Source: an uncultured Erysipelotrichaceae bacterium
GTDB taxonomy: Bacteria; Bacillota_I; Bacilli_A; Erysipelotrichales; Erysipelotrichaceae
NCBI GenBank assembly: GCA_902766005.1
Contig: CACXCB010000193.1
Location: forward strand, 1-36,108
Length of the DNA: 36,108 bases
Direction: 5' to 3'
Shown here: positions 1 through 36,108 of the stretch, piece after piece
Numbering within the stretch: position 1 is the first letter of the stretch
How the letters are laid out: the number at the start of each line of letters is the position of its first letter
Made by a program: the position numbers and the translations under genes
The notes under the pieces: generated by a model
Seen by the model: only the letters and a program-made list of their open reading frames with translations
Database searches by the model: none
Told to the model about the DNA's origin: nothing

Positions 1-274
1 CAGAAGCTCTGGCTCCAGAAGTATTCCTTCCACAGTTTCTTCCGTGTTTCGGGAAAGTTCTTTTTGATCAGTCTTGAGGATGAGCTTTGAAAAGGATATG
101 CACATGATCAGCGTCATGGTTTCATTCGATCAGAGTGATATTGTAAGACGGTGCAATCTTTCTGAATATGCTTTCCGCATATGCAGATATCGTATCGCCA
201 GATACTTTCCGGTGGTATTTCACAACAAGCATCTGATGATGATGCATTGCGAATACTGGATGATTGTCATTGTC
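1..274 (-). pseudogene. Decayed IS200/IS605-family TnpA transposase (fragment)
   Basis: Read on the minus strand, this stretch translates to recognisable TnpA pieces. The N-terminal part reads DNDNHPVFAMHHHQ, then VVKYHRKV, then NITLIE, an in-frame TGA where the family has Trp, then NHDADHVHILFKA. The HUH nickase motif (His-Val-His) lies at about 98-106. After FKA the frame shifts and roughly 15 family residues are missing. The reading then resumes as SSSRLIKKNFPETRKK and LWKEYFWSQSF, and runs off the window edge at base 1. No start codon is in frame at the expected N-terminus. Known of the family: TnpA is a small Y1 HUH transposase that moves single-stranded DNA. Seen here: a stop, a deletion with frameshift and a lost start, so it is inactive. 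The catalytic Tyr region lies outside the window. I am confident of the family and of the decay. Confidence 0.85.
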
Positions 275-435
275 AAGAAAGGATTATGATAAGAAACATT
301 ATCTTTTTATTTTTCTGAGAATGAATCTATAATACATCATTCCGGCACGAATTCATTCCCTTCTTTACACTTCGTAAGAAGAAGGGGACTTCTTCGTTAA
401 TATTTGTTAAAAACAGTGTTTTTTTCATGACGGTT
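275..435. other. Intergenic flank of the IS remnant with two overlapping hairpins
   Basis: No gene is seen. Two inverted repeats overlap. CTTCTTTAC (360-368) can pair with GTAAGAAG (374-381) with one unpaired T. GAAGAAG (378-384) pairs perfectly with CTTCTTC (389-395) around a GGGA loop. They share 378-381, so they are mutually exclusive. They lie upstream of the tnpA remnant, where an IS200/IS605 left-end hairpin would sit. They also lie just past the 3' end of the S9 peptidase gene, so they could instead take part in its termination. Neither hairpin has a good U-run. Confidence 0.35.
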
Positions 436-2391
436 TTATTTTCTGTTGCAATAATGGTCAAACCAGTCGGTGATTTCTTTCAGTCTTCTGATGCGGTGAA
501 CCGGTTTTCCGCTTCTGCTGAGTTCATGGTTTTCACCGTGAAAAAGACACATTCTTGCCGGGACACCATGCATTAACAATGCCTGCAGCATCTGCACCGC
601 ATCTCCCATCCAGCAGCGGTAGTCCTCATCCGATTGGATGAACAGTGTCGGTGTTTTCACCTTGTCGGCATAGGCTAGCGGAGAATGTTTCCACATCTTC
701 TCCATGTTTGTCCAAGGATCTGCCTGAATGGCTGACAGATTATGATAATAGCCGATATCTGTAGTCAGGCATTTGGAAAGATAATTGGAGATGGACCTTT
801 GTGAAGCAACAGCCGCAAAACGGTCTGTATGTCCGATGATCCAGTTTGCCATGAAACCGCCATAGCTGCCACCTGTCATAGCAACTCGTTTTGCATCGAT
901 CTGCGGGAATCTCTTTAAAACCTCATCCGTGAATTCCATTAAATCGTTATAATCCCTTACGCCATAGTTATCTCCGTAAATATCCGCAAAACCACCGCCT
1001 TTGCCGCTGGATCCTCTCGGATTGCAGAAGAAGACGATATAGCCAAGTCCTGCCCAGTACTGCATTTCATGGAAGAAACCTTCACCATAGGCAACCTGTG
1101 GTCCGCCATGAACATCCAGGATAGCAGGATAAGACTTGTTTTGAACAAAATCATCCGGCAACAATACCCAGCCGTCAATTTCTACACCGTCCTTGTCTGT
1201 AAAAGTGAAATGCTCAGTTCTCGCAACGGAATGTGTATCAAGATAATCACTATTAAAGGAAGACAGTTTTTCGGTGATTCCATGATGCTTGAAATAGAGC
1301 TCTTGCGGCTTGTCTTTTTCCATGCCGATGAAATAGAAATCCTGATACCCCTGTGCCATGGAAACACACGGAATATCATCTACAACGGTTATTACCTCAC
1401 CATCCGGTGTCAGTTTTCTGTAACAGGATGTATAACCGATGTTCTGTAAGAAATATAAGGCATCCCCGCCATGAACGGATGATCCGCCACCGGCAATATC
1501 GCTGCCGATTGCCAAAAGGCTTGGATCCAGATCCAGAAACGGTGCGAAGGAAAGATCTTCATTCACAATAAAGAATGCCGGATTCTGGCTTGATCCGTAT
1601 TTCTTTCCATCTGATGCTGCAAATATAACCGTATCATTCACAAATTCCGCAAAGTGTACAGTATATTCATTTTGCAGATTCACTTTATCTACATGCATGG
1701 TTTCGAGGTTCATGATATAGAGATCATGCTTATGTGTATTCAGGCTTTCGAATCTGTTTCCCCAATAGACAACTTTGCCGTTATCCGCATCCAGGGAGAA
1801 ACCGTTCAGATCGAAATACTTGTCTGTCAGAAGCGATGTCTTTTTCAAAACATCATCATACAGGTATAAGCCACTGCGTTTTTTATTGATGATGCCTGCA
1901 CCGTTAAACCAGAATGGAAGTTCATCAAATACTTCATAGTCTTTATTCTCTTCAATATACTTTTTTGCCTCATCCTCATCTTCGGGAAGGGCAAGATCGT
2001 GAATTCCTGAAACCAGGTATTTATCATCTCCCAACGGCTTCAAAGAGGAAGCAGGGAAAGGAAGCCGAAATGCTTCTGTTGCCTCACCGCCGCGTAAAGA
2101 GATTTTCTGATAAACCGTTTCCGGTAAAACAGAATCCTTCTTCTCACGGTTTGAGATGAATAACACTGTCTCTTCATCCAGAAAGAGAGGGCTTCTGGCA
2201 TTTTTAGAACTTGTCAATCGAAACAATGCCGGATTATGGGAAGAATCGTATACATAGATATCGGTATTGTAACCGTTTTTCTCAAGATCTCCTTCACTGA
2301 CGACAAATGCTGCTTTCTTTGTGGATGGGGAAAGATTGAGATCAGAGAGTTTTCTGATTCTCGCAAAATCATCAATTTCAACTTTTTTCAT
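436..2391 (-). CDS. S9 family prolyl oligopeptidase-like serine peptidase (paralog 1)
   Basis: A 651-residue cytoplasmic enzyme of the prolyl oligopeptidase/acylaminoacyl-peptidase group (S9C-like), expected to cleave short peptides. The first roughly 390 residues form the beta-propeller part and the last roughly 260 the alpha/beta-hydrolase. The triad is visible: Ser509 in GGSYGGFM, Asp590 in SDEDYRC and His622 in GENHELSRSGKP. An oxyanion-side HGGPQ motif is also present. There is no signal peptide. I chose the ATG at 2391 because the minus strand carries a GAGGCC purine-rich site just before it. The longer reading frame would start upstream of the likely promoter. Two paralogs lie at 13461 and 16876 on the other strand. 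Exact substrate specificity cannot be read from sequence. Confidence 0.93.
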   Translation of the reverse strand: MKKVEIDDFARIRKLSDLNLSPSTKKAAFVVSEGDLEKNGYNTDIYVYDSSHNPALFRLTSSKNARSPLFLDEETVLFISNREKKDSVLPETVYQKISLRGGEATEAFRLPFPASSLKPLGDDKYLVSGIHDLALPEDEDEAKKYIEENKDYEVFDELPFWFNGAGIINKKRSGLYLYDDVLKKTSLLTDKYFDLNGFSLDADNGKVVYWGNRFESLNTHKHDLYIMNLETMHVDKVNLQNEYTVHFAEFVNDTVIFAASDGKKYGSSQNPAFFIVNEDLSFAPFLDLDPSLLAIGSDIAGGGSSVHGGDALYFLQNIGYTSCYRKLTPDGEVITVVDDIPCVSMAQGYQDFYFIGMEKDKPQELYFKHHGITEKLSSFNSDYLDTHSVARTEHFTFTDKDGVEIDGWVLLPDDFVQNKSYPAILDVHGGPQVAYGEGFFHEMQYWAGLGYIVFFCNPRGSSGKGGGFADIYGDNYGVRDYNDLMEFTDEVLKRFPQIDAKRVAMTGGSYGGFMANWIIGHTDRFAAVASQRSISNYLSKCLTTDIGYYHNLSAIQADPWTNMEKMWKHSPLAYADKVKTPTLFIQSDEDYRCWMGDAVQMLQALLMHGVPARMCLFHGENHELSRSGKPVHRIRRLKEITDWFDHYCNRK

Positions 2392-2413
2392 AAAGGCCTC
2401 TTTTCTTTTGATT

Positions 2414-2422
2414 ACTATACCA
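2414..2422 (-). promoter_or_regulatory. Extended -10 promoter of the S9 peptidase gene
   Basis: The minus strand reads TGGTATAGT, an extended -10 (TGn plus TATAGT). A weak TTGTCA-like -35 lies 15 bases upstream. Transcription would start near 2407, giving a short leader that contains the ribosome binding site. It overlaps the divergent promoter of the next gene. Confidence 0.6.
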
Positions 2423-2433
2423 TAAATGCATCT

Positions 2434-2461
2434 TTGACAAAATGCATAAATAGGGTAAACT
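2434..2461 (+). promoter_or_regulatory. Promoter TTGACA-16-TAAACT directly abutting the start codon
   Basis: A perfect -35 TTGACA (2434-2439) is followed after 16 bases by TAAACT (2456-2461). The predicted +1 falls on the A of the ATG at 2468, and no Shine-Dalgarno precedes that ATG, which suggests a leaderless mRNA. Confidence 0.6.
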
Positions 2462-2467
2462 GAATAC

Positions 2468-2893
2468 ATGCTTACTCAATCCAACATCGAACATGCGGTG
2501 AATTCCGCAAATGAAGCATTATACCATCTGACAAATGCTGAGGAGTTTTTGCAAAGCGCAGGTAACTGGGGCATTTTTGACTTGCTGGGAGGAAAAATGA
2601 TTGCCTCTGTCGCAAAACATACCAAAATGAGCCGGGCAAATGAAGAGATACTTCTCGCAAAACAGCACATTCAGGAGGTTTCCTATTTTCTGAAAGATCA
2701 GATTGACTATATCGCAGTGGATCTGAATGTAGAAGGCCTGATGGGTTTTGCGGATACCTTTTTTGATAATTTCATCACGGATATGGTGGTCCAGGGAAGA
2801 ATCAATGAAGCCAAGATACAAGTGCATGAAGCGATCAGCACCATGGAAGGCATCCTGGATGCTTTAAGCGAAATTGAGGAAGAGGGGATTTGA
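2468..2893 (+). CDS. Small helical protein of unknown function
   Basis: A 141-residue protein I do not recognise. It looks almost entirely alpha-helical. There is a glycine/tryptophan-containing segment around residues 33-45 (NWGIFDLLGG) followed by a basic helix (KHTKMSRANEEI), and an acidic C-terminus. It has no signal peptide, no clear transmembrane segment and no Cys. Its stop overlaps the next start (TGATG), so it is probably co-transcribed and translationally coupled with the radical SAM gene. The start appears leaderless because the -10 box ends six bases before the ATG. An internal start is less likely, since the helical pattern begins at residue 1. Confidence 0.75.
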   Translation: MLTQSNIEHAVNSANEALYHLTNAEEFLQSAGNWGIFDLLGGKMIASVAKHTKMSRANEEILLAKQHIQEVSYFLKDQIDYIAVDLNVEGLMGFADTFFDNFITDMVVQGRINEAKIQVHEAISTMEGILDALSEIEEEGI

Positions 2894-3807
2894 TGGATAG
2901 ATACCTCTCTTTTTCTCAATATCTGAAAAATACATTTCACAGACGCCTGTATAAAGTTTCCCTAAATGCACATATGACATGTCCTAACAGGGATGGCACA
3001 TGCGGAGATAGAGGATGCATCTTCTGCAGCGCAGCAGGATCGGGAGATTTTGCGATTTCTTTTAACGGAGAGGCTTTGAAAAGAGAAGATCTTGTTTTTA
3101 ATCATCAAAAATGTGATGATGGTTTCATTGCCTATTTCCAATCTTTTACCAATACCTATGCACCAATAGAAAAGCTCGAACGGATATACAGGGCAGCCTT
3201 GGAAAATGAACTGTTTGCGGGTATCTCGATTGCAACAAGACCCGACTGTATGCAACAGGAAGTCATTGATCTTCTTGTGCATCTGCAGAAAGAATATCCG
3301 TCAAAATTTATATGGGTTGAACTGGGATTACAGACTATACATGAAAAGACCGCTTTGTGGATGCGCAGGGGATATCCCTTATCCGTTTTTGATCATTGCA
3401 CAGACAGACTGCATGAAGCCGGTTTTCCCGTAATTGTGCATGTGATTATCGGTTTGCCGGGTGAGAATGAAGAAATGCTGTATCAGACAATTGAGTATTT
3501 AAATTCCAGGCACATTGAAGGCATAAAACTGCAGCTGCTGCACTATCTGAAAGACAGTGATCTCGGTCAAGAGTACCTTGCACATCCTGATCGCTATCAT
3601 CCTTTGGAAATTGACGAATATATTGATCTTGTATGCGGCTGTATTGCAAGACTGGATCCTTCGATAGTCATCCACAGAATCAGCGGTGATGGAAACAAGG
3701 GGGAACTGCTTGCACCGCTTTGGAGCATGGATAAAAGAAATGTGATCAATCAGATCAACCATGCGCTGAAAGAAAAGAACATTGTACAGGGATGCATGAT
3801 CAAATAG
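2893..3807 (+). CDS. TIGR01212-family radical SAM protein (YhcC-like)
   Basis: A 304-residue radical SAM enzyme of the YhcC/TIGR01212 group. The N-terminus carries the family's cysteine pattern: CPNRDGTCGDRGCIFC at about residues 22-37, with the CxxC-type pair at its end as part of the 4Fe-4S site. Later come the conserved FQSFTNTYAP, TRPDC and WVELGLQT blocks and an HVIIGLPGE segment, typical of the TIM-barrel SAM-binding core. The family's reaction is not firmly established, though tRNA or cofactor modification has been suggested. The ATG at 2893 overlaps the upstream stop and follows a GAGGAAGAGGGG site. An in-frame TTG at 2890 is a poorer choice. Confidence 0.88.
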   Translation: MDRYLSFSQYLKNTFHRRLYKVSLNAHMTCPNRDGTCGDRGCIFCSAAGSGDFAISFNGEALKREDLVFNHQKCDDGFIAYFQSFTNTYAPIEKLERIYRAALENELFAGISIATRPDCMQQEVIDLLVHLQKEYPSKFIWVELGLQTIHEKTALWMRRGYPLSVFDHCTDRLHEAGFPVIVHVIIGLPGENEEMLYQTIEYLNSRHIEGIKLQLLHYLKDSDLGQEYLAHPDRYHPLEIDEYIDLVCGCIARLDPSIVIHRISGDGNKGELLAPLWSMDKRNVINQINHALKEKNIVQGCMIK

Positions 3808-3808
3808 C

Positions 3809-3839
3809 TTGACGTAAACCTATCTTCAGCATTTACAAT
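3809..3839 (+). promoter_or_regulatory. Possible promoter for the aldo/keto reductase-larC pair
   Basis: TTGACG (3809-3814) and TACAAT (3834-3839) are separated by 19 bases, which is longer than ideal. They lie between the radical SAM stop and the next ribosome binding site. No terminator is seen here, so read-through is also possible. Confidence 0.4.
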
Positions 3840-3863
3840 ATTGACAAGAAGGAGTGTGGAAAA

Positions 3864-4973
3864 ATGAAATTTGAATTACCGAAACTCGGTTTTGGCCTGA
3901 TGAGATTACCAAGACTGGAAGATGGAACAATTGATGTCGAACAGACAAAAGTGATGGTCGATCATTTTCTGGATGCCGGATTAAAGTATTTCGATACGGC
4001 ATATGTGTATGAAGGATCTGAAGAAGCGACAAAGAAAGCCCTTGTTGAGCGCTATCCGAGAGAATCCTATTATCTGACATCCAAGCTGAACGCAGGTGAT
4101 TGGGCCGCAAAAGATGCTGAGAGTGCCAAGAAAGAACTTGAGATTTCTCTTGAAAGGACAGGCGCAGGTTATTTTGACTTCTATCTGCTGCATGCCTTAA
4201 GCAAGAATAACATCGGCAATTATGATAAATACGGCATCTGGGATTTTGTCAAAGAGGCTAAGGAAAAGGGCCTTGTGAAACATTATGGTTTTTCTTTCCA
4301 TGATCAGCCGGAAGTACTGGACGAGATTCTGACAAATCATCCTGATGTAGAGTTTGTCCAGCTGCAGATCAACTATGCCGACTGGGATAATCCTGCAGTC
4401 AACTCCAGAAAGTGTTATGAAGTATGTGTCAAACACGGCAAGCAGGTTGTTGTCATGGAGCCGATCAAGGGCGGCACACTCGCAAATCCGCCGAAACAGA
4501 TCCGTGAAATTTTTGAAAAAGCCGATCCTGATGCTTCAGTTGCTTCCTGGGCAGTCAGATTTGCGGCAAGCTTGGAAAATGTCATGGTTGTTTTATCCGG
4601 CATGAGCAATATTGCCCAGATGGATGACAATATTTCCTATATGAAGGATTTCAAACCGTTTGATGCGCAGGAACAGGCTGTTATTGAACAGGCGCAGGAA
4701 ATCTTACGGTCTATTGAACAGATTCCATGTACAGGCTGTCATTACTGCACAGGCGGCTGTCCGATGCAGATCAAGATACCGGACATCTTTACTGCGATGA
4801 ACCAGAAGCTGATCTTCAATAATATGGACGGTGCTTCAAGAAGATATGCAAATGCGACTAAAGACGGTGGGCTTGCATCCAGCTGTATCCATTGCCTGCA
4901 ATGTGAAGATGCATGTCCGCAGCACATCGAAATTACAAGCTGGCTTGAAAAAGCAGCAGAAGTATTTGAATAG
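3864..4973 (+). CDS. Aldo/keto reductase with C-terminal 4Fe-4S ferredoxin-like domain
   Basis: A 369-residue cytoplasmic oxidoreductase. Residues 1 to about 280 form the AKR barrel: GFGLMRLPR near the start, catalytic Asp/Tyr in FDTAYVYEGSEE, Lys in LTSKL, and His in YLLHAL. The tail holds two cysteine clusters, CTGCHYCTGGCP and CIHCLQCEDACP, each able to bind a 4Fe-4S cluster. This AKR-ferredoxin fusion is common in anaerobic Bacillota and suggests electron exchange with ferredoxin or flavodoxin. The substrate is unknown. A strong AAGGAG site precedes the ATG. larC starts 12 bases downstream, so the two form an operon. Confidence 0.9.
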   Translation: MKFELPKLGFGLMRLPRLEDGTIDVEQTKVMVDHFLDAGLKYFDTAYVYEGSEEATKKALVERYPRESYYLTSKLNAGDWAAKDAESAKKELEISLERTGAGYFDFYLLHALSKNNIGNYDKYGIWDFVKEAKEKGLVKHYGFSFHDQPEVLDEILTNHPDVEFVQLQINYADWDNPAVNSRKCYEVCVKHGKQVVVMEPIKGGTLANPPKQIREIFEKADPDASVASWAVRFAASLENVMVVLSGMSNIAQMDDNISYMKDFKPFDAQEQAVIEQAQEILRSIEQIPCTGCHYCTGGCPMQIKIPDIFTAMNQKLIFNNMDGASRRYANATKDGGLASSCIHCLQCEDACPQHIEITSWLEKAAEVFE

Positions 4974-4985
4974 AAAGAAGGTAAT

Positions 4986-6194
4986 ATGAAAACACTTTAT
5001 CTGGAATGCAAAATGGGTGCAGCCGGCGATATGCTGATGGGTGCATTGAGCGAACTGGTTGATCAGACTGCATTTCTTGACAAGATGAATGCCATCGGTC
5101 TGCATGATGTTCTGGTTGAAAAGGAAGAAAGTGTTAAATGCGGCATACATGGCTCGCATATGAAAGTCACGGTTCACGGTGAAGAAGAGGAAAGCGAAGA
5201 CATCCATGAACATCATCACCATGAGCATGAAGATCATGATCACCATCATCACCACCATCATACCCATATGCATGACATCGAAGACATCATCAACGGTCTT
5301 TCTGTTTCAGACAAAGTGAAAGAAGATGCATTAGCTGTGTATAGATCCATTGCAGAGGCAGAAAGCCATGCGCATGGCATGGAGGTATCCGAAATCCATT
5401 TCCATGAAGTCGGAACAATGGATGCTATTGCGGATGTCGTGGGAGTTTGCCTGCTGATGGAAATGATCGGCGCAGAAAGAATCTATGCTTCACCTGTAGC
5501 AGTCGGTAATGGCATGGTCAGATGTGCACATGGAATCCTTCCCGTGCCTGCTCCGGCAACTGCATACCTGTTACAGGGAATTCCTTCCTATGCCGGCAGA
5601 ATGGAAGGGGAATTATGCACACCGACAGGAGCCGCCTTGTTAAAACATTTTGTTCAATCTTTTGAAGGCATGCCGACAATGGTCACCGAGAAAATCGGCT
5701 ATGGCATGGGCAAGAAGGATTTTGAGGCTGCAAACTGTATCAGGGCTTTCCTTGGCGAAGCGGAAGATGACGGGGAAATTGTTGAACTGGTTTGCAATAT
5801 CGATGATCTTTCTGCAGAAAACATCGGTTATGCGGTTGATATTCTGTTTGCAGAAGGGGCATTGGATGTTTATACAACATCCGTCCATATGAAGAAGAAC
5901 CGTCCCGGAATTCTCTTTACCTGCATGTGCAAGACAAGCGATAAGGAAAAGATGATCGCTTTAATCTTCAAACATACGACAACTATCGGCATTCGTGAAT
6001 ATACATGCAGAAGACATGCGCTGAAGAGATCTTTCAGAACAGTGGAGAATGATTTAGGCAAAGTGACGGTAAAAAGGTCTGAAGGGTTCGGAACCGTCAG
6101 AGAAAAGCTTGAATTTGAGGATCTTGCCAGAATTGCCAAAGAAAGTGATATGAGTCTGGAAGATGTCAGGAGTGCATTCGAAAAGCTGAAGTAA
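4986..6194 (+). CDS. larC: LarC, nickel-pincer cofactor nickel insertase
   Basis: A 402-residue LarC. In the lactate racemase system, LarC is a CTP-dependent nickel insertase that places Ni into pyridinium-3,5-bisthiocarboxylate mononucleotide to make the NPN cofactor of LarA-type enzymes. It begins with the hallmark LECKMGAAGDMLMGAL. At about residues 70-95 lies a histidine/acid-rich stretch (roughly positions 5205-5275), a plausible Ni-binding region. FHEVGTMDAIADVVG and a C-terminal domain with IREYTCRRH complete the family length. In Lactobacillus plantarum the gene is expressed through a programmed frameshift as LarC1/LarC2; here one unbroken frame covers both. larA, larB and larE are not in the window. 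It follows the AKR gene closely. Confidence 0.93.
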   Translation: MKTLYLECKMGAAGDMLMGALSELVDQTAFLDKMNAIGLHDVLVEKEESVKCGIHGSHMKVTVHGEEEESEDIHEHHHHEHEDHDHHHHHHHTHMHDIEDIINGLSVSDKVKEDALAVYRSIAEAESHAHGMEVSEIHFHEVGTMDAIADVVGVCLLMEMIGAERIYASPVAVGNGMVRCAHGILPVPAPATAYLLQGIPSYAGRMEGELCTPTGAALLKHFVQSFEGMPTMVTEKIGYGMGKKDFEAANCIRAFLGEAEDDGEIVELVCNIDDLSAENIGYAVDILFAEGALDVYTTSVHMKKNRPGILFTCMCKTSDKEKMIALIFKHTTTIGIREYTCRRHALKRSFRTVENDLGKVTVKRSEGFGTVREKLEFEDLARIAKESDMSLEDVRSAFEKLK

Positions 6195-6202
6195 AATGAT
6201 TG

Positions 6203-6236
6203 AAAACAGGATAAGCTAACAAATCCTGTTTTTTTC
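6203..6236 (+). terminator. Rho-independent terminator after larC
   Basis: AAAACAGGAT (6203-6212) pairs with ATCCTGTTTT (6223-6232) around a 10-base loop and continues into a T-run. It separates the larC operon from the dehydrogenase fusion gene. Confidence 0.85.
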
Positions 6237-6264
6237 GCGGGATTCAATATTTTTCTTTATTTTA

Positions 6265-6278
6265 TGTAAGCGTTTGTA
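6265..6278 (+). promoter_or_regulatory. Catabolite-responsive element (cre) in the fusion-gene promoter
   Basis: TGTAAGCGTTTGTA matches the CcpA cre consensus TGWAANCGNTNWCA at 12 of 14 positions, including the central CG. It lies 51 bases before the start codon and next to probable -10 boxes (TATTAT 6280-6285 and TATAAA 6293-6298). That position would let CcpA repress or modulate initiation. The match is seen; CcpA control is inferred. Confidence 0.65.
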
Positions 6279-6328
6279 GTATTATTTTTATATATAAATC
6301 TTTATTCATAGATAATCAGGAGGAGAAA

Positions 6329-7627
6329 ATGAAAAAGATCACGTATGAAGTAATGAATCCACTTGGGATTCACGCTCGTCCGGCCGCTTTCGTGGCACAG
6401 GCTTGTGTTGCTTTGCCTTCACAGATTGTTATTAAGTGTGGAGATAAAATAGCAAACGGCACAAATGTTCTTCAGATTCTCGCATTAGATGCAAAACAGG
6501 GTTCTGTTCTTGAAATCAGTGCTGACGGTGGCGATGAAGATGCAGCATTGGCTACAATTAAAGATGAACTCGACCACAGACTGAAGACATACAAAGAAGT
6601 AAAAGTTCTGAAAGTCGCATTCTTCGGCGCAAAAGATTATGACCGTATTTTCTTCAGCGAACTTGCAAGAGATGTTGGTGAAGGTGCTTACAACTGTGAT
6701 ATCAAATACTTCAGCACACGTCTTACACCTGAAACTGCAGGACTGGCAAAAGGATTTGATGCAGTATGTATCTTCGTAAATGACGAATGCCCGAGAAGTG
6801 CTGTTGAAACACTGCATGATTGCGGCGTTAAGCTCATTCTGCTCCGTTGCGCAGGCTTCAACAACGTAGACCTGCAGGCTGCAAAAGAATGCGGTATCAA
6901 GGTTGTACGCGTTCCTGCATATTCTCCATACGCAGTAGCTGAACATGCAATGACATTGATCCTGACATGTAACAGACGTATGCACAAGGCTGTCAACAAA
7001 GTGAAGGACAATAACTTCGCATTGAGCGGACTGCTCGGTGTTGACCTCCATAATAAAGTTGCCGGCATCATGGGTACAGGTAAGATCGGCCAGTGCATGG
7101 CTCGTATCTGCAAAGGCTTCGGCATGACAGTTATCGGCTGGGATGCATATCCAAATCAGAGCCTTGTTGATGAAGGCTTGCTGACATATGTTGAAAAGGA
7201 TGAATTATTAGCGAAAGCAGATCTGATCTCTCTGCATGCACCGCTTATCATGGGTCCTAACGGCACATATCACATGATCGATGCGGATGCTATCGCAAAG
7301 ATGAAAGATACAGCAATGCTCGTTAATACAGCTCGTGGCGGATTGATCGACACAGAAGCACTCATCGAAGCTTTGAAAAAGGGCAAGTTCCATGCAGTAG
7401 GTCTTGACGTATATGAAGGCGAAGACGCTAACGTTTACACAGACCATTCTGATGACTTCCTCGTGAATGACATCACTGCAAGACTGCTGATGTTCCCGAA
7501 TGTTGTACTGACATCTCATCAGGCATTCTTCACAAGAGAAGCATTACAGGCTATCGCTTCCGTTACTCTTGAGAATGCACGTAACTTCAATGAAGGTGCA
7601 GATCTCGGCGTAGCTGAATGCAAATAA
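6329..7627 (+). CDS. HPr domain fused to D-lactate dehydrogenase
   Basis: A 432-residue two-domain protein. Residues 1 to about 86 are an HPr (PTS phosphocarrier) domain: GIHARPAA places the phosphorylatable His exactly at position 15 with Arg17 and Pro18. The HPr-kinase site is changed, since position 46 is Asn instead of Ser. Residues about 94-432 are a full-length D-2-hydroxyacid dehydrogenase of the LdhA type: GTGKIG nucleotide-binding loop (249-254), Arg336 in NTARGG, Glu365 in VYEGE and His397 in SHQAF. These have the spacing of the known D-LDH catalytic Arg-Glu-His set. Expected reaction: pyruvate + NADH to D-lactate. An AGGAGGAG site precedes the ATG, a cre lies upstream and a terminator follows, so it is monocistronic. 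There is no frameshift and the domains are joined in one frame. The dehydrogenase call is firm; the regulatory role of the HPr part is inference. Confidence 0.92.
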   Translation: MKKITYEVMNPLGIHARPAAFVAQACVALPSQIVIKCGDKIANGTNVLQILALDAKQGSVLEISADGGDEDAALATIKDELDHRLKTYKEVKVLKVAFFGAKDYDRIFFSELARDVGEGAYNCDIKYFSTRLTPETAGLAKGFDAVCIFVNDECPRSAVETLHDCGVKLILLRCAGFNNVDLQAAKECGIKVVRVPAYSPYAVAEHAMTLILTCNRRMHKAVNKVKDNNFALSGLLGVDLHNKVAGIMGTGKIGQCMARICKGFGMTVIGWDAYPNQSLVDEGLLTYVEKDELLAKADLISLHAPLIMGPNGTYHMIDADAIAKMKDTAMLVNTARGGLIDTEALIEALKKGKFHAVGLDVYEGEDANVYTDHSDDFLVNDITARLLMFPNVVLTSHQAFFTREALQAIASVTLENARNFNEGADLGVAECK

Positions 7628-7638
7628 TTTGAATGAAC

Positions 7639-7665
7639 AGGCGGTTATACCGCCTTTTCTTTTTG
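7639..7665 (+). terminator. Rho-independent terminator after the fusion gene
   Basis: AGGCGGT pairs with ACCGCCT around a TAT loop and is followed by TTTTCTTTTT. Confidence 0.9.
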
Positions 7666-7710
7666 CGCAAAACAATGTATCATAATACATAGTTGAATGC
7701 GGAGAATCCC

Positions 7711-8091
7711 ATGCCTGTACTGGAAAGAATCGATGGAAATAATAAGGAATATATCTATCAGCTGATAGACATTTACAATTGTGACTCTGTTATTGCCGAA
7801 ACAGATAAAGAGAACATGTATGCGATATACTGTGGCGGATGTGATGATTATGTCGGCTTTTGTACATGGAAAATCAGCGACGGCATATGCGTACCGTATA
7901 TCCTGATTGAAAAAAACCGCAGGAAGGTACATTACGGAACATATACTTTTCAGAAGATCAAAGAAATCATACGGAAGGAAGGATGTCATATTTGCAGAGT
8001 CAGGCTGAGCGATGAAACAGCGATATCCTTTGCCAAAGCATGCGGTTTTCAAAATACCGATGAAGAAACAGTGTATCAATTAACCATATAA
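7711..8091 (+). CDS. Small GNAT-like N-acetyltransferase
   Basis: A 126-residue protein resembling a minimal GNAT domain. A central strand pair (DDYVGFCTWKI, then VPYILIEKNRRKVHYG) is followed by a helix (YTFQKIKEIIRKEG) in the place where acetyl-CoA binds. The typical C-terminal turn is CRVRLSDETAISFAKACGF, where GNAT proteins often end a strand-helix with a GF motif. The substrate is unknown. I use the ATG at 7711, preceded by GGAG at 7701-7704, rather than the in-frame TTG at 7693. It probably sits in one transcript with the next gene, 16 bases away. Confidence 0.65.
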   Translation: MPVLERIDGNNKEYIYQLIDIYNCDSVIAETDKENMYAIYCGGCDDYVGFCTWKISDGICVPYILIEKNRRKVHYGTYTFQKIKEIIRKEGCHICRVRLSDETAISFAKACGFQNTDEETVYQLTI

Positions 8092-8107
8092 GAAAAGAGG
8101 AAAAATC

Positions 8108-8449
8108 ATGCCAGAAGAAATGATGCAGGAAGAACAGATTACCAGAGCAGGAACTTCAACATCCACTGCCAAAAAGAAAACTTCTACAACTACCGCAAAA
8201 AAGAAAACAACGACTTCCTCGTCTAAGAAAACAGGAACAACAAGTGCAAAGAAGAAGACAACGACTACCGCAAAGAAAAAAACATCAACTTCTTCCTCGA
8301 CAACACTGAAATTGTCCGCAAAGGAAAAGAAGCTGGTGCAGAATTACCGCAAATGCAATGCTTTGGAAAAACAGCTGATCGAAGTGATTACGGAAAAAGC
8401 TGCCGGCGGATTGAATCTGTCATTTCTTTCAACTTTACTGAAAGACTGA
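8108..8449 (+). CDS. Lysine/threonine/serine-repeat protein, histone-H1-like
   Basis: A 113-residue protein. Residues about 14-65 are a low-complexity basic tract built from repeated AKKKT units spaced by Thr/Ser runs, like the disordered tails of histone H1-like bacterial proteins. Residues about 66-113 form a helical C-terminal segment: LSAKEKKLVQNYRKCNALEKQL, then a helix ending in AAGGLNLSFLSTLLKD. The net charge is strongly positive, and there is no signal peptide or membrane segment. Nucleic-acid binding is inferred from composition only. An AGAGGAAAAATC site precedes the ATG and a strong terminator follows. I know of no named family for the C-terminal part. Confidence 0.75.
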   Translation: MPEEMMQEEQITRAGTSTSTAKKKTSTTTAKKKTTTSSSKKTGTTSAKKKTTTTAKKKTSTSSSTTLKLSAKEKKLVQNYRKCNALEKQLIEVITEKAAGGLNLSFLSTLLKD

Positions 8450-8460
8450 TGAGCAATAGA

Positions 8461-8494
8461 ATAAAAGCCACCGTCGTGATGGCTTTTATCTTTT
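8461..8494 (+). terminator. Rho-independent terminator after the lysine-rich gene
   Basis: ATAAAAGCCA (8461-8470) pairs perfectly with TGGCTTTTAT (8480-8489) and is followed by CTTTT. Confidence 0.88.
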
Positions 8495-8794
8495 AAGGCC
8501 TGCGTTCTATGGGAAAATCGCTCTGTTTCCTAAATATGTTACTGTTTATTCAGATGGGGAAATGACATCTTTTCAGGTTCATACAGGAGGCCAGAACAGC
8601 TTTCATCAGCTTAACCTGTATAGACAGGTGCAGTCACAGCGGGGAAATTGCTGTGAGAATTACGGGGGATGTTGTGTATATTGTTGCTATCCCGATTCCT
8701 TGCAACAATATCCACGGAAGGAAACAACAGAATCGGACGGGATTCTGAACAAGCAGGATAAGGCAATGCCTTCAGTTAGGAGGTATACAAATAA
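8495..8794. other. Hairpin-rich 300-base stretch without a clear gene
   Basis: Two readings compete. Structure: four perfect stems follow one another. They are ACCTGT/ACAGGT (8614-8629, loop 4), TCACAGC/GCTGTGA (8634-8656, loop 9), ATATTGTTGC/GCAACAATAT (8678-8711, extended by GTG/CAC across one mismatch) and CAGAATC/GATTCTG (8728-8747, loop 6). That density suggests a structured RNA. Coding: on the + strand a reading such as FPKYVTVYSDGEMTSFQVH, then after a one-base shift SGEIAVRITGDVVYIVAIP, looks protein-like. That would mean a broken gene. I recognise neither an RNA family nor a protein family. No good promoter or ribosome binding site was found. Confidence 0.4.
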
Positions 8795-8820
8795 AGTAAT
8801 CTGCGGTCGGACCGATTACT
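8795..8820 (-). terminator. Terminator hairpin at the 3' end of the SSB-like gene
   Basis: On the minus strand AGTAAT pairs with ATTACT, with an inner CGGT/ACCG stem and a 3-base bulge, followed by TTATTT. It overlaps the gene's stop codon. Confidence 0.6.
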
Positions 8821-9121
8821 GTGGCTGGAAAACGACCTTCTCTGCGATAATGGAGACATGATACGGATCGTTTTTATCCTGTATCGGATCTGACTGAAGT
8901 CGTCCGCGTACACATACGAACATCCCCGGTTGAGACACTTGTCTGCATTCTTCCGCAATTCCGCGCCAGATATATACTTTGAAGAGGTTTTTTCTGCCGG
9001 AGCCATCGGGATTACGGAAGGGTGCATCTGTCTCTACAATCATGTATGGATGGTTTTTATCCCCGGAAGGGCTGTTGGGATAATCAACCACCTTTCCTAC
9101 AATGACACAACTGCTTAGCAT
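8816..9121 (-). CDS. Short single-stranded DNA-binding (OB-fold) protein
   Basis: A 101-residue protein matching the SSB/PriB-type OB fold. The start MLSSCVIVGKV corresponds to the usual N-terminal strand of SSB (NxVxLxGRL). FKVYIWRGIAEEC matches the conserved W-x-G-AE region, and GMFVCVRGRLQSD matches the G-x-x-V-x-V-x-G-R-L strand. It stops right after the OB core and has no acidic C-terminal tail, so it is not the main replicative SSB. It may be an accessory SSB for recombination or a mobile-element relic. The start is well supported by GGAGGAAACAAA before the ATG. Confidence 0.8.
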   Translation of the reverse strand: MLSSCVIVGKVVDYPNSPSGDKNHPYMIVETDAPFRNPDGSGRKNLFKVYIWRGIAEECRQVSQPGMFVCVRGRLQSDPIQDKNDPYHVSIIAEKVVFQPQ

Positions 9122-9280
9122 TTTGTTTCCTCCTTGCAGATATAGTTTTACAGGAAAAGAATGTATTACGCAAAGAAGGAAAAATGCTGTTTCATTATGT
9201 ATACTACGATTATCTCTGGCTCATAATCGTCTTTTTGTCCGAAAAATAGCAACTATCATAGGTTTAGAAGGAGTTTTCAT

Positions 9281-10042
9281 ATGATTTTGACAAATGAAGA
9301 AATACGTGCAATCTGTTATTACGAAGGAGATGTGGAAGAGTCCGATGATCCCTTTTGGTCGGATAGGAAAGCGTATGTTACTTTGAATGCCATATTGTTT
9401 GACGGGTTGGATACGGAAGTTGCCAGAAGCAATGAAGGAAGATTTCTGAATCCTGCATTTTTGGAGGATGATGAAAGACTTCTTAACGTATATAAAAATC
9501 TGTTATCGGTCTTTCACAAGTCCTTTTCGGAAAAGGAACAAACGGTTTATCGTGTTGAACGTCTTGCCGATATGGAATCGTTCATGCAGAAGGGCATGTG
9601 GACCTCTTTTATTTCTACCTCCAAGGCAGGCTTTCTGAAGTCCTATCAGGACAAAAAAGATCTTGTCTTAATGAAGATCAAACTGAAAAAAGGTACGCCT
9701 TGTGCGGACTTCGGCAAGCTTCTGCATCACTATCTGAAAGAAGAGGAAGCAGAAATCCTTTTGCCGCCGTTTCTTCCGATTCAAGTGCAGGATCGAGTGC
9801 CTTCAAAAGAAGAGATGGAAATCAGGGACAGGTATGGAAATCCACCGGCATTGTTTCTTGATATTGATGTTGAAGACAAGTATTCAGAAATCACATATGA
9901 TGAATATGAAATCGACAGGGAGAAATGCAAAAGGCTGTATGATTGTCTGAACTGCCATAAGCCGATTTTGGAAAAAGATATTGAAGAATACATACACTTC
10001 AAGCACAACATACAAAAAAGAGTAAATCAGTTCTGCAGATAG
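9281..10042 (+). CDS. Probable ADP-ribosyltransferase (R-S-E class) domain protein
   Basis: A 253-residue cytoplasmic protein. Residues about 85-170 show the three signature positions of arginine-type ADP-ribosyltransferases in order. Arg91 is in TVYRVE (NAD-binding R). FISTS at 110-114 is the S-T-S strand. EEEAEILLPP at 154-163 gives the E-x-E pair Glu156/Glu158, with the usual hydrophobic-PP tail. Known of such folds: transfer of ADP-ribose from NAD+ to a protein residue. The N-terminal 85 and C-terminal 80 residues are not recognised. There is no signal peptide or secretion tag and no adjacent immunity or ADP-ribosylhydrolase gene, so the target could be intracellular. AGAAGGAG precedes the ATG. 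The 3' end overlaps the convergent LTA-synthase-like gene by 16 bases. Confidence 0.65.
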   Translation: MILTNEEIRAICYYEGDVEESDDPFWSDRKAYVTLNAILFDGLDTEVARSNEGRFLNPAFLEDDERLLNVYKNLLSVFHKSFSEKEQTVYRVERLADMESFMQKGMWTSFISTSKAGFLKSYQDKKDLVLMKIKLKKGTPCADFGKLLHHYLKEEEAEILLPPFLPIQVQDRVPSKEEMEIRDRYGNPPALFLDIDVEDKYSEITYDEYEIDREKCKRLYDCLNCHKPILEKDIEEYIHFKHNIQKRVNQFCR

Positions 10043-12030
10043 AACAGGGAATTTACTCTTTTTTCATCTTCTCTGAGATTATTGTATGCAGCATTGCGAT
10101 AAATCCGCATGCCTTCTTCATTGTTGTTTTCCTCATCCTGGAAGAAGTAGTTTCCTTCAGTGTCTATGCATCCCATCGTTGTGATGACGGGCACTTCATT
10201 GTACAGCGTTGCAAGGAATTTTTGATAATCCGTCTGTTTGAGATTTGCGACTTCACTTAATAACACGGATAGGTAGTTGACGGAGATCCGATCAATCCAT
10301 GCTTCGGGAATATCATAATTTGCCCAAAGGACAAAACGTGTGATATAGCGCAACTGTGCTTTTTCATCTTCCATTTCGGATATTTTTTCCTGCATGACTT
10401 CGGAATAAAAGCCGTTTTCGATAAAAGGCTGATGATCGCCGAACATCAGGACGATGGTTGGCTCTTGCCGGTTGGCAAAGTAGTCAATCAATACCTTGAA
10501 GGCATCATCCGTCCTTTTGATCAAAGAGAGATACTGGTTTGTTTCGGGATAATTGCCCTCTAAACCTTCCAGCCAAACCTCCTGTTTGAAGTTGGCATAT
10601 TCCTTTTCATAAGAGGAATGGTTTTGCATTGTGATGTTGAAGAGAAAGAACGGTTTATCCGGATCTCTTTCCTCATAAAGCCGTTTGATGTATTCAAAAT
10701 CATAAGCATCGCTGACAAACCTTCTCAGCTTGACTGGGGAAGCAAGATCTTCAATTGTGATGAAATCCTCGAAACCCATATTTTCATAAACACTTACACG
10801 ATTCCAGGAGCTCTGGTAATAGGGGTGAAAAGAGAGGGCACTGTAATCCTGTGCATGCACGGTGGAAACAAGGGAAGGCTGGGTATGATCCACATACAGC
10901 TGATAGGCATTTGAACCGATCGGAAGGAATGCCATCGGGTTTCCCGTAAGGAATTCATATTCGGTATTGCTGGTGCCTGTGCCGATGGTAGATACATAAG
11001 CATTTCCTTCAATGACATTTTCCATATTCTTCATACTGTCAATGTAAGGCATATAGGGAATGTTTGTCTGAAAATCTCCGATGACGGACAGGTCGGAAAA
11101 GCTTTCATTCATGATCACGATGATATTTGGCTGTGCAGGAAGATTTTCCGGTTTTTCCTGCAGAATGGATGCATCGGGATCGATATAATCTTCAACTTCC
11201 TGTGCCAAAGTGGAAGGGTCATAGGAAGAGGGCTGTTTGAGCGACATGTATTTTGTATTGACCACAAACTCTGCGACTGCACCTTTCTGCTCATAACCTC
11301 TTGTCTGGTTAAAGAAATCAGGTGTTGCCCCGAACTCCCTTGCAAAGATGTCTGTCATGTAGAAGGTGCCGCTGACAGCGGTAAATACAACAAGACAAAG
11401 AATGCGTAATACGATAATGTGCTTTTCTTTGTGTTTTTCATGCACATTGATCGCAAGCAGGATTGCAAGAAGCAAAACGGAAAGGGAGAAAAGGATTTCA
11501 CATGTAATGGAAAATTGGAATGTTCCTGCAACATTGGCAGCAGTCTTAATACTTCCGAAATCCCAGGGGAGTAATGGACTGCCCTTATACAGTTTGACAT
11601 ACATATTGGCAATGCCGAAAGCGGTAAAGACGGTGCTCGAGAAAATCAATGAGATTTTCAATGATCCAAGACATGCATAAACAAGTACATACAACAGTAA
11701 ATAGATCATGTAATTCATGAAGATATTGCCCTTGATTGCAATCTCCCATAACAGGTTTGTATTCAATGCTTCAACTGCCGTTTCAATAAAAAGCGGTATC
11801 AGCAGGAATATGCATACGTTGTAGAGTATTTGCAGCCATTTCTTTTCCTTCAGCTGAAAGAAGGAAAGCACGATATTCAGTCCAAGGCATACAGCCGTCA
11901 TGTATAGGATGATTGTTCCATGTTCTTCGTTTGCCGCAAAAGTATTGCGGAAATGTAAACAGAGGAATATCATTCCGAGAACAGGGATCAGTTTTAATAA
12001 AAGTGTTTTTTTTGTTTTATTTCTTTCCAT
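10027..12030 (-). CDS. LTA synthase-family membrane sulfatase (phosphoglycerol transferase-like)
   Basis: A 667-residue membrane protein. The first roughly 230 residues hold five or so transmembrane helices, and the rest is an extracellular alkaline-phosphatase/sulfatase domain. Motifs of the LtaS group: NESFSD (Glu309, metal), GTGTSNTE (Thr353 in the place of the nucleophilic Thr), MQNHSSYE (His) and MFGDHQPF (Asp-His, metal). LtaS enzymes transfer glycerol-phosphate from phosphatidylglycerol onto a glycolipid anchor. This divergent clade may act on teichoic acid or another phosphoglycerol-decorated glycan. The start is the ATG at 12030. A TATAAT ends just seven bases before it with no Shine-Dalgarno, so the mRNA is probably leaderless. 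An upstream in-frame TTG at 12036 would fall ahead of the predicted +1. Confidence 0.87.
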   Translation of the reverse strand: MERNKTKKTLLLKLIPVLGMIFLCLHFRNTFAANEEHGTIILYMTAVCLGLNIVLSFFQLKEKKWLQILYNVCIFLLIPLFIETAVEALNTNLLWEIAIKGNIFMNYMIYLLLYVLVYACLGSLKISLIFSSTVFTAFGIANMYVKLYKGSPLLPWDFGSIKTAANVAGTFQFSITCEILFSLSVLLLAILLAINVHEKHKEKHIIVLRILCLVVFTAVSGTFYMTDIFAREFGATPDFFNQTRGYEQKGAVAEFVVNTKYMSLKQPSSYDPSTLAQEVEDYIDPDASILQEKPENLPAQPNIIVIMNESFSDLSVIGDFQTNIPYMPYIDSMKNMENVIEGNAYVSTIGTGTSNTEYEFLTGNPMAFLPIGSNAYQLYVDHTQPSLVSTVHAQDYSALSFHPYYQSSWNRVSVYENMGFEDFITIEDLASPVKLRRFVSDAYDFEYIKRLYEERDPDKPFFLFNITMQNHSSYEKEYANFKQEVWLEGLEGNYPETNQYLSLIKRTDDAFKVLIDYFANRQEPTIVLMFGDHQPFIENGFYSEVMQEKISEMEDEKAQLRYITRFVLWANYDIPEAWIDRISVNYLSVLLSEVANLKQTDYQKFLATLYNEVPVITTMGCIDTEGNYFFQDEENNNEEGMRIYRNAAYNNLREDEKRVNSLFYLQN

Positions 12031-12037
12031 AGGCAAA

Positions 12038-12043
12038 ATTATA
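12038..12043 (-). promoter_or_regulatory. -10 box (TATAAT) seven bases before the start codon
   Basis: The minus strand has a perfect TATAAT, then TTTGCCT, then ATG. The predicted +1 is at the base before the ATG. The -35 is weak (GTTTCT at 17 bases). Confidence 0.55.
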
Positions 12044-12104
12044 CCGTTCTTTTATTTAAAAGAAACAAAAAAAACATTAAAATATACATGTTAAGGAGCA
12101 AATT

Positions 12105-12560
12105 ATGTTAGAAATAGGTACAACAGCACCGGATTTTACATTGCCGGACCAGGATGGAAACCCGCATACATTATCTGAATATCGCGGTAAGAAGGTCATT
12201 CTTTATTTTTATCCCAAGGACAATACAGCCGGATGCACAAAGCAGGCATGCGGTTTCCGTGACCGTTATCCCCAAATCAAGGAAAAGGGAGCCGTTGTCT
12301 TAGGCATCTCGAAGGATTCTGTCAAATCCCATAAAAATTTTGAACAGAAACAGGAGCTTCCTTTTACAATACTGTCCGATGAAGAGGCAAAAGTCATTAC
12401 CATGTATGATGCCTGGAAGGAAAAATCCATGTATGGCAGAAAATACATGGGGACGGAAAGAACGACATACCTGATTGATGAAGAAGGCATTATTGTAAAA
12501 GCCTATGGGAAAGTCAAAGCTGCGGATAATCCCCAACAGATGTTAGAGGATCTGGGATGA
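12105..12560 (+). CDS. bcp: Thiol peroxidase/peroxiredoxin, BCP type
   Basis: A 151-residue peroxiredoxin of the BCP/PrxQ group, reducing H2O2 and organic hydroperoxides with thioredoxin. The active-site block is YPKDNTAGCTKQACGFRD, with the peroxidatic Cys at 44 and a resolving Cys at 49, the five-residue spacing of two-Cys BCPs. It is of typical family length. AAGGAG precedes the ATG. The stop overlaps the start of yaaA by four bases (ATGA), so the two are translationally coupled. That pairing gives a small peroxide-defence operon. Confidence 0.95.
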   Translation: MLEIGTTAPDFTLPDQDGNPHTLSEYRGKKVILYFYPKDNTAGCTKQACGFRDRYPQIKEKGAVVLGISKDSVKSHKNFEQKQELPFTILSDEEAKVITMYDAWKEKSMYGRKYMGTERTTYLIDEEGIIVKAYGKVKAADNPQQMLEDLG

Positions 12561-13291
12561 TTATCCTGCTTTCTCCCACCAAAAACATGGTTGAGGCAAA
12601 TGATGATTTTGCCTACAGGGATATGCCTGTCTATTTGCATGAGGCAGAAAAACTGAAAGAGATGCTTCTGTCTTTAAATGATGCCGAACTGAAATCTGTC
12701 TGGAAGTGCAGTGATAAGCTGTTTTTGGAAAACAAGGAAAAGCTTTTGCATATGGATTTGAAAAATCATCTGAGTCCGGCGCTGTTTGCGTATCATGGCT
12801 TAGCTTTTCAACATATGACACCCGGTGCATTCACGTATGATGAACTGGAATATGTGCAGAAACATTTGCGGATTCTGAGCGGGTTCTATGGCGTTGTAAA
12901 ACCGTTTGACGGTATTGTTTCCTATCGTCTGGAAATGGGAGCTTCCATTCCGGATATCGGAAACCTGTATGGTTTTTGGAAGGAACGTATCTATGAGGCA
13001 TGCAATGATTCTGTTTTCATTAATCTTGCCTCAAAGGAATACAGTGATGCGGTTAAGCCGTATCTGAAGGATACGGATCGGATGATTACCTGTTATTTCA
13101 TGGAAAGAAAAAATGATAAATTGATCCAGAAAGGTACAAAAGCAAAAATGGCAAGAGGTTCCATGGTTTACTGGATGGCACATCATCATGTAGAAAATCC
13201 CGAAGAGCTGAAAAATTTTAATGAAGGCTATCGTTTCAGTCCGTCTGATTCTGACGAGCAGGCATATGTCTTCCTTGAAACAAAATTATAG
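12557..13291 (+). CDS. yaaA: Peroxide stress protein YaaA
   Basis: A 244-residue YaaA (DUF328). Family landmarks include the N-terminal ILLSPTKNM, then FAYHGLAFQ, RILSGFYGVVKPFDGI and YRLEMG, and a C-terminal NFNEGYRF. In E. coli YaaA limits intracellular iron and DNA damage under H2O2 stress. Coupling to a BCP peroxidase here supports the same role. Confidence 0.95.
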   Translation: MIILLSPTKNMVEANDDFAYRDMPVYLHEAEKLKEMLLSLNDAELKSVWKCSDKLFLENKEKLLHMDLKNHLSPALFAYHGLAFQHMTPGAFTYDELEYVQKHLRILSGFYGVVKPFDGIVSYRLEMGASIPDIGNLYGFWKERIYEACNDSVFINLASKEYSDAVKPYLKDTDRMITCYFMERKNDKLIQKGTKAKMARGSMVYWMAHHHVENPEELKNFNEGYRFSPSDSDEQAYVFLETKL

Positions 13292-13302
13292 ATTATAATA
13301 GG

Positions 13303-13362
13303 AATGCAGTGAGCCAGTGTTTCCAACCGTTGATAAAGGCACGTAGGCTCACTGCATTTTTT
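13303..13362 (+). terminator. Terminator with a 13-bp stem and unusually large 30-base loop (possible small RNA)
   Basis: AATGCAGTGAGCC (13303-13315) pairs perfectly with GGCTCACTGCATT (13346-13358), followed by TTTT. The loop is 30 bases, much longer than other terminators here. A TATAAT at 13294-13299 lies just upstream and would start transcription almost at the first stem base. The element could therefore be an independent short RNA rather than only the yaaA terminator. Confidence 0.7.
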
Positions 13363-13395
13363 GATTTCCCAATGAAACAAATTCAGTCCGTCCGA

Positions 13396-13424
13396 TTGTT
13401 TTACGGAATGATTTCCTTTATGAT
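13396..13424 (+). promoter_or_regulatory. Promoter TTGTTT-17-TATGAT for the peptidase pair
   Basis: TTGTTT (13396-13401) and TATGAT (13419-13424) are 17 bases apart. They lie 36 bases before the S9 peptidase start at 13461. Confidence 0.55.
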
Positions 13425-13460
13425 TTTAGACAAGAAATCAATGGTACAGGGGAGAAAGAT

Positions 13461-15413
13461 ATGACAGGAATAAAGATAGAAGATATTCAGAAAATCCGCT
13501 ATTGCGGCAATTTGCAGTTTTCAAAAGACGGAAAGCATATTGCGTATACACTTGTGATACCCGATAAAAAGGAAAATAACTATGGTTATGACATATGCGT
13601 TTACAATACGAAGACAAAAGAAAACAAGCGGCTGACATATGACGGCAAAAACTTCTTTCACGTATGGGAAGATGATACAACATTGCTGATTGCAGCGGAA
13701 AAGAGTAAAAAAGACAAAGCGGAACCCTTTGAAGAAAAGACGGTTTATTACCGTCTCAGCTTGGATGGCGGAGAGGCTGTTCCTGCTTTTACGATATCTG
13801 CCAATGTTAACCAGATCATACCTGCGGGTGATGGAAAATATGTATGCCGGATTCTTACAGACTGGAACGGTTTAACCAAAGAACAGAGAAAACAGGAAAG
13901 AGATTATCATGTGCTTGAGGAAGTACCGTTCTGGGGTAACGGCAGAGGGTTTGTATCAGGCAAAAGAAACGGACTGTACCTATTTGATGAGAAGACACAA
14001 GTATTAACAAAGATTACAAACAAGTATACAAATGTAGCTGCCGTGACATATCAGGATGGCAAAATTCTTTATACTGCCAGAAGGTACAAAGATATGATCA
14101 CCATGTATAACGGATTGTTTGTCTATGACATGGTAACGGGAACCACCACAACAATTCTCAGGCAGGGTAAATACGCCATCCGCCAGATTGCGTTTGGCAA
14201 GGAAGGCATCTTCTTCAGTGCTACAGATATGAAGAAATGGGGAAACAATGAACTGGATGACATCTTCTATTATGACGGCAAAACGATCGAAAAGCTTTTG
14301 GATAATGAATCGCTTGCGATTGGTGATGCACCGATGGCAGATACATTCTTTCTCAGCGGTAAATCCTTTATTGCCAAAAACGAAAAACTGTATTTTATCG
14401 CTATGAAAAGATCACAGAATGCGATCTATCAGATTGACACAAAGGGAAAGATGCAGCTGAAAGTTTCCTTCAACGGATCTATCAACGGTTTTGATACAGA
14501 CGGCAGGACATTTGCATATGTGGAAAATGATGCATCTCATGTGAACAGGGTAATGCTGAAAGGAAAACAGGAGGAAATCATTGCCGACTGGAATGCAGAT
14601 CTCTTTGCCGATACAGCGACATCCATACCCGAATCTTTCCAATATCATAATCAGAATGGGGATTTGATGGATGGCTGGGTCATCAAGCCGGCTGACTTTG
14701 ACGAAAAGAAGAAATATCCGGGTATTTTGGAAATCCATGGCGGTCCAAGAGCGGCATATGGCGATATTTACTATCATGAAATGCAGGTTTTATCGGCACA
14801 GGGCTATTTTGTCTTTTTTACCAATCCAAGAGGCAGTGAAGGCTATGGGGAGGCATTTGCGGATATCCGCGGGAAATACGGTACTGTCGATTATGAGGAT
14901 CTGATGTATTTCACCGATCTCATATTGGAAAAATATCCGAATATCGATAAGGATCATCTCGGTGCATGCGGTGGCTCCTATGGCGGATTTATGTGCAACT
15001 GGATTGAAGGGCATACCGACCGCTTTAAAGCCATCTGCTCGCAAAGATCCATTTCCAATTGGGTTGCGGATTTCGGAGCAAGTGAAATCGGTGTCACTTT
15101 TGATGCAAATGAAATGCAGGCAACCCCATGGAGAGATACGAAAAAAATGTGGGATGCTTCCCCGTTAAAATATGCAGATCAAGCAAAGACACCGATTCTC
15201 TTCATTCATTCCCTGCAGGATTACAACTGTCCGATTGATCAGGGCGTGGAAATGTTTACGGCGATGAAATACTTTCATGTACCTTCGAGAATGGTTCTGT
15301 TCGAAGGGGAGAATCACAGTCTCTCGCGCAGCGGCAAACCGCAGCACAGGGTCAGAAGACTGCAGGAAATTGTCAGATGGTTTGACATCTATCTGAAAGG
15401 AAAAAAGAAATGA
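13461..15413 (+). CDS. S9 family prolyl oligopeptidase-like serine peptidase (paralog 2)
   Basis: A 650-residue cytoplasmic S9 peptidase, same architecture as the genes at 436 and 16876. The propeller domain spans residues 1 to about 390 and includes WGNGRGFVSGKRNGLYLF. The alpha/beta-hydrolase domain has an HGGPRAAYGD block and the triad Ser506 (GGSYGGFM), Asp587 (LQDYNC) and His619 (GENHSLSRSGKP). Where its paralogs have SDEDYRC around the Asp it has SLQDYNC, a small active-site change. GGGGAGAAAG precedes the ATG. It overlaps the M20 hydrolase by four bases (ATGA), implying joint expression for peptide breakdown. Confidence 0.94.
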   Translation: MTGIKIEDIQKIRYCGNLQFSKDGKHIAYTLVIPDKKENNYGYDICVYNTKTKENKRLTYDGKNFFHVWEDDTTLLIAAEKSKKDKAEPFEEKTVYYRLSLDGGEAVPAFTISANVNQIIPAGDGKYVCRILTDWNGLTKEQRKQERDYHVLEEVPFWGNGRGFVSGKRNGLYLFDEKTQVLTKITNKYTNVAAVTYQDGKILYTARRYKDMITMYNGLFVYDMVTGTTTTILRQGKYAIRQIAFGKEGIFFSATDMKKWGNNELDDIFYYDGKTIEKLLDNESLAIGDAPMADTFFLSGKSFIAKNEKLYFIAMKRSQNAIYQIDTKGKMQLKVSFNGSINGFDTDGRTFAYVENDASHVNRVMLKGKQEEIIADWNADLFADTATSIPESFQYHNQNGDLMDGWVIKPADFDEKKKYPGILEIHGGPRAAYGDIYYHEMQVLSAQGYFVFFTNPRGSEGYGEAFADIRGKYGTVDYEDLMYFTDLILEKYPNIDKDHLGACGGSYGGFMCNWIEGHTDRFKAICSQRSISNWVADFGASEIGVTFDANEMQATPWRDTKKMWDASPLKYADQAKTPILFIHSLQDYNCPIDQGVEMFTAMKYFHVPSRMVLFEGENHSLSRSGKPQHRVRRLQEIVRWFDIYLKGKKK

Positions 15414-16804
15414 AAAATGAATATGAGAAGATGCTGGCAGATATTGCCTGCAAGGTATGGGATAATCCCGAACCCGGTTTTTGCGAATTTGAAAGTGCAA
15501 GGATTCAAACCGAATTCCTAAAAGAACAGGGATTTACCGTACAGGAAAATGTTGCCGATACAAGAACCGGTTATATTGCTTCATACGGGACAGGTCATCC
15601 GGTAATCGCATTACTTTGTGAATTTGATGCTTTGTACGGTCTTGGACAAAATGCAGATGTCAGCGAGTATTCCCCAAACGGAAAAGAAATGGGGCATGGT
15701 TGCGGACATCATCTGTTAGGGACAGGTGTCATAGGTGCAGGTCTTCTTGTCAGGGATTACCTGAAGGACAAAGAAAGCGGAACAGTGATGATCTGCGGCT
15801 GTCCTGCAGAAGAAGCCGGATCCGGCAAAGCGTATATGGCAAGAGACGGCATCTTTGATGATGTGGATGTTGCTTTTTCATGGCATCCTTCAAACTTTCA
15901 TGCCATCGCTACAGGCAGCTCCCAATCCTGTATCCAGTGCTATTTCCGTTTCCATGGCATTGCCAGCCATGCAGCCGGATCTCCGGAACTAGGCAGAAGT
16001 GCACTTGATGCAGTGGAACTTATGGACATCGGTGTCAATTACTTGCGTGAGCACATGGAATCCACAGACAGAATTCATTATGCGATTACCAACAGCGGCG
16101 GATTGTCTCCCAATGTTGTACAGGCAGAAGCAGAGGTAAAATACCTGATTCGTTCCACCACAAATCCCAAATGCAAAAAACTGTACCACAGAGTCATTGA
16201 TATCGCAAAAGGGGCTGCCCTGATGACAGGCACAACGATGGATGTCATCTTTGATGAAGGCTTGTCGAATACCGTTGTCAACTTTACTTTGGAGGATATC
16301 CTTGATGCCTGCTTTAAGGAGGCAGGTGTTCCGGTGTATACGGAAGAAGATCTTGCCTATGCAAAACGATTCTATGACAGCTATGAACAGCCTGTCACAA
16401 GGGATCAGTTACCTGCCTATGTCAAAGACAAGACAAAACTGATGCAGGATATCAAGACTTCTCCGATTTGCAGCTATTATGTAGAGACAAATCATTCGGA
16501 TGTATGCGAGATGGGAAGTACGGATGTCGGTGATGTCAGCTGGGTTGTTCCTACTACAACACTTAACACCGCATGTTTCTCTTACGGTGCAGGCGCACAT
16601 TCTTGGCAATGGGTGGCACAGGGAAAATCATCCATAGCCATGAAAGGCATGCTGAAGGCGGCTGAAATACTGGCTATGGCATGTGAAAAAGTGTATGAAG
16701 ATCCTTCCATCATTACAAAGGCAAAAGAAGAATTTAAAGAAAGACTGGATGGGGAAACATACGAATGCATGATTCCCGATGGTATTGCACCGCATGTGCT
16801 GTAG
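15410..16804 (+). CDS. M20 family amidohydrolase, AbgB-like
   Basis: A 464-residue metallo-amidohydrolase of the M20/AbgB type; AbgB works with AbgA to cleave p-aminobenzoyl-glutamate. Metal-binding positions are visible: GHGCGHH (His96, Cys98, His100/101), PAEEAGSGK (Glu134/135) and SWHP (His159). A dimerisation (lid) domain with FHGIASHAAGSPELGRSALDAVELM follows, and a late STDVGDVSW and GAGAHSW complete the site. No abgA partner is present in the window. Other amide-linked dipeptide or acyl-amino-acid substrates are possible. It is coupled to the upstream S9 peptidase. Confidence 0.9.
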   Translation: MKNEYEKMLADIACKVWDNPEPGFCEFESARIQTEFLKEQGFTVQENVADTRTGYIASYGTGHPVIALLCEFDALYGLGQNADVSEYSPNGKEMGHGCGHHLLGTGVIGAGLLVRDYLKDKESGTVMICGCPAEEAGSGKAYMARDGIFDDVDVAFSWHPSNFHAIATGSSQSCIQCYFRFHGIASHAAGSPELGRSALDAVELMDIGVNYLREHMESTDRIHYAITNSGGLSPNVVQAEAEVKYLIRSTTNPKCKKLYHRVIDIAKGAALMTGTTMDVIFDEGLSNTVVNFTLEDILDACFKEAGVPVYTEEDLAYAKRFYDSYEQPVTRDQLPAYVKDKTKLMQDIKTSPICSYYVETNHSDVCEMGSTDVGDVSWVVPTTTLNTACFSYGAGAHSWQWVAQGKSSIAMKGMLKAAEILAMACEKVYEDPSIITKAKEEFKERLDGETYECMIPDGIAPHVL

Positions 16805-16843
16805 TGTAGAAGTGTATATAATGCCAAGAACACAAGATTGCGA

Positions 16844-16849
16844 TATAAT
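16844..16849 (+). promoter_or_regulatory. -10 box for the third S9 peptidase
   Basis: A perfect TATAAT lies 26 bases before the start codon. Another TATAAT is at 16817-16822. No convincing -35 was found for either. Confidence 0.45.
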
Positions 16850-16875
16850 GGTTAACAGGATATAGGGAGGGTTTT

Positions 16876-18870
16876 ATGCCGAAGAATAAAAAAGATTTAG
16901 AACCGGTTTTACTGGAAGATATTACAAAATACATCATTCCTGCAAGTCTTCAGTACAGTCCGGATGGAAAACTGCTGGCTTTCCATGCCTTAAGAAGCGA
17001 TGTAGAGAAGAACTGTTATAAAAAAGATGTCTATCTGATCAAAGACGGCAAAACGGTCCAGATGACTTACTCCGTTGATGCGGGTTTTCTGTTCTTCGAT
17101 GATAATGCGACAATGATTCTTTCCAGAAAAGCGGAAGACGAAAAGCCTTTTACAACAACATTATTCAAATTGAATGTGAATGGCGGTGAAGCAAAACCAT
17201 GGATTACGCTTCCGTTTCCGTTAAGACAGATGAAGAAAGTGACTGAAGGTGTATATGCAGCTGTCGGCATGATTGATGCAAATGATCCGGATTTCTATCT
17301 GGATACCGATGAAGTCAGAAAAGAGAAGACGGAAAAGAAGGAAAAGGATAAGGATTATACCGTTGTTGATGAGGTTCCGTACTGGTTTAACGGTGCAGGC
17401 TTTACAAACAAAATGAGATCCGCACTCTTTATCGTTGATGTTCGTGATGGCTTCAATGTCAAACGCATCACAGCGCCAAAGTTCAGTGTTTCCTCATTTG
17501 TTTGTGAAGGAACAACTGTCTATTATGCAGGCAACGTGCTTGAAAGAAGCGAGACGATGTATGAAAAGCTGTATGCATATGATATTGAAACAAAGAAAGT
17601 TACGACAATCTTCGGCAAAGAAATGTACTCTTTCGGCAAGCTGTTTGTGATAGATGGACAACTGTTTGCAGAAGCAAGCGACATGAAGAAATACGGATGC
17701 AATGAAACAAAAAACATCTGCAAAATTTCCAAAAACAAGGTTGAAACGGTCTATGTTCCGGAAGTTGCATTATATACAAGTGTTGCCGGTGATACGGTTC
17801 ACGGCGGTGGTGAGGGTTTCTATTGCGATGGCAAATCCTTTATCACTTTAGCAACCGTGGAAGATCATAATGCGCTTTATTCCTTTGACAAGGATATGAA
17901 CCGTACGGTGGTCTGGGAGAATCCGGGCATGGCAGCTTTTATCGCTGTCAGCGATAAAAAGATCGCCATGTGCTATCAGGACTGGAACCATGTTGCCGAG
18001 ATTTATGAGATGGACCGTGAAGGAAACCATTTCAAAAAGATCACATCCCTGAATGACAAAGCGCTTGAAGGTAAGTACATAGCCAAGCCGAAAGCATTGA
18101 AATACACTTCTCATGGGGAAGCATTAAAGGGATGGGTATTATTGCCGGACAACTTTGATAAAGAAAAGAAATATCCTGCCGTATTTGATATTCATGGCGG
18201 ACCGAGAACGGTTTATGGAGAAACATTTTTCCATGAAATGCAGTTATGGGCAGCAAAGGGATATATTGTCTTCTTCACCAATATCCGCGGTTCCGACGGA
18301 AGAGGCGATGCATTTGCGGATATCCGTGACCAGTATGGCTATGTCGATTATGACAACCTGATGGATTTCACGGATGCCGTATTAAAGAAATATCCATGTA
18401 TCGATGAAGCCCGAATCTGTGAGACCGGCGGTTCCTATGGCGGATTCATGACAAACTGGATCATTACCCATACCGACCGTTTCTGCTGTGCAGCCAGCCA
18501 GCGTTCCATCTCCAACTGGATTTCAATGAGCTTTATAAGCGATATCGGTAATTTCTTCGGGCCTGATCAGTGCGGTGGTAACGGACTGTTCGGACAGGAG
18601 AATACCGAAAAGCTCTGGGATCATTCTCCATTAAAATATGCAGAAAACTGCAAGACACCGACATTGTTCATTCACAGTGATGAAGACTACCGTTGTCCGC
18701 TTCCGGAAGGCATGCAGATGATGCAGGCTCTTGCGGTAAGAAACATCGAGACAAGAATGGTCATCTTCCATGGTGAGAATCATGAGCTGTCAAGAAGCGG
18801 CAAGCCGCAACATAGATTGCGCAGACTGCAGGAGATTACAGACTGGTTTGAGGCACACGCCAAAGCATGA
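16876..18870 (+). CDS. S9 family prolyl oligopeptidase-like serine peptidase (paralog 3)
   Basis: A 664-residue cytoplasmic S9 peptidase. The triad is Ser520 (GGSYGGFM), Asp604 (SDEDYRC) and His636 (GENHELSRSGKP). It shares with paralog 1 the sequence around Asp and His and the WFNGAGF block in the propeller. It is therefore closer to the minus-strand copy at 436 than to its neighbour at 13461. A lysine/glutamate-rich insertion at about residues 152-162 (KEKTEKKEKDKD) is peculiar to this copy. There is a good GGGAGGG site before the ATG, its own -10 box and a terminator, so it is probably monocistronic. Confidence 0.94.
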   Translation: MPKNKKDLEPVLLEDITKYIIPASLQYSPDGKLLAFHALRSDVEKNCYKKDVYLIKDGKTVQMTYSVDAGFLFFDDNATMILSRKAEDEKPFTTTLFKLNVNGGEAKPWITLPFPLRQMKKVTEGVYAAVGMIDANDPDFYLDTDEVRKEKTEKKEKDKDYTVVDEVPYWFNGAGFTNKMRSALFIVDVRDGFNVKRITAPKFSVSSFVCEGTTVYYAGNVLERSETMYEKLYAYDIETKKVTTIFGKEMYSFGKLFVIDGQLFAEASDMKKYGCNETKNICKISKNKVETVYVPEVALYTSVAGDTVHGGGEGFYCDGKSFITLATVEDHNALYSFDKDMNRTVVWENPGMAAFIAVSDKKIAMCYQDWNHVAEIYEMDREGNHFKKITSLNDKALEGKYIAKPKALKYTSHGEALKGWVLLPDNFDKEKKYPAVFDIHGGPRTVYGETFFHEMQLWAAKGYIVFFTNIRGSDGRGDAFADIRDQYGYVDYDNLMDFTDAVLKKYPCIDEARICETGGSYGGFMTNWIITHTDRFCCAASQRSISNWISMSFISDIGNFFGPDQCGGNGLFGQENTEKLWDHSPLKYAENCKTPTLFIHSDEDYRCPLPEGMQMMQALAVRNIETRMVIFHGENHELSRSGKPQHRLRRLQEITDWFEAHAKA

Positions 18871-18878
18871 GGAAAATG

Positions 18879-18909
18879 AAGAACAGGATTTTCATTCCTG
18901 TTCTTTTTT
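18879..18909 (+). terminator. Rho-independent terminator after the third S9 peptidase
   Basis: AAGAACAGGA pairs with TCCTGTTCTT and is followed by TTTT. Confidence 0.9.
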
Positions 18910-18938
18910 GCTAGACTAATAGATATTCGGAGGGAAAA

Positions 18939-19736
18939 ATGATCAAAGCTGTCTTTTTTGATATTGACGGAACGTTGATATCCATGAAAACAAGAAAACT
19001 ATTGCCTTCAACCCTGGATACTTTATACAAATTAAAGGATAACGGAATCAGACTTTTCATATCTTCCGGAAGACCGCCGATTCAGCTTCCGCTTTTAGGA
19101 GAGGATTTTAATGCATTTCCATGGGATGGATGGATTCTTTTAAACGGCCAATACTGCATGGATGCAGAGAAAAATGTTTATCGGGATCATCCGATTCCGA
19201 AAGAAGCATTAACGGATTTGATTCCGTGGATCAAGGAAACAGCAGACTATGCATGTACTTTCAATGAACTCGATTACAGCTATGATCTTCGTTTTAATCA
19301 GGGCATGTATGAATATCTGCATTCGATCGGAAAAGAAGATCAGATGACCAAGGTGGATGATCCCGAAAGGTGTTTTACGCATCCGACATATCAGATCTGT
19401 CCGTATTTTGGCGCGGAAAGGGATGCGGAATTCCTGCAGCATGCCAAAGGCTTAAAGAGTGCAAGATGGAATCCGAATTTTGCCGATATTATTCCTGCAG
19501 ATGGCGGCAAGCCTGTCGGCATGAAAGTCACACTGGAAAGATACGGTATCCAAAGAGAAGAATGCATGGCATTCGGAGATGGCGGCAATGATATCACGAT
19601 GCTGGAATATGCAGGGATCGGTGTTGCGATGGGCAATGCGGCAGATGATGTAAAAAAACATGCAGACTTTGTGACCTTGGATTGTGAACAAGATGGCATT
19701 ACATACGCTATCCAACATTTGCATATTCTTGGCTAA
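18939..19736 (+). CDS. Cof-type HAD-IIB family phosphatase
   Basis: A 265-residue HAD-superfamily hydrolase of the Cof/YidA group, which dephosphorylates sugar phosphates, PLP or FMN-like metabolites. All four motifs are seen: FDIDGTLIS (nucleophile Asp8 and acid Asp10), SSGRPP, GKPVGMKVTLE (Lys) and GDGGNDITMLEYAGIGVAMGNA. The cap domain spans about residues 85-185. CGGAGGGAAAA precedes the ATG. The natural substrate cannot be assigned. Confidence 0.92.
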   Translation: MIKAVFFDIDGTLISMKTRKLLPSTLDTLYKLKDNGIRLFISSGRPPIQLPLLGEDFNAFPWDGWILLNGQYCMDAEKNVYRDHPIPKEALTDLIPWIKETADYACTFNELDYSYDLRFNQGMYEYLHSIGKEDQMTKVDDPERCFTHPTYQICPYFGAERDAEFLQHAKGLKSARWNPNFADIIPADGGKPVGMKVTLERYGIQREECMAFGDGGNDITMLEYAGIGVAMGNAADDVKKHADFVTLDCEQDGITYAIQHLHILG

Positions 19737-19750
19737 ACCTGACTTTTACG

Positions 19751-19759
19751 TGATATAAT
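19751..19759 (+). promoter_or_regulatory. Extended -10 promoter TGATATAAT
   Basis: TGA plus a perfect TATAAT lies 28 bases before the start at 19788. A loose TTGGCT sits 19 bases upstream of the hexamer. It would drive the membrane protein and the lipoprotein together. Confidence 0.65.
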
Positions 19760-19787
19760 CATATTTGTGATTAATTTGGAGGAATAA

Positions 19788-20210
19788 ATGCGGATTTTTA
19801 GTTTTGGTTTTTTCTTGCTTGCAGGATGGTTTGCAGGCATGCTTCTGATGAGTTCTGCCGCAAAAAACTTTGAGGATTATCGCAAAGAACATCTTGGCGC
19901 TTCTTTATTGCAGGGGATTCTGTGGCTGTTGGTTTTGGCAGGATGCATCGCCATTGTTTATGTATTTGTAGACAGCGGATTTATCGGGCTGATGTTAGGC
20001 TTGGTATTTGCGTTCTTTTCCGCCTTTGATCTTTTCAAGGTGACAGAGAAGAAGGCTCAGGAAATCGGTGTCAAAGCAAGAGCTGAAGAAGAAGTAAAGA
20101 AACAGAAGGAAGAAGCTAAACGAGCAGAGAAAATGGCACAAGAAGAAAGGAAAAAGGCTTATAAACAGGCTCTTGCAGAGTCGAAAGTCTCTAAGAATAA
20201 TGCAGAATGA
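19788..20210 (+). CDS. Small membrane protein with basic coiled C-terminal tail
   Basis: A 140-residue protein I do not recognise. It has two or three hydrophobic segments: residues 4-22 (FGFFLLAGWFAGMLLM), about 44-62 (LWLLVLAGCIAIVYVFV) and about 64-80. These are followed by a long charged helix at about 88-140, rich in Lys/Glu/Ala (EEEVKKQKEEAKRAEK), predicted to be a cytoplasmic coiled coil. TGGAGGAATAA precedes the ATG. It overlaps the next gene by four bases. The pairing of a membrane anchor with a secreted lipoprotein suggests a shared envelope function, but nothing more specific can be said. Confidence 0.8.
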   Translation: MRIFSFGFFLLAGWFAGMLLMSSAAKNFEDYRKEHLGASLLQGILWLLVLAGCIAIVYVFVDSGFIGLMLGLVFAFFSAFDLFKVTEKKAQEIGVKARAEEEVKKQKEEAKRAEKMAQEERKKAYKQALAESKVSKNNAE

Positions 20211-21547
20211 AAACCAGTAAAATTATTTCAGTCATATTATGCCTGGGTATGCTGGCTGCTTGCAGCAAGCCTGAAGAATCCGTATCTTCCGTTGTTGAAG
20301 AAACACCGGAACCGGAAAAGTTCAGTGTCTGGGCAGTTGCACCGGAACTCGAATTTGACAATGTCAAACCCGTGGAAGCCTATCCATATGCTACCGTATT
20401 GTACAGTACGACCAGAGGCGGGGAACAGATGCTTGTTCTTGACAGTGCCAAAGAAGGGTACGGAAGCCAATGGAACGGCGGTAAGTATACGCCCAATGCG
20501 GTTATAGTCGATATCCATGGCATGCAGGGCATCTATGATTTCTACGGAAATGAATTATATCCTTCAACAATCCGCATTAATACGACTTTGTTTTCTCAGG
20601 GAATCACCTCGGGATTATGGCTGCATACGGACAGCGGTTCTTCCGAATTTGTGATCGGGGCATCTGATACTGCTACCTCTACCGCATATATCTTCTCCAA
20701 TGATTTTACAAGCGTTACGGAAGCAGGCATCAATGAATTTGTCAATGAACCGATTAACACAAATCAGATTACCGCAAAACTGGCCATTCAAAACGGTACG
20801 CTTGGCGTATTGTACAGGGTAAGGGATGACAGCGGCAATCTGACTGCAGAACAGGGCTTTGATATTTATGATGGGACCAAGCTTCCAAGTGGCGCAGTTG
20901 TACCGATCATTGACGGACAGTTTACAGAAACCGGATATGCGATTATTGATGCAAACGGAAATTATGTATCTACTGTAAACCAGAGCCGTGGAAAATACAT
21001 TGAAGGCACATATATCAACGGATATTATCAGGTAGCTGATGAAACACAGACATCCTTTGTACAGGCATCCAACGGGGGCCAGATTTCTCTGGATTACCAT
21101 GGACTGGGATATTTCTCCGAGGGATATGCACCTGTTAAGAAATATGGCAAATGGGGCTATATCAATGCCGAAGGAAAAGAAGTATCCGACTTTATCTTTG
21201 ATCAGGCAGAACCTGTATATCAAGGCAGAGCCTACGTGCAAAGAGGCGATAAATGGGGTGTGCTGAACCTGCAGGGAACACTTGGCTCCAATGAACAGGT
21301 CACTTTGACCAATTGTTACGGCACTGAGGAAAGTGATCCAATCGGCTCGATCACCGTCAATGTCAGCGGCCTTAATTTCAGGGACAACCCGGGAACCGGC
21401 GGATCCATGATCGGCATTGCGATGGAAGGATCTTCCTATCCGGTTTATGAAGTGAAAAAAGATGACAGTTATACATGGTATCGCATCGATACATCTTGGT
21501 GGCTTGCTGATAACGGTTCATGGCTGACCTATAATCAAAACGGGTAA
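20207..21547 (+). CDS. Lipoprotein with WG repeats and C-terminal SH3b-like domain
   Basis: A 446-residue exported lipoprotein. The signal peptide ends in a lipobox, LAACSKPEES, with Cys19 the likely lipidated residue. The middle contains a WG-repeat region (GYAPVKKYGKWGYINAEGKE, then a second unit with KWGVLNLQG) at about residues 300-365. The C-terminal roughly 70 residues look like a bacterial SH3 domain (SGLNFRDNPGTGGSMIG), a fold that often binds cell-wall peptides. It is likely anchored on the outer face of the membrane. Translation is coupled to the upstream membrane protein by ATGA. Its specific role is unknown. Confidence 0.85.
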   Translation: MKTSKIISVILCLGMLAACSKPEESVSSVVEETPEPEKFSVWAVAPELEFDNVKPVEAYPYATVLYSTTRGGEQMLVLDSAKEGYGSQWNGGKYTPNAVIVDIHGMQGIYDFYGNELYPSTIRINTTLFSQGITSGLWLHTDSGSSEFVIGASDTATSTAYIFSNDFTSVTEAGINEFVNEPINTNQITAKLAIQNGTLGVLYRVRDDSGNLTAEQGFDIYDGTKLPSGAVVPIIDGQFTETGYAIIDANGNYVSTVNQSRGKYIEGTYINGYYQVADETQTSFVQASNGGQISLDYHGLGYFSEGYAPVKKYGKWGYINAEGKEVSDFIFDQAEPVYQGRAYVQRGDKWGVLNLQGTLGSNEQVTLTNCYGTEESDPIGSITVNVSGLNFRDNPGTGGSMIGIAMEGSSYPVYEVKKDDSYTWYRIDTSWWLADNGSWLTYNQNG

Positions 21548-21566
21548 ATGAGTTACTCGTTTTTTC
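21537..21566 (+). terminator. Terminator overlapping the lipoprotein stop codon
   Basis: AAAACGGGTAA (which includes the stop codon) pairs with TTACTCGTTTT around an ATGAG loop, with one G-T pair, and ends in a T-run. Confidence 0.8.
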
Positions 21567-21592
21567 TTTCACAAATCTTAATTATTCTTAAG

Positions 21593-21621
21593 TTGAACAT
21601 GGATTATCAAGGTGATAACAT
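21593..21621 (+). promoter_or_regulatory. Promoter of the MacB-type export operon
   Basis: TTGAAC (21593-21598), a 17-base spacer ending in TGA, and TAACAT (21616-21621) give an extended -10 arrangement 22 bases before the first gene. Confidence 0.6.
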
Positions 21622-21643
21622 TATCATACATGGGGGAATACGA

Positions 21644-22816
21644 ATGAAAAAAACAAATAAAATTACAGTTTCGATTGTTGCAATCGTGCTTGTTGCGGCT
21701 ATATTGATCGGATATTTTCTTTTGCATGATAATGGCGGCGCAGCTGCCGGGGAAGGTGCTTATGTGGAAAAGGTTTCTGTCATTACCGGAGGAGGCATGG
21801 TTTATGCTGACAGGTATTCCGGTGTTGTCGAATCACAGGAAACCCTGGAAATCAAAAAAGATTCCAACAGGCCGATTGAAGAATTATACGTCGAAGTAGG
21901 TGAATCTGTTATCATCGGATCACCTTTATTCAAATACGATGTCACAGAAGCACAAAATAACATTGCTTCTACAAATCTGGAAATTGAAGGCACCAATAAT
22001 GAAATTGCCGCATTGAATGCCGAAATCGGTGAACTTGCAAGCGACAGAAACAAAGCCAGTGCAGATGAGAAACTCGATTACACCACACAGATTCAGTCAA
22101 AGCAGATGGCGATCAGACAAAGTGAAATCGAGCTTCAGCAAAAGAAAAAGGATTTGGAAAAGTATCAGAAGGAAATTGATAATGCGGTAGTCACATCCAC
22201 AATCAGCGGTATTGTCAAATCCATCAGTGAAAACGGATATGACAATTACGGAAATGAGCTTCCGTATATTGCCATTACACAAACCGGAGAATACAGAGTC
22301 AAAGGCAAAGTCGATGAAAATTCCGTCGGTGTCATTGTTCCGGGAATGAGCGTGATTATCCGCTCAAGAACTGATGAAACCCAGACTTGGACAGGTACTG
22401 TTTCCCATATCGATACCGAACCTGTTACCGACAACAACAATTACTATTCCGATAGCGGTGAAAGATCTTCCAGTTATCCGTTTTATATCACTTTAGATAC
22501 TGCTGATGGTTTAATGCTCGGACAGCATGTATTGATTGAACCAGATTACGGACAGGGAACTGTCAAAGAAGGCATCTGGCTTGACATGAGCTACATTGTC
22601 ACAGAAGATGACGGGAATACATACGTATGGGCAGCTAATTCAAGAAATAAGCTGGAAAAGAGAAAAGTAGAACTTGGGGAAATGGATGATGAAACATATA
22701 CATGTCAGATTCTTTCCGGACTGAGTGAGACTGATATGATTGCATGGCCTGATGAATCTTGTAAAGAAGGCATGCCGGTAATAACATCCGACAGTTTTGC
22801 GGAGGATGCGGAATGA
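21644..22816 (+). CDS. Efflux periplasmic-adaptor-type (MFP/HlyD-like) protein, first adaptor
   Basis: A 390-residue membrane fusion protein. An N-terminal transmembrane anchor (about residues 5-26) is followed by a lipoyl half, a coiled-coil hairpin rich in Glu/Lys/Gln (about 110-175), the second lipoyl half (VVTSTISGIVKSISENG), and beta-barrel and membrane-proximal domains (VDENSVGVIVPGMSVIIRSR). In Gram-positives such proteins pair with MacB-like ABC transporters, for example the YknWXYZ type, to export peptides or other toxic molecules. The ATG at 21644 follows GGGGGAA; a longer frame from 21548 would begin inside the terminator. It overlaps the ATPase gene (ATGA). Confidence 0.9.
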   Translation: MKKTNKITVSIVAIVLVAAILIGYFLLHDNGGAAAGEGAYVEKVSVITGGGMVYADRYSGVVESQETLEIKKDSNRPIEELYVEVGESVIIGSPLFKYDVTEAQNNIASTNLEIEGTNNEIAALNAEIGELASDRNKASADEKLDYTTQIQSKQMAIRQSEIELQQKKKDLEKYQKEIDNAVVTSTISGIVKSISENGYDNYGNELPYIAITQTGEYRVKGKVDENSVGVIVPGMSVIIRSRTDETQTWTGTVSHIDTEPVTDNNNYYSDSGERSSSYPFYITLDTADGLMLGQHVLIEPDYGQGTVKEGIWLDMSYIVTEDDGNTYVWAANSRNKLEKRKVELGEMDDETYTCQILSGLSETDMIAWPDESCKEGMPVITSDSFAEDAE

Positions 22817-23493
22817 TACTTGAATTGAAGAATATCGATAAAACATACGGCATGGATCAGGTGACAGTCAATGCATTAAAAAATGTATCTTTTTCTGTTG
22901 AAGAAGGAGAATATATTGCTATTATGGGACCGTCCGGATCAGGCAAAACAACCTTAATGAATATCATCGGATGTCTCGATAAACAATATAAAGGTACATA
23001 TATTCTGGATGGAACGGATGTTACGACATTAGATGAAAACGGATTATCAGAAGTCCGACTGCATAAAATCGGTTTTGTATTTCAGACCTTTCAGCTGCTG
23101 GCAGGAGAAACAGCTTTGGAAAATGTTGCATTACCTTTGATTTATGCCAATGTGAAAAAGAAGGAACGCCAGGAAAGAGCTGCCGAAGCATTAAAAAAAG
23201 TAGGCCTGGAAGAAAGAACTTCCTTTTTGCCTGCACAGTTATCAGGCGGCCAGAAACAGCGTGTCGCTATTGCAAGGGCAATGATCAATCAGCCGAGAAT
23301 CCTTCTTGCCGATGAACCTACCGGTGCACTGGATCAGGCTTCCGGAAGACAGGTAATGGAATTATTTAAGCAGTTAAATGATGAAGGTGTAACAATCATT
23401 ATGATTACACATGATGCAAAGGTTGCATCCAATGCAAAAAGAGTACTCCACATCATTGATGGAGAAATATCAGAAGGAGCGTTCAAAGCATGA
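22813..23493 (+). CDS. ABC transporter ATP-binding protein, MacB/LolD type
   Basis: A 226-residue ATPase with Walker A GPSGSGKTT, Q-loop FVFQTFQLL, signature LSGGQKQR, Walker B ILLADEPTGALD and the H-loop ITHD. The GALD after Walker B and the size are typical of the MacB/LolD/FtsE cluster of mechanotransmission ABC systems. It overlaps both neighbours by four bases and would energise the permease at 25718. Confidence 0.95.
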   Translation: MILELKNIDKTYGMDQVTVNALKNVSFSVEEGEYIAIMGPSGSGKTTLMNIIGCLDKQYKGTYILDGTDVTTLDENGLSEVRLHKIGFVFQTFQLLAGETALENVALPLIYANVKKKERQERAAEALKKVGLEERTSFLPAQLSGGQKQRVAIARAMINQPRILLADEPTGALDQASGRQVMELFKQLNDEGVTIIMITHDAKVASNAKRVLHIIDGEISEGAFKA

Positions 23494-25718
23494 AAACAGG
23501 AAAGAAAATATTGATTTCGGTGATTTGTGCTGCTCTTGTGATTGCAGGAATCATCGGATACAAAATTTATAACGATTCTAAAATTGTCGTAAGTGTAACA
23601 CCTGTGTCATACATGATGGGCGGATACTATGAAGATCCTTTAACCACATCAGGCATGGTTTACGACATGGAAAACCAGATTGTCGATGTAGACTATCAGA
23701 AGATTGTCAATCAGGTTTTTGTCGAAGAAGGTCAGGAAGTCAAGGAAGGAGATCCGTTAGTTGAATATGATATCACTTCTTTAGAACTTTCCCTTGAATT
23801 AAAAAAGCTCTCTATTGAATCATTGCAAAATGATATAGAAAAAGCAAAAAGAGACTTAAGGAAACTGAATAATACAACTCCTATGCCGGAGTATACGCCA
23901 GAACCTGAGGTAATTCCCGAACCGACACCTGTTCCGGAGAAAAAACCGAAGAAGATCAAAGATGCATGGGATTTTCTCAATGAATTAAAACAGGCAGAGA
24001 ATTATACGGAAGAAACCGCAGCTCATGTATCATTGAATCAGATGGCATCATGGAAACAGGAAGATGCAACAAACAAAACACCTGCCTCTCCAGAACCGCA
24101 GAATGAAGAAGAACCTGTCGAATCACCGACACCTGATCCGCAGAACACGCCTGAACCGCAAAATACACCCGAACCTTCTGAATCTCCGCAACCCGTCACC
24201 AAATATCATCTCTCTTTGACCAATTGTGCTACAACAGTCACATATACGGATGATGAAGGCGATCATGAGATGCAGGTTGCAGAGTATGATTTTGAACCTG
24301 GAGAAGAAATTGTCGTCAGATATCAGATCGATGATGAAAAAAGAGATAAATTTGGTTACTGGAAGGTTGCCGGTTTAGATTATAAGAATTCTGCATATGG
24401 TGAAATTACTTTCACCATGCCGGATCATGATGTTTATATCACTGCAATGTATGACAGATATTACAATGTCACTGTTGAAAACGGCAAAGCCGAACCTTCC
24501 AGTGCTACTGAAGGGACGACAATCACGGTTACTTACAATGGTGAGGACGAGTTTAAAGAATGGAAAGCTTCTGACGATAGTGTTAAATTTGCTTATTCTA
24601 AGAATCAGCAGACAACATTTGTGATGCCGGGCAAGGATGTTACGATAAAGGCAAAAACCGATAAAGATGACAAAGATCCCAATCCTCCTGCGGGTACAGC
24701 AGAAAACCCTTATAAATTCTTAGTCAGTGAAAACGGGTATATTACCGGTGCATTCCTCAATGAATTAAGAGAAAAGGGTGAAGATGTCTATGCTGCAATT
24801 TATACTTCATCCGATAATACATGGGAGAAAGCAGAAGAAAAACCATTGACTACATTCTGCAGTTCATCTTTGGTACAGGTGGATGATGCATCCATGTGGA
24901 GCATACCGGATCGCATGGTCAGGTTTGATGAAGAGGAGATAGTCGTTGATGATAGCGGATATGAATCTATTGATATTCCGGAAGGCGGATATACCGCAGA
25001 ACAATTAAAGAGATTGATAGCTTCTACCGAAAGACAGATTGTCAGCCTGGATCTGAGCAAGAGAAAAGCAGAACTGGAATTAAAGGAACTGGAACAGCAG
25101 TTATCAGACGGCATTGTTCATGCCAAGAGAAACGGTGTTGTAAAAACCGTGCATTCTCCGGATGATATTCCAAATGACGGTACGCCGTTCCTTGAGGTTG
25201 TCAGCGGCAAAGGCATATACATTCAAGGTAGCATTTCAGAATTATTACTGGATCAGGTACAGACCGGACAGCCGGTTTATGCAATGTCCTGGGAAGACGG
25301 TAATTCCTATGAAGGGGAAATTGTTGCGATCGATGACTGGCCTTCCAGCAATGATATGTACTTCGGAAACGGAAATCCGAATGTATCCTATTATTCTTTC
25401 CGTGCTTATGTAGAAGATGCCGGTACATTAAAGAGCGGCAATTATTTGCAGCTGAATTTTGGCAGCAATCCGGGTACAAGCAACCAGATTGTAATCTCCA
25501 ATGCATATATCCGTGATGAAAAAGGAAAGAAATATGTCATGAAAGATGACAATGGAAAACTGGTCAAACAATATGTGAAAACCGGTAAAACATACTGGGG
25601 CAGCCAGACAGAAATACTGGAAGGCATTACTGCAGAAGATGCTATTGCATTCCCGTATGGTGACGGTGCTAAAGAAGGTGCCAGAACCAAACAAGAGGAT
25701 GGGGAGGTATACTACTGA
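23490..25718 (+). CDS. Second adaptor protein, with a ~370-residue insertion in its coiled-coil hairpin
   Basis: A 742-residue membrane-anchored adaptor. It has a transmembrane segment (about 6-24), a first lipoyl half (about 66-95) and a descending helix (about 96-128). A long insertion follows: a proline-rich tract (130-152), a second Pro/Glu/Thr tract with repeated PEPQNTPEP-like units (196-236), two modules resembling divergent InlB B-repeats (about 238-322 and 325-390, each ending in a FTMPD/FVMPG-type motif plus V-x-I), and an unrecognised domain (about 400-500). The ascending helix (501-540), second lipoyl half (IVHAKRNGVVKTVHSP) and barrel region then resume. Ordinary MFPs are about half this length. 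The insertion sits at the hairpin tip, so it would project into the cell wall or outside. It is coupled by ATGA/TGATG overlaps to the ATPase and permease. Confidence 0.88.
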   Translation: MKTGKKILISVICAALVIAGIIGYKIYNDSKIVVSVTPVSYMMGGYYEDPLTTSGMVYDMENQIVDVDYQKIVNQVFVEEGQEVKEGDPLVEYDITSLELSLELKKLSIESLQNDIEKAKRDLRKLNNTTPMPEYTPEPEVIPEPTPVPEKKPKKIKDAWDFLNELKQAENYTEETAAHVSLNQMASWKQEDATNKTPASPEPQNEEEPVESPTPDPQNTPEPQNTPEPSESPQPVTKYHLSLTNCATTVTYTDDEGDHEMQVAEYDFEPGEEIVVRYQIDDEKRDKFGYWKVAGLDYKNSAYGEITFTMPDHDVYITAMYDRYYNVTVENGKAEPSSATEGTTITVTYNGEDEFKEWKASDDSVKFAYSKNQQTTFVMPGKDVTIKAKTDKDDKDPNPPAGTAENPYKFLVSENGYITGAFLNELREKGEDVYAAIYTSSDNTWEKAEEKPLTTFCSSSLVQVDDASMWSIPDRMVRFDEEEIVVDDSGYESIDIPEGGYTAEQLKRLIASTERQIVSLDLSKRKAELELKELEQQLSDGIVHAKRNGVVKTVHSPDDIPNDGTPFLEVVSGKGIYIQGSISELLLDQVQTGQPVYAMSWEDGNSYEGEIVAIDDWPSSNDMYFGNGNPNVSYYSFRAYVEDAGTLKSGNYLQLNFGSNPGTSNQIVISNAYIRDEKGKKYVMKDDNGKLVKQYVKTGKTYWGSQTEILEGITAEDAIAFPYGDGAKEGARTKQEDGEVYY

Positions 25719-26962
25719 TGATAGAAAATATCAGATTATCATTTAGAGGTATTCTTTCACATAAAATGCGTTCTTTCCTGACAATGCTCGGTATTATTAT
25801 CGGTATTGCAGCAATTATTGCCATTGTTTCTACAATCAAAGGCACAAATGAGCAGATCCAGAAGAATCTGATCGGATCCGGTGAGAACAATGTCATTGTC
25901 CAAATGGTGCAGGGAGACTGGGAATATGATTATTCACAAGGCATTCCTTCCGGTGTATCTGTTCTCAATGATTCGGATAAAGAAAACCTTATGACTATTG
26001 ATAATGTCGAAGGTGTATCTTTGTTTCACAGGCGTCAGGAATATGAAGGCGTCTATCATGTAAATGACGGCATAAACGGCGGATATGTTTACGGAATTGA
26101 TACAGGATATTTTTCCACGGTCGGTTTACAGGTGATGCATGGAAGAGGCATTAGTGAAACAGATCGTGAAAACAGAAGAAAAGTATGCTTGCTGGATTCA
26201 ATCAGTTCTGAAACTTTGTTTCCGGGTACGGATCCGCTTGGCAAAACAATTGAAATCAGACAGGAACCATTTACTGTTATCGGCATTGTTACGGAAAAAG
26301 AAAGCTTTGAACCGGCAATCAATACCATCGAGGATTACTATATGTATCGTCAGGATGCTTCGGGAAGAATCTATATTCCGGATACTTCCTGGCCGATTAT
26401 CTATCAATATGACGAACCGCAGAATGTTGTGCTTCGTGCAAACAATACAGCTGCTATGACGCAGATCGGCAGAGATGCTGCAAACCTGCTGAATGCAAAC
26501 ATCACTTCTGCAGATTTCCAGTATAAAGCACAGGATTTACTGGAACAGGCAAAAGAAATCCAGCAGTTGTCTCAATCTACCAATACCATGTTAATCTGGA
26601 TTGCCGGAATATCATTGCTGGTAGGAGGTATCGGTGTCATGAATATCATGCTTGTCAGCGTTACCGAAAGAACCAGCGAAATCGGTTTGAAGAAAGCCAT
26701 CGGTGCACCGAAAAGGGCAATACTCGGACAGTTTCTGACCGAAGCGGTTGTATTAACTTCAACAGGAGGGCTTCTCGGTGTTATCTCAGGTATCATATTA
26801 GCGGAGCTGATATCCAGGTTAAACGGCACGCCGGTAGCGATTTCGATTGAAGCAGCTATATTTGCGGTGGTATTCTCGATGATCATCGGTATTATATTCG
26901 GAATCCTTCCGTCTTATAAAGCTGCCAATCTTGATCCGATTGAAGCATTAAGACATGAGTAA
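25718..26962 (+). CDS. MacB-like ABC transporter permease
   Basis: A 414-residue permease of the MacB/FtsX superfamily. It has an N-terminal transmembrane helix (SHKMRSFLTMLGIIIGIAAI), a large extracellular MacB periplasmic core domain (about residues 45-270), and three C-terminal helices beginning with LLVGGIGVMNIMLVSVTERT. The loop TSEIGLKKAIGA and the closing LPSYKAANLDPIEALRHE are hallmark MacB sequences. It overlaps the second adaptor by one base and ends the operon. Confidence 0.95.
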   Translation: MIENIRLSFRGILSHKMRSFLTMLGIIIGIAAIIAIVSTIKGTNEQIQKNLIGSGENNVIVQMVQGDWEYDYSQGIPSGVSVLNDSDKENLMTIDNVEGVSLFHRRQEYEGVYHVNDGINGGYVYGIDTGYFSTVGLQVMHGRGISETDRENRRKVCLLDSISSETLFPGTDPLGKTIEIRQEPFTVIGIVTEKESFEPAINTIEDYYMYRQDASGRIYIPDTSWPIIYQYDEPQNVVLRANNTAAMTQIGRDAANLLNANITSADFQYKAQDLLEQAKEIQQLSQSTNTMLIWIAGISLLVGGIGVMNIMLVSVTERTSEIGLKKAIGAPKRAILGQFLTEAVVLTSTGGLLGVISGIILAELISRLNGTPVAISIEAAIFAVVFSMIIGIIFGILPSYKAANLDPIEALRHE

Positions 26963-26988
26963 AAGGAGTGAATCTCCTTTTTCTTTTT
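26961..26988 (+). terminator. Terminator after the export operon
   Basis: AAAAGGAG (starting inside the stop codon) pairs with CTCCTTTT around TGAAT, followed by TCTTTTT. Confidence 0.85.
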
Positions 26989-26993
26989 ATTGT

Positions 26994-27014
26994 GAAACTG
27001 ATATACTTAGTTTC
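26994..27014 (+). promoter_or_regulatory. Extended -10 promoter inside an inverted repeat (possible operator)
   Basis: TGATATACT (26999-27007) is an extended -10. It lies inside the dyad GAAACT (26994-26999) ... AGTTTC (27009-27014). A repressor bound here would block transcription of the downstream lipoprotein gene. The dyad is seen; its role is inferred, and no regulator gene is in the window. Confidence 0.4.
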
Positions 27015-27026
27015 GTGGAGGAACAT

Positions 27027-27848
27027 ATGAATCAAAAATACAGTATTTGTTTATTATCTGCATTGCTGTTAACAGGATGCGGTTCATCTTCAGCACCTGC
27101 GGCTTCTGCAGAGAGCAGGGAGGACAGCCTGGTCATCGATACGGATGAGGTTACAGCTGAAGATGAAAACCAGACAGGTGAAGAAGATAATTCATCTGAA
27201 ACGGTAAGTCAGGGACTTCCTTATTATGATGTTTTTACAGATGATCATAAGGTAAATTCAGATATCCTTGATATGTATCATCATTATGTCTATAAGAATG
27301 AAAATGATGCCATTCTGTTTTATCTCGATACGCGCAATGGCTTTGATATTCATGTCATTACCTATGATGATTTAGGTGCTAAAGAAGAAGTATATATTGT
27401 TGATATGCAGTCTTTGAAAAAGGACGGGGATGGATATGAAGCAGAAGTCATCTATAATCAGGATGGAGCAGATGTATCGGATTATTTTGCCCATATGAAT
27501 ATCAAATTCAGTCTCGGATTTACGGAAGTTGAAGTCAAAAGAGATTATGATGTGCATTATGAATCGGTCAATGTCAGTCTTATTGATGGAGATTATTACT
27601 TTCTTGAGCCTTTTGAAAGCCAGGCATATTATGATTTTATGCGCACGGAAGCACTGATCTATTATCGGAAGAAAACAGGCATATGTCCAAGGGATGTTAC
27701 GCTGGATCTCTATAAGGATCACACCATGAGCATTCATCTGTTTGAGATTGTTGATGATCATACTGCCACATATGCATGGTATACCGTGGACTTTGAAGGA
27801 AACGGAACAGATGATATGACCGGTGAGGAAGTTCATTTTTTTGAATGA
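27027..27848 (+). CDS. Lipoprotein of unknown function
   Basis: A 273-residue exported protein. The signal peptide ends in a lipobox, LLTGCGSSS, giving a lipidated Cys at position 17. An acidic, Ser/Glu-rich linker spans about residues 20-65. The remaining roughly 200 residues form a beta-rich, aromatic domain (LPYYDVF, YHHYVYKNENDAILFYLD, GDYYFLEPF) that I do not recognise. The start at 27027 is set by GGAGGAACAT and the signal peptide; the longer frame from 26955 overlaps the terminator. It is 11 bases upstream of the LOG gene. Confidence 0.82.
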   Translation: MNQKYSICLLSALLLTGCGSSSAPAASAESREDSLVIDTDEVTAEDENQTGEEDNSSETVSQGLPYYDVFTDDHKVNSDILDMYHHYVYKNENDAILFYLDTRNGFDIHVITYDDLGAKEEVYIVDMQSLKKDGDGYEAEVIYNQDGADVSDYFAHMNIKFSLGFTEVEVKRDYDVHYESVNVSLIDGDYYFLEPFESQAYYDFMRTEALIYYRKKTGICPRDVTLDLYKDHTMSIHLFEIVDDHTATYAWYTVDFEGNGTDDMTGEEVHFFE

Positions 27849-27859
27849 GAGGGGTAACG

Positions 27860-28402
27860 ATGAATATAGCAGTTTATCTTGGATCATCTTTCGGAAATGA
27901 TCCGGAAATAAAAAAAGAAACAGAGAAACTCGGCAGATGGATCGGATCAAACGGCCATACGCTTGTATATGGAGGATCGGATTCCGGACTCATGGGTATA
28001 TTAGCTGAGGGAGTTCTGGCGGAAGAGGGGAAGATATATGGCTTCATGCCTGAATTTCTTGTCAAAAGAAACCGTGCCATGGAAAGCCTTGAAAACTTAT
28101 ACATCACAAAAGACATGTCCGAAAGAAAGAAGAGGATGCTGGAGATGGCAGATGCGTATATAGCCATGCCGGGAGGACCCGGAACACTGGAAGAAATATC
28201 AGAAGCGATTTCTTCCGTCAGGCTCGGTTTATATAAAAAGCCATGCATTTTCTTTAACATCAATGGTTATTATGATGCATTATTCATCTATTTTGACAAG
28301 ATGATGCAAACCGGTTTTGCTGCAGAATATGATTTCAAGCATGTATATAATGCAAAATCATTGGGAGAAATAGAGAGGATATTGAAAACATATGAAATAT
28401 AA
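27860..28402 (+). CDS. LOG family protein (TIGR00730), nucleotide 5'-monophosphate phosphoribohydrolase type
   Basis: A 180-residue Rossmann-fold protein. It begins NIAVYLGSSFGNDP and includes LVYGGSDSGLMG and MPGGPGTLEEI, the PGGxGTxxE motif that forms the active site of cytokinin-activating LOG enzymes. It probably hydrolyses nucleoside monophosphates to base and ribose 5-phosphate. GAGAGGGGTAACG precedes the ATG at 27860, a better start than the frame opening at 27845. It overlaps the HAD phosphatase gene by 11 bases. Confidence 0.9.
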   Translation: MNIAVYLGSSFGNDPEIKKETEKLGRWIGSNGHTLVYGGSDSGLMGILAEGVLAEEGKIYGFMPEFLVKRNRAMESLENLYITKDMSERKKRMLEMADAYIAMPGGPGTLEEISEAISSVRLGLYKKPCIFFNINGYYDALFIYFDKMMQTGFAAEYDFKHVYNAKSLGEIERILKTYEI

Positions 28403-29042
28403 ACTTGCTGTATTTGACATGGATGGCACGATCCTGTATACGCTTCAGGATATTGTTGATTCGATGAACCGCGCCTTAAGGAAAAACAATCTTCCCGAAA
28501 CCACATTAAAAGATATGCGGGTTTATATAGGTAACGGAATCATGAATGAAGTCAGAAGATCTGTTCCGGAAAGTGCTTCGGAAGAAACCATTCAGAAAGT
28601 CTTTAGGGATTTTAATGAAGATTATGCTAAACACTGCAGTGATACGACAAAGCCGTATGAGGGTATTTCAGAGCTTCTTAAAGATTTGCGGAATATGGGC
28701 ATATTGACAGCGGTTGTTTCTAATAAGGGAGATTATGCAGTGCAGGAACTCATGAAACAGTACTTTGAGGGGATCTTTGATGCCGGAGTCGGTGAAAAAG
28801 AAGGCATTGAAAGAAAACCTGCACCCGATACGGTATATGCGGTATTGGATGCCTTGAAAATAGACAAAGATGAAGCTGTTTATATCGGGGATTCGGAAGT
28901 TGATATTGATACCGCAAAAAATGCCGGCATGGACTGTATCCTTGTTTCCTGGGGATATAGGGACAAGCCGGACATGTATGCCAAAGGTGCTTCACGCATT
29001 GTGGATACGATGGATGAATTGAAAGAAGAAATCACAAAGTAA
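28392..29042 (+). CDS. HAD family phosphatase, phosphoglycolate phosphatase-like
   Basis: A 216-residue HAD-IA hydrolase. Motif I is FDMDGTILYT (Asp8, Asp10), motif II VVSNKGD, motif III the Lys in ERKPAPDTV and motif IV IGDSEVDIDTAKNAG. The helical C1 cap lies between residues 16 and 80. It resembles Gph/PpaX, which remove phosphate from phosphoglycolate or pyrophosphate; the substrate is not certain. It overlaps the LOG gene and ends at a bidirectional terminator. Confidence 0.9.
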   Translation: MKYKLAVFDMDGTILYTLQDIVDSMNRALRKNNLPETTLKDMRVYIGNGIMNEVRRSVPESASEETIQKVFRDFNEDYAKHCSDTTKPYEGISELLKDLRNMGILTAVVSNKGDYAVQELMKQYFEGIFDAGVGEKEGIERKPAPDTVYAVLDALKIDKDEAVYIGDSEVDIDTAKNAGMDCILVSWGYRDKPDMYAKGASRIVDTMDELKEEITK

Positions 29043-29065
29043 AAAGAGCATCAGCTCTTTTTTTT
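29041..29065. terminator. Bidirectional terminator between convergent genes
   Basis: AAAAGAGC pairs with GCTCTTTT around an ATCA loop. T-runs flank it on both strands, so it can end the HAD phosphatase (+) and the YfcE (-) transcripts. Confidence 0.88.
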
Positions 29066-29615
29066 AGAGATCCGTATGCATATAGATCTGATGATCCAAG
29101 GTATACACGGTAAAGCCTGTTTCATCAAACAATGCATATGTGGCAGGATGACCGCCCTTGGGAATGGAAACGGATCCCGGATTCAGATAGAAGATACCGT
29201 CTTTGCGGGTAGTAGTAGGAACATGGGTATGGCCGGAAAGGAAGATATCTCCTTCACAAAGAGGAAGATGCTTATCCGGTGTGTAGACATGGCCATGTGT
29301 CATAAATACTTTCTTTCCATTGATTTTCAGGATATTGTAGTCGGCAGTAATCGGAAACTGCAATACCATCTGATCGACTTCTGCATCACAATTGCCTCTG
29401 ACGGCAATGATATCGGAAGTATAGGCATTCATAATGTCAATGACCTTTTTCGGGTCATATTCTGCAGGAAGATCATTTCTTGGGCCATGATAGAGAATAT
29501 CTCCAAGACAAAGGATATATTCCGGTTTGTGGAATGATACTGCATCAACCATTGCTCTTGCACCGACGCAGGAACCATGTATGTCGGATACGACGAATAC
29601 TTTTGTTTTGCTCAT
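29064..29615 (-). CDS. yfcE: YfcE-type phosphodiesterase (calcineurin-like metallophosphoesterase)
   Basis: A 183-residue metallophosphoesterase. The metal-binding motifs appear in order: SDIHG, CLGDILYHG, RGNCD, THGH and SGHTHVP, with a late LNPGSVSIPKGG. This is the YfcE/MJ0936 pattern; such enzymes hydrolyse phosphodiesters in vitro and their cellular substrate is unsettled. CGAGGTAAAACAT precedes the ATG. It is transcribed divergently from coaBC. Confidence 0.93.
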   Translation of the reverse strand: MSKTKVFVVSDIHGSCVGARAMVDAVSFHKPEYILCLGDILYHGPRNDLPAEYDPKKVIDIMNAYTSDIIAVRGNCDAEVDQMVLQFPITADYNILKINGKKVFMTHGHVYTPDKHLPLCEGDIFLSGHTHVPTTTRKDGIFYLNPGSVSIPKGGHPATYALFDETGFTVYTLDHQIYMHTDL

Positions 29616-29633
29616 ATGTTTTACCTCGGTTTC

Positions 29634-29659
29634 ATTTTACCATGATTCTTTGGTATAAT
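29634..29659. promoter_or_regulatory. Divergent extended -10 promoters for yfcE and coaBC
   Basis: Plus strand: TGGTATAAT, with TATAAT at 29654-29659, drives coaBC 25 bases downstream. Minus strand: TGGTAAAAT, with its hexamer at 29634-29639, drives yfcE. Both are TGn-extended and only about 15 bases apart, so the two polymerases would compete. Confidence 0.65.
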
Positions 29660-29683
29660 GACAATACAGAACAGGAGAATTCT

Positions 29684-30874
29684 ATGGAAAAGAAATGCAT
29701 ACTGGTCGGTGTGACTGCCGGCATTGCCGCATATAAAATTTGTTCACTTGTCTCCTCTTTAAAAAAGAAGGGGCATGAAGTGCATGTCCTTATGACAAAG
29801 GAAGCGGAGAGTTTTGTCGGACCGCTAACTTTCCAGACACTCAGTGGTCAAAGAGTGATTCAGGATATGTTCAGTGTTGATTTTGTACCTGATGTACATC
29901 ATATTTCTTTGGCAAAAAAGGCTGATGCCTTTGTGATTGCACCGGCTACAGCCAATGTCATTGCGAAAATATCTCATGGAATCGCTGATGACATGCTGAC
30001 AACGACATTCTTAGCTGCGCAATGTCCGAAACTCATTGTACCGGCCATGAATACCGCAATGTTGGAGAACCCGATTACACAGAATAATATCAGCAGATGC
30101 CGAGAATATGGCATGCATATATTGGAAAGCGATAGCGGTTATCTTGCATGCGGGGATGTAGGCAAAGGAAGAATGCCGGATCCGGATGTGATTGAAGATG
30201 CATTAAATGCCATTATTGAAACAGACCGTTTCCTGGAAGGCAAACATGTACTTGTTACAGCGGGGCCGACATGCGAGGATATTGATCCTGTCAGATACAT
30301 CACCAACCATTCTTCAGGGAAAATGGGTTTTGCTCTTGCAAGACAAGCTAGAAATTTAGGCGCAAAGGTAACACTTGTTTCAGGGAAGACTTCCTTGGCA
30401 ATACCTGCAGGCATGGATTATATCCCGATTCACAGTGCACAGGATATGGCAGATGCCGTATTATCACGAAGTGATGAACAGGATATCATCATCATGGCTG
30501 CAGCCGTTGCAGATTATACGCCTTTAACCACTGCGGAAGAGAAAATCAAAAAGAGTGATGATGATCTCAATATCCCCTTAAAAAGAACAACCGACATTCT
30601 TTATAACCTCGGACAGAAGAAAAAGCAGAACCAGGTTCTGATCGGTTTTGCGATGGAAACCGAAAATCTCATGGATAATGCAGCAGAAAAGCTGAAAAAG
30701 AAAAATGCCGATTACATCATCGCTAACAGTATCCGTGAAGAAGGTGCAGGATTCGGTGTGGATACAAACTCCGTGACGATTCTTTCACAAAATGAGACAG
30801 TGAAACTCGGACTTCTTTCCAAAGAAGATACTGCCAAGGAGATATTGAAATATTGTGCAGGAGGGAAAAGATGA
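29684..30874 (+). CDS. coaBC: Bifunctional phosphopantothenoylcysteine decarboxylase/synthetase CoaBC
   Basis: A 396-residue CoA biosynthesis enzyme. The N-terminal CoaC flavoprotein (residues 1 to about 185) has GVTAGIAAYKICSLVSSLKK, the HHISLAKKAD His region and VPAMNTAMLENPIT. The C-terminal CoaB synthetase (about 186-396) begins with KHVLVTAGPTCEDIDPVRYI and NHSSGKMGFALA, and includes MAAAVADYTP. It joins cysteine to 4'-phosphopantothenate and decarboxylates the product. The ATG at 29684 follows CAGGAGAATTCT. It overlaps the next gene (ATGA). Confidence 0.96.
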   Translation: MEKKCILVGVTAGIAAYKICSLVSSLKKKGHEVHVLMTKEAESFVGPLTFQTLSGQRVIQDMFSVDFVPDVHHISLAKKADAFVIAPATANVIAKISHGIADDMLTTTFLAAQCPKLIVPAMNTAMLENPITQNNISRCREYGMHILESDSGYLACGDVGKGRMPDPDVIEDALNAIIETDRFLEGKHVLVTAGPTCEDIDPVRYITNHSSGKMGFALARQARNLGAKVTLVSGKTSLAIPAGMDYIPIHSAQDMADAVLSRSDEQDIIIMAAAVADYTPLTTAEEKIKKSDDDLNIPLKRTTDILYNLGQKKKQNQVLIGFAMETENLMDNAAEKLKKKNADYIIANSIREEGAGFGVDTNSVTILSQNETVKLGLLSKEDTAKEILKYCAGGKR

Positions 30875-31788
30875 AAGTATTTGATTTGCATGCAGATCTT
30901 GCAATTGCGATAGATAAACATCCGGAAGAAAACGGTGTTTTAAAGAAATACTGGCATGATAAGTTTCAACAAGGAGAAGTTGTCTATACTTCTGCAGCTT
31001 CGTTCTTCCGTGGCGTGGAATCTTGGGAGGATATGGTCAATACCGTTACACGTGTCAAAAACGATATTGAACAGAGCGGTGCAAAAAGAATCCTTTCCAA
31101 GGAGGATCTGAATGAAGAGGAAACGGAAATCACCTATATCATGACCATCGAAGGCATGTGCGGTATCCATGATCATCCTGAAGAAAAAATCGAATGGCTG
31201 TATCATATGGGCAACCGTATCGGTTCCTTGGAGTGGAATGATCAGAATGATCTTGCTACAGGTAACAGCGGCGATCCTGGAAGAGGCTTGACGGAAATGG
31301 GCAAACAGGCAATCCGAAAGATGAACGAACTCCATATGATTGTGGATGTTTCCCATGCCAATGAAAAGACATTCTGGGATATTCTTGATACTTCTGCATT
31401 ACCGATTATTGCAACCCATTCCAATGCCAAAGCTAAGTGCTTTGTCGAAAGAAATTTAACCGACCAGCAGATGAGAGCTCTTGCAGACAAAGGGGGCTTG
31501 ATCGGTATGAATGCATGTGACTCTTTCATTCATGCAGAAAAGGACAAAAGAGATGCTTTGCATTTGGCAGAACATGCAAGATACATTGCCGATCTGGTCG
31601 GTGTATCCCATGTTGCCTGCGGATTTGATTTCGGTGCATATTATGCAGAAAAGAAAGACTATGATATCTTCTCGCCGGATCAGACACAGAATTTCATTCA
31701 GGGATTGTATGCTGTCGGCTTTACTGAAGAAGAGGTGAGGGATATTGCTTATCGAAATGTCATCAGCTTCCTGAAGGAGTACATGTGA
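30871..31788 (+). CDS. Membrane dipeptidase-type M19 peptidase
   Basis: A 305-residue zinc dipeptidase of the renal dipeptidase family. Seen: DLHADLA near the N-terminus (His-x-Asp), the metal-bridging Glu in IEGMCGI, the SLEWNDQNDLATG block, IVDVSHANEKTFWDI (His), ATHSNAKA (His) and CGFDFGAYY (Asp). Family length is about 300-400. No signal peptide is present, so it is cytoplasmic and probably hydrolyses dipeptides, including those with D-residues. It is coupled to coaBC upstream and maf downstream by four-base overlaps. Confidence 0.92.
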   Translation: MKVFDLHADLAIAIDKHPEENGVLKKYWHDKFQQGEVVYTSAASFFRGVESWEDMVNTVTRVKNDIEQSGAKRILSKEDLNEEETEITYIMTIEGMCGIHDHPEEKIEWLYHMGNRIGSLEWNDQNDLATGNSGDPGRGLTEMGKQAIRKMNELHMIVDVSHANEKTFWDILDTSALPIIATHSNAKAKCFVERNLTDQQMRALADKGGLIGMNACDSFIHAEKDKRDALHLAEHARYIADLVGVSHVACGFDFGAYYAEKKDYDIFSPDQTQNFIQGLYAVGFTEEEVRDIAYRNVISFLKEYM

Positions 31789-32348
31789 AACAGATTGTTT
31801 TAGCTTCACAGAGTCCAAGAAGAAAAGAACTGCTTGAAAAATGCGGATATGCATTTATCACAGAGCCTGCCGATATTGATGAAACAATTCGTGAAGATCA
31901 GGATCTTTGCAGGGAAATACAGCGCCTTTCCAAAAGAAAGGCGGAACATATCCTGGAAAAACATCCTGATTGTATTGTGATCGGCAGTGATACGATCGTT
32001 GTGGTGGACAACTGTGTTCTTGGAAAGCCGAAGGATCATGCTGATGCCCAAAACATGCTAAGAATGTTATCGGGAAGGGCACATCAGGTTATTACGGGAA
32101 TCTGTATCATGAGCTCACAGCGTGTATATACCAATGCTGTATCCAGTGATGTCCATTTTGCTTCTCTCAATGATCAGGAAATCCTTGATTATATTGCTAC
32201 CGGGGAATGTGATGACAAGGCCGGTGCATATGCCATTCAGGGATATGGTTCGAAATTCATCAAAGGCATAGAAGGGGATTATTATTCGATTATGGGATTC
32301 CCGCTTCACCTTGTCTATGAAGAACTGAAGAATATTGATTTATATTAA
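31785..32348 (+). CDS. maf: Maf family nucleoside triphosphate pyrophosphatase
   Basis: A 187-residue Maf protein, a house-cleaning pyrophosphatase for dTTP/UTP or modified nucleotides, linked to septum formation control. Motifs: ASQSPRRKELL at the N-terminus, IGSDTIVVVDN, LGKPKD, MLSGRAHQVITG and DKAGAYAIQGYG. The start codon is GTG, embedded in the upstream stop (GTGA) and preceded by GAAGGAG. Confidence 0.95.
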   Translation: MKQIVLASQSPRRKELLEKCGYAFITEPADIDETIREDQDLCREIQRLSKRKAEHILEKHPDCIVIGSDTIVVVDNCVLGKPKDHADAQNMLRMLSGRAHQVITGICIMSSQRVYTNAVSSDVHFASLNDQEILDYIATGECDDKAGAYAIQGYGSKFIKGIEGDYYSIMGFPLHLVYEELKNIDLY

Positions 32349-32383
32349 CAAGGATAGAGATGTCCTTTCTTTTAAGGTGTAAC

Positions 32384-33244
32384 ATGAACTATCTATATAC
32401 TTTACCAATAACAATTGAGCAGGAAGGAAACAGGGTCAAGGATATTCTTTCCGATGATATCGGCTTATCAAGAAGGGATATTTCCAGGCTTCTTCATGAA
32501 AAAGCCATTCTTCTCAATGTAGAGACATGCCCGTTATCATATATTGTAAAAAAAGGGGATCTGCTGCAAATTGATTTTGCCTGTATGCCGGCATTATACG
32601 TTTTATTAACTAAAAAACCGGAAGTACTGTATGAAGACGATGATTTATGTATCGTCAACAAGCCATTTGGATTACCTTCCCATGCATCGAAAGAGCATCC
32701 TGAAGAGAATATGGGAAAGATCATCAAGGAGTATCTGTGCACCAAAGAACCCGTCAGAACCATAGGCAGACTCGATAAGGATGCTTCGGGAATCATGGTA
32801 TACGCAAAGAATAAACAGGCTTCTGTAGATTATCAAGATAAGATGCATAAGGAATATACAGCCATCATAGAAGGAAAGCTCAACCAGAAACAGGGAACGA
32901 TTACCTATGCTTTAGGCAAAGCCAAAGGCAAAAAGGGCAGTTCCTTTACAGAAGACGGGAAGGAATGCATTACCCATTATGAGGTGCTGCAGGAATCTTA
33001 CGGATACTCTATGTTGAAGGTATGGATCGATACCGGAAGAAAACACCAGATCCGTGCAGGTTTTGCAGAATCAGGTCATCCGTTAGTCGGAGACAGGCTG
33101 TATAAGGGCAGTCCGTTTATGGACAGGGTTGCATTACATTGTCAGGCAGTTAGCTGGATTGATCGTAAGACAAAAGAAAAAAAGACAATTCAATGTGAAT
33201 TGTCTGAAGATATGCAGAAGTTTATCAATGCATATTTTGAATGA
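32384..33244 (+). CDS. RluA-family 23S rRNA/tRNA pseudouridine synthase
   Basis: A 286-residue pseudouridine synthase. An N-terminal S4-like segment (RVKDILSDDIGLSRRDISRLL) is followed by the catalytic domain with IVNKPFGLPSH and the active-site block GRLDKDASGIMVYAKN, where Asp is the catalytic residue. Later come KEYTAIIEG, TGRKHQIRAGFAE and GHPLVGDRLY. Which rRNA or tRNA site it modifies cannot be told from sequence. Two starts are possible: ATG 32384 (AAGGTG at four bases) and ATG 32360 (AAGGA at five bases). I prefer 32384 because family members start at this point. It overlaps the convergent nucleosidase gene by 20 bases. Confidence 0.9.
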   Translation: MNYLYTLPITIEQEGNRVKDILSDDIGLSRRDISRLLHEKAILLNVETCPLSYIVKKGDLLQIDFACMPALYVLLTKKPEVLYEDDDLCIVNKPFGLPSHASKEHPEENMGKIIKEYLCTKEPVRTIGRLDKDASGIMVYAKNKQASVDYQDKMHKEYTAIIEGKLNQKQGTITYALGKAKGKKGSSFTEDGKECITHYEVLQESYGYSMLKVWIDTGRKHQIRAGFAESGHPLVGDRLYKGSPFMDRVALHCQAVSWIDRKTKEKKTIQCELSEDMQKFINAYFE

Positions 33245-33905
33245 TTTTATCAAGAACATCCATGGCTGCAGTAGAGTACTTCATGAAAGCATTACTGTAT
33301 TCATCTGCTCCGCCAAACAAGCCGTCGACAACCATCTTGATCAATAGACAGGGAACATGGTTTCTGTCACAGGTCATAATGATGGCTGCAGCTTCCATTT
33401 CACAGATTTCGGCATTGTATTTTTCATGCAATGCTTTTTTTCTTTCGGGATCACCGACGAATTTGTCTGCAGATGCACAGATGACCGGTTTTAATGTCGG
33501 CTCGATTTCAATTGCCTTTTTCAATAAATTCCTGTCAGAAGGAATATAGATGGAAGGATACTGAATGTATCTGGCAGGTTCGCAATTGTCTATTTCAGAT
33601 GTATCAAAATCATAGTGGACAACACTGTCGACAATACATAATCTGGATTTGGAGATATCTTCCGTAAGACCACCGACAACACCGAAATTCAAAATCATAT
33701 CAACATTGAATTCCGAGATTAATAACTGAGTAGCTGCAGAAGCGGCAATTTCTCCGACACCGGAAGAAATTACATACAGATGAAAGGTTTCCTTTTCATA
33801 ACATAATATTTTCTGATAATGTCTTTCGACAATTTCATCCGGTTCACCGTATTTGTTTTTTAATGCGTCTATTTCAACGGCAGCAATAATACCTGCATGA
33901 ATCAT
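33225..33905 (-). CDS. MTA/SAH nucleosidase-like phosphorylase-fold protein
   Basis: A 226-residue protein of the PNP/UDP phosphorylase family, closest in pattern to 5'-methylthioadenosine/S-adenosylhomocysteine nucleosidase (MTAN). Features: HAGIIAAVEIDALK at the N-terminus, the SSGVGEIAASAATQLLI strand-helix, ILNFGVVGGL, and CEMEAAAI, in which the Glu binds the ribose. The catalytic Asp region (normally SD) is VVDGLFGGADE here, a slight departure, so the exact nucleoside is uncertain. AAGGAG precedes the ATG. It is last in a three-gene minus-strand operon. Confidence 0.85.
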   Translation of the reverse strand: MIHAGIIAAVEIDALKNKYGEPDEIVERHYQKILCYEKETFHLYVISSGVGEIAASAATQLLISEFNVDMILNFGVVGGLTEDISKSRLCIVDSVVHYDFDTSEIDNCEPARYIQYPSIYIPSDRNLLKKAIEIEPTLKPVICASADKFVGDPERKKALHEKYNAEICEMEAAAIIMTCDRNHVPCLLIKMVVDGLFGGADEYSNAFMKYSTAAMDVLDKIIQNMH

Positions 33906-33915
33906 ACATTACTCC

Positions 33916-34587
33916 TTATTTTAAATGTTCAAGAATTTCGATAGGCTTTTGAATCGATATAAAGCGATTGTCTTTCTGACAATCCGGATTATATACAGAC
34001 TGCATTCCATTGATGTGGAAATGTTCAGCAGCTTCCAGGTTTCTTCCAAGATCATCAATGAAAAGGCATTCTCTTGGTGCTGTAGCGGCCTTAGAAAGAG
34101 CGTCCTGGTACATCATGGGGCTAGGCTTGTTTGTGCCGAGCTCATAGCTGTATGTAACATTGTCAAAATAATCCAGAATGCCTAAATACGCCAGCTGATG
34201 ATTGATATACGGCCATGTGTCGGAAATGATACCTAAATAAATATCATTTCTTTTGAGTATTTCCAGCGTTTCTTTAGCTGTTTCAATCAACATCATGTTT
34301 TCATCGTTTTTTGTTAAATCTGTCGCAATTTGCAAGGGAAGGGAAGCATCATAATTCAGATGCATACGATCAAGCACATTTTGATAAAAGACTGTGAACC
34401 TTTGTATCTGTTCCTCTTCATCCTTCATATAAGGATTTTCTACAAAAGGTTTATATGCCTCAGTAAAAATGTCTTTGGAAATGATACAATCAGGGAAATT
34501 CTTTTTAAATGCTCCGGTGAAATACCAGTCCCCGCTGGTCGGCTTAACAAGTGTCCATCCAAGATCAAAAAACACCGCCTTAATCAT
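33916..34587 (-). CDS. HAD-IA family hydrolase with altered motif I
   Basis: A 223-residue HAD hydrolase. Motif I is FFDLGWTLV: the nucleophile Asp is kept, but the usual second Asp is Gly. Motif II is ISDTWP, motif III has the Lys in GTNKPSPMM, and motif IV is FIDDLGRNLEAAEHF. Loss of the second Asp is seen in some HADs that are not ordinary phosphatases (haloacid dehalogenases, YihX-like), so the reaction is uncertain. The start at 34587 lies one base after the upstream lipoprotein stop, implying coupling. Confidence 0.87.
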   Translation of the reverse strand: MIKAVFFDLGWTLVKPTSGDWYFTGAFKKNFPDCIISKDIFTEAYKPFVENPYMKDEEEQIQRFTVFYQNVLDRMHLNYDASLPLQIATDLTKNDENMMLIETAKETLEILKRNDIYLGIISDTWPYINHQLAYLGILDYFDNVTYSYELGTNKPSPMMYQDALSKAATAPRECLFIDDLGRNLEAAEHFHINGMQSVYNPDCQKDNRFISIQKPIEILEHLK

Positions 34588-34588
34588 T

Positions 34589-34990
34589 CTACTGATTCTC
34601 CTGCAACACAAATACCGTACCGTCTTCAAAAGCAAAATTGTTGTCGGAGTCAATGGTATACAAATCCTTGTAGGTTGACTCTTCCAGAACATATTGCAAT
34701 GTAGACTGGTTAATAATCTTAAAAGTAAACATCACTTCATCAATTTCATTTCTGCAAAGGACTTTGTCATTTTTGATAATATATTTTCCTGAGGGAATAT
34801 ATGATTTGGCAATATCATTGATGAAGGTAAAATTGCCATCGCTGAGGATCAGGCCGAGATTGGGATCCTGAGTCTTCGGGACATAACCTTCGGGAAGATA
34901 TCTGCCTTCATAAACAGCAACTTCCTCTTTTTTGCATCCGGAAATAAACGGCATCATTAACAATATCAAAAGTAATATGATCTTTTTCAT
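34589..34990 (-). CDS. Small lipoprotein of unknown function
   Basis: A 133-residue exported lipoprotein. The signal peptide, MKKIILLLILLMMPFISGC, has a lipobox with Cys19. The mature part is beta-rich, with YIPSGKYIIKNDKVLC and FAFEDGTVFVLQ strands; it resembles small META/DUF-type lipoproteins but I cannot assign a family. The start at 34990 begins the signal peptide and follows an extended -10 by only seven bases with no Shine-Dalgarno, so the mRNA seems leaderless. It heads the operon with the HAD hydrolase and nucleosidase. Confidence 0.8.
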   Translation of the reverse strand: MKKIILLLILLMMPFISGCKKEEVAVYEGRYLPEGYVPKTQDPNLGLILSDGNFTFINDIAKSYIPSGKYIIKNDKVLCRNEIDEVMFTFKIINQSTLQYVLEESTYKDLYTIDSDNNFAFEDGTVFVLQENQ

Positions 34991-34997
34991 GCCTATC

Positions 34998-35006
34998 ATT
35001 ATAACA
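34998..35006 (-). promoter_or_regulatory. Extended -10 (TGTTATAAT) seven bases before a start codon
   Basis: The minus strand reads TGT plus a perfect TATAAT, then GATAGGC, then ATG. The predicted +1 is one base before the ATG. Confidence 0.65.
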
Positions 35007-35080
35007 GAAACGATTGTGATCATCTACCTATAAAGAGAAGCAGAAATACTGTTTCCGAAGAGATGAATGTGAAATTTATA

Positions 35081-35108
35081 TTGAAAAATAGTGATATTCT
35101 GTTATGAT
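35081..35108 (+). promoter_or_regulatory. Promoter of the tRNA-Thr gene
   Basis: TTGAAA (35081-35086), a 16-base spacer ending in TGT, and TATGAT (35103-35108) would start transcription about five bases before the tRNA. Confidence 0.65.
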
Positions 35109-35119
35109 TAATAGGCCAA

Positions 35120-35193
35120 GCCGCTTTAGTATAGTGGTAATACACAGCAATGGTAATGCTGAGCGGGCAGTTCAATTCTGCCAAGCGGCACCA
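35120..35193 (+). tRNA. tRNA-Thr (anticodon GGT)
   Basis: A complete 74-base cloverleaf with encoded CCA. Acceptor GCCGCTT/AAGCGGC is perfect over 7 bp. The D-arm GTAT/ATAC has loop AGTGGTA, the anticodon stem CAGCA/TGCTG has loop ATGGTAA (anticodon GGT), the variable loop is AGCG, and the T-arm GGCAG/CTGCC has loop TTCAATT. Discriminator A73 with G1-C72 and C2-G71 fits threonine identity. It has its own promoter and terminator. Confidence 0.93.
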
Positions 35194-35199
35194 TATCAC

Positions 35200-35228
35200 A
35201 AAAAAGTCCAGTATTTACTGGCTTTTTT
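35200..35228 (+). terminator. Terminator after tRNA-Thr
   Basis: AAAAAAG plus CCAGTA pairs with TACTGG plus CTTTTTT, with one bulged T. The hairpin ends in the T-run. Confidence 0.8.
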
Positions 35229-35245
35229 GATGGTTTCTGAAATGA

Positions 35246-35265
35246 TTTGGGACAATTTTGGGACA
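35246..35265 (+). repeat. Tandem repeat TTTGGGACA x2, integrase arm-site-like
   Basis: TTTGGGACA occurs at 35246-35254 and again at 35257-35265, an 11-base (one helical turn) period. It lies about 50 bases past the 3' end of the tRNA. Repeats of this kind flank the tyrosine-integrase gene and attachment core in many Gram-positive elements that insert in tRNA genes. No integrase gene remains here. Confidence 0.45.
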
Positions 35266-35392
35266 TTTTTTTTACAAAATCGGATTTTTTCTAAAGCGAA
35301 TTATTTTACATACAAGCTGATATTGGAAAATCTTTTTTGTAAAAAGAAACAGCATCGAATTTTACTTTTTGAAAATCATAAAGGATAAAGTA

Positions 35393-35769
35393 TTTTACAT
35401 TGAGAAAAAGCATGTAGATGATAATGTTGAAGCATCTGAAAACTGATTTCCGGATTTATCAGAGAGAATTATGCATACTTTATGGACTTTGATATCATTA
35501 AGATCTATCATGATAGCGGACAGATTGAATGAAACAAAATACTGTCTACAGTATTTAATTCCTTGCTGGAAAATGATGTCTTTAAACGAGTACATCCTAA
35601 GGAGTATAACCTTTTCCAGGTTGCTGACCTTGCCTGTACGATTAATTTGCAGAACTAAAATCAACAAACCATGCTTTATCAAAATCAGAGCATGCATTTT
35701 TCAAAGTTGAATGGATATTGCGAAAAAAACATTAAGGCTATTGAAAAGAAAGCATTGCTAAATTGCTAA
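35393..35769 (+). pseudogene. Decayed DUF3800-domain protein (C-terminal part)
   Basis: Joining three frames on the + strand gives a good DUF3800 C-terminus: FYIEKKHVDDNVEASEN; a frameshift; LISGFIRENYAYFMDFD then IIKIYHDSGQIE; an in-frame TGA; NKILSTVFNSLLEND then VFKRVHPKEYNLFQVADLACTI; a frameshift; AELKSTNHALSKSEHAFFK; and another shift before KAIEKKALLNC. The HDSGQ, FQVADLxCT and SKSExxFF blocks are typical of the family, whose members have an RNase H-like fold and are often carried by mobile elements. The N-terminal third is absent. It lies just downstream of the tRNA, and the DNA is more AT-rich than its surroundings. Confidence 0.7.
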
Positions 35770-36031
35770 GGTAAAGATTTCATACAATTTACTAAAGATA
35801 ACTGATTTGAACAGGTCTGGATCAAAGTGCAATACTGCACCTGGAACTTAAGACAAGCCTAAATTGTTTCCGATCTGGCAATCTAAAGGACATTGGGGCT
35901 TCTGTATGATCCTTTTTGAAATCAGCTTTAGCTTCGAAGTAAAAAATTCAGAATCTATTCTATCAAATTAGAATTTAAGACTGTGATCATGAACAAAAAG
36001 AGAAAGACAAATCGATATTTCTGGGGGAAGA
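35770..36031. other. AT-rich intergenic stretch, nothing recognised
   Basis: No gene or RNA is recognised. One nested inverted repeat is present around 35814-35842: CAGGT ... GTGCA-ATAC-TGCAC ... CTG. Stops interrupt all frames. It is probably more debris of the element that left the DUF3800 remnant, plus the promoter of the next gene. Confidence 0.4.
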
Positions 36032-36108
36032 ATGAGAATCGGAGTTATTCAGGCAAGTTCACAAGCGACTAAAAATAAAATGCTTTATAATGCAGTAACA
36101 AAATATGC
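36032..36108 (+). CDS. RpiB/LacA/LacB-family sugar-phosphate isomerase (N-terminal fragment)
   Basis: Only 25 residues are inside the window, beginning MRIGVIQASSQATKNKML. This resembles the N-terminus of a Bacillota branch of the RpiB/LacAB isomerases, which interconvert ribose 5-phosphate/ribulose 5-phosphate or galactose 6-phosphate/tagatose 6-phosphate. GGGGGAAG lies just before the ATG. The active-site residues lie beyond the window edge, so the call rests on a short match. Confidence 0.5.
   Translation, partial: MRIGVIQASSQATKNKMLYNAVTKY

What the first reader, a model, noticed from the sequence alone, without database searches (positions are those of the whole stretch)
6329..7627. HPr phosphocarrier domain fused to a D-lactate dehydrogenase
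One unbroken frame joins a full HPr domain (phosphorylatable His exactly at position 15, with Arg17 and Pro18) to a full D-LDH with Arg336, Glu365 and His397. The HPr-kinase Ser46 is replaced by Asn46. The HPr part could therefore take phosphate from PTS Enzyme I but not be Ser-phosphorylated by HPrK. Inference: the enzyme may sense the PEP/pyruvate ratio or sugar uptake through His15 phosphorylation and adjust pyruvate-to-lactate flux, or use the domain for docking to PTS or CcpA partners. I am not aware of a described HPr-LDH fusion.
Basis: partly seen in the sequence, partly recalled or inferred. Interest (0 to 1): 0.85.

Follow-up and report, generated by a model that had tools for sequence, protein, structure and literature searches.

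The report
HPr domain fused to D-lactate dehydrogenase
Gut and rumen bacteria carry a lactate-making enzyme with a sugar-uptake sensor protein built permanently into it; this is a genuine and widely conserved gene, probably letting the cell tie lactate production directly to sugar import, although that effect has not yet been tested.

Summary
One open frame (6329-7627, 432 aa, own Shine-Dalgarno, terminators on both sides) joins a complete HPr domain (1-88) to an LdhA-type D-lactate dehydrogenase (94-432). It is not an assembly error. The fusion is full length in 77 of 316 genomes of the order, including a single-contig chromosome, and in isolates (Kandleria vitulina, Eggerthia catenaformis, Faecalibacillus faecis, Eubacterium pyruvativorans). 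The D-LDH part has one origin (47 fused rows form one clade, SH-aLRT 100). His15 and Arg17 are invariant in 72 of 72 distinct fusions. Position 46, the HPr-kinase Ser, is Asn (63) or Asp (8), with Ser only once, whereas 30 of 30 free HPrs of the order keep Ser46. The host also has a canonical HPr, Enzyme I and HPr kinase. Both domains are under purifying selection. Best explanation, inferred and not shown: a covalent sensor phosphorylated by Enzyme I on His15 and shielded from HPr kinase, which adjusts an enzyme whose relatives are tetrameric and allosteric. Precedent: dephospho-HPr activates Vibrio pyruvate kinase. CcpA docking is disfavoured. I found no description of an HPr-metabolic-enzyme fusion in the library searched; published HPr fusions I read join other PTS domains.

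The parts
6329..7627 (+). HPr-D-LDH fusion gene, 432 aa
   Evidence: full-length relatives
6318..6323 (+). Shine-Dalgarno AGGAGG, 5 nt before the ATG of the HPr part
   Evidence: Sequence; similar AGGAG-type sites upstream of most relatives
6329..6592 (+). HPr domain, residues 1-88
   Evidence: PF00381; secondary structure of model
6371..6373 (+). His15 codon (Enzyme I phosphorylation site)
   Evidence: Invariant in 72/72 distinct fusions
6464..6466 (+). Asn46 codon, in place of the HPr-kinase Ser46
   Evidence: N 63, D 8, S 1 of 72 fusions; S in 30/30 free HPrs of the order
6593..6607 (+). Short linker, residues 89-93; window gene has no in-frame start codon between codons 81 and 125
6608..7624 (+). 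LdhA-type D-lactate dehydrogenase part, residues 94-432
   Evidence: PF00389, PF02826; 44-48% identity to solved D-LDHs
7334..7336 (+). Catalytic Arg336
   Evidence: Invariant among fusions
7421..7423 (+). Catalytic Glu365
   Evidence: 72 of 74 rows
7517..7519 (+). Catalytic His397
   Evidence: 73 of 74 rows, the other a gap
6222..6244 (+). Terminator-like hairpin after LarC, upstream of the gene
7639..7655 (+). Terminator-like hairpin after the fusion gene (7 pairs, then T run)

Best explanation
The protein is an NADH-dependent fermentative D-lactate dehydrogenase carrying its own PTS sensor. Enzyme I phosphorylates the fused HPr domain on His15 when PEP/pyruvate is high and sugar influx is low. 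Rapid PTS sugar uptake drains the phosphate, through Enzyme I back to pyruvate or through EIIA. The phosphorylation state changes how the HPr domain sits on the tetrameric, allosteric LDH and so sets its affinity for pyruvate; most likely the unphosphorylated form is the active one, so lactate is made when sugar is flowing in. Loss of Ser46 keeps the domain out of the HPr-kinase/CcpA circuit, so it reads only the Enzyme I signal. Shown here: fusion, conservation of His15, loss of Ser46, presence of EI/HPr/HPrK in the host, LdhA-type LDH with intact catalytic residues. Inferred: phosphorylation, its effect on catalysis, and the sign of the effect.
For: His15 and Arg17 are invariant in 72/72 distinct fusions while most of the domain varies; G13 and A16 also invariant, P18 70/72; the hydrophobic face around residues 47, 48 and 51 (used by HPr to bind Enzyme I, established knowledge) stays hydrophobic: V47 68/72, L48 71/72, L51 68/72. 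Ser46 lost in 71/72 against 0/30 in free HPrs. dN/dS about 0.09 for HPr and 0.06 for LDH, median over 128 species pairs of the genus. Own genome encodes full-length Enzyme I, HPr(Ser) kinase and canonical HPr. Enzyme I found in 33 of 39 other fusion genomes, including all four isolates tested. The LDH family is tetrameric and allosteric, with FBP and Mg2+ activation in the Fusobacterium enzyme (PMC4230899), its closest solved relative. Unphosphorylated HPr binds and activates pyruvate kinase A of Vibrio vulnificus by lowering Km for PEP (PMC5987630). Residues beside catalytic Glu365 (G364, D366, V369) differ in the fused clade from unfused enzymes.
Against: No experiment; His15 phosphorylation and any kinetic effect are unproven. 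The relation of HPr to the active site could not be measured. The HPr part evolves faster than the LDH part, as a loosely held domain would. Six of 39 fusion genomes gave no Enzyme I match; all six are MAGs, so incompleteness is likely but not proven.
Confidence: 0.5

Rival explanations
1. Docking and proximity: the HPr part binds Enzyme I (or EIIA) and holds the LDH where Enzyme I releases pyruvate from PEP, so that pyruvate is reduced on the spot; His15 phosphorylation controls docking rather than catalysis.
For: Retained Enzyme I-facing residues and His15; Enzyme I makes one pyruvate per PTS sugar (established knowledge); EI co-occurs.
Against: Pyruvate is small and diffuses fast; no structural or kinetic evidence; binding alone would not obviously need His15 in every sequence.
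Confidence: 0.15
2. Structural or relic domain: HPr was joined by accident and is kept for folding or oligomer stability, with no signalling.
For: HPr part diverges faster than the LDH and is only about 30% identical to free HPrs; unfused LDHs of the same family exist without it.
Against: Invariant His15/Arg17 in 72/72, loss of Ser46 but not His15, and purifying selection are hard to explain for a passive domain.
Confidence: 0.2
3. Working phosphocarrier: the fused HPr passes phosphate from EI to EIIA domains as a second HPr, and the LDH is a passenger or flux-matched partner.
For: Active-site loop intact.
Against: A canonical HPr is present in the host genome, and relatives with the fusion also show separate HPr genes; nothing links the gene to a PTS operon.
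Confidence: 0.1
4. CcpA or HPr-kinase dependent docking: Ser-phosphorylated fused HPr binds CcpA.
For: HPr kinase is present.
Against: Ser46 is absent in 71/72 fusions. Asp46 in 8 could mimic phosphoserine, but only in a minority.
Confidence: 0.03
5. Assembly or sequencing artefact joining two genes.
For: The host assembly is fragmented (366 contigs, 6.5% contamination).
Against: 77 full-length copies in the order, one in a single-contig chromosome (G291), and cultured isolates.
Confidence: 0.005

Closest known systems
LdhA-type tetrameric allosteric D-LDHs (Fusobacterium nucleatum 5z21, Pseudomonas aeruginosa 5z20, E. coli 5z1z)
   Same: Same fold; 44-48% identity over the LDH part; same catalytic Arg/Glu/His
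   Different: No HPr domain; fused clade has its own residues next to Glu365, an inserted Gly117 and W271
HPr (PtsH), canonical phosphocarrier
   Same: His15-Ala-Arg loop, fold order, Enzyme I-facing hydrophobic residues
   Different: Ser46 lost, about 30% identity, covalently tied to an enzyme
Multiphosphoryl transfer proteins (FruB/FPr, DhaM)
   Same: HPr as a module in a longer protein
   Different: Their other domains are EI or IIA, all PTS parts (PMC2405797); here the partner is a fermentation enzyme
HPr regulation of enzymes in trans (V. vulnificus pyruvate kinase A)
   Same: HPr phosphorylation state controls an enzyme at the PEP/pyruvate node (PMC5987630)
   Different: Separate proteins there; one chain here
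Crh of Bacillus (established knowledge)
   Same: HPr-like protein keeping only one of the two phosphorylation sites
   Different: Mirror image: Crh keeps Ser46 and lacks His15; this keeps His15 and lacks Ser46

Membership tests
HPr family (PF00381, TIGR01003) | Profile score above curated cut-off | tested here: met
   71.4 bits vs 23; TIGR01003 61.9 vs 47.9
HPr family (PF00381, TIGR01003) | His15 with Arg17 in the active-site loop | tested here: met
   72/72 fusions
HPr family (PF00381, TIGR01003) | Accepts phosphate from Enzyme I | not testable with these tools
   Needs purified protein
Gram-positive regulatory HPr (HPrK/CcpA circuit) | Phosphorylatable Ser46 | tested here: not met
   Asn46 here; N 63, D 8, S 1 of 72
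LdhA-type D-lactate dehydrogenase | D-2-hydroxyacid dehydrogenase fold and catalytic Arg/Glu/His | tested here: met
LdhA-type D-lactate dehydrogenase | Reduces pyruvate with NADH; tetramer | not testable with these tools
   Fusobacterium relative prefers 2-ketobutyrate to pyruvate (PMC4230899), so the substrate should be assayed
LdhA-type D-lactate dehydrogenase | A curated NCBIfam D-LDH model reaches its cut-off | tested here: inconclusive
   None of the NCBIfam D-LDH models reaches its cut-off; the models that match describe other D-LDH subfamilies (VanH, PRK12480, PRK08605), so this does not exclude the LdhA type
Multiphosphoryl transfer proteins | HPr fused to EI and/or IIA | tested here: not met
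   No PTS domain other than HPr

The most novel reading that the evidence does not exclude
A fermentation enzyme with a built-in, HPr-kinase-blind PTS receiver: EI-dependent phosphorylation of His15 switches pyruvate reduction, so lactate output follows sugar uptake within one polypeptide. It would be a first case, as far as I could find, of an HPr domain acting in cis as the regulatory domain of a metabolic enzyme.
Probability: 0.45. Interest if true: 0.85.

Novelty: new variant of a known kind. Interest (0 to 1): 0.7.

Why it matters
HPr is known to regulate enzymes as a separate protein and to be fused to other PTS parts. A long-standing, single-origin fusion to a fermentation enzyme would show the PTS signal hard-wired into the end of glycolysis, and gives a simple one-protein test of PTS control over lactate output. 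The carriers include lactate-forming gut and rumen bacteria (Kandleria and relatives). In low-methane sheep the D-LDH gene of the related Sharpea was 12-fold up together with PTS genes (PMC5069950), although whether that Sharpea gene is this fusion was not shown.

Tried and rejected
Assembly artefact: rejected by relatives. CcpA control of the gene: a cre-like string TGTAAGCGTTTGTA lies upstream here, but a cre search found no conserved site in relatives. Operon logic: no conserved neighbours; the gene stands alone between terminators. LarC next door suggested a lactate racemase link, but LarA is not found in this genome and LarC is not a conserved neighbour. Internal start making LDH alone: no start codon between codons 81 and 125 in the window gene and most close relatives; three have ATG at codon 85. 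L097 (Planctomycetia), first counted as a fusion because its hit began at residue 9, has no HPr sequence; dropped. Donor of the HPr domain: free HPrs compared are all about 20-40% identical, so no donor is visible (only three of ten fetched paralogs were recovered by my script). Inter-domain geometry: no coordinates or error matrix available. The literature search was limited to one open library (10 searches); absence there is not proof of absence, and automated domain-architecture listings were not available.

Full report
What is there. The frame 6329-7627 (+) encodes 432 aa with no stop. It starts at an ATG five bases after AGGAGG, is preceded by a terminator-like hairpin at 6222-6244 and followed by one at 7639-7655, so it looks like a single-gene unit. 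Pfam finds a full HPr domain at 4-79 and a full D-isomer 2-hydroxyacid dehydrogenase from about 94 to 425. The nearest solved proteins are the D-lactate dehydrogenases of Fusobacterium nucleatum, Pseudomonas aeruginosa and E. coli. The link between the domains is only about five residues long. AlphaFold2 on a 75-row alignment gave mean pLDDT 89.7 and pTM 0.83. The HPr part shows strand-helix-strand-strand-helix-strand-helix with His15 just before helix 1 and Asn46 just before the short helix 2, as in HPr. The pTM is a little above the share of the chain made up by the LDH (about 0.79), which hints that HPr is placed with some confidence, but no coordinates were available to measure this.

It is real and old. 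In the order, 77 of 316 genomes carry a full-length copy and four more carry fragments; 15 others have only an unfused relative of about 50% identity, and one has both (my count from its table). One copy lies in a single-contig 3.2 Mb genome (G291). A scan of named genomes returned fusions in isolates of Faecalibacillus faecis, Eggerthia catenaformis, Kandleria vitulina and Eubacterium pyruvativorans, and in many gut and rumen MAGs whose names are less reliable. In a sample of 392 genomes of the phylum all full-length fusions were in this order. The LDH parts of 47 thinned fused rows form one side of a branch against 33 unfused rows, support 100, with a long stem of 0.62 (quick method). This points to a single fusion event followed by spread, with some transfer likely.

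What is kept and what is lost. Over 72 distinct fusions, Gly13, His15, Ala16 and Arg17 never vary. Residue 46, Ser in all 30 free HPrs sampled from the order, is Asn in 63, Asp in 8 and Ser in 1. The hydrophobic positions 47, 48 and 51 stay hydrophobic. The Enzyme I site is therefore kept and the HPr-kinase site removed. Median dN/dS over 128 pairs in the genus is about 0.09 for the HPr part and 0.06 for the LDH part (NG86, synonymous sites partly saturated). The host genome has a canonical Ser46 HPr, HPr(Ser) kinase, a full Enzyme I and an L-LDH-like protein just below the curated cut-off. Enzyme I was found in 33 of 39 further fusion genomes; the six without are MAGs. No curated NCBIfam D-LDH model reaches its cut-off while the HPr model does, so automatic naming may call this protein an HPr and hide the enzyme (inference).

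How it probably works. The unfused enzymes of this family are tetramers with cooperative pyruvate binding, and Fusobacterium and Pseudomonas D-LDH respond to FBP and Mg2+ (PMC4230899). In Vibrio vulnificus unphosphorylated HPr binds pyruvate kinase A and lowers its Km for PEP (PMC5987630). Putting these together, I propose that the fused HPr reports the PEP/pyruvate ratio and sugar flow through His15 and tunes the LDH, more active when unphosphorylated. The sign is an analogy. Fused-clade residues flanking catalytic Glu365 (G364, D366, V369) and in the NAD domain (W271) are candidate contacts.

Comparison with the known. Published HPr fusions I could read about join HPr to EI or IIA (PMC2405797). 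Ten searches of the open library found no HPr-LDH fusion. I therefore call it a new variant of a known kind: known modules, a known style of regulation in trans, a new covalent pairing with a metabolic enzyme.

Limits. Everything about phosphorylation and kinetics is inference. D-lactate as the product is likely from the family but not proven; the Fusobacterium enzyme prefers 2-ketobutyrate. Literature coverage is partial.

Noticed in passing
window 4986-6194: LarC (nickel-pincer cofactor protein) lies just upstream, yet lactate racemase LarA (PF09861) is not found in this genome, which is fragmented; an orphan LarC or a gap.
   Followed up: partly
window 8108-8449: 113-aa Lys/Thr/Ser-rich repeat protein (KKKT-type repeats, 24-27 bp tandem units), resembling histone-H1-like tails; no Pfam match.
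   Followed up: no
window 436-2469, 13461-15413, 16876-18870: Three S9 prolyl-oligopeptidase family genes plus an M20 peptidase within 19 kb, suggesting peptide use.
   Followed up: no
window 21548-26962: HlyD-like and MacB/FtsX-like export genes; the 742-aa protein at 23490-25718 combines an InlB B-repeat-like stretch with HlyD parts.
   Followed up: no
L079 7847-9160 (Eubacterium pyruvativorans): This organism, known to me as a non-sugar-fermenting pyruvate and amino-acid user, nevertheless has the fusion and Enzyme I; a useful test case for what the sensor reads.
   Followed up: partly
window 6276-6292 and nearby upstream of the fusion: cre-like string TGTAAGCGTTTGTA upstream of the fusion gene, not found in relatives by a cre pattern search.
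   Followed up: yes
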